From a methanogenic archaeon mixed culture ISO4-G1 (GTDB taxonomy: Archaea; Thermoplasmatota; Thermoplasmata; Methanomassiliicoccales; Methanomethylophilaceae), in the NCBI GenBank assembly GCA_001563305.1, contig CP013703.1:1351773-1415772 (forward strand): a stretch of 64,000 nucleotides of DNA, in the 5' to 3' direction. Shown here in pieces: positions 1-64,000 of this stretch (position 1 is its first letter; the number at the start of each line of letters is the position of its first letter). The notes beneath the pieces were generated by a model. The model made no database searches. It saw only the letters and a program-made list of their open reading frames with translations, and was not told the origin of the DNA. The position numbers and the translations under genes were made by a program.

Positions 1-1626
1 CTGGTCAGCGTCGGCAAGTACATGGAGGCCCGTTCCAAGCACAACACCAACGATTCGCTGAGGAAGCTCCTGTCGCTCGCACCCAGCAAGGCTACGGTCA
101 TAGTCGACGGAAGGGAATGCGAGGTCGATGCATCCACGCTTCTGGTAGGGGACGTGGTCCTGGTCCGCCCGGGTGAATCCATACCCGCGGACGGAACGGT
201 CATAGAGGGATCCTCCGCTGTCAACGAATCGATGCTCACAGGCGAATCCATCCCCGTCTCGAAGACGGTGGGTTCGATCGTCTACGGTGCGACCGTGAAC
301 GGGAACGGGAGCCTGAAGGTCAGGATCGAGAAGACCGGCGACGGGACCGTACTGTTCCAGATAGCCAGGATGATGGAGATGGCACAGGGTACCAAGGCAC
401 CTGTGGCACATGTCGCGGACAGGGTCTCGGCGGTGTTCGTCCCGGCGGTCATACTCATCGCAGTGCTGTCATTCGTCGCATGGTACGTCACAGGCATGAT
501 GCTCCCGGACAGCGGATACGACCTTGAGTTCTGCCTGACGATAGCCATCTCGGTGCTGGTCATCTCCTGCCCCTGCGCCCTGGGCCTGGCGACACCGCTG
601 GCCATAGTCATCGGCACGGGGAACGGATCCAAGTACGGCATTCTGTTCAAGACCGCCTCGTCCATAGAGGCGGCAGCCAAGATCGACACGGTGATACTGG
701 ACAAGACCGGTACCATCACCAAGGGCCATCCCACCATAACGAGGATAATCACCAGATCCGACGAGGACGCGTTCGTATCGATCGTAGCTGCGGCGGAATC
801 CGATTCAGAGCATCCGATCGCCGAGGCCATCGTCAACTACGCCAAGGACATGGGGCTGGAACTGCCTCCCCACTCCGACTTCGAGGCGGTCACCGGACAG
901 GGCATCCGCTGCAACGTGGACGGGAAGTCCGTGCTGGTCGGGAACCTGGCACTCATGCATGATAACGGCATCGACGCCGTGGATTCCCCGGGGATCATGG
1001 TCGCCATAGACGGGACCTACTCCGGTTCGATAGTCGTGTCCGATCCGATAAGGGACGAGAGCCCGAAGGCGGTCGGACACCTGAAGGAGATGGGCATAGC
1101 CGTGAAGATGGTGACCGGCGACTGCAGGGATACCGCTGAGGCGATAGCCTCCAAGGCCGGCATAGACGATGTCGTCGCGGAGACGAAACCCCAAGACAAG
1201 CTGGACATCGTGAAGAGACTGCAGGTCCAGCAGAAACACGTCGCAATGACTGGGGACGGGATCAACGATGCCCCCGCACTCACCCAGTCCGACGTTGGAC
1301 TCGCCGTAGGTTCCGGTACGGACATAGCGATGGAATCGGCGGACATAGTCCTGATGAACGACGACCTCAGGAATGTGCCAGCAGCGTTGGAGATAGGAAG
1401 AGCCACGCTGAGGAACATCAAGCAGAACCTCTTCTTCGCACTCGTATACAACGCGATCTGCATACCGATCGCCGCGGGACTCCCCGCGGTGTTCGGTTAC
1501 ACAGACCTCGTCATGGTCATGCCCATGATCGCCGCTGCTGCGATGTCCTGCTCATCCATATCGGTGGTCAGCAACGCCCTGAGGATGAGGGGATTCAGGC
1601 CCAAGTCACTGAGCAAGTCTGACTGA
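1..1626 (+). CDS. copA: Copper-translocating P1B-type ATPase (5' end missing)
   Basis: The reading frame is open from base 1, so the start and the N-terminal metal-binding part lie outside the window; 541 codons remain. Visible P-type ATPase parts in order are the actuator motif TGES (about residue 80), the membrane CPC metal site in [11 protein letters not shown] (about 190), the phosphorylated Asp in DKTGTITKG (234), the P1B HP motif in SEHPIAEAI and the hinge [10 protein letters not shown] (about 419). CPC points to Cu(I)/Ag(I) export across the cytoplasmic membrane, driven by ATP. It ends 21 bp inside the convergent dph6 gene. Substrate is inferred from the CPC class. Confidence 0.93.
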
Positions 1627-2274
1627 TGTCACGTTGAGGGTACCGCTCCCGCGCTTCCAGACCTTCTCCGAGGAGACGATCTCCAGCGGATGCGAGTACA
1701 ATGGGGAGTCGATCGTCATCGATTCGTACTCCCCTCCCTCGCCCATGATGCTGATGCCGGTCCTCTCGCGGATCTCCTTCAGTTCCCTGACCGATTCCTC
1801 GTCGATCTCGCGTCCGAGCCACTCCGGTCCGAGGCCCTCTGCGTAGCACCCGACGATTATCGCCCTGATGCCTGACTGGAGGAATGCGTCCATCACGAGG
1901 TCCTGGTCCTTCCTCCACAGGGGAGAGAGGACCTTCAGGCCCAGGTCGTTGCAGACGAGGTTCATCCTGTCCCACTGGTAATCGGACCAGACCGCCCCGG
2001 TTATGACGCCGTCCACGTCCAGACCGTCCAGCGCCTTCCTCAGGCCTTCCATGTCGCCCTCCTCGGTGCCGGTGCTCGGTGCGGTGACCAGCTGCTTTCC
2101 CATGGCCTCCGCCATCACCGGGACTACGTTCAGGTTGGGGGTGTGGAAGATCCACGACGCGGCATCCTCCGGCATGATGTTCACTATGTACGGGACATCA
2201 TGGCCCATCTGCTCCTCGATGTAGAGGGAGAAGGCGGAATCCTTGCCTCCGGAATAAAGGGATGCCAACCTCAT
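1606..2274 (-). CDS. dph6: Diphthine--ammonia ligase (Dph6 / MJ0570-type PP-loop ATPase)
   Basis: The 222-residue protein opens with a PP-loop, [10 protein letters not shown] at residues 8-17, and has the family sequences SDYQWDRMN and GREIDEE. The family adenylates diphthine on elongation factor 2 and amidates it, the last step of diphthamide synthesis. I start at the ATG of [10 protein letters not shown] because the PP-loop normally lies that close to the N terminus; an in-frame ATG five codons upstream is possible. It is transcribed toward copA and overlaps its end by 21 bp. Function is from family knowledge. Confidence 0.85.
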
Positions 2275-2344
2275 GTGTCCGCCATCCACGCGCGCCCATA
2301 AAGAATTTTAGAAGGTACTGTATCGGGTTACTGAAGGTGAACCG

Positions 2345-3055
2345 ATGGCCCTCGATGCGAACGCGATAAAGAAGCTTGTTGCCGAAGAAGCAGTGAACAG
2401 ATACGTCAAGGACGGGATGTTCGTGGGTCTGGGGACCGGATCGACGGCGAAGTTCATGATCGAGAGGATCGGGGAGCTCGTCAAGCAGGGTTACGATCTG
2501 ACGTGCACCGCTACATCGGTTCAGAGCGCGAAGCTGGCCAAGAGCCTCGGCATCAAGGTCGTCGACCTGGATGAGATCGACCATCTGGACATCACCATCG
2601 ACGGGGCCGACGAGGTCGATCCCGACATGCAGCTCATCAAGGGACTCGGAGGTGCCCTCCTGAGGGAGAAGATCGTCGCCGCTGTTACGGTAAGAGAGAT
2701 CATCATCGCGGACGAGTCCAAACTCGTGGAGAAACTCGGCACGAAGGCACCCCTCCCGGTGGAGGTCCTGCAGTTCGGACACCAGCACACCAAGTTCGCC
2801 CTCGAGAGGCAGGGCTGCAAGGCGGAGCTCAGGATGAAGGACGGAAAACCGTTCGTCACCGACGGCGGCAACTACATCTACGACTGCAAGTTCGAATGCA
2901 TCGAGAAGCCGTTCTTCCTGGAGACCAGGATCGACGTCATCCCCGGTGTGGTGGAGAACGGGCTGTTCCTGAACACCGCGGTGGATGTTCTAATCGCCAA
3001 GACCGACGGCTCAGTCGAGAGCATGGCCGAAAGGGCCGCTCCCAAAGAGGCCTGA
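2345..3055 (+). CDS. rpiA: Ribose-5-phosphate isomerase A
   Basis: The 236-residue protein has the RpiA landmarks: phosphate-binding GLGTGSTA near residue 29, catalytic DGADEVDP near 83, and GLGGALLREK just after it. It interconverts ribose 5-phosphate and ribulose 5-phosphate in the cytosol, giving pentoses for nucleotides. Length matches the family. A GGTGA stretch lies just before the ATG. It is divergent from dph6 and stands alone; a 149-bp gap with the L44e promoter follows. Confidence 0.94.
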   Translation: MALDANAIKKLVAEEAVNRYVKDGMFVGLGTGSTAKFMIERIGELVKQGYDLTCTATSVQSAKLAKSLGIKVVDLDEIDHLDITIDGADEVDPDMQLIKGLGGALLREKIVAAVTVREIIIADESKLVEKLGTKAPLPVEVLQFGHQHTKFALERQGCKAELRMKDGKPFVTDGGNYIYDCKFECIEKPFFLETRIDVIPGVVENGLFLNTAVDVLIAKTDGSVESMAERAAPKEA

Positions 3056-3149
3056 ACGGTCCCCCTGCGAAACCATTAAACCCTCCGCCGAGTTGATGCT
3101 CTTTACTTATTCCTATTACGCGTATATTCACGCGTGTGGACAGGGGTCG

Positions 3150-3159
3150 TTTATTTATA
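3150..3159 (+). promoter_or_regulatory. TATA box of the L44e operon
   Basis: An AT-rich element reading TTTATTTATA sits 46 bp before the L44e start in an otherwise mixed gap (3056-3204). With the usual 25-bp distance to the start site, transcription would begin near 3183 and leave a leader of about 20 nt. It is the only clear core promoter before the five-gene operon. Confidence 0.6.
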
Positions 3160-3204
3160 CAACTTCGATAATAGCACGTCCCGATTCAATTCAAGGTGTA
3201 TACC

Positions 3205-3483
3205 ATGAAAATGCCCAGAACAATCAAAAGATACTGCCCGACCTGCAAGGCCCACACCGAGCAAGAGGTGGAGAGGGTCAAGAAGAAGAAGGCAAGCGAA
3301 CTCAAATGGGGTCAGAGGAGATTCAGAAAGGTCACCGCCGGTTACGGAGGTTTCCCGAGGCCCAAACCGGAAGGAAGGGAGAAGCCCACCAAGAGGATCA
3401 ACCTCAGGTACAGATGCACCCAGTGCAAGAAGGCCAACATCTCGCCCTGCATCCGTGCCAAGAAATTCGAGCTCGTGGAGTGA
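3205..3483 (+). CDS. rpl44e: Large ribosomal subunit protein eL42 (L44e)
   Basis: The 92-residue basic protein begins MKMPRTIKRYCPTCKAHTE and has two zinc-binding pairs, CPTC near the N terminus and CTQC about 70 residues later, as in archaeal L44e. It binds the 50S subunit near the E site. The ATG at 3205 gives the conserved N terminus; a GTG three codons upstream is less likely. It heads an operon with rps27e six bases downstream, then aIF2alpha, nop10 and a PAC2 gene, a known archaeal order. Confidence 0.95.
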   Translation: MKMPRTIKRYCPTCKAHTEQEVERVKKKKASELKWGQRRFRKVTAGYGGFPRPKPEGREKPTKRINLRYRCTQCKKANISPCIRAKKFELVE

Positions 3484-3488
3484 TCATC

Positions 3489-3656
3489 ATGACCGGAGAT
3501 TTCATCAAGATCAAATGTCCAGACTGCGAGAACGAGCAGATCGCCTTCAAGAGGGCGGCGACCAAGGTCACCTGCCACGTCTGCGGCGCAACTCTCATCG
3601 TCCCCAAGGGCGGGGTCGGAGAGATCAAGGGCGAAATCGTTGAGGTAGTCAACTGA
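3489..3656 (+). CDS. rps27e: Small ribosomal subunit protein eS27
   Basis: A 55-residue zinc-ribbon protein with CPDC (residues 10-13) and CHVC (about 29-32), the typical compact S27e fold. It starts six bases after L44e and its TGA shares bases with the ATG of aIF2alpha, so translation is probably coupled. No longer in-frame product makes sense, because upstream codons in this frame run through L44e. Confidence 0.93.
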   Translation: MTGDFIKIKCPDCENEQIAFKRAATKVTCHVCGATLIVPKGGVGEIKGEIVEVVN

Positions 3657-4438
3657 TGTCAAGGGTCAGGGGACTCCCCGAGAACGGTGAGCTCGTTGTC
3701 TGCACCGTCAAGAGCGTGAAGAACTTCGGAGCCTTCGTCACTCTGGATGAGTACGACGACAGGGAAGGTTTCATTCACGTAAGGGATGTCGCCACTGGCT
3801 GGGTTAAGTACATCAGGGACTTCGTCAGAGAAGGCCAAAAGATAGTCTGCAAAGTTCTGGGCGTGGATTCAACCAAAGGTCACATCGACCTTTCCTTAAA
3901 ATCCGTCAACGATCATCAGAAAAGAGAGAAGATCCAGCAATGGAAGAACGAGAAGAAGGCAGAGAAGCTTCTCGAGATCGTTGCTGAAAGGATGAGCATT
4001 GACATCGATAAGGCCTACAAGCAGTTCGGGAACGAACTGCTTGAGGCATACGAGACACTGTACAGTGCCTTCGAGTCCGCAGTCGCGTACCCCGAGGACT
4101 TCCTCTCGGAGTTCAGCGGAAAGTGGACGGATACTTTTATGGAAGTCGCCAAGGAGAACGTCGCGGCACCCATGGTGCAGATCGACGGCGTCCTTGAGAT
4201 GACATCATCAGCCCCCAACGGAATGGAGCTCATCAGGAACGCACTCATCGCCGGACTGGCAGCTGCCGACGGAGCGGCGGTCGAGATCACCTGTATAGGA
4301 TGTCCCAGATACAGGGTCGTCGTCAACGCTTCGGAATACAAGGAGGCGGAGGACATCATGAAGACCGTCACGTCGACGGCCATCGAGTCGCTCACATCGA
4401 ACAACGGCACCGCCGTTCTGAAACGTGAGAACAAGTGA
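3656..4438 (+). CDS. eif2a: Translation initiation factor aIF2, alpha subunit
   Basis: The 260-residue protein begins with an S1/OB domain (residues about 12-85, with FGAFVTLDEYDDREGFIHV), followed by the helical and alpha-beta domains of aIF2alpha. With the beta and gamma subunits it brings initiator tRNA to the 30S subunit. It overlaps the stop of rps27e (TGATG) and nop10 follows one base after its stop. Confidence 0.94.
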   Translation: MSRVRGLPENGELVVCTVKSVKNFGAFVTLDEYDDREGFIHVRDVATGWVKYIRDFVREGQKIVCKVLGVDSTKGHIDLSLKSVNDHQKREKIQQWKNEKKAEKLLEIVAERMSIDIDKAYKQFGNELLEAYETLYSAFESAVAYPEDFLSEFSGKWTDTFMEVAKENVAAPMVQIDGVLEMTSSAPNGMELIRNALIAGLAAADGAAVEITCIGCPRYRVVVNASEYKEAEDIMKTVTSTAIESLTSNNGTAVLKRENK

Positions 4439-4439
4439 C

Positions 4440-4628
4440 ATGAAGTCCGATATCCGCAAATGCGGCAAGTGCGGCAGATACACCTTGTCCAGCACATGTG
4501 CCAGCTGCGGATGCGAAACCGTCTGTCCGGTACCTCCGAGATACTCTCCCGAGGACCGTATGGGCGAATACCGCCGCAAGGCAATACTCGAGGAGTACGG
4601 GGAGAATGGAAAACATCATAACCTATGA
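4440..4628 (+). CDS. nop10: H/ACA ribonucleoprotein Nop10
   Basis: A 62-residue protein starting MKSDIRKCGKCGRYTLSS, with two CxxC zinc pairs and the conserved basic tail including PPRYSPEDRMGEYRRKA. Nop10 joins Cbf5, L7Ae and Gar1 in RNA-guided pseudouridylation. The start at 4440 gives the conserved N terminus; an ATG five codons earlier lies inside aIF2alpha. Its last 23 bases overlap the next gene. Confidence 0.92.
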   Translation: MKSDIRKCGKCGRYTLSSTCASCGCETVCPVPPRYSPEDRMGEYRRKAILEEYGENGKHHNL

Positions 4629-5349
4629 CTGCAGGCCCGATCTGAAGAACGTGGTCTTCATCGAGGGACTCCCCGGAGTAGGGAACGTAGGCAAGCTGGC
4701 AGCGGATTTCATGAGCTGCAAGCTCGAGGCGAAGAGGATGGCGACCATCCTCAGCAGCGACCTCCCGCCCCAGGTCTTCGTGGACAACGAGAGCTATGTG
4801 TACTCAGCGTGCAACGAGCTCTGGTACGTCAAGGACGTGAAGGACCACGACATCATCTTCCTCGTCGGGGACTTCCAGGCCTCGACCCCCCAGGGCCAGT
4901 TCGAGCTGGCCAAGTTCATCTTCGAGAGGATAGTCAAGTACGATCCTCAGCTCATCATCACATTGGGCGGATACGGCATAGGGGAGATCGTCAACCAGCC
5001 TCGCGTGCTCGGTACCACCAACGACCAGAAGATCAGGTCGAAGCTCGAGAAGGTGGGCGTGACATTCGTCCCCAACGAACCCCAGGGCGGCATAATCGGT
5101 GCGGCGGCGATGTTCCTGGCACTTGCGTGCGAATACGATATCGCAGCGGCATGCCTCATGGGGGAGACCTCCGGATTCCTGGTGGACCACAAGAGCGCAA
5201 AATGCGTGGTGAATGTGCTGAGCAAGTTCCTGAAGGTCAAGGTGGACACGTCCGACATGGACGACAACGTCAAGCAGATAGAGCAGATCAACCAGGAGGT
5301 CGAGGCCATGGCGGTTCAGGACCCGGCGGATCTGTCGTACATCAAGTGA
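4606..5349 (+). CDS. PAC2 family protein (proteasome assembly chaperone-like)
   Basis: The 247-residue protein has the PAC2 opening VVFIEGLPGVGNVGKLAADF, a central LITLGGYGIGEI segment and a glycine-rich GGIIGAAAMFLA segment. Archaeal relatives are thought to act as proteasome assembly chaperones. The start is set by the conserved N terminus MENIITYDCRPDL and overlaps nop10 by 23 bp; an upstream ATG at 4498 would read through nop10. It closes the L44e operon. The exact role is inferred. Confidence 0.82.
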   Translation: MENIITYDCRPDLKNVVFIEGLPGVGNVGKLAADFMSCKLEAKRMATILSSDLPPQVFVDNESYVYSACNELWYVKDVKDHDIIFLVGDFQASTPQGQFELAKFIFERIVKYDPQLIITLGGYGIGEIVNQPRVLGTTNDQKIRSKLEKVGVTFVPNEPQGGIIGAAAMFLALACEYDIAAACLMGETSGFLVDHKSAKCVVNVLSKFLKVKVDTSDMDDNVKQIEQINQEVEAMAVQDPADLSYIK

Positions 5350-5360
5350 CGCACCCCACC

Positions 5361-5370
5361 TTTTTTATAA
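5361..5370 (+). promoter_or_regulatory. TATA box of tRNA-Tyr
   Basis: TTTTTTATAA centred about 30 bp before the first base of the tRNA, in the 46-bp gap after the PAC2 gene. The position fits an archaeal core promoter with the RNA 5' end at or just before the tRNA. Confidence 0.55.
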
Positions 5371-5395
5371 TGCCTACGCATCCTCCGAATCAAGT

Positions 5396-5506
5396 CCCCA
5401 CTTAGCTCAGACTGGCTAGAGCGGCTGACTGTAGAGTGTTTTCGGTAAAACCGATACAGCCGCTGAAATCAGCAGGTCCCCTGTTCAAATCAGGGAGTGG
5501 GGACCA
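5396..5506 (+). tRNA. tRNA-Tyr (anticodon GTA), intron-containing, CCA encoded
   Basis: Acceptor strands CCCCACT and AGTGGGG pair, the T arm is CCCTG-TTCAAAT-CAGGG, and a discriminator A plus encoded CCA follow. The anticodon stem GCTGA/TCAGC encloses CTGTAG, anticodon GTA at 5431-5433, then an intron of about 33 nt (about 5435-5467). Intron TACAG (5455-5459) can pair with exon CTGTA, as in a bulge-helix-bulge splice site, and GTTTT/AAAAC forms a hairpin. Intron ends are approximate. Its 3' end is duplicated at 6944 and 10141. Confidence 0.93.
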
Positions 5507-5507
5507 C
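5486..5507 (+). repeat. Direct repeat copy 1 (3' end of tRNA-Tyr, attachment-site-like)
   Basis: These 22 bases, from the T loop through CCA, recur exactly at 10141-10162 and with four mismatches at 6944-6965, all in the same orientation. This is the usual footprint of an element inserted into a tRNA 3' end, with this copy keeping the tRNA intact. Confidence 0.85.
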
Positions 5508-5547
5508 CTCTTACTACCTGTTATTCTTATCCAAGGCCGTTGGTGGA

Positions 5548-6774
5548 TTATGTCAGTATAAGGTCGACCTTTCCTTCCAGATAGTCGACAATGTTGTAAT
5601 GCGTAATCCCGTCATGAGACATATCCAATCTATCTAAAGAAAGAACGAATTTCGGAGAACTGTCCTTTATCGGGGAGAACGCTCCGAACTCTCTCTTTAT
5701 CGTATCGTCATCCGCCATCAGGTATGCCACCTGGATGAAGCACTTCTTACCGTCCCTTATGGCGATGAAATCCACTTCGCCCCTGTATGTCTCCCCGACA
5801 TATACCTCATAACCTCTGGAGATCAACTCCTGATAAACCAGGGTTTCAAGGAAGTATGTGTCCCTTATGTCGATAGAATTGGTATTGATGAAGGTCATCC
5901 CGTTGTCCAGAGCATAATATTTTGCCACGGAATCCATCACCTCCTTCCCGGAGATGTTGTATTTCTTCACACCTTTGATCAAGAATGCCTTCTCCATCCT
6001 ATCCAGGTAATTGTAGACTGTCTGCAATGAGAGGTACTTCTCTGAATTGTGCATCTTGTTCAGATAATCAACGACGTTCTGGGCGGAGAATCTTGAACCG
6101 CTGTTCGCCAATACGAAAGATGCCACGCGTCTGAGTTTCTCCATCGTGCGCTCATTCTTTCTTTTAGTAAGATCCTTCCTGAGTATCGATTCAAACAAGT
6201 TCTGAATGTACTCTCTCACTGCACTCTCTGACGGCTGCTGGAAACGCTGTGGATATCCCCCCATACGTAGATAGTCTTGGAATGTACCATCTCCTGCTTT
6301 CTTTCCCGACATATCGAGGTATGCCTGGGCCTCTGAGTACGTGAATGGCTGGATGAGGAATTCTTTGGTTCTACCAACCAGAAGAGTGGACAGATCTCCC
6401 GAGAGCATTTCGCTGTTACTCCCGGTGATAAAAATTGAGCAGTCATATTTTGATTTGAATGATGCTATAGCTTTCTCAAAATGTTTAACATGCTGGATCT
6501 CATCGAAGAATAGATAGTATCTCCCTTTGCCGATCCTCTCTTTGACATAGTCGCTAAGATCCGATGCATTTTTGATGTAATCGTAATCCATGTCTTCAAA
6601 ATTGATTGAGATCTTGTGTTCATCGTCCGCCTTTATCTCATCCTTCACCGCATTGAGAATAACTGATTTGCCTGCACGCCTCGGACCCACTATGACCTTG
6701 ACCGTGTCCATCTCATAATACGGTCTGATCCTTTCCAGATACTTCTCACGTATCAGAATACCTTCAGACGACAT
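5548..6774 (-). CDS. ATP-binding protein with C-terminal DUF4143 domain (copy A)
   Basis: 408 residues: an AAA-type ATPase with Walker A GPRRAGKS (about 30-37), Walker B YLFFDEIQ and sensor ITGSNSEML, then a winged-helix stretch and a C-terminal DUF4143 region. That region contains GEVDFIAI and FIQVAYL, reminiscent of a PD-(D/E)XK nuclease core. Such proteins are widespread and multicopy in archaea and bacteria; their role is not known. It is more AT-rich than the surrounding genes, lies between two tRNA-Tyr 3'-end repeats, and has a strong inverted repeat around its promoter. A related gene follows at 7229. Confidence 0.85.
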   Translation of the reverse strand: MSSEGILIREKYLERIRPYYEMDTVKVIVGPRRAGKSVILNAVKDEIKADDEHKISINFEDMDYDYIKNASDLSDYVKERIGKGRYYLFFDEIQHVKHFEKAIASFKSKYDCSIFITGSNSEMLSGDLSTLLVGRTKEFLIQPFTYSEAQAYLDMSGKKAGDGTFQDYLRMGGYPQRFQQPSESAVREYIQNLFESILRKDLTKRKNERTMEKLRRVASFVLANSGSRFSAQNVVDYLNKMHNSEKYLSLQTVYNYLDRMEKAFLIKGVKKYNISGKEVMDSVAKYYALDNGMTFINTNSIDIRDTYFLETLVYQELISRGYEVYVGETYRGEVDFIAIRDGKKCFIQVAYLMADDDTIKREFGAFSPIKDSSPKFVLSLDRLDMSHDGITHYNIVDYLEGKVDLILT

Positions 6775-6784
6775 AAAATATCAT

Positions 6785-6829
6785 TAGTTTGAAATTATTA
6801 AAAAATTTCTATAAATTCCAAACTAATAA
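6785..6829. promoter_or_regulatory. Inverted repeat flanking the promoter of DUF4143 ATPase A
   Basis: Arms at 6785-6797 (ATTAGTTTGAAAT) and 6817-6829 (ATTCCAAACTAAT) are complementary at 12 of 13 positions and enclose the AT-rich TATA region about 30 bp before the start at 6774. This looks like an operator for a dimeric repressor, perhaps the gene's own control. Confidence 0.5.
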
Positions 6830-6943
6830 TCAACAGAGATCTATTGTATAATGATCTGACTGCACAAAAATAGTTCGGCAATTGTCTAAATACGATGTAA
6901 AAAAAACACTTTTATTCTTCTGATAATCGATATAGCAAGTGGT

Positions 6944-6965
6944 AAAATCAGAGGGTGGGGACCAT
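6944..6965 (+). repeat. Direct repeat copy 2 (degenerate tRNA-Tyr 3' end)
   Basis: 18 of 22 bases match the tRNA-Tyr 3' end, including the run TGGGGACCA. It separates the two ATPase genes and so divides the accessory block into a 1.4-kb and a 3.2-kb segment. Confidence 0.7.
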
Positions 6966-7128
6966 CCTTATCCAGCATCTCAGATGATTGATGTTTTGAA
7001 CAGTTTTATCCGAACATTTCCAATCAATCATGATACTGTTCCTGATGGCCCGCTGTCTTACCTTTGAAGATTGTCCATTCCGAATATTCATACATGTAAC
7101 AAAAACTTGAGATGCATCTTATGCTTAG

Positions 7129-7154
7129 AAGTATGTCAAATATATGACTTACTT
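7129..7154. promoter_or_regulatory. Inverted repeat upstream of DUF4143 ATPase B
   Basis: AAGTATGTCA (7129-7138) and TGACTTACTT (7145-7154) are complementary at nine of ten positions with a 6-bp spacer. It lies just upstream of an AT-rich TATA region (about 7160-7173), as expected for an operator or activator site. The sequence is unlike the repeat before copy A. Confidence 0.45.
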
Positions 7155-7228
7155 CTCAATATAACTATATATCAAGCAACTAATATTGAAAAGTAGATAC
7201 GAAAAATGATTTACATCTCAGTGATATC

Positions 7229-8503
7229 ATGATGATAGAACGCAACTATTACGTTGACAGATTGAAAGAAAAGATGTGGAATGATTCCGTGAAGGTGATA
7301 ACTGGATTGAGGCGTTCCGGTAAATCATTCTTACTGTTCAAACTGTTCAAAGAATACCTTCTATCCAACGGAACAAAGGAAGATGAGATCATAGAAGTTC
7401 AATTGGATGATATTGCAAACGCCAAATTGCGCCATCCCATAAGATTGTATGAGCATATAGAGTCCAATTGCAAGGACGGAAAAAGGAGATTCGTCCTGAT
7501 AGACGAGATACAGATGGTCCCCAAGATAAAGAATCCATACGATGAAGAGGGTGGTGACATAACATTCTACGATACCCTGAATGGATTGATGAAACTGGGA
7601 TATCTGGACATCTATGTGACCGGCAGCAATTCCAGGATGCTCAGCACGGACGTCCTTACGGAATTCCGTGGGCGCGGTGATGAGATCCGTATACACCCCC
7701 TATCCTTCTTTGAGTACTATTCTGCGGTAGGCGGGGACAGGATGAAAGCATTCGATGATTATCAGAGATACGGCGGGATGCCGCATATCCTTTCCATCGA
7801 TTCGAATGAATCCAAGGAGAAATATCTCAGGGATCTTTTTTCGGAGACCTATCTGAAGGATATTCAGGAGAGACACCATATCGAAAGGATGGATGTGATG
7901 GAAGGTACGATAGACGTCCTGTGCTCCAGCATTGGTTCTCTGACCAATCCCTCGAACATCGCCAACACGGTATCGGAAAAGGCCAGCAATAATACCGTCA
8001 AAACATACATCGATTACCTGAAGGATGCGTTTCTGTTCTCTGAAGCAAAGAGATACGATGTGAAAGGAAGGAACTATCTGAAATACCCCATGAAATACTA
8101 CTGCGAGGATATCGGCCTCAGAAACGCCCGCCTGGGATTCAGACAGATCGAATCCACACACATCATGGAGAACATCATCTACAATGAACTTATCAACCGC
8201 GGATTCAACGTGGATGTGGGCATGGTGACGATGGATAAAAAGGATGAATCCGGCAATCTGGTTCGCAAACGTAAGGAAGTGGATTTCGTCGTGAATAAAG
8301 GTGGCAGATATCTGTACATACAATCCGCGTTCTCCATCCCCGACGATGAAAAGATGAGTCAGGAGAAGTCATCTTTGCGTCACATTAAAGACTCGTTCCC
8401 GAAGATCATGATCCGCATGGACACCCTGGGCAGGTGGTATGATGATGAAGGATACCTCCACATCAACCTTCTTGACTTCCTGATGGATAAGAATTCGGTA
8501 TGA
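7229..8503 (+). CDS. ATP-binding protein with C-terminal DUF4143 domain (copy B)
   Basis: 424 residues with the same plan as copy A: Walker A GLRRSGKS (about 26-33), Walker B FVLIDEIQ, sensor VTGSNSRML, a middle winged-helix region, and a DUF4143 end with KEVDFVVNKG and LYIQSAF. The two copies are paralogous but clearly diverged. Cellular role is unknown. Base composition is AT-rich like copy A, and it lies in the second tRNA-Tyr-repeat-bounded segment. Two adjacent ATGs (7229, 7232) could start it. Confidence 0.85.
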   Translation: MMIERNYYVDRLKEKMWNDSVKVITGLRRSGKSFLLFKLFKEYLLSNGTKEDEIIEVQLDDIANAKLRHPIRLYEHIESNCKDGKRRFVLIDEIQMVPKIKNPYDEEGGDITFYDTLNGLMKLGYLDIYVTGSNSRMLSTDVLTEFRGRGDEIRIHPLSFFEYYSAVGGDRMKAFDDYQRYGGMPHILSIDSNESKEKYLRDLFSETYLKDIQERHHIERMDVMEGTIDVLCSSIGSLTNPSNIANTVSEKASNNTVKTYIDYLKDAFLFSEAKRYDVKGRNYLKYPMKYYCEDIGLRNARLGFRQIESTHIMENIIYNELINRGFNVDVGMVTMDKKDESGNLVRKRKEVDFVVNKGGRYLYIQSAFSIPDDEKMSQEKSSLRHIKDSFPKIMIRMDTLGRWYDDEGYLHINLLDFLMDKNSV

Positions 8504-8647
8504 GCTTGGAGCAGTCCGGTATATCCATCGTGATTCGTATGTTCATCCGGACTTGTAAAACACCTTTGTAGGGCGAATGTGCCAGTTACACCCGTGATTA
8601 GAGGGGTTGTTTGTCAAAGAAAGAGTGTGGTAAAGGGGGATTGTTGG

Positions 8648-8667
8648 GGCGGGCCCCCTGTCCCGCC
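8648..8667. terminator. GC hairpin between convergent genes
   Basis: GGCGGG and CCCGCC form a 6-bp stem with an 8-nt loop in the gap between the ends of DUF4143 copy B and the flavin reductase gene. Only short A/T runs flank it, so the call rests on position and stem strength. Confidence 0.4.
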
Positions 8668-8681
8668 AGATAAAAAACCGA

Positions 8682-9248
8682 TTACTTCAGCTCCTTTGCC
8701 GCCTGCCCGACTTTACTGACGACTCCGCCGACCACGTTGTAGTTCCAGGTGAACTGGTCAAAGATCAGCAACTCGGTATTACTGATATCGATCTTCCCAT
8801 TGTCATCCAGGATCTCCTCGTCTGCGAGAACGTTCACAATCTTTCCCACGACAGCATACATGGTCTCCGTCTTCACGATCTCGGCCAGTTCGCACTCCAT
8901 AGTCACGGGGAACTCCTCCATGACGGGCGCATTCACGTGTATACTCCTCGCCGCGTGGAGTCCTGAGCGCTCGAACTTATCGGGGACCTTGTTCCCAGAC
9001 ACCACACCTACGTAGTCCGCAGGCACAAGATTCTTCCTGTCTGCGAGACTGACGGTGAATGCCCTGGTCCTAAGGATATTCTGGGTGGTCCTGTGGTCCT
9101 CATCAATCATCAATACGATCTTGTCCATCTGACTGATGGTTCCCCAGGCGGCACTCATGGAATTCGGTTTGCCGTTTTCGTCATAGGCCGAGACTATGAG
9201 GACGGGCATCGGACAGATTGCAGGTAACGATCCCAATTCCTTCTTCAT
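8682..9248 (-). CDS. Flavin reductase-like protein (FMN-binding split barrel)
   Basis: The 188-residue protein begins LGSLPAICPMPVLIVSAYDE and contains NSMSAAWGTISQMD and FTVSLADRKN, typical of the flavin reductase/flavoredoxin family that binds FMN in a split barrel. It probably moves electrons from a reduced nicotinamide or ferredoxin partner to flavin or a small acceptor; the partner is unknown. It starts one base after the NTF2-like gene, so the two form an operon facing an HxlR regulator. Confidence 0.82.
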   Translation of the reverse strand: MKKELGSLPAICPMPVLIVSAYDENGKPNSMSAAWGTISQMDKIVLMIDEDHRTTQNILRTRAFTVSLADRKNLVPADYVGVVSGNKVPDKFERSGLHAARSIHVNAPVMEEFPVTMECELAEIVKTETMYAVVGKIVNVLADEEILDDNGKIDISNTELLIFDQFTWNYNVVGGVVSKVGQAAKELK

Positions 9249-9249
9249 T

Positions 9250-9648
9250 TCATTCCCTCTTTATGGTATCAGAATTCTGGTTATATGCTTTGGCGACGCA
9301 TTTCCATTCTCCGCCCATCTTCAGCAGGAGGAGATAATCGGTGAAGTCAATCCTCCCGCCCCATCCCTCCTCCAGGACACGGACGACGGCCAGATTCTCC
9401 TCGATATCCACGACGTCTATCCTCGACTTGAAGGACTCTCCGCCGGAGACGGTATCCACATTGTGATAGAACTGTTCAATGGAACCGTGTTCCAGTTTCC
9501 CGTCGAGGAATCCGAACAGGACCGCATCGTCGGTAAACAGCTCCTTCGCATAGGCGCTGTTGCCTTCTGCTACGCTCCTGGTGAACTTTTTTGCCGCTTC
9601 CTCTACCGCCTTGTACTCTTCAATAGAAGACCTCATATATTGGTGCAA
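9250..9648 (-). CDS. NTF2-like / SnoaL-type small protein
   Basis: 132 residues with the cone-shaped NTF2-like pattern: an N-terminal helix (EEYKAVEEAAKKF), LFTDDAVLFGFLDG, and alternating strands ending in GGEWKCVAKAYN. Members include small hydrolases, isomerases and ligand-binding proteins, so no reaction can be assigned. It is first in the two-gene operon with the flavin reductase. A second ATG four codons in (9636) could be the true start. Confidence 0.7.
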   Translation of the reverse strand: MHQYMRSSIEEYKAVEEAAKKFTRSVAEGNSAYAKELFTDDAVLFGFLDGKLEHGSIEQFYHNVDTVSGGESFKSRIDVVDIEENLAVVRVLEEGWGGRIDFTDYLLLLKMGGEWKCVAKAYNQNSDTIKRE

Positions 9649-9671
9649 GTCTTACTGCTTATTAAGTATGG

Positions 9672-9685
9672 TACTAACTATAGTA
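9672..9685. promoter_or_regulatory. Candidate HxlR operator
   Basis: TACTA and TAGTA form an inverted repeat with a 4-bp spacer in the 64-bp region between the NTF2-like operon and the divergent hxlR-type gene. HxlR regulators are known to bind such short A/T-rich dyads next to their own promoters. Confidence 0.45.
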
Positions 9686-9712
9686 ACATATACTCACTAT
9701 GAGGAAAGTTAT

Positions 9713-10051
9713 ATGGAAAGGTGCATCTCCGACGAGAACCTGTGTAATACTGGTTTCAGTTACACCCTGTCCCTGATCAACGGGAAGTACAAAATGACCA
9801 TCCTGTACACCCTCATGGAGTTCGGTTCCGTCAGATTCAACGATATGAAACGCTACATCTCCGGCATCTCGGACAAGACCCTTAGCACCGCACTCAAGGA
9901 ACTCGAGAAGGATGGTCTGATCCATAGGGAGATGTACCCCCAGATCCCTCCGAAGGTGGAGTATTCGCTCACGGATATTGGTAAATCGCTCATTCCCCTC
10001 CTCGATGGGATGTGCGAATGGGGCGACAAACACCGTCCGTCAAATTACTGA
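9713..10051 (+). CDS. HxlR-family transcriptional regulator
   Basis: A 112-residue winged-helix protein with the HxlR signature: INGKYKMTILYTLMEFGSVR, then FNDMKRYISGISDKTLS, then LEKDGLIHREMYPQIPPKVE. It has the single early Cys common to redox- or aldehyde-sensing members. Divergent transcription from the NTF2-like/flavin reductase operon suggests it controls that operon. The start at 9713 places the Cys-containing N terminus as in the family; the upstream frame runs antisense to the neighbour. Confidence 0.85.
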   Translation: MERCISDENLCNTGFSYTLSLINGKYKMTILYTLMEFGSVRFNDMKRYISGISDKTLSTALKELEKDGLIHREMYPQIPPKVEYSLTDIGKSLIPLLDGMCEWGDKHRPSNY

Positions 10052-10140
10052 CAGCCCATTCATTCGGTTTCGGGCAATACGGATGATGCCTCTGCGGGTC
10101 AGCGTTAAGTACCCCGCTTTGAGGCACCAGGCATAAATTC

Positions 10141-10162
10141 CAAATCAGGGAGTGGGGACCAC
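10141..10162 (+). repeat. Direct repeat copy 3 (exact tRNA-Tyr 3' end, far boundary)
   Basis: This copy is identical over 22 bases to 5486-5507 but has no tRNA body before it, so it reads as the distal attachment scar of the accessory block. It lies in the 284-bp gap between hxlR and the phosphoesterase gene, which holds nothing else I can support. Confidence 0.85.
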
Positions 10163-10335
10163 TTTCCGTTCTAACTGACCATTACTCTCCCATTCATTCA
10201 CATTATCGATCACTGCGATTGCAACAGCCATTCATAACATCTGATTGTTGAAATTTGAAAATCTTGTAGTCATATACAAAATTTTGATTAGTTGGATATC
10301 GTTTCGGAGATTATCTTATCCAGCGAAGGAAGGCC

Positions 10336-11460
10336 ATGGATACTACAATGCTGATATCGCTCATCGTCGAGATCATATTGGTATGGTCGGTGCTGACCGC
10401 AGTCCAGTTCCCATTGAGGAAGGCGGAGCACAGGCTCGTTGGTTCGATCGTCTTCCTGGTGAAACTGATCCTCATTCCGGTGGTGGCCCTGCTGTTCGTG
10501 GGCATCGATTGGGTGGTGCCATACAACCACGGCGAGATATTGTGCGCCGCATACATAGCGCTGATCGGCGATGTGGCCGCGAGCCTGGTCGAGTACATCG
10601 TACGCAGATTGATGGCCCGGAGGAATGCCGACGATGGATCGCACCACAGATACGATTACAGGGTCGGCATGTCGATCGGTCTGGCTGTATGCTTCGCCAT
10701 GCTGGCTTTCGCAACGGTGAATGCCGAGACAATGAAGATGGATACCCACGAATGGCAAGCGGACGGCCTCGAACAGGAGCACACCTTCGCTTTCACGGCC
10801 GACATGCATGCCGGTTCGTCGATGTCGATGGACGCCCTCAGGGATTTCTGCAAACAGGTCAACGATTCCGATGCCGAGTTCCTGATCCTCGGAGGCGACG
10901 TGACCGATGAAAAGACCTCCTATGAGGAGATGGTCGAAACTTACGAGATACTATCCTCTGTCGATATCCCCGTCTTTTTTGTATTCGGCAATCACGACAG
11001 GCAACCAAGGGCAGATCTGGTCGGAGGGCGCACATACACCGACGGGCAGCTGTTGACTGAGATAGAAGGTGCGGGGATAACGATCCTGGCCGATGACTAT
11101 GTGCAAGTTGCCGGCGATCTCGTGCTCCTCGGAAGGGAGGATATCAGCGCCGGCGATGCGAGGAAGGACTGGTCGGAACTGGTGAACCCTTACGGAGGGG
11201 CTCTGATAGTCGCAGACCACCAGCCATACGACAGGGATCAGCTCGATGTTGAAATCTCCGCATTGCAGCTCTCCGGGCACACCCATGCCGGGCAGCTGTG
11301 GCCCCTGCATTTCGTATACGACCTTCTCGGTCTCCCCGTATGCGGGGAATATGATCGTCCCGGGACCCGTCTCTATGTGACACCGGGCACGGGCGGCTGG
11401 GCACCGCTACTGCGCACCGAGGCCCAGAGCGGATGGGAGCTCATTACGCTGCGCCCATGA
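10336..11460 (+). CDS. Membrane-anchored calcineurin-like metallophosphoesterase
   Basis: 374 residues: four likely membrane helices in the first 130 residues, then a phosphoesterase domain with metal motifs FTADMHAG, LGGDVTDE, FVFGNHDRQ and LSGHTHAGQLW. This plan matches YkuE-type phosphoesterases that act on lipid or membrane-proximal substrates with two metal ions. It is the first chromosomal gene after the tRNA-Tyr accessory block. The substrate is unknown. Confidence 0.85.
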   Translation: MDTTMLISLIVEIILVWSVLTAVQFPLRKAEHRLVGSIVFLVKLILIPVVALLFVGIDWVVPYNHGEILCAAYIALIGDVAASLVEYIVRRLMARRNADDGSHHRYDYRVGMSIGLAVCFAMLAFATVNAETMKMDTHEWQADGLEQEHTFAFTADMHAGSSMSMDALRDFCKQVNDSDAEFLILGGDVTDEKTSYEEMVETYEILSSVDIPVFFVFGNHDRQPRADLVGGRTYTDGQLLTEIEGAGITILADDYVQVAGDLVLLGREDISAGDARKDWSELVNPYGGALIVADHQPYDRDQLDVEISALQLSGHTHAGQLWPLHFVYDLLGLPVCGEYDRPGTRLYVTPGTGGWAPLLRTEAQSGWELITLRP

Positions 11461-11653
11461 GATCCTGGGATCACAGGTTCCTGGGTCGGAACCGGGTACG
11501 GGTACGGTTTCGATGACGCATCCGTCTGTTTTGTAGGGTGGATGGACACAGGAAGGGACATCGATCAGGGACTAGGGTCTTATCCAGCGCTCCTGATTTC
11601 ATCACGACTGCGCCTGCTCTAGCTATTTTATAGTCATAGTCTGATGGTCCGAT

Positions 11654-12313
11654 ATGCCCGATGCAAGGATCGTGAGGTACTCCATAGCGGTCAATGTTAC
11701 CGTGATCGTACTCGTTCTGTACATGACCGTGAACGTCATGTTCCGTATCGTCGATGTCGTCGATTATGCTGCATCGCAGGACGTCTACCTGTTCTTCACC
11801 GATTGGTCCAACTATCTGGCCGCCATAGTCTCCCTCGGGACGCTCTACTGCATCCACAAGGGGATCAGGAGTCCCCGCATCCTGTTGGTGCTGAAGCTGG
11901 CTGCCGTGACGATGCTCACGATCACATTGGTTGTGGTGGTCTTCGTCCTGGTCCCGTACCAGGGATGGGTCATACTGCTGAATCCGGAGGGCTCGCTCAT
12001 GGCACATCTGATAAACCCCGTTCTGATGATCGTGGATTTCCTGTATCTCTCCGACATGAAGCCCATGGGTACGAAGGAGGCCCTGCTTTCTACGATTCCG
12101 ATGCTGCTCTATGTGGTATTCATCGTAGTGTTCCTGATCATAGCCGGCAACGACGATCTGGCCCCGTATCCGTTCCTGAGGATCCATTCGCAGCCCGTGC
12201 TCATGACGTTGCTGGTCGGCGCAGGGGTGTTCGTCACGGAGTTCGTCGTATCATATGCCTACACGAAAGTCGTGAAAAGGACCAATCCCAACCTCCGCCA
12301 AGCATCCATATGA
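11654..12313 (+). CDS. Pr6Pr-family integral membrane protein
   Basis: 219 residues with six hydrophobic segments and the family's conserved FTDWSNYLAAIVSL after the first pair. Most of the protein is membrane. The family has no known function. A terminator-like hairpin follows before the convergent cardiolipin synthase gene. Confidence 0.65.
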   Translation: MPDARIVRYSIAVNVTVIVLVLYMTVNVMFRIVDVVDYAASQDVYLFFTDWSNYLAAIVSLGTLYCIHKGIRSPRILLVLKLAAVTMLTITLVVVVFVLVPYQGWVILLNPEGSLMAHLINPVLMIVDFLYLSDMKPMGTKEALLSTIPMLLYVVFIVVFLIIAGNDDLAPYPFLRIHSQPVLMTLLVGAGVFVTEFVVSYAYTKVVKRTNPNLRQASI

Positions 12314-12387
12314 TGTGCAGGGTTCTGCCCAGACGGCATGGACGATGCCAGTCGCAATGAAGGTTGGGTGTCAAAATAGAAGTTTCA

Positions 12388-12416
12388 GAGGCCGGGATCG
12401 AGAACGTACCGGCCTC
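12388..12416. terminator. Bidirectional terminator-like hairpin
   Basis: GAGGCCGG and CCGGCCTC are perfectly complementary with a 13-nt loop, placed between the convergent Pr6Pr and cardiolipin synthase genes. Short T-rich stretches lie outside both arms. Confidence 0.5.
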
Positions 12417-12429
12417 CGATAGTTTTAGC

Positions 12430-13863
12430 TCAGGACAATCCGCTGAACAGCCTGGAGAAGGCCACCTTCAGGCTCTGATAGCCGTTGATGTTCTCGTAGT
12501 CCTCTCTGGTGTATTCGGTACAGTATTTCAGATCCTCCTCGAAGGCATCATCCATCTGCTTCCCCAGTTCCTTCGACAGTATCACGGCGTTGGTCTCGAA
12601 GTTCAGCACCAGGGACCTGTCGTCGAAATTGGCCGAACCGACGGAGCAGTACTCCCCGTCCACGACCATGGTCTTGGAGTGGACGAAACCCCTGTTGTAC
12701 ATGTACACCTTCACACCGTTCCCCATGACGGAATACGCGCTGCTGATGTTGCACCAGAACACGAACATGTGATCGGGCTTGTCGGGTATGATCACCTTGA
12801 CATCGACACCGTTCGCCACCGCAACGGACAGGGCGTCCTGGAGGGAATCGTCGGGTATGAAGTAAGGCGAGTGCAGATACACGGACTTCTTCGCGTTCCT
12901 GATCAACTCCAGATATTCCAGCCTCACAGGGTTGAAATCGGCCACGTCTGGACCTCCCGAGACGGTCAGCACCCTCTTGTCCCCGGTGGTGTAGTACTCG
13001 GTGTTCCCGTAATAGTCCTGAAGCCTGTCCGGCGGACAGAGGGGTTTGCCAGTGGCATATTCCCAATCCATCTGGAACCTGACCTGTATCGCCTTGACGG
13101 CATCTCCCGAGAGCCTTACCGCTGTATCCCTCCAGAATCCGAGGGGGCCCTTTCCTAGGTATTCGTCACCGATGTTGAATCCGCCGCAGTATGCGATCTT
13201 CCCGTCGATGACCCCGATCTTCCTGTGGTTGCGGTTGTTCTTCTTGGGGCTGAACATCAGCCAGAGCACCTTGTGGAACACCGCGAACTCACCGCCGGCC
13301 TTCCTGTATACCTTTATGGATCTCTTTGGACCTTTGCCGACCCCGAAATCATCCGTCAGGAGCTTGACCTCGACCCCTTCCTTCACCTTCTGGGTGAGGA
13401 TGTCCATGAGCTCGTTCCCCAACTCGTCATCCCTGATGATGTAGTATTCCAGATGAATGTACTTCTTGGCATTCCTGAGATCCTCGTACAGATCCCTGAA
13501 CTTGTCCTCACCCAGCGTGTACAGCTTCACGTCGTTGTTGTTCGAGAAACCCAATCCGCCAACGTTCAAGATGGCATTGGCGGTACGCTTGTAGTCGGGA
13601 TCCGGCTCCGCTTCCAGGAGATCCTTGCTCAAAGGAAGGACGTCATCTATCTCGTCATCCTTCAGCCCCTTCCTCTGGTACTTGGATTTGGAGTAGAACG
13701 TCTGTCCGACGAACAGGTATAGAACGAATCCGACAACTGGAAGGACCACCATGGCCAATCCCCACAGGAGAACCCTGGAGGGGTTGTTCTTCTCGGTGAA
13801 GAAGAGGATAAGCAGGAAGATTATGTCAGCCTGTATGATCAGCTGCGTCAACCAATCGATCAT
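12430..13863 (-). CDS. cls: Cardiolipin synthase (phospholipase D family)
   Basis: 477 residues: two N-terminal membrane helices (DIIFLLILFF and a second after NPSRVLLWG), then two PLD HKD motifs, NHRKIGVIDGKIAYCGG and HSKTMVVDGEYCSVGSANF. It would join two phospholipid units, in archaea probably archaetidylglycerol, to give a cardiolipin-like lipid at the membrane. The start MIDWLTQL overlaps the stop of the upstream membrane-protein gene by 4 bp, showing an operon. The archaeal substrate is inferred. Confidence 0.88.
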   Translation of the reverse strand: MIDWLTQLIIQADIIFLLILFFTEKNNPSRVLLWGLAMVVLPVVGFVLYLFVGQTFYSKSKYQRKGLKDDEIDDVLPLSKDLLEAEPDPDYKRTANAILNVGGLGFSNNNDVKLYTLGEDKFRDLYEDLRNAKKYIHLEYYIIRDDELGNELMDILTQKVKEGVEVKLLTDDFGVGKGPKRSIKVYRKAGGEFAVFHKVLWLMFSPKKNNRNHRKIGVIDGKIAYCGGFNIGDEYLGKGPLGFWRDTAVRLSGDAVKAIQVRFQMDWEYATGKPLCPPDRLQDYYGNTEYYTTGDKRVLTVSGGPDVADFNPVRLEYLELIRNAKKSVYLHSPYFIPDDSLQDALSVAVANGVDVKVIIPDKPDHMFVFWCNISSAYSVMGNGVKVYMYNRGFVHSKTMVVDGEYCSVGSANFDDRSLVLNFETNAVILSKELGKQMDDAFEEDLKYCTEYTREDYENINGYQSLKVAFSRLFSGLS

Positions 13864-14471
13864 GATTTGGCCCCCATCGCTATCCTGACCTCGACATCGG
13901 CGACCAACAGGAGCATGAAGATCGCGATGATCAGGTCCGAGACGTGCTCTATGTATTCCCAATAGTTCTCTGCGGGCAGCAGGGCCTCTATGGCCATCAG
14001 CGTGAACGAGACGGCCAATATGGCCCAGATCACCTTCTTGAGGAGTCCCTTCTTACCGTTCGTGATGGCAAGCGCCATGAGGATTATGATTATTCCCAGG
14101 ACGATGGTGATGCCCGTGATGATCATCCCTTCCTCAGGATGATCGGTGTACAGATACTCGGCCACTCCCATGAATGAATCGCCCAGGAAGGTACCCAGTC
14201 CGACGACCATCACATAACTGCGGAGAAGCTCCAACTGGGTGTTCTTCTTGGACATCGTCCTGTGCGCCTTGATCGCATACAGCAAGGCAACAACCGCGCT
14301 GCCGATACCTGCGACCAGACAGTACATCTTCGCGTCCGTGACATAATCCGGAATCAGCACGATATCGTCGGTGAAGGCGCCCAGGAGGACTATCGCCGCC
14401 TCGACTATCAACAAGACCGCGACTATCCAGAAGATCAATCCGATGGATCTTGTGTCTTCGAAAAACATCAT
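13860..14471 (-). CDS. Integral membrane protein, six predicted helices
   Basis: A 203-residue protein with six hydrophobic segments, the first being GLIFWIVAVLLIVEAAIVLL. I do not recognise its family. It lies directly before cls with a 4-bp overlap, so a role in lipid or envelope work is possible but unproven. The ATG at 14471 is about 30 bp from a TATA-like ATTAAATA at about 14505. An ATG one codon later is equally good. Confidence 0.6.
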   Translation of the reverse strand: MMFFEDTRSIGLIFWIVAVLLIVEAAIVLLGAFTDDIVLIPDYVTDAKMYCLVAGIGSAVVALLYAIKAHRTMSKKNTQLELLRSYVMVVGLGTFLGDSFMGVAEYLYTDHPEEGMIITGITIVLGIIIILMALAITNGKKGLLKKVIWAILAVSFTLMAIEALLPAENYWEYIEHVSDLIIAIFMLLLVADVEVRIAMGAKS

Positions 14472-14508
14472 TCCAAAACCACTGGAATGACAATCGACTA
14501 ACGGATAT

Positions 14509-15399
14509 TTAATCGGCCACTGTTCGGTCCTCTTTCCGGGGATAGTTCTCGGTCCCCCGGTAGCGGACGATCTGCGCCTTCCTATACACCGATGTCGGGA
14601 TGTGCATGGCAAAGCGGCTCAGACTCGCCATGGCCATGACCGTCTTCATGGGAACATCCTTCTCACTGCCGACTATGATGTTCCTGTGCTTCACGATATC
14701 ATCGAGGAACCCGTCCAGATCGGTGGCATCCGATAATGTGAGTACATGACCCAGCTCATGCAGGAGATGCCCGTCCGTACCGCCGGTGAAACCTATGCCG
14801 TACTCATTCGCGCAATCCCTCGCCCTCATATTCTCGTCGCGGAACATACCGCTGCAGATCACCTCGTAAGCATCGAACCTTCTCGAAATCTCCGGGTCCA
14901 ATCTTCCCCTGTCGATCGCTTTCTGCACCCCCTTGACGGATGACAGATAACCCAGGGGATGCGCCGCCGAGACGACGCAATTGACATCTTCGAGGGAATC
15001 GAGTATCCACTGCGTACCCTTGTCTATCGCCAGCCAAGGGTTGGGGGAGAGGTTCGGCTTCACGTTTTCCGTCCAATACTCTTCCATCTCATCGTAGCTG
15101 TAGAAGTACACCAGTATGTGGGGCCCATCCCAGGAACTGATCTCGATCCCTGGGACAATGAACAGGCCGTAATCCTTGTTCAGTTCCTTTGCGTTCAGGG
15201 AGCCGACGATGAGATTGTGATCCGTTATCGCCAGACCCACTCCTCTCTTCTTGGCAAGGGTCAGGGCCCTCTTCACCGATGTGAATGAATCTGAATGAAT
15301 GGTGTGGAAATGCATATCCGCGCATAGCATGTTCGATTCCCGGATCCAATCCATATCCGGTCTCTCGAATCTGACCCGGCCATCCGCTGAATTCTGCAT
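14509..15399 (-). CDS. PHP-domain metallophosphoesterase
   Basis: 296 residues with the PHP motifs in order: DMHFHTIHSDS (about residue 28), AITDHN (about 59), GIEIS (about 85), AAHPLGYL and a late GGTDGH. The fold coordinates up to three metals and hydrolyses phosphoesters of small molecules or nucleic acids. The exact substrate is unknown. An N-terminal extension of about 25 residues precedes the domain. It stands alone. Confidence 0.8.
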   Translation of the reverse strand: MQNSADGRVRFERPDMDWIRESNMLCADMHFHTIHSDSFTSVKRALTLAKKRGVGLAITDHNLIVGSLNAKELNKDYGLFIVPGIEISSWDGPHILVYFYSYDEMEEYWTENVKPNLSPNPWLAIDKGTQWILDSLEDVNCVVSAAHPLGYLSSVKGVQKAIDRGRLDPEISRRFDAYEVICSGMFRDENMRARDCANEYGIGFTGGTDGHLLHELGHVLTLSDATDLDGFLDDIVKHRNIIVGSEKDVPMKTVMAMASLSRFAMHIPTSVYRKAQIVRYRGTENYPRKEDRTVAD

Positions 15400-15441
15400 G
15401 GCCGTGTATAGCGGTCTCGTTATTTCATTTATCTTGACGGT

Positions 15442-15582
15442 GTGCTCCCATCGGTATTCGCCGTGTATCTGACGGAACCCCCGGCACCCTCGGACTCTTC
15501 ACATGCATACGATGCGCTGATGATCCTGATTGTGATAGTCGTGTTCGCGGTACCCATACTGGCGAAGAGAAGGATCTCGTGA
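15442..15582 (+). CDS. Possible small single-span membrane peptide
   Basis: A 46-codon frame starting at GTG reads a short N terminus with PPAPSDSSHAYDAL followed by one hydrophobic span and the basic end AKRRIS. It fills part of the 228-bp gap between the PHP gene and gltS. The layout (acidic/polar outside part, one helix, basic tail) resembles the end of the small membrane protein at 31740-31991. No start signal is convincing, so this may be chance. Confidence 0.3.
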   Translation: MLPSVFAVYLTEPPAPSDSSHAYDALMILIVIVVFAVPILAKRRIS

Positions 15583-15627
15583 TCGGCGTCGCCAACCGTT
15601 ATCTACATCCGAACCGATAACTGAAAA

Positions 15628-16806
15628 GTGTTCGAACTCTCCCTAGATGCCTATCAGAGTGCCGGCGTCGGCGCTGTGGTCCTGATAGCGGGATTCTTCC
15701 TGGTCAAGCATTCCCCGCTGCTCAGGAAGTACTGCATCCCCGCAGCGGTCATAGGCGGCCTGGTGTTCTCACTGATCATGCTGGTCACCTATGAGGCCGA
15801 CATCATGGAGGTCACGTTCGACAACACGTTCTCGGACCTCTGCATGAGGGTGTTCTTCTGCTCCGTCGGTTTCCTGGCATCGTTCAGCATGCTGAGGTCC
15901 GGAGGCAGGATCCTCACCGTGATGGTCGTCATGATAATCGTCCTCGTGACACTCCAGAACGTGATAGGCGTCACAGCCGTGTCGCTGTTCGGCCAGGATC
16001 CGAAATACGGCCTCGCCCTGGGATCAATATCCCTCTGCGGAGGGCACGGGACGGCAGCGGCATACGGGAGCCTCCTGGTGGAGGAATACGGACTCGTGGG
16101 GGCGGATGTGGTTGCCATCGCATCGGCGACCTTCGGACTCGCCATCGCGGGTTTCATGGGCGGGCCTCTCGCGGGGCAACTCATAAAGAGGAACGGCCTG
16201 CACCCAGAGTCGGCCACCCTGGAGTCCACCGAGGAAAAGGAACAGCCCATCGTGAACGAGCGCTTCCTGAAGGCATTGATCCTCATAGTAATCTGCATGG
16301 GTGCTGGCACATTCGTGAACGCAGGCCTTGACGGCGTGGGGATCACCGTTCCCGGTTACTTCGGGGCACTGGTTGTGGCCATAGTAGTGAGGAACGTGGC
16401 GGACCTTTCCGGATACGAGGTGCCCGAGAAGGAGATCGAGGTCGTGGGATGGATATGCCTGTGCGTGTTCCTGGCCATGGCCCTAATGGCCATGAAGCTC
16501 TGGCAGCTTGCCAGCCTGGCGACGACCATGATTGTCACACTCCTGATCCAGACCGTGGTCCTGGCCGCCTTCGTGTATTACATCGTGTTCAGGCTGACGG
16601 GCAGGAACTACGAATCCGCCGCGCTCTGCGCCGGTACAGTGGGTTTCGGCATGGGTGCGACCCCCAACGCCGTCGCCAACGTGGAGGCCCTGATGCTGGA
16701 GCACGGTCCGGCACCCATGGCCTACTTCATGATCCCGATCCTGGGCGGGGTGTTCATGGACATCATCAACGTGAGCATCCTGACCGTCTTCCTCAACGTC
16801 CTCTGA
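15628..16806 (+). CDS. gltS: Sodium/glutamate symporter GltS
   Basis: 392 residues with about ten membrane helices in two halves and the GltS landmarks SLCGGHGTAAAYG and VGFGMGATPNAVANVEAL, the glycine-rich re-entrant loops of the family. It imports glutamate with sodium. The start is a GTG at 15628 just after AAAA; the hydrophobic N terminus supports it. Confidence 0.88.
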   Translation: MFELSLDAYQSAGVGAVVLIAGFFLVKHSPLLRKYCIPAAVIGGLVFSLIMLVTYEADIMEVTFDNTFSDLCMRVFFCSVGFLASFSMLRSGGRILTVMVVMIIVLVTLQNVIGVTAVSLFGQDPKYGLALGSISLCGGHGTAAAYGSLLVEEYGLVGADVVAIASATFGLAIAGFMGGPLAGQLIKRNGLHPESATLESTEEKEQPIVNERFLKALILIVICMGAGTFVNAGLDGVGITVPGYFGALVVAIVVRNVADLSGYEVPEKEIEVVGWICLCVFLAMALMAMKLWQLASLATTMIVTLLIQTVVLAAFVYYIVFRLTGRNYESAALCAGTVGFGMGATPNAVANVEALMLEHGPAPMAYFMIPILGGVFMDIINVSILTVFLNVL

Positions 16807-16827
16807 CGTCAGTTACTGATTGGAAGC

Positions 16828-17364
16828 TCAATCCAGAAGACTTCTCCCCGCCTCGCGGACACGCTCCAGCATCTCCGCGTTATCCTTGGAGAGCCCGTCG
16901 TCCCTCGTGCTGTGGAGGAAGATCGATGTCTCGAAATTCCTGCGCGTCAGGATCCTCTGCATCCTCTCCGCCGTGGGCTGGGCGTGCTTGATGGGTGCTC
17001 CCGCGGATACGATCACGAGGGCCTTCCTCTTCGGAGGCTCCGGCTGCTCCGTGTACAGCTTGAACGTCCTGTCCTCGTACATGTAGTACAGGCCCGTGGC
17101 CCTCCCGAAGTAGACCGGTGTGGCCACTATGAGCGCATCGCAGTTCCTCACATCCTCAAGGACCGGATTCAGATCATCATTCAGCGGACAGGGCTTGCCC
17201 TGCTTGCAGTTGTGACAGCCCTGACAGTCCATGAAGTCCAGCCTGTTCAGGAAATGGGTGCGGACGTCCGCTCCCGGTATGGCGTTCGCGGCCTCCATCG
17301 CCAATGTGGAGGTGTTCCCTTTGCGCGCGGGGCTAGCCAGTATGACACAGACCATCTTGGACAT
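16828..17364 (-). CDS. Iron-sulfur flavoprotein (NADPH-dependent FMN reductase fold)
   Basis: 178 residues: flavodoxin-like VILASPARKGNTSTLA at the N terminus, then a compact cysteine motif C-QG-C-HN-C-KQGKP-C near residue 48, then ATPVYFGRATG. This CX2CX2CX5C spacing is that of the iron-sulfur flavoprotein Isf of methanogens, which holds FMN and a 4Fe-4S cluster and takes electrons from ferredoxin to reduce oxygen species. The start MSKMVCVI is preferred to an ATG ten codons earlier because a palindrome and TATA-like sequence lie there. Confidence 0.85.
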   Translation of the reverse strand: MSKMVCVILASPARKGNTSTLAMEAANAIPGADVRTHFLNRLDFMDCQGCHNCKQGKPCPLNDDLNPVLEDVRNCDALIVATPVYFGRATGLYYMYEDRTFKLYTEQPEPPKRKALVIVSAGAPIKHAQPTAERMQRILTRRNFETSIFLHSTRDDGLSKDNAEMLERVREAGRSLLD

Positions 17365-17380
17365 GATAATTCTCGAAGGA

Positions 17381-17399
17381 GTTGTATGATACATCCAAC
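17381..17399. promoter_or_regulatory. Palindrome in the promoter of the iron-sulfur flavoprotein gene
   Basis: GTTGTATG and CATCCAAC are complementary at seven of eight positions with a 3-bp spacer. The site lies 17 to 35 bp before the ATG, next to a TATA-like stretch at 17400-17407 read on the minus strand. It may be a repressor site, for example for an oxygen- or redox-sensing protein. Confidence 0.4.
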
Positions 17400-17492
17400 T
17401 ATAATACTAGCGCATGTCCTGGTACTGTGATGGGTGATTTTGGGCTATCAGGCTCAAAGCATTAATCCTATGATGGGGATTCCCTTCCCACC

Positions 17493-18071
17493 ATGGAAAC
17501 GAGAAACATCGAAAAGGCCTACCTGGATTCCAAGATCGTGATGAAAGGGGATTACCCGTACTTCATCAACTCCATATCGGACGGCAACCCGCCCGTGACG
17601 CGCGAACTGCTCGACGAGATCGTCGGCGGTTTCCAGAGATTGGCAGACATGGACACCGATGTGTATCTCGCACCTGAGGCCATGGGTATACCCATCGCCT
17701 CGGCCCTGACCATGCGCACAGGTGTACCCTTCCAGATCATACGCAAGAGGGGGCACGGGACCCCCGGTGAGATCGTGATCACCAAGAGCACCGGATACGA
17801 GACATCCAAGCTGTATGTGAGCTCGATCGAGCCCGGTACCAAGGTGATCCTCGTGGACGATGTCCTGAGCACCGGAGGGACCATGGAGGCCACCGTCAAG
17901 GCCCTGCGCGACCACGGCATCATAGTGGAGAGGGCCCTGGTGGTCCTCAACAAGAGCCCCGACATCGAGGCTTTCTCCAAGAAGATCGATCTGGAGATCT
18001 GCTCCCTGATCGACGTCGGCGTCGAGGACGGGAAACCCGTCATCAAGAACAAGAAGACCGGACTGCTGTGA
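17493..18071 (+). CDS. hpt: Hypoxanthine/guanine phosphoribosyltransferase
   Basis: 192 residues with the PRPP-binding loop VILVDDVLSTGGTMEA at about 113-128 and the methanogen Hpt opening KGDYPYFINSISDGNPPV. It salvages purine bases with PRPP to nucleotides in the cytosol. Base preference is from family knowledge of archaeal Hpt. It stands alone and converges on the DUF5131 gene. Confidence 0.85.
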   Translation: METRNIEKAYLDSKIVMKGDYPYFINSISDGNPPVTRELLDEIVGGFQRLADMDTDVYLAPEAMGIPIASALTMRTGVPFQIIRKRGHGTPGEIVITKSTGYETSKLYVSSIEPGTKVILVDDVLSTGGTMEATVKALRDHGIIVERALVVLNKSPDIEAFSKKIDLEICSLIDVGVEDGKPVIKNKKTGLL

Positions 18072-18075
18072 ACAA

Positions 18076-19068
18076 TCACTCCAGGAAATCGTCCAGCGTT
18101 CTTACCGAAGGTGCGGTTTCGACCGGATTCCAATCCGCATCCACAAGGGACACCTGCTTGCATCCGCCGCAGTCCAGACACCCGTAGCACACCGGCCTGT
18201 TCACGCATTCCCTGCACATGTGGCTGTTGTAGACCGGGCTCCCGATCTCATCATCCGTCAGGAGATGCCTGTCGTATGGACTGTACAGATTGTATCTCGG
18301 TCTCCCGAAGAACCTCCCCAATCCCGACCTGTACGCCCATCTTCCCTGTTCCTGGAGGGTCTCCAGCTCATATCTGGCCCCGTCCTTATAGAACACGGAT
18401 CCGACGTAGTTCACTATGAGGTTCACACGGTTCTCCTCGCATGCCCTGCTGACGGCCTCGATCCATTCGTACCTGCAGGGCCTCCTCCCTCCGAATCCCT
18501 CTCCGGAGAGGTTCACCTGCTCTATCTGACCCGACGCGACAGCGGGGAATACGTCGACGGGCGATATCATAGGTGCCAGATTGAGCTGTTTGTGCTTCGC
18601 AGGGATCCTCTCGAACACCGGCCATCTCTCGTCGAACGCCCTTTGCGTCTCGCAGGTGATGCTGAGGATGACGTTCTCGTAGCCATCCCCCCAATCCTCC
18701 GGGAGGCAGCCCCGGATCCTGCCGACCCTCTTCGTGAGGATGTAGAATATGACGTCGGGGCGTTTCCTGATTATCGACCACATCTCATCGCGCCAGGGGT
18801 CCGCATCCTCGATGAACGTGTCCGAGGTCATGTTGATGCTCAGCATGAGTCCGGACGGGACCTTGTAGCGCCCCTTGCGGTCCTTCTGCAGCGGCAGATC
18901 GAATTCCTTGGTCCTGGAGACGGTGTCCGAATTCTCCGGGACCCCCCTCATCTCGTCCAGGAAGAACATGTAGCAGTTCTCGCACCCTTCGCTGCACCTC
19001 CTGCACCCGTGCCAGGGATTCCAGGTCCTTGGATTCGTCGTATCTCTCACCTCCTGCCTTGCAATCAA
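18076..19068 (-). CDS. DUF5131 family protein (phage Gp37/Gp68-like)
   Basis: 330 residues. The N terminus has the family pattern TWNPWHGCRRCSEGCENCY, a four-Cys cluster, and the C terminus a second cysteine-rich patch (CRECVNRPVCYGC). The family is frequent in phages and mobile DNA and its activity is not established. The tail SVRTLDDFLE resembles a PCNA-interacting peptide. The longest start is a TTG at 19068; a GTG six codons in (19050) preceded by GGAGG is also good. Confidence 0.75.
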   Translation of the reverse strand: MIARQEVRDTTNPRTWNPWHGCRRCSEGCENCYMFFLDEMRGVPENSDTVSRTKEFDLPLQKDRKGRYKVPSGLMLSINMTSDTFIEDADPWRDEMWSIIRKRPDVIFYILTKRVGRIRGCLPEDWGDGYENVILSITCETQRAFDERWPVFERIPAKHKQLNLAPMISPVDVFPAVASGQIEQVNLSGEGFGGRRPCRYEWIEAVSRACEENRVNLIVNYVGSVFYKDGARYELETLQEQGRWAYRSGLGRFFGRPRYNLYSPYDRHLLTDDEIGSPVYNSHMCRECVNRPVCYGCLDCGGCKQVSLVDADWNPVETAPSVRTLDDFLE

Positions 19069-19188
19069 CTATGCACATGCGACAATTTAGGTGCTCGCAA
19101 GGGACATCCGGGATTCCAGACCCCGACCTAGCCCTTTATACCTCAGCAACTGCTTTTCTTATCATCCATTGGACGTGGAGGCGGAGAC

Positions 19189-20412
19189 ATGGACTCGAAG
19201 AAACTTCTCCTTTTGGGGGTCGTCGTCATAGCGGCTATCGCAGCGGTGATGATCGTCTCCTGGGGTACCCAAGGCAACGAAAACGACAAACTCCCCAAAT
19301 ACACGGTGACCGGAGAGACGGACCTGGATGGTAACTTCTTCATCTCCTTCGTGTACTCCCAGAACATCATAATGATGGACGGGAAGGGGAACGTGGTCTG
19401 GAGCCATCACGAGGACGATCCCGCCGACGGGACCAAGGCAGGATTCTGGGACTTCAAGAAGCACGTGATCGACGGTAAGGTGTACTACAGCTACCACGAC
19501 CAGAACGGGAAGGACGACCAGACCGAGACCTGGGACAGGATGGGGCTCGAGGGCTACGCTCCGGGAGAGAGGGTCATCCTCGATTCCAACTTCAATGAGG
19601 TCAAGCGCGTAAGGTTCGAGGAATCCACCACGGTGGATAAGGACCATCCCCTGGACGGACACGACTTCCTCATGATAGACCTGAACCACTACATCATGTC
19701 CGGATACATCAAGGACACAGTGTACAACATCCCAGGCTATGAGAGCGGATCAGAGGTCATCTACTCCTATCTTCAGGAGGTCCAGGACGGCGAGGTCGTC
19801 TGGGACTGGAGGAGCATCGACTATCCGGAGATCTACGACCTGGTCCAGACGGACGCCAACCCTGATGCGAGGGATTTCGCCAACGTCAAGGGCGCCCCCG
19901 ACTACATCCACTTCAACGCCATGCGCCTGAACGACGACGGCGACCTCGTCTGTTCCTTCCGCCATCTGGACACCATCCTCGGACTGGACCGCACCAAGGA
20001 CATGGCCAGCAACGAGCAGATCAAATGGAGGATCTCGGGCGTGCATGACGAGTTCGGCCTCACCGAGGACGAGAAGACCTCCGGCCAGCATTACGTCACC
20101 GTCGAAGGGGACATCATCCGTGCGTTCGACAACCACAACATCACCGGCAAGACCCGCGTCGTGTCCTACGAGATCGATCTTGACAACAGGGAGCTGAAGG
20201 AGTTCAAGCAATACAGGATCGACGGCAAGTTCTCATCCGCGTGCGGATCGGCTGTGCACATCAAGGACGACATCTTCGCGCTGGGATGGGGACGTTCAGA
20301 GAACGATTCCGTCAACATGTGCGTCTACGACTTCGCGACGGACACCGAACTCATCAGGATGACCCTGGAGAATGCCAACAACTTCACTTACCGCTGCGCC
20401 TACTACGACTGA
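19189..20412 (+). CDS. Membrane-anchored arylsulfotransferase-family (ASST) protein
   Basis: 407 residues with an N-terminal signal anchor (LLLLGVVVIAAIAAVMIV) and an extracellular beta-propeller-like part. DGHDFLMIDLNHYIMSG and DYIHFNAMRLNDDGDLVCS match the arylsulfotransferase family, which moves sulfate between phenolic compounds. Several short repeats of the propeller type are visible. A gut or rumen phenol-sulfate substrate is only a guess. Confidence 0.75.
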   Translation: MDSKKLLLLGVVVIAAIAAVMIVSWGTQGNENDKLPKYTVTGETDLDGNFFISFVYSQNIIMMDGKGNVVWSHHEDDPADGTKAGFWDFKKHVIDGKVYYSYHDQNGKDDQTETWDRMGLEGYAPGERVILDSNFNEVKRVRFEESTTVDKDHPLDGHDFLMIDLNHYIMSGYIKDTVYNIPGYESGSEVIYSYLQEVQDGEVVWDWRSIDYPEIYDLVQTDANPDARDFANVKGAPDYIHFNAMRLNDDGDLVCSFRHLDTILGLDRTKDMASNEQIKWRISGVHDEFGLTEDEKTSGQHYVTVEGDIIRAFDNHNITGKTRVVSYEIDLDNRELKEFKQYRIDGKFSSACGSAVHIKDDIFALGWGRSENDSVNMCVYDFATDTELIRMTLENANNFTYRCAYYD

Positions 20413-20416
20413 ACGG

Positions 20417-21301
20417 TCATCTGGCACATGCGTGAATGGATAGTAATGCGGGGTATGCGAAGAAGCCCCAGAGCATCATCAGCATGCCCCCGATCATCAT
20501 GCCGACGGTCGGTATCAGATAATAGGGCACCAGCAGTAGCAGGGCGCCTACGATCATCCCCTGGACGTAACCGACGGCGGCCTTCCTGGCCGTGGTATCG
20601 GGGACCTCGTATCCGAGATACAGCCTGTCCATGATCCTGGCCGCGACCAGCCCGTACATGAATCCCGCATAGCCGAGCGTGTCGGAAACATCCCCTTCCC
20701 ACACGGTCAGGGTAACCACGAACAGCACCGTGAAGACGGCTGCATAAGCGACGTTCGCCAGGATGTACCTCCTGTCGTCATCGTAGGTCAGATCGGTGAC
20801 CTTCCATGCTATCGCCACCGCGGCCAGTCCCACCGTGATGCCCGCGAGCACATCCAGCGGAGTATGCGCACAGAGCACCAGCCTTCCGATCACGATCAGG
20901 ACGGTCAGGACTATGAGGGCTGCGGACAGCATCCTCTTCCTTGTCATCAGCGCCGCGGGCAGCAGCGACGACGTCACGGATGCCGTATGACCGCTCGGCA
21001 GGGCATATCCTCCCGAGTTCGTTCCTTGAGGCGGCTCGATCAGTCCGGAATCCAGCTGCCACGGTCTCGGCTGGGCTATGCCGAACTTTACGCACATAGA
21101 GAACACAATGGACGATACGAATCCCATCGCGAGGATCTCCCCCTGCTTCTTGTCCACATACCAGTAGAACAGGGTCGCCAGCAGTATCGGCAGGACGAGA
21201 TAGAACACCCTGGACGAGAGGATCACGAACAGCGTCTCCACTATGGGGTTAGCCAATCTGAAATCCTGCAGCGGGAACAGCAGCTCGATCCCTGTCCACA
21301 T
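20417..21301 (-). CDS. PAP2-family membrane phosphatase
   Basis: 294 residues with about eight membrane helices and the three PAP2 motifs: KFGIAQPRP (KX6RP), PSGHT, and RLVLCAHTPLD (RX5HX3D). It hydrolyses a lipid phosphate or pyrophosphate at the outer membrane face. It converges on the arylsulfotransferase gene with 4 bp between their ends. Substrate is not predictable. Confidence 0.85.
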   Translation of the reverse strand: MWTGIELLFPLQDFRLANPIVETLFVILSSRVFYLVLPILLATLFYWYVDKKQGEILAMGFVSSIVFSMCVKFGIAQPRPWQLDSGLIEPPQGTNSGGYALPSGHTASVTSSLLPAALMTRKRMLSAALIVLTVLIVIGRLVLCAHTPLDVLAGITVGLAAVAIAWKVTDLTYDDDRRYILANVAYAAVFTVLFVVTLTVWEGDVSDTLGYAGFMYGLVAARIMDRLYLGYEVPDTTARKAAVGYVQGMIVGALLLLVPYYLIPTVGMMIGGMLMMLWGFFAYPALLSIHACAR

Positions 21302-21362
21302 CTTGCCTCAGCCTGAACGGATATTGCTCACGGTTATATGTCAATGACTCCTCCATCCCTTC

Positions 21363-23843
21363 ATGGAGATCCCAAACCATATCGAAGTGCGCGGAGCGAA
21401 GATCCACAACCTGAAGAATATAGACGTGGACATCCCTCTGAACAAGGTCGTCGGAATCGCGGGCGTATCCGGTTCCGGAAAGTCCTCCCTGGCTCTTGGG
21501 ACGCTCTATGCCGAGGGCTCGAGACGTTATCTCGAGGCCCTGTCCACATACACCCGCAGGAGGATGACCCAGGCATCCCGTTCCGAGGTCGACGACATCC
21601 GTTACGTTCCTGCGGCGCTGGCATTGCATCAGCGCCCCGGGGTCCCCGGGATCAGGAGCACGTTCGGGACCTCTACCGAACTGCTCAACAACGTCAGGCT
21701 CATGTACTCGAGACTGGCCAACCACAGGTGCCCCAACGGGCACTATCTCGAACCGAACATCGACTTCGCCGCCATGATCGACATTAGGTGCCCCGTCTGC
21801 GGTGCCGTCGTCAGCCCTCCAAGCGCGGAGGACCTGGCGTTCAACAGCACCGGCGCCTGCAAGAAATGCGGCGGTACCGGGGTCGTCCACGAGGTCGACG
21901 AGAGCACCCTCGTCCCCGACGAGTCGAAGACCATAGATGAAGGAGCTGTCCTGCCGTGGCAGACCCTGATGTGGTCGCTCATGAAGGACATAGCCAGGGA
22001 CAACGGCGTCCGCACCGATGTCCCGTTCAGGGACCTGACCGAGAAGGAGAGGGAATTCGTCCTCCACGGGCCTCCGAACAAGCATCATCTGCTCTATTAC
22101 AACGAGAAGTCCGGCAACGCCGGGGAGATGGATTTCACATACTACAGCGCGGCCTACACCGTCGAGAACGCCCTTTCCAAGGTCAAGGACGAGAAGGGCA
22201 TGAAGAGGGTGGAGAAATTCCTGAAGTTCGGAACTTGCCCCTGCTGCAACGGGACGAGACTGTCCGAGGAGGCGCGTGCCCCCCTGCTCAGGGGGATCTC
22301 CATCGACAAAACCTGCCAGATGACCCTTTCGGAACTCACGGAATGGGTGAAGGGCGTGCCTGGTTCCCTCCCGCCGAAGATGGTCCCGATGGCCGAGAGC
22401 ATCTGCGAATCGTTCCACGACACGGCCAGGAGGCTCCTGGACCTGGGATTGGGATATCTCACGCTGGACCGTGCCACGTCCACGCTGTCCACAGGTGAGA
22501 GGCAGCGGGCACAGCTCGCAAGGTCCGTCCGCAACCGCACCACAGGAGTGCTGTATGTGCTGGACGAACCGTCGATAGGCCTGCACCCCTCCAACGTGGA
22601 GGGACTAATCGGCGTCATGGACGACCTGATCTCCGACGGGAACTCGATCGTCCTCGTGGACCACGACACGCAGATCCTCCGCCGTTCGGACTGGATTGTC
22701 GAGCTAGGCCCAAAGGCGGGTGCCGAAGGGGGCAACGTCATCGCGGAAGGCACGGTGGACGACCTGATCTCGGACAAGGGCTCCATGATCGGAAGGTTCC
22801 TGAAGGAAGGCAATAACGACCTTCGGAAGAGATGCGGGAGGGACGAGGTCTTCGCCAAGGGATCCATAACGATGAGCACCGACCGTATCCACACCGTCAA
22901 ACCTCTGAGTGTGAGGATCCCGAGGGGCCGCATGACGGTCGTCACGGGTGTATCGGGAAGCGGGAAGACCACGATGGTCCTTGACAGCCTGGTCCCTGCC
23001 ATGGAATCCGCCATCGTCGGCAGGGAGCTTCCCTCCCATGTGAAGTCTGTGGACCTGGGCGGCATCAGCCGCGTGAAGCTGATAGATGCCACCCCGATAG
23101 GGATCAACGTCCGCTCGACTGTAGCCACCTATGCGGATGTCCATGACGAACTCCGCAAGGTGTTCGCTAGGACCGATTCCGCCAAGGACAGAAATGTCAA
23201 GGCAGGGGACCTGTCCTACAACACAGGCAGACTGAGATGCCCGCTGTGCGACGGTACCGGCTCGATCAGCCTGGATGTGCAGTTCCTTCCTGATGTGGAC
23301 ATACCCTGTCCGGACTGCAACGGGTCCCGTTACTGCCCGGATGCATTCAAGATCACGAGGACTTCGAAGAACGGCGGGACCCAATCCCTGCCTGAACTGA
23401 TGGAGATGGATGTTGACACGGCCCTGGAGGCCTGCAGCGACCTGAAGGTCGTGAGGAACAGGCTCCAGATGCTCCACGATGTGGGTCTCGGTTATCTCAC
23501 GCTCGGGGAGGCCACCCCCGGCCTGTCCGGAGGAGAGGCCCAGCGCCTGAAACTGGCCAGCGAGATGGTCCGCGGACAGGACGACACACTGTTCATATTC
23601 GATGAGCCCACCATAGGACTCCACCCGCTGGACGTCCAGGTCCTCATGGGCATATTCCAGCACCTGGTGGAGCTGGGGGCCACAGTCCTGGTCATCGAGC
23701 ACGACCTCGATGTCATAAGGAACGCGGATTACATCATAGACATGGGCCCGTACGGCGGAGAAGAGGGCGGGACGATAACCGTGTCGGGAACGCCAGAAGA
23801 TGTGAAGGCGTGTCCCGACAGCATCACCGCCAGATACCTGTGA
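21363..23843 (+). CDS. UvrA-like ABC ATPase (short, UvrA2/DrrC-type)
   Basis: 826 residues, shorter than the roughly 940 of true UvrA. Two ABC modules are visible: GVSGSGKSS (about 35) and GVSGSGKTT (about 530), with signatures LSTGERQR and LSGGEAQRLKL and DEPSIGLHP/DEPTIGLHP. Zinc modules CPVCG...CKKCGG and CPLCDGTG...CPDCNGS are present. Short UvrA proteins lack parts needed to engage UvrB and include drug-resistance types that remove intercalators from DNA. No uvrB or uvrC lies in the window. The first signature has Thr in place of the second Gly. Confidence 0.85.
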   Translation: MEIPNHIEVRGAKIHNLKNIDVDIPLNKVVGIAGVSGSGKSSLALGTLYAEGSRRYLEALSTYTRRRMTQASRSEVDDIRYVPAALALHQRPGVPGIRSTFGTSTELLNNVRLMYSRLANHRCPNGHYLEPNIDFAAMIDIRCPVCGAVVSPPSAEDLAFNSTGACKKCGGTGVVHEVDESTLVPDESKTIDEGAVLPWQTLMWSLMKDIARDNGVRTDVPFRDLTEKEREFVLHGPPNKHHLLYYNEKSGNAGEMDFTYYSAAYTVENALSKVKDEKGMKRVEKFLKFGTCPCCNGTRLSEEARAPLLRGISIDKTCQMTLSELTEWVKGVPGSLPPKMVPMAESICESFHDTARRLLDLGLGYLTLDRATSTLSTGERQRAQLARSVRNRTTGVLYVLDEPSIGLHPSNVEGLIGVMDDLISDGNSIVLVDHDTQILRRSDWIVELGPKAGAEGGNVIAEGTVDDLISDKGSMIGRFLKEGNNDLRKRCGRDEVFAKGSITMSTDRIHTVKPLSVRIPRGRMTVVTGVSGSGKTTMVLDSLVPAMESAIVGRELPSHVKSVDLGGISRVKLIDATPIGINVRSTVATYADVHDELRKVFARTDSAKDRNVKAGDLSYNTGRLRCPLCDGTGSISLDVQFLPDVDIPCPDCNGSRYCPDAFKITRTSKNGGTQSLPELMEMDVDTALEACSDLKVVRNRLQMLHDVGLGYLTLGEATPGLSGGEAQRLKLASEMVRGQDDTLFIFDEPTIGLHPLDVQVLMGIFQHLVELGATVLVIEHDLDVIRNADYIIDMGPYGGEEGGTITVSGTPEDVKACPDSITARYL

Positions 23844-24398
23844 TCAGTGGTGCATCGGCTGTATCGGCGGCTGGTCGCCGTCGAGGAACCTCTTGACGGT
23901 GGGAACTTCCACCATGCTGCAGATCAATTCCGCGGCATCGTTACCCTTCTCGTTGTAGGGGATCAACGCACCCTTGGCCAGATACGGGAAGACGCTCCTC
24001 TCGCCCGATCCGAAGTACGTGCTGATGACGCAGAACTCCGTCAGCATACCTGCGTATATGGCGGAATCCACGCCGTTCTCCTTCAGGATGTCCAGGAGAT
24101 TCGTCTCCTTGAAGCAGTTCATGTGCTGCTTGTCCACGATGATGTCAGAATCCTTGACCTCGAGTCCGGGGAGCCATTCGTCCGCGTCGTCGCCCTGATA
24201 GCCTGTGTGGGATTCCCCGATGAAGCGGATCAGGATGACGGGGCATCCGTGCTCGCGGAATACCTTGGCGAATTCGTTGATCCCCTTGACGGCGGAACCC
24301 ATCCTGCTTTCCCAATCTGGCACATTCAGCGAGAACTTCCTTTGGGGATCGACGATGACCAATGCGACCTTCTTCCCCCAGACGTAATCACAGATCAT
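23844..24398 (-). CDS. Isochorismatase-like cysteine hydrolase
   Basis: 184 residues with the Asp-Lys-Cys triad of the family: VIVDPQRKF (Asp about 15), DIIVDKQHMN (Lys about 91) and MLTEFCVIST (Cys about 124). Members hydrolyse amides or vinyl ethers such as nicotinamide or isochorismate. It may be a nicotinamidase, but metal ligands are not obvious. The start MICDYVW fits a TATA-like GGTTTTATCC 24 bp upstream on the minus strand; the longer frame from 24449 would begin inside a palindrome. Confidence 0.8.
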   Translation of the reverse strand: MICDYVWGKKVALVIVDPQRKFSLNVPDWESRMGSAVKGINEFAKVFREHGCPVILIRFIGESHTGYQGDDADEWLPGLEVKDSDIIVDKQHMNCFKETNLLDILKENGVDSAIYAGMLTEFCVISTYFGSGERSVFPYLAKGALIPYNEKGNDAAELICSMVEVPTVKRFLDGDQPPIQPMHH

Positions 24399-24437
24399 GC
24401 ACGTGGATGCACTTGGAGGATAAAACCTATTATGATT

Positions 24438-24458
24438 GTTCCGAACCATGTTCGGAAC
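24438..24458. promoter_or_regulatory. Perfect palindrome between divergent promoters
   Basis: GTTCCGAAC, a 3-bp spacer and GTTCGGAAC form a perfect 9-bp inverted repeat. It lies between the TATA-like sequences of the isochorismatase gene (about 24417-24426) and of the surface protein gene (about 24460-24468), a good position for one regulator to control both. Confidence 0.6.
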
Positions 24459-24497
24459 TCTTTATTTAGAAGACCGTGACTTCTCGTTCCGTTCAAC

Positions 24498-26381
24498 ATG
24501 GATAAGCTCTCCGCTCTCATAGTCTTCCTCGGTGTCGCCATAGCATGCACCGCAGGTGCGCTGATCCTGGTCGAATACGAGGAATTCAGTATCGACTACG
24601 ATCTGGGTGACGGAGAGCTGTCCGGGAATGCCCCGGTGAAGTACCATCCCGGCGATATCCTCGAGCTGCCCAGCGCCACGAAGGAGGGCTTCTTCTTCAT
24701 GGGATGGGTCCTCAGCGAAGATGACGAGGATTTCTTCAACGGAAACACAAAAGGCCTCAGGGGCAACATAACCCTGATAGCCGTGTACTCGCAGAACCTG
24801 AACGGTTGCTGGGAGAGGTTCAACCTGAGCGGCGAGTACAGGGATTGGTTCAACTCGTACACCATCAGCGGACAGCAGACCTTCAAGCACATGTATTACG
24901 ACGTGGAGAGAGGCGAGTACTACATGCACAGCGACTACATGAAGGTCTACACATACTACAACGGCATCAGCAGGACCATATCGAATTCCTACGAGTACTG
25001 GCCGACCGAGGTCGACTGGGAGGTCACCGGCGAGTGGACCGAGACCATCGAGACGGTTGACGGAGTCAAAGAGTGCAACGTCACCGAATTTACGTATGGC
25101 GACGGATCCGTTCAGACTGTCTGGGGTTCCGACGACGTCTGGTACGAATACAAGCTTGTGTACGTCGAGAAAGACCGCTACGGCAATATAGTCAGCACCA
25201 CCACATTCACCCTGAAGGACTACGGAACCGACGAGATGCCCAAGGACTGTACCGTGGATGTCGTCGCCGAGAACGGGATCACCGTCTCCGGTAACGAGAG
25301 CCCGTACACGCTGGGCGACATCGCGACACTCACCGCGACCGTCGGCAGCGGTACGACCTTCGCAGGATGGTACGATGCCAACATGAACCTCCTGTCCAGG
25401 AACCTGACGTACAAGTTCACCGTCGTCGGGGACATGACGATATACGCCCTCAACAACCAGTCGGATGACGTGACGTTCGCTTCGGATACACCTGTCAACC
25501 TTGACATCGAGGACATATTCAGCGACGATGCCGTCTTCACGATCACCAACACGGATACGCTGGAATCCGAGACCGTTACGAACGAGACCTACACCTTCCT
25601 GAACGGAGGGCCTTACAGGATAACCGTGACCGATACCAACGGTGTCCACAAGATCTACTCGGTGAAGGTCACCGGACTTGCGGACCGTGTATTCGAATGG
25701 AAATTCAACGGAAAGACCTACAACGTCACGCTGGGCATCGACTACGACGACCTGCTGAAGGCCAGGAGCCTGTACACTGTGAGCGAGAGAGCGTACTCTT
25801 CCAATACGTCCCACAACACCTCGTTCGTCACATACGCCTACGAGAAGGACTTCATGGCGCCGTACATGGACCAGCTGGTGGAACTGGTGCACACCGCGAT
25901 GGTGGGCAAGAACGACACGGTCAACGACTCCAACGTCGTGAACTGCCTGCTCAGGTTCGTCCAATACATAGAGTACGAGACCGACCTGGACACCATGGGA
26001 GCGAACGAATACTGGAAGTTCCCGCTGGAGACCCTGTACGACCAGGGAGGGGACTGCGAGGACACCTCGATACTCTTCGCCGCGATGGCGCATGTGTTCA
26101 AGGAGAAGTACGGAATGACCTACCACTGCGGATTCGAGGTCATCCCCCAGCATGCGATAGCCATCGTGAAGCTGTCCGGCTCCGGATCCTACCAGACCAA
26201 CCCCAGCGGATGGCTGTACTGCGAGACCACGGCCAAGGATTCCTCCGCCACCGATGCGGGAGAGATCCCACCCAAAATGACCGTCTACAGCAGCAAATAC
26301 GGAACACAGTACGTTAAGGAGTACTTCACCAATTCCAAGTACTACAGCGACAAGACCTCGGAGATGTTCGCCATCGACTGA
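24498..26381 (+). CDS. Surface protein with InlB-type repeats and transglutaminase-like domain
   Basis: 627 residues: an N-terminal signal anchor (LIVFLGVAIACTAGALILV), an InlB B-repeat-like module (ending FFFMGWVLSEDDEDFF), a middle part rich in Thr, Tyr and Gly, a second such module (FAGWYDANMNLLSRN), and a C-terminal transglutaminase-like domain with GGDCEDTSILFAAMAH, HAIAIV and a later Asp/Glu region that fit a Cys-His-Asp core. It is probably exported and held at the membrane, possibly as a peptidase or adhesin of gut-associated archaea. Role is inferred from domains only. Confidence 0.75.
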   Translation: MDKLSALIVFLGVAIACTAGALILVEYEEFSIDYDLGDGELSGNAPVKYHPGDILELPSATKEGFFFMGWVLSEDDEDFFNGNTKGLRGNITLIAVYSQNLNGCWERFNLSGEYRDWFNSYTISGQQTFKHMYYDVERGEYYMHSDYMKVYTYYNGISRTISNSYEYWPTEVDWEVTGEWTETIETVDGVKECNVTEFTYGDGSVQTVWGSDDVWYEYKLVYVEKDRYGNIVSTTTFTLKDYGTDEMPKDCTVDVVAENGITVSGNESPYTLGDIATLTATVGSGTTFAGWYDANMNLLSRNLTYKFTVVGDMTIYALNNQSDDVTFASDTPVNLDIEDIFSDDAVFTITNTDTLESETVTNETYTFLNGGPYRITVTDTNGVHKIYSVKVTGLADRVFEWKFNGKTYNVTLGIDYDDLLKARSLYTVSERAYSSNTSHNTSFVTYAYEKDFMAPYMDQLVELVHTAMVGKNDTVNDSNVVNCLLRFVQYIEYETDLDTMGANEYWKFPLETLYDQGGDCEDTSILFAAMAHVFKEKYGMTYHCGFEVIPQHAIAIVKLSGSGSYQTNPSGWLYCETTAKDSSATDAGEIPPKMTVYSSKYGTQYVKEYFTNSKYYSDKTSEMFAID

Positions 26382-26446
26382 TTCGACGATTGACACTACA
26401 AAGGTATTAATCGGACGAAACGGGTTGCTGGAACATAGGTGACGAT

Positions 26447-27430
26447 ATGCAGCTGTACCATGACGGGGACGTCGATCTGAGCATTTTTGAAGGGAAGAAG
26501 GTGGCCGTCCTGGGATACGGTTCCCAGGGCAGGGCACAGGCGCTATGCTTCCACGATTCAGGCATGGACGTGACCGTGGGGGTCCGCAGGAACGGCCCCT
26601 CCTGGAACCAGGCCAAGGAGGACGGTCTGAAGGTGGCCGAGCTCGCCGATGCAGTCAAGGGCGCCGATGTCGTCGTTGTCCTCCTGCCGGACGAGGTCCA
26701 GGCATCCGTCTACAAGGAATCCGTAGGGCCGAACCTCAAGAGCGGTGCCGCTCTCGCTTTCGCACACGGGTTCGCGATAACGTTCAAGACCATCGTCCCG
26801 CCGAAGGACGTTGACGTGATCATGATGGCCCCCAAGGGGCCGGGCAACATGGTGAGGCAGATCTTCCTCGAGGGATTCGGGGTCCCTGCCATGGTATGCA
26901 TCAACCAGGATCACACCGGGAACGCGATGAAGATCGCATTGGGACTGGCCAAGGGGATCGGGGCGACCCGCAGCGGCGTCTTCGAATCCACATTCGAGAG
27001 GGAGACCCACACAGACCTGTTCGGAGAGCAGGCCGTGCTCTGCGGAGGCCAGACCGGGCTCATCAAGAACGGATTCGAGACACTGGTCGAGGCGGGATAC
27101 CCGCCGGAGATGGCCTATTTCGAGGTCCTCCACGAGATGAAGCAGGTCACGGAGCTGATCAACAGAGGCGGACTAGACCTCATGTGGCACGAGGTCTCCA
27201 ACACCGCTGAGTTCGGCGGTCTCACGAGACGCGACAGGGTCGTCAACGAGTCCTCGAAGGAGGAGATGAGGAAGATCCTGAAGGAGATCCAGGACGGGAC
27301 TTTCAAGAACGAATGGGTCTCAGAGTTCGACAACGGCCTCGTCAACCTGAAGAGGATGGAGGACGAGGAAGCCAAGCTCCAGATGGAGGTCGTCGGCAAG
27401 GAGATACGCAGGCTCTTCCAGAGGAAGTGA
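26447..27430 (+). CDS. ilvC: Ketol-acid reductoisomerase (NADP+)
   Basis: 327 residues, the short class I form. The Rossmann motif VAVLGYGSQGRAQA (about 18) and the knotted C-terminal domain with FGEQAVLCGGQTGLIKNGFE are present, with metal ligands in DLFGEQ and the later Glu. It converts acetolactate or acetohydroxybutyrate to dihydroxy acids for valine and isoleucine. AGGTGA precedes the ATG. A cyclophilin-like gene follows four bases later; no other ilv gene is in the window. Confidence 0.96.
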   Translation: MQLYHDGDVDLSIFEGKKVAVLGYGSQGRAQALCFHDSGMDVTVGVRRNGPSWNQAKEDGLKVAELADAVKGADVVVVLLPDEVQASVYKESVGPNLKSGAALAFAHGFAITFKTIVPPKDVDVIMMAPKGPGNMVRQIFLEGFGVPAMVCINQDHTGNAMKIALGLAKGIGATRSGVFESTFERETHTDLFGEQAVLCGGQTGLIKNGFETLVEAGYPPEMAYFEVLHEMKQVTELINRGGLDLMWHEVSNTAEFGGLTRRDRVVNESSKEEMRKILKEIQDGTFKNEWVSEFDNGLVNLKRMEDEEAKLQMEVVGKEIRRLFQRK

Positions 27431-27434
27431 TGAT

Positions 27435-27815
27435 ATGAACAGGATAATCATCAGGACAAGGAACGCCGAGTTCAAGGCGGAGCTCGACGACTCGGACATC
27501 TCCAACGCCATTTGGCTCTCGTGCCCTCACAAGCTCGACATCAACATGCTCGGTTCCATGATATACTGCGAGCTCCCGCTCAATGTTATCCTTCCAAAGG
27601 AGAACAGGACCACGGAACTCGAAATCGGGGATCTGGCATATTGGCCTGGACCCGGAGCGTTCTGCGTATTCTTCGGCCGTACGCCGCTCAGCGGGGAGGA
27701 CGGGAAACCTGTCGCTCCATATCCTGTAATAAAGATCGGGAAGATCGTCGGCGACTGCAGGGAACTGGAAGACGCCGGTGACAGGCAGCGCCTGACTATT
27801 GAACAGACCTTCTGA
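27435..27815 (+). CDS. Cyclophilin-like fold protein (TM1367-type)
   Basis: 126 residues with the sequence IGDLAYWPGPGAFCVFFGRTPLS, typical of the cyclophilin-like family found in archaea and Thermotoga. These proteins have the cyclophilin barrel but lack the usual isomerase residues; function is unknown. It is four bases behind ilvC and probably co-transcribed. Confidence 0.75.
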   Translation: MNRIIIRTRNAEFKAELDDSDISNAIWLSCPHKLDINMLGSMIYCELPLNVILPKENRTTELEIGDLAYWPGPGAFCVFFGRTPLSGEDGKPVAPYPVIKIGKIVGDCRELEDAGDRQRLTIEQTF

Positions 27816-28904
27816 TCAGACGATCGTGAACGAGTGGTCGAAGTCCGTGAGGATCTCGCATCCCTTCTCGGTGACCAGTATCGTATCCTCGATCCTGATC
27901 CCGCCGACTCCCGGGATGTAGATGCCGGGCTCTGCCGAGACTATATTTCCTGCATGCAGGATCTGCTCCGACCTCGGAGAGACGGAGATCGCCTGATGGA
28001 CGTCCATGCCGATGCCGTGACCGAACGCGTGGATGAACGTTCCCTTGAACTCCGAACCGTCTATGATCTTCCTGGCGGCGAGATCCGCGGCATTCGCATT
28101 CGCACCGTCGCGATACTCCGCGATGCCTGCGAGCTGTGCCTCCCTGACGACCTCGTATGCCCTCTCGAGCACGTCCGCGGGCTTCCCGAGGAATATGGTC
28201 CTCGTCATGTCGGAGCAGTATCTGGCATATTTGGTCCCGAAGTCGAAGAGTGCTGTATCTCCCTTCTTCAGCCTGTAGTCGCAGGGCATGTGGTGGGGCT
28301 GTGCGGAATAGGGTCCGAAGGCCGCGATGGTATCGAACGCGTTCCCGGAACCTCCGAGCTCGCGCATCCTGTTGTCCATCCTTGCCGCGATCTCGATCTC
28401 CGATGCCCCATCCGAGATGTAATCCGGAAGCTCCTTGGCGACCTGGGAGGAGATCCTGCAGGCCTTCTTCGTGGCCTCTATCTCCTTCTGGTCCTTGACC
28501 GACACTGTGGCCTCGATGGCCTTGGTCGCGTCCACGGGCTCTATGTCGCCGACGGTCCTCTTCACGAACTCGACCATGGCATAGGTGCTGGAGTGGACGT
28601 TGAACCCGACCTTCCTGCATCCCTTGAGGGCATCCTTGATGAAGTTGTCCCTCTCCTCCCTGTTGTGGTAGACGCAGATGTTGCCGACGCCGTCCTTGGC
28701 GGACTCCTCCTCCAGAGGGCTGACTATGACATTCAGCGTACCGTCGTTGCGCACGATGGCGAAAGAACTCTCGAAGCATCCTCCCGGCTGCTCCGACAGG
28801 TACCAGAACGTGGAATCCAGGAAGGGCTCGCCATCGTTCATGACGACCACGGCGTCCATGCCCTCCGCGTTGGCCATTAGCCTCTCGGCCCTAGTACCCT
28901 TCAT
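27816..28904 (-). CDS. pepQ: Xaa-Pro aminopeptidase / M24 metallopeptidase
   Basis: 362 residues with a creatinase-like N-terminal half and an M24 C-terminal half. Metal ligands are visible in ALFDFGTKYARYCSDMTRT (two Asp), THAFGHG-type FIHAFGHGIGMDVHQ, SAEPGIYIPG and GGIRIEDTIL. It removes N-terminal residues next to proline. The start at 28904 shares bases with the stop of the upstream aspartate dehydrogenase gene (TGATG). It converges directly on the cyclophilin-like gene. Confidence 0.88.
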   Translation of the reverse strand: MKGTRAERLMANAEGMDAVVVMNDGEPFLDSTFWYLSEQPGGCFESSFAIVRNDGTLNVIVSPLEEESAKDGVGNICVYHNREERDNFIKDALKGCRKVGFNVHSSTYAMVEFVKRTVGDIEPVDATKAIEATVSVKDQKEIEATKKACRISSQVAKELPDYISDGASEIEIAARMDNRMRELGGSGNAFDTIAAFGPYSAQPHHMPCDYRLKKGDTALFDFGTKYARYCSDMTRTIFLGKPADVLERAYEVVREAQLAGIAEYRDGANANAADLAARKIIDGSEFKGTFIHAFGHGIGMDVHQAISVSPRSEQILHAGNIVSAEPGIYIPGVGGIRIEDTILVTEKGCEILTDFDHSFTIV

Positions 28905-29710
28905 CAGATACCTACCCATTGGTTCTTGACGATCCTCTGGAGAGCGGATATCGCCGAGAACACCGAAAGGTTGGATGTCTTGGGGTTGATGGGCGACGGC
29001 ACGTTGTAGGTGTGGGTGGTCATCTCCCCGAACTCTCCCTTGATCCTGAGCTCGTGCGAGTTGATCTTGATGTTGGGGTCCACGGCGATGGTGACCATCG
29101 TCCTGTCGAAGCCGATACCCATGATACTGACGATGGCCGCGACGTTGACGTTCCTGGGGAACAGCTGGACGGCCTCCCTGGCGGTCCCGGTGTACAGGAT
29201 GGTCTTCTCCTTGATCGATGACAGGTCGATCCCCCTGTCCTGGACGTACTTGACGTCCTGGAAACTGACCGGGGGCTTGGTGGTGATGAGCTCGACCTCC
29301 TTCACCTCTCCGACGGTGGATGCCCTGAGCCCGTCGGTACCGCATATGGCACCAGACGGGATGTAAACCTTGGCCTCACACTGCTTGGCCTTCTCCGTGA
29401 CCATCTCCCTGAAGTCGTCGTCCACGAGGGCTCCCACGGACATGACCATGATGTCCACTCCCCTTGCGACGACCTTCGGGATCACATCGCGTGCGGCCTG
29501 CTGTGTTGCGCATTCGATGACGAGGTCGCAGTGGTAGAGCTCCTCCTCCACATCCTCGACGAGCTCGGCCTTGTTCAGGGTGTCTGCGAGGGCCTGGGCA
29601 CGCTCCTTGTCGGTGTCAACGAGGTAGATCCTCTTGACTTCCATCATCTTGTCTGCGGCCTCGGCGAGCTTAGAGCCCCTTGAACCGCATCCTACTATCG
29701 TTATGCGCAT
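28904..29710 (-). CDS. nadX: L-aspartate dehydrogenase
   Basis: 268 residues with the Rossmann start MRITIVGCGSRGSKLAE, PSGAICGTDGLRAST near the middle and DRTMVTIAVDPNIKINSHEL in the C-terminal half, matching archaeal aspartate dehydrogenases. The enzyme makes iminoaspartate from aspartate, the first step of de novo NAD synthesis. It is in an operon with pepQ. nadA and nadC are not in the window. Confidence 0.88.
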   Translation of the reverse strand: MRITIVGCGSRGSKLAEAADKMMEVKRIYLVDTDKERAQALADTLNKAELVEDVEEELYHCDLVIECATQQAARDVIPKVVARGVDIMVMSVGALVDDDFREMVTEKAKQCEAKVYIPSGAICGTDGLRASTVGEVKEVELITTKPPVSFQDVKYVQDRGIDLSSIKEKTILYTGTAREAVQLFPRNVNVAAIVSIMGIGFDRTMVTIAVDPNIKINSHELRIKGEFGEMTTHTYNVPSPINPKTSNLSVFSAISALQRIVKNQWVGI

Positions 29711-29806
29711 GATACCCCAGTTGGGTTCAGGCTAGAAAAAAGTATCCCTGCGGAGACGATGATTCCGCCTTGAGGAAGGGAGGGGCCCAAGGCCCCATTT
29801 CTGTCA

Positions 29807-30997
29807 TCATCCGTAGACGATGAGGTCCTCGTCATACTGATAGGTCTGATGGATGACGACAGTCGAGCCGCTCCACGTCACCAGCGCACCGTGGATCTCC
29901 AGCGTCTCCATGTCCTCGCTGAAGGTGCAGTAGTACTGCCCGTGGAACTCCTCGTCATGATAGACCGCGATAGATTCGACGATCATGCTGTAATGATCTC
30001 CGCTCTGATACAGTATCCCGCCCCACATTCCGATATTCTCCGGCCCTGACATCGTTAAGACCCTGACAATGCTTCCCTGCTGGTACATGAAAAAGAGCTT
30101 TATGTCGACGGACTCGTTGTCGATGACCTCACCGTTGTTGAGGATGTAGGATTTCTCGGTACCTACGTAAAACCTCTCTTCAATGTCGGCCTCCACGGGC
30201 TTCAGCTTCGATTTGTCTCCGTAGACCACCTCGTACTGGGCTATCTTGCCGATCTCGTCGAAGGTCGCTGTGTAAACCACTCCGTCAGTGAAGCGGACCA
30301 TATCGAAGATGAAGTTCCAGCTGTCGTATTCAGCCGTTGCCATGTAATAGTCGGGTCCGGCCTTGGTGGCGACGAACATGAACGTCTCGTCGATATCGTT
30401 GGTCACCGTGTAGAAGACCATCGAGCTCTCCACCCTGTCGACCGTCAGGGTGTAGTTGAGGTCCGTACGGTCCTCGACACCATCCCCGGAGATCTTGGTG
30501 GCGGATATGCCGTTGAGCACGGTTCCAACCTTGGGGATGTTCTTATCGGTATTGATCGCCGACTGGGCGTCGACCATGGGATCCGATCCGGAGGTCGAGC
30601 GCTTGAAGGTCAGGACGTCGATGCCCAGATAGGAGACGGTCTTGACGATCAGCTTCCCTCTCTCCATGTACAGATATCCTGGATACGCCGTTTCGTCCCC
30701 GTATGTATCCTGGGTCATCATGTATCCGTCGCACATGATGCACAGGGTCGTGTTCCCACCCATAGTGAGCTGATAACAGTCCTCTGAGTCCTGGTACTTC
30801 TCTATACTTGCCGTCAGATGGTCGTCTGTCTGGATATACACCGGCTCTCCGTCCTGATAATATCCGAATTCGTGCATGACCAGTTCCCACTCGCCTGTGG
30901 GATCGTTCGAGTTGCCCGCTCCGGAAACGACCCATGACCCGAAGAACACGGCAACGACCGCCAGGGCGAGTACCGGAAGCACGTACTTGAAATCCAT
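29807..30997 (-). CDS. Exported protein of unknown function (paralogue of 55963-57183)
   Basis: 396 residues: a basic start, one hydrophobic signal/anchor (VLPVLALAVVAVFFGSWVV), then an acidic, Tyr- and Thr-rich beta-type body with DPTGEWELVMHEFGYYQDGE. The region LTVDRVESSMVFYTVTND aligns well with LTVNRVESDIIFYNSHGDD of the second family member 26 kb away. I recognise no known domain. A GAGGAGG sequence precedes the ATG, a strong ribosome-binding site for this window. Confidence 0.6.
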   Translation of the reverse strand: MDFKYVLPVLALAVVAVFFGSWVVSGAGNSNDPTGEWELVMHEFGYYQDGEPVYIQTDDHLTASIEKYQDSEDCYQLTMGGNTTLCIMCDGYMMTQDTYGDETAYPGYLYMERGKLIVKTVSYLGIDVLTFKRSTSGSDPMVDAQSAINTDKNIPKVGTVLNGISATKISGDGVEDRTDLNYTLTVDRVESSMVFYTVTNDIDETFMFVATKAGPDYYMATAEYDSWNFIFDMVRFTDGVVYTATFDEIGKIAQYEVVYGDKSKLKPVEADIEERFYVGTEKSYILNNGEVIDNESVDIKLFFMYQQGSIVRVLTMSGPENIGMWGGILYQSGDHYSMIVESIAVYHDEEFHGQYYCTFSEDMETLEIHGALVTWSGSTVVIHQTYQYDEDLIVYG

Positions 30998-31098
30998 TCG
31001 AAATTCCTCCTCTCGGGAATATCTGTTTCCCTAATGAAAAGCGAATCACATCAGATGGTTAAAAAGAACAATCGTCCGACAGCCAATCCTGAAGGGGT

Positions 31099-31737
31099 TC
31101 AAAGCCTTCCTTCCCACTCGGACATGAACTCGTCCAGATATCCGACCATGTAATCATGGCGGTGCTGGGCCATCCTCTTGGCGGTCTCCGTGTTCATCAT
31201 ATCCTTCAGAAGCAGCAGTTTCTCGTGGAAGTGGTTGACCGATGTGCCCTGGTTGCTGAAGTACTCCTTCTCGGACATGCCCTCCTTCGGAGCATCCCCG
31301 GGGATATACATGGCACGTCCCTTGCTGCCCCCGTATGCGAATGCGCGGGCTATGCCGATGGCACCGATCGCATCCATGCGGTCAGCGTCCTGAACGATCT
31401 TACCCTCCAATGTGCCAGGCACTACTGAGTCCTTGCCTTTAAACGATACCTGCGAGATTATGTCGCAGATGAAAAGCTGATCCTCGATGAGAATGGATTC
31501 GGAGTCCATGAACGTCCTCGCGTTCATGAACCCGTTATCACCGAAAAGTTTCCGGTCGTCGACATCATGAAGCAGCGCCGCCAGGCGCACCATGTCCATG
31601 TCCCCGCCCTCCTGGGCGCAGATGGTCCGGGCCAGATCGTGGACCCTTATGGTGTGGTAGATATCGTGACCGCTGCTGTCACCTTCGAATATTTTCCTGG
31701 CGAATTCCTTCGCCCTTTCGAAGGTCCCTTCGTCCAT
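31099..31737 (-). CDS. HD-domain phosphohydrolase
   Basis: 212 residues with HD ligands in GHDIYHTIRVHDLA, ALLHDVDDRK and QDADRMDAIGAIG, the YedJ-like pattern. It hydrolyses phosphate esters, often of nucleotides, with a divalent metal. The start MDEGTFERA is two bases after the stop of the upstream small membrane protein gene. Substrate is unknown. Confidence 0.8.
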   Translation of the reverse strand: MDEGTFERAKEFARKIFEGDSSGHDIYHTIRVHDLARTICAQEGGDMDMVRLAALLHDVDDRKLFGDNGFMNARTFMDSESILIEDQLFICDIISQVSFKGKDSVVPGTLEGKIVQDADRMDAIGAIGIARAFAYGGSKGRAMYIPGDAPKEGMSEKEYFSNQGTSVNHFHEKLLLLKDMMNTETAKRMAQHRHDYMVGYLDEFMSEWEGRL

Positions 31738-31739
31738 GC

Positions 31740-31991
31740 TCACCTTCTCTTGGGGAGCTTGGGCATGCCCTTGGCCTTCACGTGGAGATATCCGGCGACG
31801 ACCAGGACTATGAGCAGAATGTAGATTGCCTGGTAGACGTATGCGTTGTCTGACCCGGCGTCGTCCGCGACCTCTGGCTCGGAAGAGAGGTACATCATCC
31901 CGTCGTCCTCTGCGGAAAGGTCCGCCACGGGGAGGACAGCGAGGGAGCACATCACGAGAGCGAGGACCGCCAGTGCGTATTTACTTGCCAT
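31740..31991 (-). CDS. Small exported membrane protein
   Basis: 83 residues: signal peptide (YALAVLALVMCSLAVLPVA), a short acidic outer part of about 30 residues, one membrane helix (AIYILLIVLVVAGYL) and a basic tail ending KGMPKLPKRR. No family recognised. It precedes the HD-domain gene and is divergent from archease, with one TATA-like element (32014-32022) 23-31 bp from its start and about as far from that of archease. Confidence 0.55.
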   Translation of the reverse strand: MASKYALAVLALVMCSLAVLPVADLSAEDDGMMYLSSEPEVADDAGSDNAYVYQAIYILLIVLVVAGYLHVKAKGMPKLPKRR

Positions 31992-32013
31992 GATGACCGC
32001 ATCCTGTGATAAC

Positions 32014-32022
32014 AATATAAAA
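32014..32022. promoter_or_regulatory. Shared TATA-like element of a divergent pair
   Basis: AATATAAAA lies nearly midway between the starts at 31991 (minus) and 32044 (plus), about 26 bp from each. No other TATA-like sequence is seen in the 52-bp region, so it may serve both genes. Confidence 0.4.
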
Positions 32023-32043
32023 CCTAACCGTGTTCCCGCCTCC

Positions 32044-32451
32044 ATGGAGAGGTACAGGCTCATCGATCACACGGCGGACATGATGGTCAAGGCCTTCGGC
32101 GACACGCTGGAGGAATGCTTCGCCAATGCAGCCTACGCCCTCTTCGACCAGACGGTCGACCTCTCGAACATAGGGACTGCCGAGGAGACGGACATCCGCG
32201 TCACCGGGGAGGACGACGAGGACAGGCTCTTCTCCTTCCTGGCGGAGATGCTCTTCATCGAGGACGCCGACAACCTCATCCTGAAGGAGTTCCAGGTGTC
32301 TTTCGACGGCGACGATGTGGTCTGCCACGCAAAAGGGGAGACCTTGGACAGGTCCAAACACAGGATAAAGTCCGAGGTCAAGGCCGTCACGTACCACATG
32401 ATGGAGATCGACAGGGAGACTCCCTCGGTCACCGTTCTCTTCGACGTGTAA
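32044..32451 (+). CDS. Archease (RtcB ligase cofactor)
   Basis: 135 residues starting MERYRLIDHTADMMVKAFG, with AYALFDQTVDL and the C-terminal KAVTYHMMEID, typical of archease. It helps RtcB RNA ligase guanylylation and turnover, joining tRNA halves after intron removal; the intron-bearing tRNA-Tyr at 5396 is one substrate source in this window. The start is fixed by the conserved N terminus; the frame is open far upstream but overlaps the neighbour. Confidence 0.93.
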   Translation: MERYRLIDHTADMMVKAFGDTLEECFANAAYALFDQTVDLSNIGTAEETDIRVTGEDDEDRLFSFLAEMLFIEDADNLILKEFQVSFDGDDVVCHAKGETLDRSKHRIKSEVKAVTYHMMEIDRETPSVTVLFDV

Positions 32452-32495
32452 GGCTGAAGACTCAACCGTTTTAACCGTGCTAGCCATTAAGGGAT

Positions 32496-33320
32496 ATGAT
32501 GCTCAGATTAGGATGGTTCTCCACAGGCAGGGGCCCCGGGTCCCGCAATCTTCTGAAAGCCGTCATGGACCAGAAGGAGAAAGGCACTCTGGACGTAGAG
32601 ATAGCCTTCGTCTTCTGCAATTGGGACAACGACGAGGAGGACAATCCGAAGAGGGAACAGCGCCAGATGTTCTTCGACATGGTCAGGGGCTACGGCATCC
32701 CTCTCGTCACGGCATCATGGAAGAAGTTCAGGCCGGACCTCTGGGAGAAGGACCAGAAGGAATGGCGCGACGGGTACGGCAAGCTCCTGAGGGAGCTCAC
32801 CGGCAAGTACGAGTTCGACCTCGGCATCCTGGCGGGATACATGCTCTGGATGGATGACGAGACCTGCAGGCAGTACGACATGCTGAACCTGCACCCCGCG
32901 CTCCCGACCGGCCCGAAGGGCACATGGCAGGAGGTCATCTGGCAGCTGATCTCCGAGAAGGCCGACACCCAGGGCATCATGATGCACATCTGCACCGAGG
33001 AATGGGACAGGGGTGCCGCGCTGACATACTGCGGGTTCCCCATCCGCGGAGGCGACTACGATGCGCTGTGGGACCAGATGGAGAGAAAGCTGTCTACCAA
33101 GACCCTGGATCAGATCAAGGCCGAGGAGGGTCAGGACGAACCTCTCTTCAAGAGGATCAGGGAGGACGGCGCCAAGCGCGAGCTCCCCCTGATAGTGGCG
33201 ACCATCCGCGAGTTCGCCGACGGCAAGGTGGAGATCAAGGACAAGCGCCTGTACTCGGAAGGGAAGAGACTGGATGCGCCCTATGACCTGTCGAGGCAGG
33301 TCGACGCATCCCTGGAGTGA
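32496..33320 (+). CDS. Formyltransferase-family protein (PurN-like)
   Basis: 274 residues with LRLGWFSTGRGPGSRNLLKA at the N terminus and MLNLHPALPTGPKGTW, which carries the Asn-x-His of folate-dependent formyltransferases. This is related to glycinamide ribonucleotide transformylase but is longer and lacks the standard PurN spacing, so the acceptor is uncertain. It is 4 bp upstream of an EhaR-like HAD gene, an arrangement that suggests a shared pathway. Confidence 0.65.
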   Translation: MMLRLGWFSTGRGPGSRNLLKAVMDQKEKGTLDVEIAFVFCNWDNDEEDNPKREQRQMFFDMVRGYGIPLVTASWKKFRPDLWEKDQKEWRDGYGKLLRELTGKYEFDLGILAGYMLWMDDETCRQYDMLNLHPALPTGPKGTWQEVIWQLISEKADTQGIMMHICTEEWDRGAALTYCGFPIRGGDYDALWDQMERKLSTKTLDQIKAEEGQDEPLFKRIREDGAKRELPLIVATIREFADGKVEIKDKRLYSEGKRLDAPYDLSRQVDASLE

Positions 33321-33324
33321 TCCG

Positions 33325-34434
33325 ATGCCGGACGAATTCGACCCTACAGTCGAACTGGGGCTGCCTCCGGACAGGTACGTCGTCTGCACATGCAGGGGGT
33401 TCCTGACCAGGAACGATGACATGAGGCAGCTCTGCGGAAGGTTCATCGAGAAGGGCGAGGTCCTGTACGACGTCCTGAACAGGTACGACAGGCTCACCGC
33501 ATACGTGCTCAACCGCGAGGACGCCACGGCCGGCAGCCATTACAAGTGGTGCATCCCGTTCCTGAAGGCGTACGGTGCCACCGACCACCTCCTCCACAAG
33601 TACAGCGCGGAGGACCTGGTCATGATGCCCCACGCGTCGAGGACCATGAACTACATCTCCGGGATCCTCCCGACGCACATCACGACCACCATCCTGGAGC
33701 ACGGGATGATGGAGGTATCTGAGAAGCTGAACGCACCGCTGTGCGAGGTCTCCGAATCGAAGCTCTGTATCGACCAGACCATGATGGGGCGCTCCGAGGC
33801 GAGGAACCTGAAGGACCTGTGCAAGGAGATCACCAAGCTGAAGGTGCCGAAGAACTTCTACGAGCTAAACGTCCCGACCGAGCTCCTCGAGGAGGACATC
33901 ACGATAATCAAGACCCTGGATGCGATAATCGGAGGGGGCATCCCCGAATCCGGAGCTCTGGGTCTTATGGAATCCGCGGACATCATGACCTCCCACAAGA
34001 AGGCCTACCGCCTGCTGGACATCAGGAGGCTCAGCATGATCGACCTGGACTGCACCATGTATGTGGGGAGCTCCGCGACGGACTTCCAGCCCATGGACCT
34101 GGTCCGCGAGGCCGGAGGGCTGTCGATCTCGTTCAACGGGGAGGAGTTCGCCGTGAGGGGGAGCAACGTGGCCATCATATCCGACGACACCACGGTGGTC
34201 TCGATCTTCGCCAGCGTCTTCAACGACAAGGGTGTGCTGGCATCGTACGACCTGGCAGCCAACTGGAGCAGGAAGTACCTTGAGGAGATGGACTTCCCCG
34301 ACAGGAATCTCCTGAACACGTTCCTCAGGGAGCATCCGAAAGAACTCCCGGAGGTCTATGCGGTCAACGACGGGAACGTCGACGAGATCTCGAAGAAGAG
34401 CGAAAAGTTCCGCAAGAAGATCCTCGGCAAATGA
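33325..34434 (+). CDS. HAD-like protein related to EhaR of methanogens
   Basis: 369 residues. VVCTCRGFLTRNDDMRQLC stands where HAD proteins and EhaR have the catalytic loop, followed by YDVLNRYDRL and FLKAYGATDHLL as in the EhaR group. The first catalytic Asp is replaced by Cys-Thr-Cys in this loop, so normal HAD phosphatase chemistry is doubtful. No hydrogenase genes are nearby. The ATG at 33325 fits the family N terminus and sits four bases after the formyltransferase gene. Confidence 0.6.
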   Translation: MPDEFDPTVELGLPPDRYVVCTCRGFLTRNDDMRQLCGRFIEKGEVLYDVLNRYDRLTAYVLNREDATAGSHYKWCIPFLKAYGATDHLLHKYSAEDLVMMPHASRTMNYISGILPTHITTTILEHGMMEVSEKLNAPLCEVSESKLCIDQTMMGRSEARNLKDLCKEITKLKVPKNFYELNVPTELLEEDITIIKTLDAIIGGGIPESGALGLMESADIMTSHKKAYRLLDIRRLSMIDLDCTMYVGSSATDFQPMDLVREAGGLSISFNGEEFAVRGSNVAIISDDTTVVSIFASVFNDKGVLASYDLAANWSRKYLEEMDFPDRNLLNTFLREHPKELPEVYAVNDGNVDEISKKSEKFRKKILGK

Positions 34435-34455
34435 TTATCCAGAAAGAAAGATGAG

Positions 34456-34528
34456 TGCTCCAGACGGGATTCGAACCCGTGTGTCAGCCTCGAAAGGGCT
34501 GAATGATTGGCCGCTACACTACTGGAGC
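34456..34528 (-). tRNA. tRNA-Glu (anticodon TTC)
   Basis: On the minus strand the acceptor strands GCTCCAG and CTGGAGC pair, the anticodon stem CAGCC/GGCTG holds loop CTTTCGA with anticodon TTC, and the T arm is ACGGG-TTCGAAT-CCCGT. The length is 73 nt. CCA is not encoded, unlike the tRNA-Tyr and tRNA-Leu genes here. No intron. Confidence 0.95.
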
Positions 34529-34691
34529 AGTAAACAAGTCCATCACGAACTCGTTTATAAGGATTATGAGAACCCGATCCCGGCCGAGATTTTCTTTGAA
34601 AAATCGGTCCGCTAAAAGGTTAATATCCACCGGAACGATATCGTGATGCTCTGGTTTGGGAATCCTGACCAGATACATCGAGGAAACTGTC

Positions 34692-35561
34692 ATGTCGATG
34701 ATATCTCTGAAATGCCCGTCCTGCGGCGCACCGGTGGAACTCGGTTTCGGAAAGACCAGGGGATACTGCGAGTACTGCGGGATGATGGTCAAGGAGGAGA
34801 TGTCCGAAGCGGAGGCGGCCAGGAGCGAGAGGAACGGCGAATTCCTCGAGGCCGTCAAGGCTTCCATGAGCTGCATAGAATCGAACGACTACGAATCCGC
34901 GATCAAGTACGCCAACAAGGCGATGGAGTCGCTCTCCACGGATCCAGCGCCGTCCCTCATCAAGTTCGTGGCCTATCTGGATTCCGACCTCAAAAAGGCG
35001 AGATCCGCATACAGCGTGGGCCACAACCTTCTGGACCAGAGGCAGTCCGTCGCCATGGACGACGACCAGTACAGGTCGGTCCTTAATGCCTTCGTCCGCA
35101 ACTATCTCGCAGCCAGGGCCAAGGACATCAACCGTTCCTTCCTGGCCCTCAGGAAGATGGGTCCGGACGACCTGCAGAACATCAGGAACTACGAGTACCG
35201 CAAGAAGATCGAGGACTACCTAGGTTTTCCGGAGGTCAAGGAGGCAATGTGCCAGGCTGCTTCGGATTGCATCGATGTGTGCGAGGGGAACCTCAAGCTC
35301 AGCGGATCCTTGGACGCAGGCAGCTGGACGTCCCTGAAGGGTGCCCGCGACCGCGATGTGTTCAGAGTTCTGTCCACGGTTTTCATCGATCCCACCGTGG
35401 CGCCCCGCGTGACGAGCTATGTGCAGAGGTACGTCGACGCGATGGGCCTGAAATGGGAATCCATGGCCAAGAGCGGGCAGATAAACGCCAGCAAGGACCA
35501 GATCAAGACATACCGCTACGAGAGCGAGATCTGCCTCAAGTGGCTCAGGAAGTACTACTGA
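34692..35561 (+). CDS. Zinc-ribbon protein of unknown function
   Basis: 289 residues. An N-terminal zinc ribbon has ISLKCPSCGAPVELG and GYCEYCGMMV, followed by an alpha-helical body that includes TPR-like stretches (ESNDYESAIKYANKAMESL). No catalytic motif seen. The ATG at 34692 gives the ribbon the usual short N terminus; an ATG twelve codons earlier is possible. It ends 65 bp before aIF1A. Confidence 0.55.
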   Translation: MSMISLKCPSCGAPVELGFGKTRGYCEYCGMMVKEEMSEAEAARSERNGEFLEAVKASMSCIESNDYESAIKYANKAMESLSTDPAPSLIKFVAYLDSDLKKARSAYSVGHNLLDQRQSVAMDDDQYRSVLNAFVRNYLAARAKDINRSFLALRKMGPDDLQNIRNYEYRKKIEDYLGFPEVKEAMCQAASDCIDVCEGNLKLSGSLDAGSWTSLKGARDRDVFRVLSTVFIDPTVAPRVTSYVQRYVDAMGLKWESMAKSGQINASKDQIKTYRYESEICLKWLRKYY

Positions 35562-35582
35562 ACGCGTGCGCGACTGACAATG

Positions 35583-35590
35583 TTTTTATA
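35583..35590 (+). promoter_or_regulatory. TATA box of the aIF1A operon
   Basis: TTTTTATA lies 37 bp before the aIF1A start. A second AT element TTATAAT follows at 35599-35605. Either can serve as the core promoter of the aIF1A-Rio1-KH-Pus10 gene run. Confidence 0.5.
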
Positions 35591-35626
35591 AGGTCGCTTA
35601 TAATCGGTAGGATCGGAAGGATAAAA

Positions 35627-35956
35627 ATGAGCGACAATGAACCGCTTGAAATGCCTGATGAGGACGTAACACGCGTACGTCTGCCCAACATCAAGGAAGC
35701 AGAAATGTTCGGGATAGCGGATCAGCTGCTCGGAGCCTCCAAGATCAAAGTCATGTGCGAGGACGGTGTATCCCGCGTAGGACGCATCCCAGGAAAGATC
35801 AAGAAGAGGATGTGGATCAGGGAAGGCGCCCTGCTGATCATATCCGTATGGGATTTCCAGCCTGACAAATGCGATGTCAGATTCAGGTACACTAAGACAC
35901 AGGCCGTCAACCTCAGCAAGAGGGGAAAGGTCCCGAAGAACCTGGATATTTTCTGA
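35627..35956 (+). CDS. eif1a: Translation initiation factor aIF1A
   Basis: 109 residues with the OB-fold signature VRLPNIKEAEMFGIADQLLG and VSRVGRIPGKIKKRMWIREG. It binds the A site of the 30S subunit in initiation. GGAAGG lies about 8 bases before the ATG. The Rio1 kinase gene follows after 15 bp, a common archaeal arrangement. Confidence 0.95.
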   Translation: MSDNEPLEMPDEDVTRVRLPNIKEAEMFGIADQLLGASKIKVMCEDGVSRVGRIPGKIKKRMWIREGALLIISVWDFQPDKCDVRFRYTKTQAVNLSKRGKVPKNLDIF

Positions 35957-35971
35957 AGACGGTGGGTCAGC

Positions 35972-36760
35972 ATGCCCTCTTACGAGGAGGCCTACGCCTA
36001 TCTTGAGAGACGTGTCGACGCTCTCAAGACCAACAAGACAGGCGACGAGAGGCAGACGGATGCGGAGGTCTTCGACAAGAAGACCCTGATGACCATCTAC
36101 GAATTCATGACCGACGGCTACATAGACGCGGTCCACTACCCCATTTCCACCGGGAAGGAGGGTAACGTCTTCTACGCCACCGACGAGGACGATGAACCTC
36201 TGGCGCTGAAGATATTCAGGACATCCACGTCCACCTTCAAGAGGGTGGCCAAGTACGTGGAGGGGGACCCGAGATTCAGGGGGGTCACCGGCAACCGCTG
36301 GAAGATGATCTACGCCTGGGTCAACAAGGAGTTCAAGAACCTCGACAGGTACAACGAGGTCGGGATCCCAGTCCCGGAACCAATCACATTCAACAAGAAC
36401 TGCCTGCTCATGGAATACATCGGGGACGAGACCGGTCCGGCGCCCCAGCTCAAGGACGTGGTCCTCGAGGATCCGGACGAGACATACGAGCAGGTGCTGT
36501 CATTCATCATAGACGGATGGCAGGAGGCGCACCTGGTACACGGTGACCTCAGCGAATACAACATACTGATGATGGACGGCGAACCGATCATGATCGACGT
36601 CGGCCAGGCTATGACGAGCGACCACTACAACGCAAGGGAGCTGCTGGAGAGGGACATCCACAACATCAACAGGTTCTTCAGGAACAGGGATGCCGACGTG
36701 ATGACCGACGCAGAGGTGCTGGAAGAGACGCTCAACGACAACGAAGGGGAAGAGGAATGA
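35972..36760 (+). CDS. rio1: RIO1-type serine/threonine kinase
   Basis: 262 residues with the RIO features: P-loop STGKEGNVFYA (about 57), the lysine in LALKIFRTSTSTFKR, catalytic HGDLSEYNIL and metal IDVGQAM. Rio1 acts in late 40S/30S maturation. Its end overlaps the KH-protein gene by 4 bp (ATGA), and both partner in rRNA processing in archaea and eukaryotes. Confidence 0.93.
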   Translation: MPSYEEAYAYLERRVDALKTNKTGDERQTDAEVFDKKTLMTIYEFMTDGYIDAVHYPISTGKEGNVFYATDEDDEPLALKIFRTSTSTFKRVAKYVEGDPRFRGVTGNRWKMIYAWVNKEFKNLDRYNEVGIPVPEPITFNKNCLLMEYIGDETGPAPQLKDVVLEDPDETYEQVLSFIIDGWQEAHLVHGDLSEYNILMMDGEPIMIDVGQAMTSDHYNARELLERDIHNINRFFRNRDADVMTDAEVLEETLNDNEGEEE

Positions 36761-37305
36761 GATCAATCAGAATACCGGCCGACAGAGTGGGAACGCTCAT
36801 CGGCAAGAACGGAGAGACCAAGAAGGTGCTCCAGAACATCTCCGGCATCAAGCTGGACATCGACACAGAGGAAGGGGAGGTCATCATCCACGACGAGGTG
36901 GAGCTGGAGGACCCCCTCATGGCCTTCAAGATGATGGATATCGTCAAGGCCGTCGGAAGGGGATTCAACCCCGACAAGGCGATGAGGCTGTTCGACGATG
37001 ACGAGTACTTCGAGCTCGTGGACATCAAGGAGGCCATCGGCGACCGTTCCAACCAGGTCCCCCGCGTCAGGGGAAGGCTCATAGGCAAGAACGGCAAGAC
37101 CAGGAAGCTGATCGAGGACCTCACCGGATGCGACATGGTCATCTACGGGAACACCGTCGGGCTCATCGGCAACTCCGTGAGCCTCCCGGTGGCGAAGCAT
37201 GCTGTGGAGCTCCTGATCCACGGCAGCGAGCACGCCACGGTCTACCACTATCTGGAGAGCCAACGCCCCATGCTCAGGATCACTGAGATGGGATTCGACC
37301 TCTGA
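36757..37305 (+). CDS. KH-domain protein, Pno1/Dim2 homologue
   Basis: 182 residues with two KH domains whose loops are VGTLIGKNGETKKV (about 8-21) and GRLIGKNGKTRKLIED (about 105-120). Archaeal Dim2-like proteins bind the 3' end of 16S rRNA and work with aIF2alpha and Rio1. It overlaps rio1 and is 8 bp from pus10, in line with an rRNA/tRNA maturation operon. Confidence 0.88.
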   Translation: MRSIRIPADRVGTLIGKNGETKKVLQNISGIKLDIDTEEGEVIIHDEVELEDPLMAFKMMDIVKAVGRGFNPDKAMRLFDDDEYFELVDIKEAIGDRSNQVPRVRGRLIGKNGKTRKLIEDLTGCDMVIYGNTVGLIGNSVSLPVAKHAVELLIHGSEHATVYHYLESQRPMLRITEMGFDL

Positions 37306-37313
37306 GGGATAAC

Positions 37314-38540
37314 ATGGAGGACTGGGTCTCAGAGAATTTCGAGACGGCCAGGGAGCTTGCGGCCTCCGGCCTTTGCGACCACTGCCTCGGGCGCATGTTC
37401 GCCAAGATAGGCACCGGCATGACCAACGACCTCCGCGGAAGGCTTATCCGCGAGGGGCTGACTGAGAAGGGCATCGATGCCCCCGCCGAGGACTTCTGTC
37501 CTCTATGCGAGAACGTCTTCGAGATGCTGCCGAGATTCGCCGAGGCGGCCGCGGAGAAAATCAACGAGGTCGACTCCGAGAACTTCCTCATCGGGACCAG
37601 GGTCGAGCCCGAGATCGCCGAGAGGGAGAAGGAGATCAAGGAGAGGTACAACCTCGAGAACTCCGAGACGATCAAGGCCGAACTCAACCGTGAGATAGGC
37701 AAGCTGGCACTTCCGATGATACACCGCCCCGTGGAGTTCAAGAACCCACAGGTCGTGGCGCTAATCGACACCCGTTTCGCGGATGTCACGTTGGACATCG
37801 CACCGATCTTCATCGCGGGACGCTACAACAAGTTCAGCAGGGAGATCCCGCAGACCATATGGCCCTGCAGGGTCTGCCACGGGAAGGGATGCGACCACTG
37901 CCACGGCGAGGGCAAGATGTACCCGACCTCCGTCCAGGAGATCATCGGCGACATCGCGCTCCAGATGGCGGACGGCCAGGAGCACTTCTTCCACGGTATG
38001 GGACGCGAGGACATAGACGCCTGCATGCTGGGCGACGGAAGGCCCTTCGTCCTGGAGATCAGCCAGCCCCGCCATAGGGACATCGACCTGGACGAGCTCG
38101 AGAGGAGGGCGAACCAGACCGACATGGCGGCGTACAACAGTCTGAAGTTCGTGCAGCGCGAGGCGGTGGAGCGTTACAAGGCCGCCGCTTCTGACAAAAT
38201 ATATCGCGTGCACGTTAAGGCAGAGGGTAAAGTTAATAAAGAGGAGTTAGTTAACGTTGCCCTATCGTTCAAGGACGTCAATATAGACCAGAGGACTCCT
38301 CGCAGGGTCGAGCACAGACGTGCTGACCTCGTGCGCAAGAGGAAGATCCACTGGTGCACGGCGGAATGGGACTCGGATGATTCCTTCGATCTCGAACTCG
38401 AGACCGACTCGGGAACATACGTCAAGGAGTTCGTTTCCGGCGACGAGGGCAGGAGCGTACCCAGCTTCTCTGAGAGGCTCGGGATACCTTGCAAAGTGGA
38501 GACCCTCGATGTGTTGGCGATCAAATTCGAAGAACAATGA
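37314..38540 (+). CDS. pus10: tRNA pseudouridine synthase Pus10
   Basis: 408 residues. Zinc-binding pairs LCDHCLGRMFAKIG and FCPLCENVF are at the N terminus, CRVCHGKGCDHCHGEGKMYP is mid-protein, and the catalytic Asp lies in HGMGREDIDACMLGDGRPF. Pus10 makes pseudouridine at tRNA positions 54 and 55. L21e follows after 10 bp. Confidence 0.92.
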   Translation: MEDWVSENFETARELAASGLCDHCLGRMFAKIGTGMTNDLRGRLIREGLTEKGIDAPAEDFCPLCENVFEMLPRFAEAAAEKINEVDSENFLIGTRVEPEIAEREKEIKERYNLENSETIKAELNREIGKLALPMIHRPVEFKNPQVVALIDTRFADVTLDIAPIFIAGRYNKFSREIPQTIWPCRVCHGKGCDHCHGEGKMYPTSVQEIIGDIALQMADGQEHFFHGMGREDIDACMLGDGRPFVLEISQPRHRDIDLDELERRANQTDMAAYNSLKFVQREAVERYKAAASDKIYRVHVKAEGKVNKEELVNVALSFKDVNIDQRTPRRVEHRRADLVRKRKIHWCTAEWDSDDSFDLELETDSGTYVKEFVSGDEGRSVPSFSERLGIPCKVETLDVLAIKFEEQ

Positions 38541-38550
38541 AGGGATATCA

Positions 38551-38847
38551 ATGCAGGCATCCAGCGGAACAAGGACAAAGACCCGCATGAAGCTGAAGAA
38601 GTCAGCTAGGGCACGCGGGCTCTCACCTATCACGAAAGGCTTCCAGACCTTTGAGGCAGGAGAGAAAGTCAACATCATAATCGACCCGAGCGTACACAAG
38701 GGCATGCCCTTCTCCAGATTCCACGGTCTCACCGGAGTCATCATCGGAGAGAGGGGAGCAGCGTACGAAGTCTCCGTCAAGGACGGAAACAAGACCAAGA
38801 TGGTCGTCGCACGCCCCGAGCACCTCGTAAGGAACGTCGACAACTGA
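38551..38847 (+). CDS. rpl21e: Large ribosomal subunit protein eL21
   Basis: 98 residues, basic, with GTRTKTRMKLKKSARARGLS, VNIIIDPSVHKGMP and FHGLTGVIIGERG, diagnostic for L21e. The ATG at 38551 fits the conserved N terminus. It forms a tight run with rpoF, DUF655 and rsmA, the standard archaeal order. Confidence 0.95.
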   Translation: MQASSGTRTKTRMKLKKSARARGLSPITKGFQTFEAGEKVNIIIDPSVHKGMPFSRFHGLTGVIIGERGAAYEVSVKDGNKTKMVVARPEHLVRNVDN

Positions 38848-38857
38848 AGGTATCAAC

Positions 38858-39208
38858 ATGACTGAGCGCTACGTCACACTCGCAGAAGTAAGGGACCTCC
38901 TTGAGGAGGTGGCCGAGAGCAGGAAAGGAACAGCTGGAATGCTCGAAGACGAGGATGTCCTCCTCGCATCACAGAAGGCAGCGCTTGACCACGCGCAGAA
39001 AGTCGCAACCATTTCCCTCGAGGATGCCAACAAGCTCGTCGAAGAGGTTAGCAAGCTCGAGGAAGTAACGGATGCCATTGCTGTGAAGATCGCGGACCTC
39101 CTCCCCCAGTATCCGGAAGAGGTCCGTGCAATCTTCTCGAAAGAGAGGATCACGCTCAGCAATGACGAGATTAACCAGATCATTGAGATCGTAGGCAAGT
39201 ACATCTGA
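38858..39208 (+). CDS. rpoF: RNA polymerase subunit Rpo4 (RpoF, Rpb4 homologue)
   Basis: 116 residues, helical and acidic, with the Rpb4 HRDC-like end VRAIFSKERITLSNDEINQI. With Rpo7 it forms the polymerase stalk used in initiation and termination. Context between L21e and DUF655 supports the call, as this order is common in euryarchaea. Confidence 0.9.
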   Translation: MTERYVTLAEVRDLLEEVAESRKGTAGMLEDEDVLLASQKAALDHAQKVATISLEDANKLVEEVSKLEEVTDAIAVKIADLLPQYPEEVRAIFSKERITLSNDEINQIIEIVGKYI

Positions 39209-39225
39209 TACTCAGAGGTAATCCT

Positions 39226-39777
39226 ATGGAAGAGTACGCATACATTCTTGATTACTTGCCGCAGGGCGTTCCGTCGGCTGGATTCTCCAAGAAGGAGCCC
39301 ATATGCTACGCGCTCGGAGACGAAGAGTTCAAACTTTTCGAGCTCGTCGCCAAGGCCAACGCACCGGTCACCATCGGGGAGAAGACCTTCATCGGGAAGG
39401 ACTCCGAGACCCAGAAGCGCGACCTGATCGACCACGTCAAGCGCCGCATCACGTTCGACGATCTCACGACGAACGCCGTATCGGAGCTGGAGTTCGCTGT
39501 GAACGACATAGTCATGGCGAACCAGGAGAAGTACGTCAACTTCTTCAACATCGCAGAGGCCATCAGCATGCGCAAGCACCTGCTGGAGGAGCTCCCCGGA
39601 CTGGGAAAGAAGTCCCTGACCGTCATCCTCGACGAGAGGAAGAAGGCCAAGTTCAAGGACTTCGCAGACCTGGCCGAGAGGACCGCGATCAAGAACCCCG
39701 AGAAGCTCATCGTCGACCGTATCCTCCTGGAGATCAAGGATCCCGAGAGGAAGCGCTACCTGTTCGTGCACAGATGA
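39226..39777 (+). CDS. DUF655 RNA-binding protein
   Basis: 183 residues with AYILDYLPQGVPS at the N terminus, AVNDIVMANQEKYVNFFN in the middle and a helix-hairpin-helix-like LLEELPGLGKKSLTVIL in the last third. The family is archaeal, has an OB-like and HhH arrangement, and is always next to rpoF and rsmA. A role in RNA metabolism is inferred. It overlaps rsmA by 4 bp. Confidence 0.88.
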   Translation: MEEYAYILDYLPQGVPSAGFSKKEPICYALGDEEFKLFELVAKANAPVTIGEKTFIGKDSETQKRDLIDHVKRRITFDDLTTNAVSELEFAVNDIVMANQEKYVNFFNIAEAISMRKHLLEELPGLGKKSLTVILDERKKAKFKDFADLAERTAIKNPEKLIVDRILLEIKDPERKRYLFVHR

Positions 39778-40556
39778 ACGACACAGGCAGACTCATAGCC
39801 GACACCGGCATCATCCCCAAGAAGAGCAAGGGGCAGAATTTCCTGACCGACGAACGTGTGGCCGACAGGCACATCGGCTACGCCGGGATCAATAAGGACG
39901 ACAGGGTCCTGGAAGTGGGCCCCGGACTCGGTATCCTGACGGAACGTCTGGTGGAGGCCACCGACCATCTCACCTGCATTGAGCTGGACGACATCCTCGC
40001 GGAATACATCACGAAGAACTTCGGCGACCGTCTTTCACTGATCCACGGTGACGCGGTGAAGGTCCCCTTCCCGGAGTTCGACGTCTTCGTCAGCAACCTT
40101 CCATACAGCGTCTCGACGCCCATAATCTTCAAGCTCCTGGAATACGACTTCAGGACCGCCGTCGTGATGGTGCAGAAGGAGTTCGCGGACCGCATGGTCG
40201 CCATGGTCGGGAGCCCGGATTATTCGAGGCTCACCGTCAACCTGTTCTACAGGGCCGAATGCGAGATCATGGAGAATGTGCCAGCATCAAGATTCAACCC
40301 CCGTCCGAAGGTCGATTCCGCCATAGTCAGGATCACCCCGAGGAAGGCGCCCTTCGATGTCCTCGACGAGAGGACGTTCTTTAAGGTCGTCGAGGTCACG
40401 TTCAACCACCGCAGAAAGAAGATCGGCACCGCGCTGAAGGGTGCTCACATGATGCAGTCCGGCGATGACGTCCCGTACATCGACGAGCGCGTGGAGCACC
40501 TAAGGCCGGAGCAGATAGGCGAGATTGCCGATGCCGTGTACAGACTGAAGCAGTGA
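39774..40556 (+). CDS. rsmA: 16S rRNA dimethyladenosine transferase (KsgA/Dim1)
   Basis: 260 residues with KKSKGQNFLTDERVADRH, SAM motif VLEVGPGLGILTERL, acidic IELDD and catalytic NLPYSVSTPI. It dimethylates two adjacent adenines at the 3' end of 16S rRNA. The ATGA overlap with DUF655 implies translational coupling. Confidence 0.95.
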   Translation: MNDTGRLIADTGIIPKKSKGQNFLTDERVADRHIGYAGINKDDRVLEVGPGLGILTERLVEATDHLTCIELDDILAEYITKNFGDRLSLIHGDAVKVPFPEFDVFVSNLPYSVSTPIIFKLLEYDFRTAVVMVQKEFADRMVAMVGSPDYSRLTVNLFYRAECEIMENVPASRFNPRPKVDSAIVRITPRKAPFDVLDERTFFKVVEVTFNHRRKKIGTALKGAHMMQSGDDVPYIDERVEHLRPEQIGEIADAVYRLKQ

Positions 40557-40631
40557 ACCGCTTATTCTCCACATCCAGTCTGGATTGAGCCAAAGAACCT
40601 TTAACACCGAACCCATACTGCATGCGATAGC

Positions 40632-41819
40632 ATGCAGATAGGAATAGTAGGGAAACCGAACGTTGGTAAATCCACATTCTTCGGAGCGGCCACGATGGCG
40701 CCCGTGGAGATCGCCAACTATCCCTTCACCACCATCGAACCCAACAAGGGAGTGGCACACGTCCGCACGCCCTGTCCGTGCAAGATACTGGGCGTCACGT
40801 GCACACCCCACAACTCACTGTGCGTCAACGGGACCAGGATGGTGCCCGTCGAACTCCTGGACGTCGCGGGACTGGTCCCCGACGCGTGGCAGGGAAAAGG
40901 ACTCGGAAACCAGTTCCTGGACGACCTCAGGCAGGCGGATGCCCTCGTGAACGTCATAGACGTCAGCGGATCCACCGATATCGAGGGTGTCCCCGGGGAT
41001 GTGGGCTCCCACGACCCCACCGAGGACATCATGTTCCTCAGAAAGGAGATCGAGTACTGGATGAGGGAGATCCTCAAGAACGGGTTCAACAAGATGGCCA
41101 GAGCCGCCAGAATGACCGGCCAGAAGCCGGAGCAGATCATCCAGGACAGACTCGCCGGACTCAACGTCACCGAGGCTCAGGTCAAGAGGGCGCTCAGCGC
41201 CGTGGACCTGCCGGACGACATCGTCAACTGGACCGACGACGACCTGCTGAAGCTGTGCGTCAATATCAGGGCCCAGTCCAAGCCCATGATCGCCGCCATG
41301 AACAAGGCGGACATCGCCCCTCCGGGCAACATCGAGAAGGTCGAGGCGATCAACGACATCTGCGTCGTGACCATGGCAGAGACGGAGCTGGCACTAAAGA
41401 AGGCAGCCGCCGCGGGGCTCATCGATTACACCCCCGGCGACCCGACGTTCACGATCAAGGAGGGCGTCACCCTCAACGAGGGACAGAAGAAGGCCCTGGA
41501 GTACATGAAGGCCAACATGGAGAAGTACGGAGGCACCGGCGTCCAGAAGTGCATAGAGGATGCCGCCTTCAAGATGCTCGACCTCATCACCGTCTATCCG
41601 GTGGAGGACGAGAACAAGTTCACAGACCATTTCGGAAGGGTCCTGCCGGATGCCTTCCTGGTCCCCCGCGGATCCACCGCCAGGGACCTCGCCTACAAGG
41701 TCCACACGGACCTCGGGGACAAGTTCATTCGCGCCGTGAACGCCAAGACGAAGCGCACCGTGGGTGCGGACTACGTCCTGGAGGACGGTGACGTCATCAG
41801 GATCGTAGCGAACAAGTGA
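40632..41819 (+). CDS. ychF: YchF/OBG-family GTP/ATP-binding protein
   Basis: 395 residues with G1 GKPNVGKSTFFGAA at the N terminus, G3 LLDVAGLVPDAWQGKGLG, NKAD, and a C-terminal TGS domain (VPRGSTARDLAYKVHTDLG). The archaeal form resembles Ygr210 and is ribosome-associated. It is 4 bp upstream of polB and probably on one transcript with it. Confidence 0.93.
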   Translation: MQIGIVGKPNVGKSTFFGAATMAPVEIANYPFTTIEPNKGVAHVRTPCPCKILGVTCTPHNSLCVNGTRMVPVELLDVAGLVPDAWQGKGLGNQFLDDLRQADALVNVIDVSGSTDIEGVPGDVGSHDPTEDIMFLRKEIEYWMREILKNGFNKMARAARMTGQKPEQIIQDRLAGLNVTEAQVKRALSAVDLPDDIVNWTDDDLLKLCVNIRAQSKPMIAAMNKADIAPPGNIEKVEAINDICVVTMAETELALKKAAAAGLIDYTPGDPTFTIKEGVTLNEGQKKALEYMKANMEKYGGTGVQKCIEDAAFKMLDLITVYPVEDENKFTDHFGRVLPDAFLVPRGSTARDLAYKVHTDLGDKFIRAVNAKTKRTVGADYVLEDGDVIRIVANK

Positions 41820-41823
41820 TAGA

Positions 41824-44229
41824 ATGGGGACATGGGACGTCAGGATAATAAGCGCCTCCTCGTCGCAGGACGGGGAGGAGCCAGTGGTGGAGCTGTTCGG
41901 GAAGACCCGCGACAAGGAATCCATCACCATCCTGGCATACGGTTTCAGACCGTACCTGTTCGCGGTGGACCCCAAACCGGACCTCGAGCAACAGATGAAG
42001 GAGGACCCGGAGGTCGTCTCCGCCGAGCACGACAGGCTCCTCTACAAGTCTGAGATGCACGACGTCCTGAAGGTCACCATAAAGAGCCCCTGGAAGCTGT
42101 CGGAATACAAGAACAGGTTCCAGAGGAAGGGATACAGGGTGCTCTCCGCGGACCTCTCCTTCCAGCACCGCTTCTTCTACGACAACGACATGGGCTCATG
42201 CATCAAGGTCACGGGAGAGACCATCGAGCGCCAGTACTACACCGATCTGGTGGTGAGGATGGACTCCTTCGAGAACATACCCTCCTTCGACCCTGGGCTC
42301 AAGGTCCTCTCGTTCGATATCGAGAACTCGGTGGAGCACGAGTTCATCTACACCATCTGCTCCGTCATCAAGGACGGGGGGGAGATGAGGAACTGCGACG
42401 CCCTGACAGGCGACGAGGTCAGCATCATCAACGGGTTCGCCGACCTCATCAGGAAGGAGGACCCGGATGTCATAACCGGATACAACATCGACAACTACGA
42501 CATCCGCAAGATAATGGACAGGGCCAAGGTCAGGAGAATGAAGGACGCCCTTCCGTGGGGACGTGACGGAAGCCAGCCGAGGCTCGTCAGCGACAGGTTC
42601 TGGAGAGTCAAGGGACGTCTCGTGTGCGACGCGTGGTGGGCGGTCAAGAAGCAGCTCCGCCCGAAGCAGGAGACGCTCAACGCCGTGTCCATGATGCTCC
42701 TGGGGGAGCAGAAGCTCGACGTCGACCCGAAATACATGGATTCCGAATGGGCGAACGACAGGGAGAAGGTCATCAAGTACTGCTTCAAGGACGCAGAGCT
42801 GGCACTTCGCATCCTAATGCACGTCGGGACCGTCCGCAAGGACATGGATCTCGCCGCCGTGTCCAAGCTCACGATAGAGGATGTCATGACATCCGGATCG
42901 TCACAGCTGGCCGATTCCCTGCTGATCCGTGCGGCCGACCGCAACAAGGTCGGCGTCCCGCTGATGGGCGCGAGGATCGCCGGAGCGGACCAGATCGAAG
43001 GGGGATACGTTCACAGCATGACCCCCGGACTCTACCATTGGGTCTGCGTGGAGGACTTCAAATCCATGTACCCCTCGCTGATCATAGCCAAGAACATCTG
43101 CTTCACCACCCTGTGCGAGGACGGGGAGATCGTGAGCCCGTCAGGGGCCAGGTTCATGTCCAAGGAGAGGAGGGAGGGACTGCTCCCCAGGATCCTGGAG
43201 GACCTGATGAAGGAGAGGGACAGGATCAAGAAGCAGATGAAGCAGACCGCCGATCCGGACGAGCACAACTACCTGGACGGACTTCAGGCCGCGGTCAAGG
43301 TCCTGATGAACACCTTTTACGGCGTGTTCGCATCCACATTCTACAGGTTCACCGACAAGAGCATCGGCGCAGCCATCACCGCGTTCGCGAGAGCGAACAC
43401 CATCGGCATCATCAATCAGGTGGAATCGGAAGGCACCCACGTGATCTACTCGGACACCGACTCCATCTTCATGCAGTCCCCGGAGCACAACCTGGAGGGG
43501 TCCGTGAAGTTCGGGGAGATGATGGCGGAGAGGTTCTCGGTCGACGGGGGCACGCTGGAGTTCGAGAAGCTCCTGGAACCGATGTTCACACACGGGATGA
43601 AGAAGAGGTACGTGGGAAGGATCGTCTGGCCCCAGAAGGAGGAGGAGCTCCTCGTCAGGGGATACGAGATCAGGAGGTCCGATTCCTTCGACCTCCAGAG
43701 CAAGATGCTCACGGAACTGTTCGAGATGATCCTGGACGAGAGGAACGACGAGGCCCTGTCGATGGTCAAGAACACCATCCAGGACGTCAAGGCCGGAAGG
43801 GTGGACGTCGAGGAACTGGTCATATCCAAATCATGCAAGGGGCTGGACGCCTACGAGAACCCGGACAGGATGGCCAACGTCCAGGCCGCCAAGAAGCTCA
43901 TAGAGATGGGCTACGACTTCATCCCAGGGATGAAGGTCTCCTGGATCGTCACCGACTCCAAATCCACCCCTCAGAAGGTGGAGCCCTACGTGAGCGGCGT
44001 CGAGTTCAAGGGCACCCCCGACTACAAGTACTACGCCGAACGCCTGTCGCAGACCGCGTCGCGCATCACAGAGGTGTTCGGATGGGAGGAGAAGGACCTC
44101 CTGATGGGTAACCAGCAGGCGACGCTGTTCAGCGGCAAGTTCAGGGAATCGGATGAACCGAAAGGGGATAAGAAGCAGCCTCCAGCGAAGCCCAAGTCCA
44201 AGGTGAGGAGCCTGGACGACTTCTTCTGA
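41824..44229 (+). CDS. polB: DNA polymerase family B
   Basis: 801 residues. Exonuclease motif LSFDIENS (about 160) and ITGYNIDNYD give the proofreading site; polymerase motifs are DFKSMYPSLI (A, about 413), KVLMNTFYGVF (B) and YSDTDSIFM (C). The C terminus KVRSLDDFF resembles a PCNA-interacting peptide, though the usual Gln is not present. This is the replicative/repair PolB of archaea. It starts four bases after ychF. Confidence 0.96.
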   Translation: MGTWDVRIISASSSQDGEEPVVELFGKTRDKESITILAYGFRPYLFAVDPKPDLEQQMKEDPEVVSAEHDRLLYKSEMHDVLKVTIKSPWKLSEYKNRFQRKGYRVLSADLSFQHRFFYDNDMGSCIKVTGETIERQYYTDLVVRMDSFENIPSFDPGLKVLSFDIENSVEHEFIYTICSVIKDGGEMRNCDALTGDEVSIINGFADLIRKEDPDVITGYNIDNYDIRKIMDRAKVRRMKDALPWGRDGSQPRLVSDRFWRVKGRLVCDAWWAVKKQLRPKQETLNAVSMMLLGEQKLDVDPKYMDSEWANDREKVIKYCFKDAELALRILMHVGTVRKDMDLAAVSKLTIEDVMTSGSSQLADSLLIRAADRNKVGVPLMGARIAGADQIEGGYVHSMTPGLYHWVCVEDFKSMYPSLIIAKNICFTTLCEDGEIVSPSGARFMSKERREGLLPRILEDLMKERDRIKKQMKQTADPDEHNYLDGLQAAVKVLMNTFYGVFASTFYRFTDKSIGAAITAFARANTIGIINQVESEGTHVIYSDTDSIFMQSPEHNLEGSVKFGEMMAERFSVDGGTLEFEKLLEPMFTHGMKKRYVGRIVWPQKEEELLVRGYEIRRSDSFDLQSKMLTELFEMILDERNDEALSMVKNTIQDVKAGRVDVEELVISKSCKGLDAYENPDRMANVQAAKKLIEMGYDFIPGMKVSWIVTDSKSTPQKVEPYVSGVEFKGTPDYKYYAERLSQTASRITEVFGWEEKDLLMGNQQATLFSGKFRESDEPKGDKKQPPAKPKSKVRSLDDFF

Positions 44230-44287
44230 TGGTATGTGAGAACTAACCATTATTATCCGATTAGGGGATATCGGGTCCGGTAAGGAA

Positions 44288-44713
44288 ATGGGCAAGACTC
44301 AGAAGATCGAGATGCCGAACGGCGACGTCTACGAGGGAGAGGTCGCGTACGGCAGCATCAACGGCCAGGGAAAGTACACCTTCGCATCCGGTGCATACTA
44401 TGAGGGGAACTTCAGGGACGGGATGTTCTGTGGAAAGGGGAAATACGTATGTTCCAGCGGGGACGTCTATGTCGGTGATTTCGTCGACAACATGTTCGAA
44501 GGGAAAGGTGTTTACACCAAGACCAACGGCGAGAGGTACGAGGGTCAGTTCAGGGAGAACATGTATCACGGCCAGGGAACGATCTTCTATCCCAACGGGG
44601 AGAAAGACGAGGCCGATTTCAAGTACGGTAAGGCCCAGGGCCACGGTTTCCACACGTTCGAGGACGGCGAGAGGGCCGAGGTCGAGTTCGTGGACGGGAA
44701 ATACAAGTACTGA
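44288..44713 (+). CDS. MORN-repeat protein
   Basis: 141 residues made almost wholly of MORN repeats of 23 residues, each with a YEG-type core and GQGK/GKGV turn, for example GDVYEGEVAYGSINGQGKY and YYEGNFRDGMFCGKGKY. About five full repeats are present with a short acidic end. MORN sheets bind proteins or membranes; no enzyme domain is attached. It is a lone gene between polB and an ABC ATPase gene. Confidence 0.85.
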   Translation: MGKTQKIEMPNGDVYEGEVAYGSINGQGKYTFASGAYYEGNFRDGMFCGKGKYVCSSGDVYVGDFVDNMFEGKGVYTKTNGERYEGQFRENMYHGQGTIFYPNGEKDEADFKYGKAQGHGFHTFEDGERAEVEFVDGKYKY

Positions 44714-44752
44714 TCCGTCACAGATTCACAGGAAGAACAGCTGAGGCTTCCC

Positions 44753-45487
44753 CTATATCTCCATCACGCAGGAGTCGACCCCAAAGACCTCCTTCACATT
44801 CTCGGAAGTCAGGACATCCTCCGTCTTCCCCTTCGCCACGATCTCTCCATCCTTCAGGAGGACCACCTTGTCGCAGAAGCGCATGGCGAGATTGAGATCG
44901 TGTATCACCGCACACGCGCAGAACCCCCTTTCGCGGACCAGATTACGAACCGTGGTCATGACCTCGAATTGGTATTTGACATCGAGGTTAGATGTCGGTT
45001 CATCGAGCAACAGCACATTGGCCTCCTGTGCCAGCGCCCTTGCCAGAAGAACCCTCTGGCTCTGTCCGCTGCTTAGGGAATCGAAACTGGCCGATGCAAG
45101 GCTCTTGACATTCATCTCCTCCATGCATCTCCAAATAACCTCCTCATCCTTGGGGCCGTACTGCCAGGTGATGTGTGGCCTCCTGCCCATCTTGACTATC
45201 TCATATACGGAAGGGGTGCACAGCTCGACCTTGGAATTCTGAGGGACATAACCGATGTTCTTAGAGACCTCCAAACGGGTCATCGAACGTATGTCCTTGT
45301 CATCGATGAGGACAGAACCCTGACTGGGGATCAGTATGTCATTGATGCAGCGGAGAAGCGTGGTCTTGCCGGATCCGTTCGGGCCGAGGATTCCGAGGAC
45401 CTCATCCGACCCGACATCCAGTGAAACCCCCTTGAGGACTTCCTTCTCCCCGAAAGAGAACCTGATACCCTGTACTGATAGAGTCAC
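44753..45487 (-). CDS. ABC transporter ATP-binding protein (FecE/BtuD type), TAG stop
   Basis: 244 residues with Walker A LGPNGSGKTTLLR (about 34), signature LSSGQSQRVLLARAL, Walker B VLLLDEPTSNLD and the His of AVIHDLN. It powers the importer encoded divergently at 45588-48097. The start is a GTG; no ATG is in frame. The gene ends in TAG, the only TAG end I find in the window, and the next in-frame stop is TGA nine codons later. Overlapping the promoter is an ACGA-N9-TCGT dyad. Confidence 0.92.
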   Translation of the reverse strand: MTLSVQGIRFSFGEKEVLKGVSLDVGSDEVLGILGPNGSGKTTLLRCINDILIPSQGSVLIDDKDIRSMTRLEVSKNIGYVPQNSKVELCTPSVYEIVKMGRRPHITWQYGPKDEEVIWRCMEEMNVKSLASASFDSLSSGQSQRVLLARALAQEANVLLLDEPTSNLDVKYQFEVMTTVRNLVRERGFCACAVIHDLNLAMRFCDKVVLLKDGEIVAKGKTEDVLTSENVKEVFGVDSCVMEI

Positions 45488-45506
45488 ATGTGGGCAATCT
45501 AGTGTT

Positions 45507-45523
45507 ACGATTTAAAAATTCGT
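45507..45523. promoter_or_regulatory. Operator-like dyad at the ABC ATPase promoter
   Basis: ACGATTTAAAAATTCGT has ACGA/TCGT ends 9 bp apart and overlaps the AT-rich core promoter 20-36 bp before the GTG start. It shares ends and length with the better palindrome in front of the binding-protein gene, so one regulator may bind both. Confidence 0.5.
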
Positions 45524-45561
45524 ATACCGTAAAAAGATTCCAAACCTCTCCAACAGTTATT

Positions 45562-45584
45562 AATACGAATTTGAAATTCGTGTT
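45562..45584. promoter_or_regulatory. Palindromic operator at the binding-protein promoter
   Basis: The core ACGAATTTGAAATTCGT is a perfect 8-bp inverted repeat around one base; with flanks the arms are 11 bp with one mismatch. It lies between a TATA-like GTTATTAATA and the ATG at 45588, so a bound protein would block initiation. Size and symmetry fit a DtxR/MntR-like metal regulator, which is inference. Confidence 0.6.
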
Positions 45585-45587
45585 ACT

Positions 45588-47003
45588 ATGAACACCAAGG
45601 TACTTGCTGTCATAGTTGTTGCCGTTCTAGTGGTGGCCGGAGCCGGGGTCTTCTTCATGATGAAGCCCGCCTCCGTGAATGCCATCGACGTCGAACTCGA
45701 AGTGTTCGGGAACGCCGATAAAGACGGGAAGGTAGACTCCGCTGACGCGGATCTGCTGAAGAAATACATAGACGCCCGCGATACCGGGAACACTGACGCC
45801 GTCAAAGAGGCGGAAGAGAAGATGAGCCTCAGATTCGCCGATGCGAACCTGGATGGAAAAATCGATATGACTGATTACAACCAGGTCAAGGCCATCGCGG
45901 ACGGTACGGCGAAAAAAGTCTGGCTCCTCGATGGATTCGGGAACGAGAGGGAGATCTCGAGAGAAATCCAGAAGATCGGATGCGAATACTTCGCTAACAC
46001 CGAGCTCTGCCTGATCCTCGGACTCGTGGACAAGATCTACGCCGTCGATTATGCACCATACCAGTACAAGGACTTCTATTTCGACGAGTCTAAAGCGGCT
46101 ACGGTCAAGACCCTGGACAACATGAACGAGCCCAATTACGATGATGTGAACAAGCTGGATCTTGACATCCTCCTGACATTCTACAACAAACAGTATGATG
46201 CCAAGCAGGACAAGATCTACGGCTGCGACGTATTGTATCTGGGCTGCTACCTGCCCGACATCACCAACACGGAAAAATCCTCGTTCATACAGGGAGTGCT
46301 CAAGGCGGGATACGTCTTCAACGTCGTCGACAGGGCGACCCAGTATGCCAACTGGCTCCTCGACTACAGAGACAAGCTCCTCAACATCGCGAACTCCATC
46401 CCGGAGGCCGACAAACCGACAATCCTGGCATCCAATCTCGGATCCGGTTACTTCGGCGGAGGCGTGTTCACGCTCACCGCATACAAGCTCACAGATCCTC
46501 TCGGACAGGGAATCAAACTGGGCGGAGGCCATAACGTCGTCGACGACGTGAACGAGAAGGACATCACCAAGAACGGTACCAACGGAATCACCGTCAATAT
46601 CGATACCGTTCTGGGGACCAACACCACCGTCAAGTTCATCCTCCTCCACATGGTGAAGTACACCTACGGGGGATCTGAACAGGTGTCCACACCCCACCAC
46701 GGCCATGTGTACTCCGTCGCGGACGAGAAAGCGAGCGGAGAACTTGCCACTGCACTTGCGGAGATGGAGGCCATGGACCTCGTGGAGGATGACATGAACG
46801 TCAGCCTCCTCGCCGGAGAGTTCAGGAACGGATGCACCGCAGGAGTCCTGCTGGGAGCATACATAGGAAAACTGTGCAACCCCGACAAGTACGCCAGCAT
46901 CAATCCCATAAAGATGACCGCCGAGTACTATGACTGGATGGGAATCAAGGACAAGGATCCCGCACAGGACGCAGTCTACGTATATCCCCTGCTGTCCGCC
47001 TGA
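45588..47003 (+). CDS. ABC transporter substrate-binding protein with N-terminal dockerin-like domain
   Basis: 471 residues: a signal anchor (VLAVIVVAVLVVAGAGVFFMM), then two calcium-loop repeats, NADKDGKVDSADADLLKKYI and ADANLDGKIDMTDYNQVKAI, that form a type I dockerin-like pair (about 40-105), then a FepB/BtuF-type binding protein (WLLDGFGNEREISREIQKIG onward). It would capture a metal chelate or corrinoid and deliver it to the permease. The dockerin module is unusual here; it may be structural or bind a cohesin elsewhere in the genome. The gene appears leaderless. Confidence 0.85.
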   Translation: MNTKVLAVIVVAVLVVAGAGVFFMMKPASVNAIDVELEVFGNADKDGKVDSADADLLKKYIDARDTGNTDAVKEAEEKMSLRFADANLDGKIDMTDYNQVKAIADGTAKKVWLLDGFGNEREISREIQKIGCEYFANTELCLILGLVDKIYAVDYAPYQYKDFYFDESKAATVKTLDNMNEPNYDDVNKLDLDILLTFYNKQYDAKQDKIYGCDVLYLGCYLPDITNTEKSSFIQGVLKAGYVFNVVDRATQYANWLLDYRDKLLNIANSIPEADKPTILASNLGSGYFGGGVFTLTAYKLTDPLGQGIKLGGGHNVVDDVNEKDITKNGTNGITVNIDTVLGTNTTVKFILLHMVKYTYGGSEQVSTPHHGHVYSVADEKASGELATALAEMEAMDLVEDDMNVSLLAGEFRNGCTAGVLLGAYIGKLCNPDKYASINPIKMTAEYYDWMGIKDKDPAQDAVYVYPLLSA

Positions 47004-47023
47004 TCGCATAACGGGTAGATCGA

Positions 47024-48097
47024 ATGAACGATGTTACGGCCGATGTCGACCAAGACAAGCTGGGGGTACTGAAGCTCAAGAAGAGAGCGACCCTTTACAT
47101 CCTGGCAGTCACCGTGATGACATTGACCATAGCGTTGTATTCGATCACCTACAACTCCTCGGGGGTGACCGTAGGCGAGGTCTACGGCACCCTCGTAAAC
47201 CAATTATTCCCGGACACCTTCGACATACCGGACAAGACCCAGTACATCGTGATGAGGGTCTACGCACCGCGCGTGTTCATGGCCATACTCGTCGGTATGA
47301 TCCTGTCCATGTGCGGATGCATCACACAGACGATCCTGAAGAACCCCCTTGCAACGCCATACACGCTGGGTGTGTCCTCCAGTGCATCGTTCGGTGCCGG
47401 TTTGGCGATAATAGCCGGGATATCCGCATTCGCGGGAAGCCTGGGACTCATACTAAACGCGTTCCTCTTCTCCATGATACCGGCCGCCATCATCCTGATC
47501 ATTGCCTCCAGGAAGAACATGATGACGACCACCATGATCCTGATCGGGATATCCCTATCCTACATGTTCAGCGCGGCCAACACGCTGATGCAGTACTTCG
47601 GGAACGCGGATGCGGTGAAAACGGCGATGTTCTGGTCCGTGGGAGACCTGAACGGCGCCATGCTCTCGCAGGTACCCTATGTGCTCATCACGGTAATCAT
47701 CACGATCATCGCCGCTTTCATACTCATGAAGGATATCGATATCATGAGAATGGGGGATGATACGGCCTCGTCCCTCGGTGTGAATGTCCGTATGGTCCGC
47801 ACCGGATCGATCGTCCTTGCATGCTTCTCCACCGCCGTCGCCGTGAGTTTCGTCGGTGCCATAGGATTTATCTGTCTGTTGGGACCACAGATATCCAGGA
47901 TGATCGTGGGAGGGAACATGAAGTACCTCTTCCCGGCATCCATGGTCACCGGGGCGTTGCTGCTGACGCTTGCGGATCTTGCTGCCAAAACGGTGCTGGC
48001 CCCCGTCATACTGCCCGTAGGGGCAATCACAGCCCTTGTCGGTTCCCCGGTTTTGATCTACCTGCTTGTGAAGAACAGAAACATGGTGGTAAGCTGA
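47024..48097 (+). CDS. FecCD-family ABC transporter permease
   Basis: 357 residues with about ten membrane helices and family motifs RVFMAILVGMILSMCGCITQ, NPLATPYTLGVSSSASFGA and GAIGFICLLGPQISRMIVGG. With the divergent ATPase and upstream binding protein it forms an importer for iron-siderophore, cobalamin or another metal cofactor. Close linkage to larC-larB-larE makes nickel or corrinoid supply worth considering, but substrate cannot be read from sequence. Confidence 0.9.
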   Translation: MNDVTADVDQDKLGVLKLKKRATLYILAVTVMTLTIALYSITYNSSGVTVGEVYGTLVNQLFPDTFDIPDKTQYIVMRVYAPRVFMAILVGMILSMCGCITQTILKNPLATPYTLGVSSSASFGAGLAIIAGISAFAGSLGLILNAFLFSMIPAAIILIIASRKNMMTTTMILIGISLSYMFSAANTLMQYFGNADAVKTAMFWSVGDLNGAMLSQVPYVLITVIITIIAAFILMKDIDIMRMGDDTASSLGVNVRMVRTGSIVLACFSTAVAVSFVGAIGFICLLGPQISRMIVGGNMKYLFPASMVTGALLLTLADLAAKTVLAPVILPVGAITALVGSPVLIYLLVKNRNMVVS

Positions 48098-48927
48098 ACC
48101 CCGAAACAAAGAGGATCTGCGACGAGTGGAAATCCGAAAGGGAAAAGCACCCGTTCTACGGTGAGAATGCCGACGAGACGTGCCAGTACGCTCTGTGGGA
48201 TGATGTGTCGAAAACGTATTCCGATAAGGGCTACAACATCATAGCGGATGATATCGTGAAGATACTGAGGACCGAAGACATCCTCAGAAAGGACCGTACC
48301 GTCATGGACATAGGCTGCGGTCCTGGCACATATGCGTTCCGCATATCGCCTCTCGTCAAGGAAGTCACATGCATCGACAGCAGCTGGCCTATGTTGGGAC
48401 GTGTCAAATCCGAATCTGCAGATAGGCATGCGGACAACATCAGCGTGACCCTGTGCGACTGCAAGGGGATTCCCGATGACCTCATCTGCGATGTGGCCTT
48501 CTCGTCCCTCTGTCCGCCGATGAACGATCCGAAGATGATCCTCTCGATGGAAAGACATGCCAGAGAATGGTGCGTCTACGTCTCGTCCGCGAAGACCAGG
48601 CCCGGCATCGAGACCGAGATCTGGAAGGAGCTGGGGTGCGACTATTCATACGGAGGTTACATGACCTCTTATCCGGATTCCTTCCTGAAATCCATAGGAA
48701 GGGAAACTTCCCTCGTTTTCCTCGAGCAGAGGAACACCGAGACAATCCCATTGGAGAATTGCATCTCAACATTCAGACGTAAGATATCCAGATTCAGACC
48801 TATCACCGAAAGGGAAGAACAGGCGATACGTACAGTGGTATCACGTCATGCCGACGGCGATACCGTTATCCTCGATTCGAACAGCCGTATGGGCCTCCTG
48901 TACTGGAGACCGAACGTCACTCTTTGA
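48094..48927 (+). CDS. SAM-dependent methyltransferase (probable CTG start)
   Basis: About 277 residues. Motif I is VMDIGCGPGTYAFRI, followed by CIDSSWPM and a later acidic region, in a class I methyltransferase fold. No ATG, GTG or TTG is placed well at the front of the frame; CTG at 48094 overlaps the permease stop (CTGA) and has GGTGGT three bases upstream. It follows the transporter genes and ends 11 bp inside larC. Similar methyltransferases often follow metal-cofactor transporters in methanogens; the substrate is unknown. Confidence 0.75.
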   Translation: MNPETKRICDEWKSEREKHPFYGENADETCQYALWDDVSKTYSDKGYNIIADDIVKILRTEDILRKDRTVMDIGCGPGTYAFRISPLVKEVTCIDSSWPMLGRVKSESADRHADNISVTLCDCKGIPDDLICDVAFSSLCPPMNDPKMILSMERHAREWCVYVSSAKTRPGIETEIWKELGCDYSYGGYMTSYPDSFLKSIGRETSLVFLEQRNTETIPLENCISTFRRKISRFRPITEREEQAIRTVVSRHADGDTVILDSNSRMGLLYWRPNVTL

Positions 48928-50092
48928 AGCGAACGGCCCTTCTGATCTCATCCACCGTGACACCGTTCTCCGCAGCCAGGCGGACAAGGTCATCATGTTC
49001 CGGTTTGCATTTGCGGACCCCGTATCCATCAGATATCTTCACGCGGACCTGCCCGTATTCGGTATCGACCGTCTCTTTCCTGGAGACCATCTCATACCTA
49101 TCGGCCTTCCATGTCCTGATTCCAATGGTGGTGGTGTTCCTCAGAATCGCTTTTGCCAGCCTGTCCCTGTCCTCGTGACGGCACAGGCAGGTGAGCATGT
49201 GCCCGGGCCTGCCCTTCTTCATAATGACCGATGTGATCATCGCGTCAAGGGCGCCCTCGCTGAGAAGCGTGTCGATGACCGAACCGAGGTCCTCGGGGGT
49301 CATGTCGTCGATGTTGCAGTTGAGGACATCCACCTCGGGCATGGCATCCTTGGCGGTACCTATGAACGCCCTCAGGACGTTGGGTATCCCGTAGTCCCTC
49401 CTGCCCAGTCCGCAACCGATGTCGTCGATGACCATGGAAGGTCTCTGACCGAATGTGCCAGCAAAGTGCTTCACAATCGCTACGCCCGTCGGTGTGGCGA
49501 ACTCCCCCTCGACGTCTCCCGCATAGCACGGGATGCCTTTAAGCAAGAAGGCAGTGGCCGGTGCGGGTATAGGAAGCTCCCCGTGGGCGCACATCACCGT
49601 CCCGTACCCTGTACGGATCGGGGATACTATGATCTGGTCAGGAGACAGCTCCTCGATCAGCATGCAGTCCATGACTATGTCCGCGATCGCGTCGAGCATC
49701 CCGACCTCGTGGAAATGGATCTCCGAAACGGGTTCGCCGTGGACCTTTGATTCCGCCTCGGCGATATCCTTGTAGATCCCTATCGCATTATCCTTCACCG
49801 AATCGGAGACATTCAATTCCCTGATGATCTGGAGGACCTCGTCAAGACTCCTGTGGGAATAACATACGCAATGCCCGGGTTCGTCCTCCTCCTTGCCGTC
49901 AATGAAGACCTTCATGCTCGTTCCGCAGATGTGATGCTTCTGGGCTTTCTCCCTAACAATCCTGACCCCGGGGATGCCGATGGATGCGGCCCTCGCCTGG
50001 ATGTCGAATGATTCCGGTATCAGGTCTGACAACGCACCCATGATCATGTCCCCGGCCACGCCTGAACCGCAATCCAGATAGAGGACCTTCAC
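48917..50092 (-). CDS. larC: Nickel-pincer cofactor nickel insertase LarC
   Basis: 391 residues with the LarC opening VKVLYLDCGSGVAGDMIMGA, EIHFHEVGMLDAIADIV in the middle and DVLNCNIDDMTPEDLGSVID in the C-terminal part. LarC inserts nickel into the pincer nucleotide with CTP. It is encoded as one open frame, unlike the LarC1/LarC2 split of some bacteria. The GTG start at 50092 overlaps the larB stop (GTGA). Confidence 0.93.
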   Translation of the reverse strand: MKVLYLDCGSGVAGDMIMGALSDLIPESFDIQARAASIGIPGVRIVREKAQKHHICGTSMKVFIDGKEEDEPGHCVCYSHRSLDEVLQIIRELNVSDSVKDNAIGIYKDIAEAESKVHGEPVSEIHFHEVGMLDAIADIVMDCMLIEELSPDQIIVSPIRTGYGTVMCAHGELPIPAPATAFLLKGIPCYAGDVEGEFATPTGVAIVKHFAGTFGQRPSMVIDDIGCGLGRRDYGIPNVLRAFIGTAKDAMPEVDVLNCNIDDMTPEDLGSVIDTLLSEGALDAMITSVIMKKGRPGHMLTCLCRHEDRDRLAKAILRNTTTIGIRTWKADRYEMVSRKETVDTEYGQVRVKISDGYGVRKCKPEHDDLVRLAAENGVTVDEIRRAVRFKE

Positions 50093-50838
50093 TGCTTCAC
50101 CTTCCTGTCGATCAGGGATGCGATGTAGCCTCCCCCGAAACCATTGTCGATGTTCACCACGCTGACCGTGGATGCGCATGAGTTCATCATGGCCAGCAGC
50201 GCTGTCAATCCTTCGAAGGATGCCCCGTAACCGACTGAGGTCGGAACGGCTATGACAGGAACATCCACAAGACCCCCTACCACGCTGGGAAGCGCACCTT
50301 CCATGCCTGCGGCGACGACTACCGCGGATGCACCCATGATCTTGTCCGAACCGGACAGCAGGCGGTGTATTCCTGCGACGCCTGCATCGAACATCCTCTC
50401 GACCCTGCATCCCATGACCTCCGCGGTCACCGCGGCCTCCTCGGCCACGGGCATGTCGCTGGTGCCTGCGGAAACAACGCAGATGTAGCTTCTGCGCTCC
50501 TTCTCAGGTATCTTCCCGATGATGCATATCTTGGGGACCGGACGAAATTCGGCATCCAATCCGCTGGACAAGGCCAGCTTGTAGGTCTCCTCCGGACAGC
50601 GCGTAATCATGACACAATCCGAACCGTTCTCCATCAATGTGGAGGCGATCCTGACGGACTGCTCGGGGGTCTTGCTCGCACCGTAGATGACCTCCGAAAC
50701 GCCCTGCCTGACCCTTCTCTGGGTATCGACCTTGGCGAAACCCAGATCGACGAACGGCCTCGTACGGAGCATGCGCTCCGCGTCCTCCACGGACAGTGTA
50801 CCGTCCCTCACGGCCTCAAGGATCTGCTTCGGTTCCAT
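50089..50838 (-). CDS. larB: Nickel-pincer cofactor biosynthesis carboxylase LarB
   Basis: 249 residues with EVIYGASKTPEQSV, VVSAGTSDMPVAEEA and AVPTSVGYGASFEGLTAL, matching LarB, a PurE-like enzyme that carboxylates and dephosphorylates nicotinate adenine dinucleotide. Its 5' end overlaps the larE end by 31 bp and its 3' end overlaps larC by 4 bp, so the three form one operon in the order larE, larB, larC. Confidence 0.93.
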   Translation of the reverse strand: MEPKQILEAVRDGTLSVEDAERMLRTRPFVDLGFAKVDTQRRVRQGVSEVIYGASKTPEQSVRIASTLMENGSDCVMITRCPEETYKLALSSGLDAEFRPVPKICIIGKIPEKERRSYICVVSAGTSDMPVAEEAAVTAEVMGCRVERMFDAGVAGIHRLLSGSDKIMGASAVVVAAGMEGALPSVVGGLVDVPVIAVPTSVGYGASFEGLTALLAMMNSCASTVSVVNIDNGFGGGYIASLIDRKVKQ

Positions 50839-51602
50839 CGGTGAAACTCCCTCACACCGTATGAAACTGAATCATAGTATTTCAGTAGTATCTCTTCGAT
50901 ATCCTTCCTCTTGGCCTCCAGAAGGTCCGACTGATACTTCAGAATCTCAAGTCTGGCACTGTTGGAGACCGTACGCACCCTTATGCCCCTGAAACCGAGG
51001 TCGCGGATCTCCCTCTCTGCCCTGCAGGTGCGCTCCAGGAGGGGTGCGGTTATGACCGTTCCCGTGGGAATGCGCGTGGCCAAACAGGAATCCGAGGGCA
51101 TGTCCCATGTCGGGAGCCCGGCCTCGCGCGACAGGTTCCTGATGTCCTCCTTGGTGAGTCCGCTGTCCCTCAGCGGCGACAGTATCCCCATCTCCGAGGT
51201 CGCCCTCATGCCGGGTCTCGAATCCGCATCATCCGATGCGTTGGTACCGTCCATCACGGCCTTCCTTCCGTCTGCCTGGGCGGTGTCGGTTATCAGCTTG
51301 AACACTGCCTTCTTGCAATGATAGCAGCGGAGCTCGTCGTTCCTCACTATCTCCCCGATGGACAGGGGATCGATCCGGAGCACCCTCAGGTTGTATCCGA
51401 ACTCGACGGCCATGATCCTGGCCCGCTCCAGTTCCTCGTCCGTCTGGAACGCACCCTTGACGAAATACGGGGCCACATCCATCCCCAGACGGGAGCATGC
51501 GTACAGGAGGTAGACGGAATCCGTCCCGCCCGAGAAGGCCAATGCTGGTCTGGGGATCCTCTCGAGGGTCTGCCTGAGCCTGTCCGGTATCGTGTCGGCC
51601 AT
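50808..51602 (-). CDS. larE: Pincer cofactor sulfur transferase LarE
   Basis: 264 residues with PP-loop ALAFSGGTDSVYLLYAC (about 19-35), ELRCYHCKKAVF near 107-118, MDGTNASDD and MPSDSCLATRIPTG. LarE adds sulfur to the dicarboxylated intermediate. RCYHC plus SC gives three conserved Cys, consistent with the type that carries a 4Fe-4S cluster instead of sacrificing one Cys, as known from Thermotoga LarE. The start MADTIPDRL is chosen; an ATG six codons upstream is possible. Confidence 0.9.
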   Translation of the reverse strand: MADTIPDRLRQTLERIPRPALAFSGGTDSVYLLYACSRLGMDVAPYFVKGAFQTDEELERARIMAVEFGYNLRVLRIDPLSIGEIVRNDELRCYHCKKAVFKLITDTAQADGRKAVMDGTNASDDADSRPGMRATSEMGILSPLRDSGLTKEDIRNLSREAGLPTWDMPSDSCLATRIPTGTVITAPLLERTCRAEREIRDLGFRGIRVRTVSNSARLEILKYQSDLLEAKRKDIEEILLKYYDSVSYGVREFHRWNRSRSLRP

Positions 51603-51702
51603 CCTTCCTCCTCCGCGCATACATGGGCGGACGCGTTTTAATACGTGTTGCAGGCCCTTTTTACGGATATACGTACGCGCAATTGGTGTCCCCGGGCTCA
51701 TG

Positions 51703-51796
51703 GTTTATATACGGCATGTACATCCCCATACTCGTGAGACGCTTAGCCTCACGAACGGAAATGTACCGTAATGGCGAATCCGTAAAGGTGATTAAA
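51703..51796 (+). promoter_or_regulatory. L15e promoter and structured leader
   Basis: A strong TATA box, TTTATATA (51704-51711), precedes L15e by 86-93 bp, leaving an unusually long leader. The leader has a perfect hairpin TCGTGAG/CTCACGA (51732-51738, 51748-51754) and outer complementary GTACAT/ATGTAC (51718-51723, 51761-51766). GTAAAGGTG before the ATG holds the ribosome-binding site. A ribosomal-protein feedback site is possible. Confidence 0.5.
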
Positions 51797-52420
51797 ATGA
51801 GCGAAGAGACTCAGGAAACACGCCCGGTCAACGGGAAGAGCATGTACAGCTACATCGCTGATGCATGGGACGTACCCGAGAAATCATACGTCAAGGCATT
51901 GAACTACGAGCGCCGTATCCAGTGGAGGAAGGAGGAGAACTTCATCCGCGTCGACAAGCCCACCCGTCTGGACAGGGCCAGAGCACTCGGTTACAAGGCC
52001 AAGCAGGGATACGTCATCGTAAGGGCGAAGGTCAGGAAGGGATCCTTCCACAAGAGGGCCATCGTCACAGGTAGGAGAGCGAAGAGGAAGGGAATCAACC
52101 AGATCATCACCGGCAAGAGCATCCAGAGGATGGCCGAGGAGAGGACTGCGAAGAGATACCCCAACCTTGAGGTTCTGAACTCCTACTGGGTAGGTGCAGA
52201 CGGACAGCAGGAGTGGTATGAGGTCATCCTCGTCGACCCCGCACACCCCGTCATCAAGGCCGACCCCAAGATCAACTGGATCTGCGACAAGACACACACC
52301 AACCGTGTCTACCGCGGAAAGACCTCCGCCGGACAGAAGGGACGTGGAATGAGGCACACCGGAAAGGGTGCTGAGAAGGCCAGGCCCTCGGTCAAGGCGA
52401 ACCAGAGAAGAATCAAGTGA
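51797..52420 (+). CDS. rpl15e: Large ribosomal subunit protein eL15
   Basis: 207 residues, very basic, with MYSYIADAWDVPEKSYVKAL, YKAKQGYVIVRAKVRKGS and KGRGMRHTGKGAEKARPS, diagnostic for L15e. The ATG at 51797 follows ATTAAA. It is a single-gene unit with its own promoter and a clear terminator. The N-terminal extension MSEETQETRPVNGK is longer than in many archaea. Confidence 0.95.
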   Translation: MSEETQETRPVNGKSMYSYIADAWDVPEKSYVKALNYERRIQWRKEENFIRVDKPTRLDRARALGYKAKQGYVIVRAKVRKGSFHKRAIVTGRRAKRKGINQIITGKSIQRMAEERTAKRYPNLEVLNSYWVGADGQQEWYEVILVDPAHPVIKADPKINWICDKTHTNRVYRGKTSAGQKGRGMRHTGKGAEKARPSVKANQRRIK

Positions 52421-52449
52421 TCTGCTTACGTTCGTAAGAAACCATTTAA

Positions 52450-52478
52450 CCGCCCTTCTGGGCGGATCCTTTTTTTTT
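52450..52478 (+). terminator. Hairpin with poly-T after L15e
   Basis: CCGCCC-TTCT-GGGCGG is a perfect 6-bp hairpin followed within five bases by nine T residues. A second small perfect hairpin CTTACG-TT-CGTAAG lies just before it (52425-52438). This is the clearest terminator in the window and protects the convergent ThiI-like gene. Confidence 0.75.
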
Positions 52479-52482
52479 GATT

Positions 52483-53328
52483 TCAAAGACCGCCACGGAT
52501 CGTATCGGCCAGTTCCCTGACCTCGTCGTCGGACATGCCGATCGTAGGGAAGAACACCGGGAGCTCGAACTGGGAAACATCGACGTCCTTCATGCCGTCC
52601 AGATCCGTTCCCATGACGATGCCCAGGGCCTTCTTCTGATCATCCCTGGAGGAATCGAACTCCCTCACATATCCGTCATAGTTGCGCAACTCCGACAGGT
52701 CGCCCTCGCCCCTCGCCAGCACCCTGCATCCGCGCTTCATCATAAGCCATGCGGACACCAAGGCCCTGTCCGTACCGTCGATGTATGCGATGACCTTGCC
52801 CTGGGTCCCCACCGGGAGGCCCGCGTGGCATCTGATGTAGTCCTGGAAGATGAAGGCGCGGTTGTCCCGGGCCTCGACGTAGAAGACCTTGTCCGGGTCG
52901 GTGAGGTCCACCTTCAAGCCCTTGTCCTCGTTGGCGAGGAAGATGGCGGAGCCGATCTCCCTTCCCATGTCGAGACTTGTGTATCCCTGCGAACCCTCCC
53001 TGCGGGCCTTGACCGCGAAGGACTCCCCCTCGGAAAGCCTTCCCTTGGAGTATCCTGCGGCAGTCTGGCACATGTCATCCATCTTGGAGGTGCACTCCTC
53101 CGCGACCGACATCGAGGCGATCCCGAAGACCTTCCTCAGGGACCTTGCGGCGGCATCTATGTCTGTGGCCTCGACATAGAACCTGGCGCCCTTGTTGGTG
53201 ACCAGGGCCTCGACGCCGTCGTTCATGAGCATGTTCAGCATGTTGTCCTTCAATGTGCTCTCGAACCTTCTGCGGACCGGTGCGCTCTTCAGACCGATCT
53301 CGGCGTACCTGATAAGTAATATAGCCAC
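52483..53328 (-). CDS. ThiI-like tRNA-binding protein with a lost PP-loop
   Basis: 281 residues. The N-terminal ferredoxin-like and THUMP domains of ThiI are intact (LLIRYAEIGLKSAPVRRRF; FQDYIRCHAGLPVGTQGKV). The next segment keeps the ThiI frame (SAWLMMKRGCRV; LPVFFPTIGMSDDEVRELA), but the PP-loop SGGIDSP is replaced by IDGTDRA (183-189) and the domain is about 100 residues short with no catalytic Cys. 4-thiouridine synthesis by this protein alone is therefore unlikely. The start is GTG and divergent from the TauE gene. Confidence 0.8.
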   Translation of the reverse strand: MAILLIRYAEIGLKSAPVRRRFESTLKDNMLNMLMNDGVEALVTNKGARFYVEATDIDAAARSLRKVFGIASMSVAEECTSKMDDMCQTAAGYSKGRLSEGESFAVKARREGSQGYTSLDMGREIGSAIFLANEDKGLKVDLTDPDKVFYVEARDNRAFIFQDYIRCHAGLPVGTQGKVIAYIDGTDRALVSAWLMMKRGCRVLARGEGDLSELRNYDGYVREFDSSRDDQKKALGIVMGTDLDGMKDVDVSQFELPVFFPTIGMSDDEVRELADTIRGGL

Positions 53329-53346
53329 GATGATACATCGCTAAGG

Positions 53347-53358
53347 CGGTTAAAACCG
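53347..53358. promoter_or_regulatory. Shared palindromic TATA region of a divergent pair
   Basis: CGGTTAAAACCG is a perfect palindrome centred at 53352.5, 24.5 bp from the ThiI-like GTG (53328) and 22.5 bp from the TauE ATG (53375). Its TTAAAA core is the only TATA-like sequence in the 46-bp gap, so it may drive both genes. Confidence 0.45.
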
Positions 53359-53374
53359 TATCGTAGGAGCTGAC

Positions 53375-54196
53375 ATGGAATTACTGATCCTGTTGGGACT
53401 TATCGCCCTGGGCGCAGGCGCGGGCGTCATGGGGGCCCTGTTCGGCCTCGGAGGCGGAGTAATATTCGTCCCCGTCCTGATGCTCGTGTTCGGCATGGCC
53501 CCTGCGGAGGCGGCCGCCGTCAGCCTTGTGGGTATCGTCGCGGGATCAGTCGGAGCGTCGAGCGTGTTCGTGGAGAAGGGCCTTGCGAACGTCCGTCTAG
53601 GGCTGCTTCTGGAGGTCACCACGACCGCGGGAGCGATTGCCGGTGCGCTGATAGCGGGCTACATGCAGGAATGGGCCCTGAGCCTCGTATTCTGCGGTGT
53701 GATGATCTACAGTGCCCTGCGCATGATCCTGAGTCCCGAGAAAGTCGTCGAACCCAACGGGAACGGCGGACGTCTGAGCTTCGAATACAACGACGAGGCC
53801 AAGGGGGAGAAGATAGCCTACGAGGTCCAGAATGTCAAGGCAGGCAGCCTGGCCTGCGTCTTCGCAGGGATGCTGTCATCGATGACCGGTGTCGGGGGCG
53901 GGGCCATCAAGGTCCCCGTGATGAACCTGATCATGCACGTCCCGATGAAGGCTGCCAGCTCCACCAGCAGCTACATGATCGGGATCACCGCGTTCTCCGG
54001 TGCGATAACCTACCTGTTCAGCGGGATCCTCGACCTCCAGTTCGCGGGAGGCGTGGCCATCGGTGCGTTCCTGGGAGCGATCCTCGGATCGCATCTCGCC
54101 AGGAGGACCAGCACCGCCCATCTGAGGAAGTACTTCTCCGTGGTCCTGTTCCTGATGTCCGCGCTCGTCCTGCTACGCGTGGGAGGGATACTGTGA
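53375..54196 (+). CDS. TauE/SafE-family sulfite/organosulfur exporter
   Basis: 273 residues with about eight helices in two related halves, each opened by a GGG motif: ALFGLGGGVIFVPVLML and SSMTGVGGGAIKVPVMNL. Family members move sulfite, sulfolactate or similar anions. A DUF1634 gene follows after two bases, a frequent pairing. Substrate is not known. Confidence 0.85.
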   Translation: MELLILLGLIALGAGAGVMGALFGLGGGVIFVPVLMLVFGMAPAEAAAVSLVGIVAGSVGASSVFVEKGLANVRLGLLLEVTTTAGAIAGALIAGYMQEWALSLVFCGVMIYSALRMILSPEKVVEPNGNGGRLSFEYNDEAKGEKIAYEVQNVKAGSLACVFAGMLSSMTGVGGGAIKVPVMNLIMHVPMKAASSTSSYMIGITAFSGAITYLFSGILDLQFAGGVAIGAFLGAILGSHLARRTSTAHLRKYFSVVLFLMSALVLLRVGGIL

Positions 54197-54198
54197 AC

Positions 54199-54450
54199 AT
54201 GAACATGTCCATCGCATGGACCCTCCGCATAGGCATAGTCCTGGGACTGATCCTCATCGTCATAGGGGAGTTCCTGGAACCAGGCAACCAGGTCCTGTAC
54301 TACGGTCTGCTGGTGCTCATCGCCTCCCCCATGTTCGCGGTCATAGCGGCGCTGATAGGCCTGATCAGGGAGAGGGACTGGTTCTGGGCACTCATCGCGG
54401 TCGTCGTCCTCGTCATCGTCATATCCGGAGCAATTTTGGCGGCCCTTTGA
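54199..54450 (+). CDS. DUF1634 small membrane protein
   Basis: 83 residues with three hydrophobic segments (LRIGIVLGLILIVIGEFL, YGLLVLIASPMFAVIAALIG, ALIAVVVLVIVISGAILAAL). DUF1634 proteins regularly follow TauE/SafE exporters and may be accessory subunits. ATG 54199 is two bases after the exporter stop; GTG 54193 and ATG 54205 are alternatives. Confidence 0.75.
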   Translation: MNMSIAWTLRIGIVLGLILIVIGEFLEPGNQVLYYGLLVLIASPMFAVIAALIGLIRERDWFWALIAVVVLVIVISGAILAAL

Positions 54451-54458
54451 TCCTGCAC

Positions 54459-54490
54459 TATATTTTTATCCGACCGCTGTATAGCGGTCG
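54459..54490. promoter_or_regulatory. TATA box and perfect palindrome before cstA
   Basis: TATATTTTTAT (54459-54469) is followed at once by CGACCGCT-GTAT-AGCGGTCG (54471-54490), a perfect 8-bp inverted repeat that ends three bases before the ATG. A regulator bound there would cover the transcription start, suggesting tight repression of cstA. Confidence 0.6.
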
Positions 54491-54493
54491 ACG

Positions 54494-55927
54494 ATGCTGA
54501 TCCTGATCATCGGAGTTCTTGTCCTACTGTTCGGCTACCTGGTGTATAGCAGATTCCTGGAGAAGGCCATCCTTCCGTATAAGGAACCCACACCGGCCAT
54601 CGCACTAGCCGACGGACTCGACTACGTCCCCATGAACAGGAAGAAGGATCTTCTCATCCAGTTCCTGAACATTGCGGGGACAGGCCCGATATTCGGCGCC
54701 CTCATGGGGGCCAAATGGGGTCCGATCGTATTCCTGTGGATCATCCTAGGTACGATATTCGGCGGTGCGGTGCACGACTACATGACAGGCATGATGTCCA
54801 TGCGCAACGAAGGGTCGTCGGTCACATCGCTCATCACGAAGTATCTCGGAAAGGACACCAGATACCCCATACTGATCCTCGTCATCTTTCTCATGGTCAT
54901 GGTCTCGGCCACCTTCGCGAGAAGTGCCAGCGATCTGCTTGTGGCCATCACCGGCATCCCGATGATGGTGTGGATGGCGGTCATCCTGACCTACTTCATC
55001 GTATCCACCGTCCTCCCGATCGACAAGGTGATCGGGAAAATCTACCCATTTTTCGGGACACTGCTCATACTCATGGCCGCGATTATCATCCTCGGCCTGT
55101 GGCTGGACGGATTCGCGTTCCCCGGCCTGACGCTGGAGAACCTCCATCCTAGTGGCGAGGAGTACTTCCCGGACATGTTCATCACAGTCGCCTGCGGAGC
55201 CATCTCCGGATTCCATGCGACCCAATCCCCCATGGTCGCCAGGTGCACCGAGAGGGAGAGCGACGGACGCATGATCTTCTACGGCGCCATGGTCCTGGAG
55301 TCGGTCATCGCCCTCATCTGGGCCATCGCCGGCCTTTCCTTCTACGGGGACACCGCCGGACTGGGTGCGGCCCTCGACGCAGGAGGATCGGCCGGAGTGG
55401 TCTACGAGATTTCCATAAACGTGGCAGGACCGATCGGAGGCATACTGGCCATCATCGGTGTCATCATCTGCCCCATAACCTCCGGGGACACAGCGCTGAG
55501 GTCCGCCAGGCTCATGATCCAGGATGACAGGGAACTCCACTCGAGGAGCATGAGGTCCTCTCTGATCCTGACTGCCGTCCTGTCGGCGTTCATCGTAGCC
55601 CTGTGCATGCTGGACTTCAGCATCCTGTGGAAGTACTTCTCATGGCTGAACCAGACGCTGGCATGCATCGTCCTGTGGACAGCCACGGTGTTCCTGCTGA
55701 GGACATCCGCCAACAGGCTGTACTCCCTGTTCACGGCGCTCCCCGGCCTTTTCATGACCATGACGGTATCGTCGTTCATACTCCACTCGGGACAGGGGCT
55801 CGGCCTCGATTACTCCATCGCCATTGCGATCGCCGCATTCATCACGGTCGCGGTCGCGGTGCTGTACATCAGGGAATTCTTGAAAAAGACCGAGGTTCCT
55901 GAAGAGGTGGAATCTGAAGAAGAATGA
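54494..55927 (+). CDS. cstA: CstA-family carbon starvation / peptide or pyruvate permease
   Basis: 477 residues with about 13 helices and the CstA motifs NIAGTGPIFGALMGAKWGP and GAVHDYMTGMMSMRNEG. Members import peptides or pyruvate under carbon limitation. This is the short form, missing the C-terminal extension of E. coli CstA. The gene looks leaderless and carries a strong operator-like palindrome at its promoter. Substrate is inferred. Confidence 0.88.
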   Translation: MLILIIGVLVLLFGYLVYSRFLEKAILPYKEPTPAIALADGLDYVPMNRKKDLLIQFLNIAGTGPIFGALMGAKWGPIVFLWIILGTIFGGAVHDYMTGMMSMRNEGSSVTSLITKYLGKDTRYPILILVIFLMVMVSATFARSASDLLVAITGIPMMVWMAVILTYFIVSTVLPIDKVIGKIYPFFGTLLILMAAIIILGLWLDGFAFPGLTLENLHPSGEEYFPDMFITVACGAISGFHATQSPMVARCTERESDGRMIFYGAMVLESVIALIWAIAGLSFYGDTAGLGAALDAGGSAGVVYEISINVAGPIGGILAIIGVIICPITSGDTALRSARLMIQDDRELHSRSMRSSLILTAVLSAFIVALCMLDFSILWKYFSWLNQTLACIVLWTATVFLLRTSANRLYSLFTALPGLFMTMTVSSFILHSGQGLGLDYSIAIAIAAFITVAVAVLYIREFLKKTEVPEEVESEEE

Positions 55928-55962
55928 AGGGCAGGACCTTACGGCCCCGCCCCAGAAAGGTT

Positions 55963-57183
55963 TCAGTCCGCCAGTTCCAGGACGTTCCTGAAGATCATAC
56001 AGGAATAGGAACCGTTGTCCGCCGTTCCGAGCAGCGTGATCTTCTTAAGATCCTTGGACAACGTTCCAATGTAGTATCCCCAGTACATGTCGCCGTCGTT
56101 CTCGTAGACGGATTCCATGTAGAACCTGTAACCGGATGCGTCGGGGAAGATCATCGCTCCCATGTAGGAATCTCCCTCGGGCGCGTACAGGGTGACCTCC
56201 ATTACGTTGGTGTCGGGATCGATGAGATCGATCGAAATGGACAGTTCTCCCTCGAACGTCCTCAGGATCTCCCCGAACATCTCGCCATAGGCGCTGAATG
56301 TACCGTCGTAATGCTTGCCCGAAAGCTTGGCCGGTGCCTTCACTGCCTTGCTCGCATCGCCGTAGCATACCTGCCAAAGCTCGATGTCCCCTCCCGTGTT
56401 GTCGTAGGATGCGGTATAGATCACTCCGTCCTCGATGTGAACCATGTCGATGAGGACGATTCCGTAACCGAAGTCGGCGATCGCCATCCAATCGTTGGAG
56501 GAGATTCTGACCGCGGCGTAATCGAGACTGATGTCATCACCGTGCGAGTTGTAGAAGATGATGTCGGACTCCACCCTGTTGACCGTCAGTGCACGGTTCT
56601 CGGAGAGGTGGTCGATGATCCCCTCATCGGTGTACTGGTTAGCTATGAATGCCTCGAACACATCGCCTTCGTTGAGTCCGCTGGGATTCCCCTCTCCCGG
56701 TGCACTCCTCAGATCTGCCTGGGCTCCTTTCCCGGTATCCAAGCGCTCAAGCTTCATGATGGCCACACCGACCTCGTCGGAAAGGATCATGGCCATCGTG
56801 ATGACCCCGTTCTCCTCGGTCAGGACCGATGTGCTGGTGTAATAGTCGATACCGGAGGTCATCATCGTACCGTTGTTGACCACACAGACGTATTCCTCAT
56901 CATCCTGATGCATGGAGTAGATCCCATCTCCGATCTCCTCGAAGGTCACGGAGAACTCCTTCAAGTCCTCTTTGACGTACTCATCGTAAACGATCTCACC
57001 GTCGTCGTAATACCCTTCGGCATACTCCGTGAGATACCACTCGCCCTCCAGGTCCATGTGCTGTCCGCCATTCCCGGCAAGGGCCAGATATGAAACGAAG
57101 AACACCAGTACGACCGCCACGGCAGCCACCGCGAAGGGTGATGCCTTGCGCAGTTTACCAGCGCCTTCCATTTGTCCGATCAT
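55963..57183 (-). CDS. Exported protein of unknown function (paralogue of 29807-30997)
   Basis: 406 residues: a short basic start, one hydrophobic anchor (FAVAAVAVVLVFFVSYLAL), then an acidic Tyr/Thr-rich body with DLEGEWYLTEYAEGYYDDGE. DGVIYTASYDNTGGDIELWQ and LTVNRVESDIIFYNS align with the other copy. The repeating pattern suggests beta-sandwich or propeller-like blades. No known domain. An ATG four codons later (57171) is also possible; it converges on cstA. Confidence 0.6.
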   Translation of the reverse strand: MIGQMEGAGKLRKASPFAVAAVAVVLVFFVSYLALAGNGGQHMDLEGEWYLTEYAEGYYDDGEIVYDEYVKEDLKEFSVTFEEIGDGIYSMHQDDEEYVCVVNNGTMMTSGIDYYTSTSVLTEENGVITMAMILSDEVGVAIMKLERLDTGKGAQADLRSAPGEGNPSGLNEGDVFEAFIANQYTDEGIIDHLSENRALTVNRVESDIIFYNSHGDDISLDYAAVRISSNDWMAIADFGYGIVLIDMVHIEDGVIYTASYDNTGGDIELWQVCYGDASKAVKAPAKLSGKHYDGTFSAYGEMFGEILRTFEGELSISIDLIDPDTNVMEVTLYAPEGDSYMGAMIFPDASGYRFYMESVYENDGDMYWGYYIGTLSKDLKKITLLGTADNGSYSCMIFRNVLELAD

Positions 57184-57243
57184 GAGAGGAGTTAGAGGGA
57201 CATCGGTTAAAAAACTGTGTGCAAACGGGATTCGGAACAGAAA

Positions 57244-57331
57244 TGGTGCAAGGGAAGGGATTTGAACCCTCGAACTCCTACGAGAATAGGCCCTGAACCT
57301 ATCTCCTTTGGCCAGGCTCGGATACCCTTGC
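57244..57331 (-). tRNA. tRNA-Leu (anticodon CAG), CCA encoded
   Basis: On the minus strand the acceptor strands GCAAGGG and CCCTTGC pair, followed by discriminator A and encoded CCA. The anticodon stem ATAGG/CCTAT holds TTCAGGG with anticodon CAG, a long variable arm follows, and the T arm is GAGGG-TTCAAAT-CCCTT. The long variable arm marks a class II tRNA. No intron. Confidence 0.94.
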
Positions 57332-57389
57332 ACGTCAGGCCAATCAGCGAGAACACATCATCGTATAAAAATCAAATCGTAAAACGTGG

Positions 57390-57427
57390 AAAAAAGATAC
57401 CGCCCCTGTACAGGAGCGGTGTTTTTT
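57390..57427. terminator. Bidirectional hairpin terminator
   Basis: ACCGCCCCTG (57399-57408) and CAGGAGCGGT (57411-57420) form a nine-pair stem with one mismatch. T runs follow on both strands (TTTTTT at 57422-57427; AAAAAA at 57390-57395 read in reverse). On the minus strand it would end the small gene at 57448 before tRNA-Leu. Confidence 0.65.
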
Positions 57428-57447
57428 GATAGTGGAAATACCCGAAA

Positions 57448-57660
57448 TCAAGCTTTCATGATCTTCATCCATCCGCCGGACTCGTAGATCGCGAGTTTCC
57501 TCTGCTTCAGGATGGACTCGAACTCTGCCCACTCAATCACATCGAGCCTGTTGTTCTTGCCCTTTGTGAACTGAATTCCAGATGTTCCCTTCACTTTTCC
57601 AGGTTTCAATCCCTTGTTCTTTGCAATTGTCTTTGCTTTTTCCAGGTCAATGCGTTCCAT
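57448..57660 (-). CDS. Small hypothetical protein
   Basis: 70 residues, basic, with KAKTIAKNKGLKPGKVKGT and the end LAIYESGGWMKIMKA. No recognised domain; the regular charge pattern and a real terminator downstream support expression. The second ATG (57660) is used; the first at 57666 adds two residues. Base composition is more AT-rich than the flanking core genes. It lies beside tRNA-Leu and an AT-rich gap. Confidence 0.55.
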   Translation of the reverse strand: MERIDLEKAKTIAKNKGLKPGKVKGTSGIQFTKGKNNRLDVIEWAEFESILKQRKLAIYESGGWMKIMKA

Positions 57661-57666
57661 TACCAA

Positions 57667-58074
57667 TAGAATGCCCCCAGAAATGTATCTTTATAGTTAG
57701 TATATATAGATTATTTAGTTTTTGAAACGTCTGGCTCGATTTTTTTATCCGTTAAACCATCCAAAATAGACAAATCGGACCGCTTTTTCTGAGTGTCTTT
57801 GAAAATTGATGATGAGCCAACACACCTTTTTTCCGAATTGGATGTGACCTCCAACTTATGAATATAGTCAAATTATCTTAACTTATTATAATTGGAGACG
57901 CGGCGAAAGATTTGATAGACGGATCAGCGGACAATTCTTCCCGTCTGGATTGGAATCATGGTTTAACGGGTGATAAATGATGCTTCGAATGTGCCAGTCC
58001 GATGAATGATGAGGTATTATAGGCCATCCCCTGATAGCAATCCCTTTTTATGGAGGAAATCTTACGGGCGTCTT
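57667..58074. other. AT-rich intergenic stretch
   Basis: About 400 bp without a supported gene. The left part (57690-57720) is almost pure A/T and can serve as the promoter of the small minus-strand gene. A TATA-like CTTTTTAT with GGAGG just after it (58043-58055) precedes the phosphohexomutase-like gene. I see no repeat of the nearby tRNA-Leu end. Confidence 0.6.
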
Positions 58075-59439
58075 ATGGTGCTGGCTGACAAACTGCTGCT
58101 CAGGTCATCCCCCTCCGAGGACACAACCCCCGAAACGGGAATCATGCTTGGCCATGCCCTCTCCATCGAACATACGAAGGTGGTGGTGGGTACCGACCTC
58201 ATGAAGAGCAGCCAGATGATGAAGAACGCCCTGATCGCAGGTCTCGTCTCGTCCGGAGTGGACGTCATCGACATCGGAGAGGTCTCCGGCCCCGTCATCG
58301 CATACGCGGCCAAGATGGGGGACTGCGCGGTGTACGTCACGGAGTTCCGCCAGATGGACCTCATGAGCGGATACCTCCTCATGAACAAGGACGGAGGTTA
58401 CTTCGGCATCGAACAGATCAGGCACCTCGATTCGATTTTCAGCGGCAAGATCACCCTGCCCGACTACAGGTCCCTCGGAACCGTCAAGAGGTACTACAAC
58501 GCGGTCTCCGACTACAACAACAAGGTCCTGTCCATACTGAAGGATACACCCGGCGGGTCCATGGTGCTCAACTGCAACTGCGGACTCTCCACCGATTCCG
58601 CGCCCCAGATCATGAACTCCCTTGGAGCTGACATTGTATCGATCAACGCCCACAAGGACAGGAACTTCATCTCCAACTCACTGTCCACCAAGGAGGCCGA
58701 CATCCTCCACATGAAGATCCTAGTGGAGGCGAACGCCGGTGCGGCAGGGATATCGTTCAACCGCATAGGCACACTCCTAAGGGTGTTCGACGAGACAGGG
58801 ATACCCCTCACGAACGAGGAGGTCCTGGCCATACTGATCCTCTACATGAAGCCCAAGAAGATCGTCGTCCCGATGGACATCATGTGGTTCATAGAGGACG
58901 TCTACAGGGGCAAGGTGAAGACCGAGGTCTCCTCACCGTATCCGGATCCGGATGCCGAGGAAACGGAATTCATAGTCGCCTATCCATCGGCCGGGGACGT
59001 GCACGATGCCATGGCCGAGAACAACGCGGACCTCGGTTACTACGACGGCGGATTCATCTTCGGGAATGTCAGCTACTCCCCGGATTCCATCCTGGCTGCC
59101 ATCCTGATCACGCAGTTCTGCGGTAACAACACGATCTCCGAGACCGTGAAGTCATTCCCAGAGTACTACACCGAGACCAAGACCTACAGGATCTCCTGCC
59201 CGAAGGCCGACTTCGTGCGCATGATCGGGGAGAACCTCCCGGATGTCAGTCCGATAGACATCATGGAGAAGGAGGGATGCTGGAGGGTCTACATGACGGG
59301 CGGAGGGTTCTACGTGTCCCTAGATGAGGACTCGGAGGACATCGTCACCGTCCTGGCGGAGTCCAACGACAAGCTCTACCTCATCAGCCTCATGGAGGTC
59401 ATCGACGGCCTCATGGAGAGCTGTGCCAGCGGTCAGTAA
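58075..59439 (+). CDS. Phosphohexomutase-fold protein lacking catalytic motifs
   Basis: 454 residues aligning along the phosphoglucosamine/phosphomannomutase family: KVVVGTDLMKSSQMMKNALI, GVDVIDIGEVSGPVIAYAAK and SMVLNCNCGLSTDSAPQIMN. The phosphoserine loop TASHNP is replaced by TEFRQMD (89-95) and the metal loop DGDADR by NAGAAG (about 220-225), so mutase activity is very unlikely. It may be a regulator or subunit of an active GlmM. The ATG at 58075 matches the usual GlmM N terminus; ATGs at 58006 and 58009 are alternatives. Confidence 0.75.
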   Translation: MVLADKLLLRSSPSEDTTPETGIMLGHALSIEHTKVVVGTDLMKSSQMMKNALIAGLVSSGVDVIDIGEVSGPVIAYAAKMGDCAVYVTEFRQMDLMSGYLLMNKDGGYFGIEQIRHLDSIFSGKITLPDYRSLGTVKRYYNAVSDYNNKVLSILKDTPGGSMVLNCNCGLSTDSAPQIMNSLGADIVSINAHKDRNFISNSLSTKEADILHMKILVEANAGAAGISFNRIGTLLRVFDETGIPLTNEEVLAILILYMKPKKIVVPMDIMWFIEDVYRGKVKTEVSSPYPDPDAEETEFIVAYPSAGDVHDAMAENNADLGYYDGGFIFGNVSYSPDSILAAILITQFCGNNTISETVKSFPEYYTETKTYRISCPKADFVRMIGENLPDVSPIDIMEKEGCWRVYMTGGGFYVSLDEDSEDIVTVLAESNDKLYLISLMEVIDGLMESCASGQ

Positions 59440-59807
59440 ATGACCTCGATGTCCAACGGCTCCCCGCGTGAATCGTACGCCTTCCAGCTCGTGCGGTCGT
59501 ACGGTTGGCAGGTTATGAAGTGCACACCGCCGGTGTTGCTGAAGAAATCCTTGTCCGCATCCGAAGGTTCGTTGCTGTAACCCGGATGGGAATGGGCGGA
59601 ACCGGCTATCGTGAAGTCTATCGGCTCCATCCACTGGTTGAGGAAGCTGTGCTCGTCGCCGAACACCGTCCCCGGGAGCATGACCATCTCAGATATCACA
59701 CCGTCGATCTCCCTGTGCATGCACAGGAACTCGTCGGGATAGGTGGATCTGGCGGATTCGTTGAACCCGTCTATGAAATGGATGCTGACCCCTCTGATCC
59801 TGTTCAT
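59433..59807 (-). CDS. JAMM/MPN-domain metalloprotease-like protein
   Basis: 124 residues with the zinc motif GSAHSHPGYSNEPSDADKDF (HxHPx7SxxD, about 70-89) and an upstream Glu region near residue 40. Stand-alone archaeal JAMM proteins remove ubiquitin-like SAMP modifiers from proteins. No SAMP or E1-like gene is in the window, so the role is open. Its start overlaps the NAD kinase stop by 3 bp (ATGA), so they form an operon, and its end overlaps the phosphohexomutase-like gene by 7 bp. Confidence 0.8.
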   Translation of the reverse strand: MNRIRGVSIHFIDGFNESARSTYPDEFLCMHREIDGVISEMVMLPGTVFGDEHSFLNQWMEPIDFTIAGSAHSHPGYSNEPSDADKDFFSNTGGVHFITCQPYDRTSWKAYDSRGEPLDIEVIY

Positions 59808-61411
59808 AGGTTGTTCACCAGTTTCTCGCGGACCCTCGAGAAGAAGTCCATGTCGAACCTGATGAACTTCGCCGACTTCTCCGAGAGCATGAAGTCCACC
59901 TTGGAGCGGCCTGCCATCGGGATCTCCCTCTGACCGTCTAGGACTATGACGCAGTCCTTGTCCAGAACGGATTCCACAGTGATCTTGCTGCTGGCCGGCA
60001 CGACGAATGCCCTCGATGTTGACTTGTATGCGGCCATCGGGACCACCATCAGCGCGTTGACGTGCGGGTCCATGTAGGGCGCGCCCAGACTCATCGCGTA
60101 ACATGTGGATCCGGTGGGCGTCGATATTATCACGCCGTCCGAACGCATCTCGCAGGCCAGGACGTCGTCGACGTAGATTTTGTAGTGACGGATCTTCGCC
60201 ACCGACGAGGTGTGTATGAGCGCCTCGTTGACGGAATCCTCAAGATACTCGCCATTGTACCACGAGCTGATCTTGAAACGGGTCTCGATGGTGTAGTCCT
60301 CCCTCAGCAGACGGTCGATGCCATCCTTGATGTGGTCGCGGTCGATCTCCGCCAGGAATCCTACGCTTCCGCCGTTGATACCGATGACCATGGCGTCGGT
60401 CTGCTGCAGAACCCTGAGGAGCGTACCGTCACCTCCGACCACGATGATTATGTCGGCATCCATCTCCTTGAGCGGGACGCCCTTTATGCCCATGACCTCC
60501 GCGATCTGGGAATCCACCTCGAATTCGTGTCCCTTCAAGGCGTCCATCACCTGCTGGGTATAGTCCACGGCTTTCGACAGGGATGTGTTGGCGTAGATAC
60601 CGTACTTGTGGTCCTTGATGGGGTCCTTGCCCCTGACCAGATAGTCGAACACACTCTTGTGCCCGACAGCGACCATGTTGCTCCTGTGCTCCAGGTCAAA
60701 GGGCATGTCCAGGACGTTCCCGTCCAGGCTGTAGACCTCTCCCCCGGCCTCCCTGAGGATCAGCACCGCGGCCGCGATATCGACGATCCTCTCGCAGCGC
60801 ACGTAGTTGTCGGAGTTCATGAAGAAGGCGTCCGCCTCCCCCTCCGCGACTATGGCCACCTCCAGGGACGAACAACCCAGGTTGCGGCTCGAACCGACCC
60901 TCTTGGCGAGATCCAGGGCATCCTGGTGGGCGTACTTCCCAGTGTAGTTCATGATGAAGAGGTCCGAGAATTTGGGCTTGCGGACCTTCAGCTTCGCGCC
61001 GTTCTTGTATGCGCCCTTGCCCTTCTCCGCCCAATAGGCGTCGCCGGTCGCGAGGTTGCGCAGATAGGCGATCCTCAGTCCCGAGAGCGAATCCTTGCCG
61101 ACGGCCAGGGAGACTGTGTAGTAGGGTATCCCCGCGATGGCGTTGTTGGAGCCGTCGATGGGGTCGAGGACCAAAGTCTCCTCTCCGCCCCTGTCCACGA
61201 ATCCTATCTCCTCGCTCAGGACGTTCAACGGTATGCCGTTCCTCTCCAGATACAGGAGGACGGCGTTCTCCGCGACCTTGTCGATACGCGCGGTGGGTGT
61301 TCCGTCCGCACCTATGCAGACCTCGTCACCCTTGCACCCAGAGTCAGGGATCTTCGCGATCTCCTCCTGTACCGCATCGGCTATGGCCGAGAGGACCTCT
61401 ATCGTGATCAT
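59804..61411 (-). CDS. Bifunctional NADP phosphatase / NAD kinase
   Basis: 535 residues. Residues 1-260 form an inositol-monophosphatase-like domain with VLSEEIGFVDRG, TLVLDPIDGSNNAI and VDIAAAVLILREAGG; residues about 275-535 form an NAD kinase with IIVVGGDGTLLRV, INGGSVGFLAE and DGVIISTPTGSTCYAMS. This fusion is known from Methanocaldococcus MJ0917 and both makes and removes NADP. The ATG lies 24 bp from a central TATA shared with flpA. Confidence 0.92.
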   Translation of the reverse strand: MITIEVLSAIADAVQEEIAKIPDSGCKGDEVCIGADGTPTARIDKVAENAVLLYLERNGIPLNVLSEEIGFVDRGGEETLVLDPIDGSNNAIAGIPYYTVSLAVGKDSLSGLRIAYLRNLATGDAYWAEKGKGAYKNGAKLKVRKPKFSDLFIMNYTGKYAHQDALDLAKRVGSSRNLGCSSLEVAIVAEGEADAFFMNSDNYVRCERIVDIAAAVLILREAGGEVYSLDGNVLDMPFDLEHRSNMVAVGHKSVFDYLVRGKDPIKDHKYGIYANTSLSKAVDYTQQVMDALKGHEFEVDSQIAEVMGIKGVPLKEMDADIIIVVGGDGTLLRVLQQTDAMVIGINGGSVGFLAEIDRDHIKDGIDRLLREDYTIETRFKISSWYNGEYLEDSVNEALIHTSSVAKIRHYKIYVDDVLACEMRSDGVIISTPTGSTCYAMSLGAPYMDPHVNALMVVPMAAYKSTSRAFVVPASSKITVESVLDKDCVIVLDGQREIPMAGRSKVDFMLSEKSAKFIRFDMDFFSRVREKLVNNL

Positions 61412-61413
61412 AC

Positions 61414-61457
61414 TCTGACGATTGACAGGATTTTATAAAGAATATACCATCGTCAGA
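61414..61457. promoter_or_regulatory. Perfectly symmetric shared promoter of NAD kinase and flpA
   Basis: TCTGACGAT (61414-61422) and ATCGTCAGA (61449-61457) are a perfect 9-bp inverted repeat 26 bp apart. Exactly in the middle is a palindromic TATA box, TTTATAAA (61432-61439). The two ATGs (61411 minus, 61461 plus) are each about 25 bp from the centre, so both RNAs would be leaderless. Confidence 0.65.
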
Positions 61458-61460
61458 CTG

Positions 61461-62120
61461 ATGGAACCGCTGAACTTCACCTCTGACAGGGTCTTCATGG
61501 ATAGGGGACGCCTATACACGGTATCGCTCTGCCCGGGGAAGAGGGTCTACGGGGAGCGTCTCTTCTCGCTGTCAGGGACCGAATACAGGGAGTGGGACCC
61601 CAGACGGAGCAAGCTATCGGCATATCTCACCGTGGGCGGGAAGCAGTTCCCGTTCAGGAAGGACTCCAAGGTCCTGTACCTCGGTGCATCCAGCGGCACC
61701 ACGCCGTCCCATGTGGCGGACGTCTGCCCCGACGGCAAGGTCTATTGCGTCGAGTTCGCTCAGAGGATGTTCAGGGAACTGGTGGTGAACTGCTCGGACC
61801 GCCCCAACATGATGCCCATACTGGGCGATGCCACGAGACCCGAGGAGTACGCCATGTTCACCAACGGGGTGGATGTAGTCTACCAGGACGTCGCCCAGAA
61901 GATGCAGGCCAAGATCCTGTGCAACAACATGGACGCGTTCAGCGCACAATACGGCATGATGGCGGTGAAGGCGCGTTCCGAGGACGTCACCGCATCACCG
62001 GAATCGATCTTCGAGGATGCCCAGCGCACCATCCGCGAGAGGGGATACAAGGTCCTCGACTGCGAGCCCTTGGATCCGTTCGAGAAGGCCCATGCAATGA
62101 TCGTCATCGGGAGGGAGTGA
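61461..62120 (+). CDS. flpA: Fibrillarin-like rRNA/tRNA 2'-O-methyltransferase
   Basis: 219 residues with VLYLGASSGTTPSHVAD (SAM motif I), VYCVEFAQRM and VDVVYQDVAQKMQA, diagnostic for archaeal fibrillarin. In the C/D-box complex with Nop5 and L7Ae it methylates ribose at guided positions. nop5, usually adjacent, is not on either side here. ATG 61461 is chosen since it fits the shared promoter; the frame is open 13 codons further upstream. A NUDIX gene follows. Confidence 0.94.
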   Translation: MEPLNFTSDRVFMDRGRLYTVSLCPGKRVYGERLFSLSGTEYREWDPRRSKLSAYLTVGGKQFPFRKDSKVLYLGASSGTTPSHVADVCPDGKVYCVEFAQRMFRELVVNCSDRPNMMPILGDATRPEEYAMFTNGVDVVYQDVAQKMQAKILCNNMDAFSAQYGMMAVKARSEDVTASPESIFEDAQRTIRERGYKVLDCEPLDPFEKAHAMIVIGRE

Positions 62121-62121
62121 G

Positions 62122-62460
62122 TTGAGGACTGCCTACGCCATAGCCTTCTCCGGTGACAGATTCCTCATGGTCTGGCACAATGGCCGCAACGGGTGGGAGA
62201 TGCCCGGCGGGCACGTCGAGGAAGGGGAGACCTCCGAGCAGGCCGCCAAGAGGGAGTTCCTCGAGGAGGCGGGCTACGAGATAGAGGTAGTCGCAGTCCG
62301 CGACATCGGTTACTGCGACGTCTGCGCCGCACGCCTCGGCAGGAAGGTCAGGGACGACTGCGAGATGAGATCCGAACTCTTCGACACGCTCCCGGAGCAG
62401 CTGTCTTTCGAAAGGGAGGAGTATCTGGACACCGTTCCCTGGGCCAAATCGAAACTGTGA
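62122..62460 (+). CDS. NUDIX hydrolase (TTG start)
   Basis: 112 residues with the Nudix box GHVEEGETSEQAAKREFLEE, an intact GX5EX7REUXEE pattern. It begins with TTG at 62122, one base after the flpA stop, preceded by GGGAGGGAG within flpA. It hydrolyses a nucleoside diphosphate linked to another group, perhaps an oxidised nucleotide. It is probably co-translated with flpA. Confidence 0.85.
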   Translation: MRTAYAIAFSGDRFLMVWHNGRNGWEMPGGHVEEGETSEQAAKREFLEEAGYEIEVVAVRDIGYCDVCAARLGRKVRDDCEMRSELFDTLPEQLSFEREEYLDTVPWAKSKL

Positions 62461-62479
62461 ATCGTCCCGACGACCACTC

Positions 62480-62488
62480 TTTATATAC
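62480..62488 (+). promoter_or_regulatory. TATA box of the S15 operon
   Basis: TTTATATAC lies about 60 bp before the S15 start. It predicts a leader of about 35 nt, with a strong GGAGG (62533-62537) eight bases from the ATG, one of the best Shine-Dalgarno sequences in the window. Confidence 0.6.
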
Positions 62489-62545
62489 TTCTTCTATAAT
62501 CACACGCGTAGCCTCGCCGCCTAGAATGATTCGGAGGATCACACT

Positions 62546-63001
62546 ATGGCAAGAATGCACACAAGAAGAAAGGGAAAATCCTGTTCGAAGCACCCAATGG
62601 TTTCCGAGAATCCCGCATGGGTACCCCTCAACGCCACCGAAATCGAGGACCTCATCGTGAAGCTCGCGAAAGACGGAATCATCTCTGCCCAGATCGGACT
62701 CATCCTCAGGGACCAGTATGGAGTTCCTGACGTTAAGCTCGCAACCGGCAAGACGATCACCGAGATCATGGCCGAGAAGGGAGTAGCACCCGCTCTTCCC
62801 GAGGACCTTTCCAACCTCATGAGGCGCGCAATCTCACTGAACGTCCACCTCAAAAGCAACAAGGGAGACGTCTCCAACAAGAGGGGTCTGCTCATGATTG
62901 AGGCGAAGATCAGGAGACTGGAGAGCTACTACAAGAGGAACGGAGTCCTTCCCGCAGACTGGAAGTATTCTCTCAGCAACGCGGAACTCATGCTCAAGTG
63001 A
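62546..63001 (+). CDS. rps15: Small ribosomal subunit protein uS15
   Basis: 151 residues with the archaeal/eukaryotic S15 N-terminal extension (MARMHTRRKGKSCSKHP) and the core LEDLSNLMRRAISLNVHL-type helix and KIRRLESYYKRNGVLPADWK. It binds the central domain of 16S rRNA. The DHH nuclease gene follows five bases after its stop, as in many archaea. Confidence 0.96.
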   Translation: MARMHTRRKGKSCSKHPMVSENPAWVPLNATEIEDLIVKLAKDGIISAQIGLILRDQYGVPDVKLATGKTITEIMAEKGVAPALPEDLSNLMRRAISLNVHLKSNKGDVSNKRGLLMIEAKIRRLESYYKRNGVLPADWKYSLSNAELMLK

Positions 63002-63006
63002 GTTAT

Positions 63007-64000
63007 ATGGAGACCGAGGTCCCCTCAAAACTACTTACAACTCTATCTCATGCCGCGGACATCGTCCGCGGACATGATTTTATCCAAGTCTATTCGCACT
63101 ACGATGCCGACGGCGTATCCGCGGCATCGATCATCGCACAGACCCTTCTCCGCGAGGGCAAGGAGTTCCGCGTCACCCTGTTCACGACGCTGAACGACTA
63201 CAACATGGACATAGTCCGCAGCACCAAGGCCGAATGCATCATCATGACTGACCTGGGTGCATCCTACATCGACCAGTTCGACACCATGAACTGTGACGTC
63301 GTCGTACTGGACCACCACACGATCATCTCGGATGCCAAGCGCATCTGCTATGCGAACCCCCACCTCTACGGCATCGACGGAATGACATCGGGATGCGGCG
63401 CCACGATGGCGCTCCTGTTCGCCGTCACGATGAACCAGAGGAACTGGGACCTCGTACAGGTGGCCTTTGCCGGTATCGCAGGGGACAGACAGCACATCAA
63501 CGGCCTGTCCGGACTCAACGTCTACCTTCTCGAGGAGGGCAAGAAGAGGGGATATATCGAGGAGATGCCGGGATCCCTGATCCCCGCAGGGAACCTCATG
63601 ACCCAGCTGTTCCTCACCACCGACCCCTACATCCGCGGCATAAGCGGGAACGAGGAGGGCGTGGCTAAACTCCTGAACGACGCCGGGATCGACCACGGGA
63701 AATCCTACGACGACCTGACCGACGAGGAGAGGAGGAAACTGTCCTCACTCATAGCTATCAAACTCACGGAGCAGGGCGTGCTGGAGGTCTCGATGAGCGA
63801 GATCGCCAGGACGAGATACCACCTCAAGGGATTCGACATGGATGCGGAGTACCTCTCGTCCGTCCTGAACAGCTGCGGCCGTTCCGGACTCGGAGGGATG
63901 GGGATCTCCGCCGGCATGGGCGACAAGAAGGCCTTCGAGACCGGGGTGAACCTCATGAACGAGGCCAACAGGGACGTCGTCATGAACATGGTAGACCTCG
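63007..64000 (+). CDS. recJ: DHH-family single-strand nuclease (RecJ-like), 3' end beyond the window
   Basis: 331 codons are visible and the frame is still open at base 64000. DHH motifs are SHYDADGVSAASII (about 30-43), MTDLGASY and VLDHHTII (about 102-109). Archaeal RecJ-like proteins degrade single-stranded DNA or RNA; one group (GAN) joins the replicative GINS-MCM complex. The rps15 neighbour is characteristic. The subgroup cannot be settled without the C terminus. Confidence 0.85.
   Translation, partial: METEVPSKLLTTLSHAADIVRGHDFIQVYSHYDADGVSAASIIAQTLLREGKEFRVTLFTTLNDYNMDIVRSTKAECIIMTDLGASYIDQFDTMNCDVVVLDHHTIISDAKRICYANPHLYGIDGMTSGCGATMALLFAVTMNQRNWDLVQVAFAGIAGDRQHINGLSGLNVYLLEEGKKRGYIEEMPGSLIPAGNLMTQLFLTTDPYIRGISGNEEGVAKLLNDAGIDHGKSYDDLTDEERRKLSSLIAIKLTEQGVLEVSMSEIARTRYHLKGFDMDAEYLSSVLNSCGRSGLGGMGISAGMGDKKAFETGVNLMNEANRDVVMNMVDL

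What the first reader, a model, noticed from the sequence alone, without database searches (positions are those of the whole stretch)
52483..53328. ThiI homologue with a destroyed PP-loop and shortened catalytic domain
The THUMP half is fully conserved, and the segments before and after the catalytic loop still align with ThiI. Yet SGGIDSP reads IDGTDRA, about 100 residues are missing and no catalytic Cys remains. The frame is intact, so this is not a fresh pseudogene. It may work as a tRNA-binding partner of a separate sulfurtransferase or have gained a new function.
Basis: partly seen in the sequence, partly recalled or inferred. Interest (0 to 1): 0.62.

Follow-up and report, generated by a model that had tools for sequence, protein, structure and literature searches.

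The report
Two-part tRNA-sulfur enzyme, tRNA-holding half
This archaeal gene makes only the tRNA-gripping half of the enzyme that puts sulfur on position 8 of tRNA; the sulfur-inserting half is a separate gene elsewhere in the same genome, and the split recurs across many archaea, including a protein solved in 2005 whose activity has never been shown.

Summary
Window 52483-53328 (-) encodes 281 aa: an intact ThiI ferredoxin-like + THUMP half, then a shrunken, catalytically dead PP-loop domain. Orthologues occur in 75 of 76 near-complete genomes of the order. The PP-loop letters vary, but GLPxGxQG, AWLMMKRGC and PTxGM are conserved and dN/dS is well below 1, so it is neither a pseudogene nor a sequencing error. 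The missing activity is encoded elsewhere in the genome: a separate protein that is a ThiI PP-loop domain alone, with SxGIDS, CxxC, GQVASQTL and the third Cys intact. 73 of 76 genomes carry both halves; only 2 of 147 carry a single-chain version. In some relatives a second copy of the pair is adjacent, or fused in one chain, and its two halves form a matching clade in both trees. Thermococcus evolved the same split independently, as a tight operon with no full-length ThiI. The best structural match is PH1313 (1VBK), of unconfirmed activity. I read it as a two-subunit ThiI: a pseudoenzyme/tRNA-presenting subunit pairs with an active Fe-S PP-loop subunit, comparable to Ctu2/Ctu1. Complex formation and s4U8 synthesis are inferred, not shown.

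The parts
52483..53328 (-). whole gene: THUMP/pseudo-PP-loop subunit of a two-part ThiI, 281 aa, GTG start
53107..53319 (-). [quoted passage not shown]
   Evidence: PF22025, 6.7e-15
52846..53085 (-). residues 82-161, THUMP domain (tRNA 3'-end binding in ThiI)
   Evidence: PF02926, 8.2e-13; the only ThiI-type THUMP in the genome
52798..52821 (-). residues 170-177 GLPVGTQG, THUMP-to-PPase linker; Gly170 = T. maritima Gly168, which contacts Asp319 of the other subunit
   Evidence: Gly170 42/42 in the order; ungapped match to 4KR6; contact described in PMC4041423
52486..52833 (-). residues 166-281, degenerate, shortened PP-loop pyrophosphatase domain
   Evidence: AlphaFold2 model with strand-helix-strand core; best fold match 1VBK
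52765..52785 (-). residues 182-188 YIDGTDR in the place of the SGGxDS PP-loop
52726..52749 (-). residues 194-201 WLMMKRGC, conserved helix end with an invariant Cys201
   Evidence: Trp 41/42, Cys 42/42

Best explanation
This is the tRNA-presenting pseudoenzyme subunit of a heteromeric (two-gene) U8-tRNA 4-thiouridine synthetase. Its NFLD-THUMP half grips the acceptor stem and 3' end of tRNA. Its dead, trimmed PP-loop domain is kept as a docking platform for the catalytic subunit, the stand-alone ThiI PP-loop protein at G000:C1:121004-121579(-). That subunit adenylates U8 with ATP and inserts sulfur using a CxxC + C Fe-S cluster. [quoted passage not shown] Shown here: architecture, loss of motifs, purifying selection, presence of the complete catalytic half, co-occurrence, adjacency, fusion, matched paralogous pairs, independent recurrence. 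Inferred: physical complex, docking through the pseudo-PPase domain, s4U8 product, Fe-S cluster, stoichiometry.
For: The own genome holds one stand-alone ThiI catalytic domain (PF02568, 198 bits, positions 5-196) and no full-length ThiI; the window gene is its only ThiI-type THUMP. In the order, S-x-G-x-D-S, CxxC, the third Cys and the RPLIGxDK Asp are each 67/67 in the catalytic subunit. Window-gene orthologues in 75/76 genomes at least 90% complete; stand-alone catalytic half in 74 of these 76, both halves in 73; only 2 of 147 genomes reach the full-length ThiI cut-off in one frame. Second pairs are overlapping, co-directional ORFs (L088, L089, L090, L091) or divergent neighbours (L087), and are fused in one chain in L085 (512 aa, THUMP-pseudo 16-284 then catalytic 297-496). 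These second pairs, apart from L087, form one clade with support 0.999 in both trees; tree distances correlate r=0.859 (maximum of 2000 permutations 0.357). dN/dS is well below 1 in both halves. Thermococcus L137/L138: a 311-aa THUMP-pseudo protein overlapping a complete catalytic gene, no full-length ThiI in those genomes. Gly170 is kept 42/42 in the pseudo subunit, while the Asp it would touch is 67/67 in the catalytic subunit and lost in the pseudo subunit (S/T 35/42), mirroring the Gly168-Asp319 inter-subunit contact (PMC4041423).
Against: In this genome the two genes are far apart, so adjacency comes only from relatives. G057 lacks the THUMP gene, and G062 and G132 lack a listed catalytic gene (possibly assembly gaps). 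Tree correlation partly reflects shared species history. The Gly-Asp argument is a single contact transferred from a bacterial structure. PH1313 crystallised as a dimer of itself, so a homodimer of this subunit is possible.
Confidence: 0.86

Rival explanations
1. The protein is a general tRNA-binding adaptor that serves another PP-loop or editing enzyme (for example NcsA/TtuA, or the LarE-like protein encoded two genes away) rather than the ThiI catalytic domain.
For: NFLD-THUMP modules serve several enzymes; the fold search also hits Trm14, Trm11 and the C8 deaminase CDAT8. A LarE-like PP-loop gene lies at 50808-51701.
Against: Operons and fusions join this subunit to the ThiI catalytic domain. 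LarE was found near only 3 of 30 orthologues within about 1.5 kb. The remnant domain is ThiI-type.
Confidence: 0.05
2. The subunit is a regulator or chaperone that holds tRNA for other purposes; the stand-alone catalytic domain works by itself and makes s4U8 without it.
For: Stand-alone PP-loop thiolases such as NcsA/TtuA act without a THUMP domain (own knowledge), and the catalytic half is a complete ThiI PPase domain.
Against: ThiI positions U8 by measuring from the CCA end with the THUMP domain (PMC4041423); near-universal co-occurrence and fusions would be unexplained.
Confidence: 0.06
3. Decaying ThiI pseudogene.
For: PP-loop and catalytic Cys are lost.
Against: Open frame in the orthologues except one with a TGA inside, dN/dS well below 1 in both halves, conserved scaffold motifs, confident compact fold (mean pLDDT 88.5).
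Confidence: 0.01
4. The pair makes a thio-modification at another position or on particular tRNAs only (for instance the second paralogous pairs), not s4U8 generally.
For: Several genomes carry two diverged pairs, which suggests a division of labour.
Against: NFLD-THUMP and linker motifs are the ThiI ones; the window genome has only one pair and no other ThiI.
Confidence: 0.06

Closest known systems
PH1313 of Pyrococcus horikoshii (PDB 1VBK)
   Same: Best sequence (2.7e-21) and fold match (7.8e-25, TMq 0.80); NFLD-THUMP plus a smaller PP-loop domain lacking conserved ThiI residues; activity never confirmed (PMC9957541).
   Different: By the NFLD-THUMP tree PH1313 falls with Thermococcus ThiI, away from the window protein, so its reduction looks independent; its own partner gene in P. 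horikoshii was not examined here.
ThiI/TtuI single-chain 4-thiouridine synthetase (T. maritima 4KR6, B. anthracis 2C5S, M. maripaludis)
   Same: NFLD, THUMP, GLPxG linker and PP-loop domain fold; the two genes together carry every part.
   Different: Two chains instead of one; the THUMP chain has a dead PP-loop domain; by inference heteromer instead of homodimer.
Ctu1/Ctu2 (Ncs6/Ncs2), eukaryotic U34 thiolase
   Same: Active PP-loop Fe-S subunit plus a diverged subunit without the cluster cysteines, proposed to orient the tRNA (PMC10067955).
   Different: Different PP-loop subfamily, different tRNA position; Ctu2 has no THUMP domain (own knowledge).
NCBIfam NF006222 (PRK08349, 'hypothetical protein')
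   Same: Model that best matches the partner catalytic subunit (5.9e-60; the Thermococcus partner is over its cut-off).
   Different: Annotated without function; the window genome's partner falls below its curated cut-off (202.5 against 251).

Membership tests
ThiI/TtuI (TIGR00342), window protein alone | whole-model match over the curated cut-off | tested here: not met
   135.7 bits against 264.5; positions 1-200 of 373
ThiI/TtuI (TIGR00342), window protein alone | NFLD + THUMP domains | tested here: met
   PF22025 and PF02926 over cut-off
ThiI/TtuI (TIGR00342), window protein alone | SGGxDS PP-loop | tested here: not met
   IDGTDR; variable in the order
ThiI/TtuI (TIGR00342), window protein alone | catalytic Cys (Cys344) or archaeal CxxC + C | tested here: not met
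   regions deleted; Cys167 matches T. maritima Cys165, shown to play no role (PMC4041423)
ThiI/TtuI as a two-gene enzyme (window gene + L001 1450-2187) | all domains and motifs present between the two chains | tested here: met
ThiI/TtuI as a two-gene enzyme (window gene + L001 1450-2187) | s4U8 formation in tRNA | not testable with these tools
   needs biochemistry
ThiI/TtuI as a two-gene enzyme (window gene + L001 1450-2187) | dimerisation through PPase domains, THUMP in trans to the active site | tested here: inconclusive
   linker Gly / Asp complementarity and fusions, no model of the complex
PH1313-type ThiI-like protein | NFLD-THUMP + reduced PP-loop domain with lost motif | tested here: met
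Trm14/Trm11 methyltransferases, CDAT8 deaminase | methyltransferase or deaminase domain after THUMP | tested here: not met
   only the THUMP part matches; the C-terminal part is a PP-loop remnant

The most novel reading that the evidence does not exclude
Archaea evolved, at least twice independently (Thermoplasmatota and Thermococcales), a heterodimeric pseudoenzyme-plus-enzyme form of ThiI, a prokaryotic counterpart of Ctu1/Ctu2; both halves, including the solved structure PH1313 and the 'hypothetical protein' family PRK08349, thereby receive a function, and genomes with two diverged pairs may thiolate different tRNAs or positions.
Probability: 0.75. Interest if true: 0.66.

Novelty: new variant of a known kind. 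Interest (0 to 1): 0.57.

Why it matters
It explains how a whole archaeal order can keep ThiI function although nearly none of its genomes has a gene that passes the ThiI cut-off. It offers a testable role for a crystal structure whose activity has not been confirmed since its release in 2005 (PH1313), and for a stand-alone PP-loop family named 'hypothetical protein'. It also provides a natural separation of the tRNA-measuring and sulfur-inserting functions of ThiI, useful for dissecting its mechanism, and a parallel case to the poorly understood Ctu2/Ncs2 subunit.

Tried and rejected
Sequencing error or frameshift: rejected, the same architecture is conserved in the order. Fresh pseudogene: rejected. 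LarE-like neighbour as partner: not conserved next to the gene. Papers describing a split ThiI: none found in the held library; the key 2022 paper on archaeal U8 sulfurases is not held, so prior mention there cannot be excluded. s4U8 data for this group: none found. Region G198:C40:1-2 was a placeholder request without use.

Full report
What is there. The gene at 53328..52483 (-) encodes 281 residues from a GTG start. Residues 4-74 are the ThiI ferredoxin-like domain and 82-161 the THUMP domain, both far over their curated cut-offs; only 31 positions of the ThiI catalytic model are matched, at 174-204. TIGR00342 stops at position 200 of 373 and scores 135.7 bits against a cut-off of 264.5. The tail is a shrunken PP-loop domain: the first strand, loop, helix and second strand (YIDGTDRALVSAWLMMKRGCRV) are followed, after an internal deletion, by a block (residues 236-277) that profile comparison places on GDSLGQVASQTL...RPLIGLDKxEI of the catalytic domain (85%, E 5.8e-6). 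The CxxC region and the C-terminal active-site Cys region are absent.

It is not decay. Orthologues are found in 75 of 76 genomes of the order that are at least 90% complete, 38 to 80% identical. Against its nearest relatives dN/dS is 0.07-0.15 for the NFLD-THUMP half and 0.14-0.33 for the pseudo-PP-loop half; close pairs elsewhere in the order give 0.02-0.09 and 0.08-0.14, apart from one nearly identical pair (L037/L038) with too few changes to measure. Across 42 orthologues Gly170, Pro172, Gly174, Gly177, Ala193, Met197, Arg199, Gly200, Cys201, Gly240, Pro257, Pro261 and Met265 never vary, while the PP-loop itself does (IDGTDR, IDGSDR, VD-DDR and so on). An AlphaFold2 model from 26 sequences is confident (mean pLDDT 88.5, pTM 0.84) and matches PH1313 best (1VBK, E 7.8e-25, TM 0.80), then B. 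anthracis and T. maritima ThiI.

The missing half. The window genome (one 1.59 Mb contig) has one other strong ThiI match, at 121004-121579 (-), which is about 310 kb from the window gene if the contig is a circle (1.28 Mb along it otherwise): a protein that is the catalytic domain alone, with MSNGIDSP, CVMC, MGDSLGQVASQTL, RPLIGLDK and NGC. The only further PF02568 match is a frame with an LSGGVDSS PP-loop, apparently GMP synthase (my reading). Of the genome's two THUMP matches, the window gene is the only ThiI-type one; the other (L004) looks like a tRNA methyltransferase. In 67 catalytic subunits of the order, Ser, Gly, Asp and Ser of the PP-loop, both Cys of CxxC and the third Cys are each 67/67. 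CxxC + C is the set that binds the essential Fe-S cluster in methanogen ThiI (PMC5372739).

The two halves belong together. (i) By my count, 73 of the 76 near-complete genomes have both, one only the catalytic gene (G057) and two only the THUMP gene (G062, G132; possibly assembly gaps). (ii) In five genomes a second pair lies side by side: overlapping co-directional ORFs in L088, L089, L090 and L091, divergent neighbours in L087. (iii) In L085 both are fused in one 512-aa chain, THUMP-pseudoPP first and catalytic domain second; L086 looks the same but with a break near the start. Two Candidatus Methanolliviera genomes carry 506- and 513-aa chains of the same layout. (iv) The second pairs with the L085 fusion, but not L087, form one clade with support 0.999 in both the THUMP tree and the catalytic tree; because these are paralogues, species history alone does not explain this. 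Overall tree-distance correlation is 0.859, against at most 0.357 in 2000 permutations, though much of that is shared ancestry.

It is wider than this order. Across 117 genomes drawn from the phylum, many families show separate halves, whereas several lineages keep single-chain ThiI and some show no match. In Thermococcales, most loci recovered hold a full ThiI, often with an extra stand-alone catalytic gene downstream. L137 and L138 hold a 311-aa protein reading LSGPNSAV in the PP-loop and shortened like PH1313, overlapping an intact catalytic gene, and those two genomes have no full-length ThiI. L133 looks like a half-way stage: a full-length ThiI with one Cys of CxxC and part of GQVASQTL gone, next to an intact catalytic gene. 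In the NFLD-THUMP tree L137/L138 nest among full-length Thermococcus proteins (support 0.841 for the joining node), PH1313 falls at the base of that group, and the Thermoplasmatota proteins lie elsewhere, with the Methanolliviera fusions among them. So the split arose at least twice. PH1313 is described in a 2023 review as a ThiI-like protein of unconfirmed activity with a smaller PP-loop domain (PMC9957541).

How it most likely works. In T. maritima ThiI the tRNA is held by NFLD and THUMP of one subunit and U8 is placed at the active site of the other; the dimer interface is mainly PPase against PPase, and linker Gly168 contacts Asp319 of the other subunit (PMC4041423). Gly168 corresponds to the invariant Gly170 here (alignment); Asp319 is the Asp of RPLIGxDK (alignment), 67/67 in the catalytic subunit, but S or T in 35 of 42 pseudo subunits. 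A pseudo/active heterodimer thus retains one productive half of the ThiI dimer: the dead domain stays because it is the docking surface, and it can lose the ATP and Cys parts. This step is inference; no complex was modelled or measured. The closest functional parallel is Ctu1/Ctu2 for U34, where Ctu2 lacks the cluster cysteines and is proposed to orient the tRNA (PMC10067955).

Status. New variant of a known kind. I found no description of a two-subunit ThiI in the held library, but the principal 2022 paper on archaeal U8 sulfurases is not held, so absence of prior notice is not proven. The partner family is named 'hypothetical protein' in NCBIfam.

Noticed in passing
window 48917-51701 (-): Genes resembling LarC (nickel insertion protein, PF01969), LarB (AIR carboxylase-like) and a LarE-like PP-loop protein with CxxC (CYHCK) lie together: a nickel-pincer cofactor cluster in an archaeal genome, beside a FecCD-like permease at 47024-48097. 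LarC and LarB are backed; the LarE-like protein gave no Pfam match.
   Followed up: partly
window 52726-52728 (Cys201 of the gene at 52483-53328): Cys201 (KRGC) is invariant in 42 of 42 order members although the catalytic cysteines are gone; in Thermococcales the position is mostly Val. Role unknown.
   Followed up: partly
window 53375-54196 (+): A TauE/SafE-type transporter gene is divergently placed next to the THUMP gene in about two thirds of the 30 orthologous loci examined, and L15e lies on the other side in most; the sulfur link may be chance.
   Followed up: partly
L133 1905-3668: Thermococcus paralvinellae assembly: full-length ThiI with a partly lost active site next to an intact stand-alone catalytic gene, an apparent intermediate in the split.
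   Followed up: partly
L087, L088, L089, L090, L091, L085: Several genomes of the order carry a second, diverged pair of the two ThiI halves as neighbours, operon or fusion; what distinguishes its target from the first pair is unknown.
   Followed up: partly
families f21 and f27: Sixteen genomes of two phylum families show no ThiI match at all while their relatives have diverged separate halves, suggesting repeated loss of s4U8 or divergence beyond detection.
   Followed up: no
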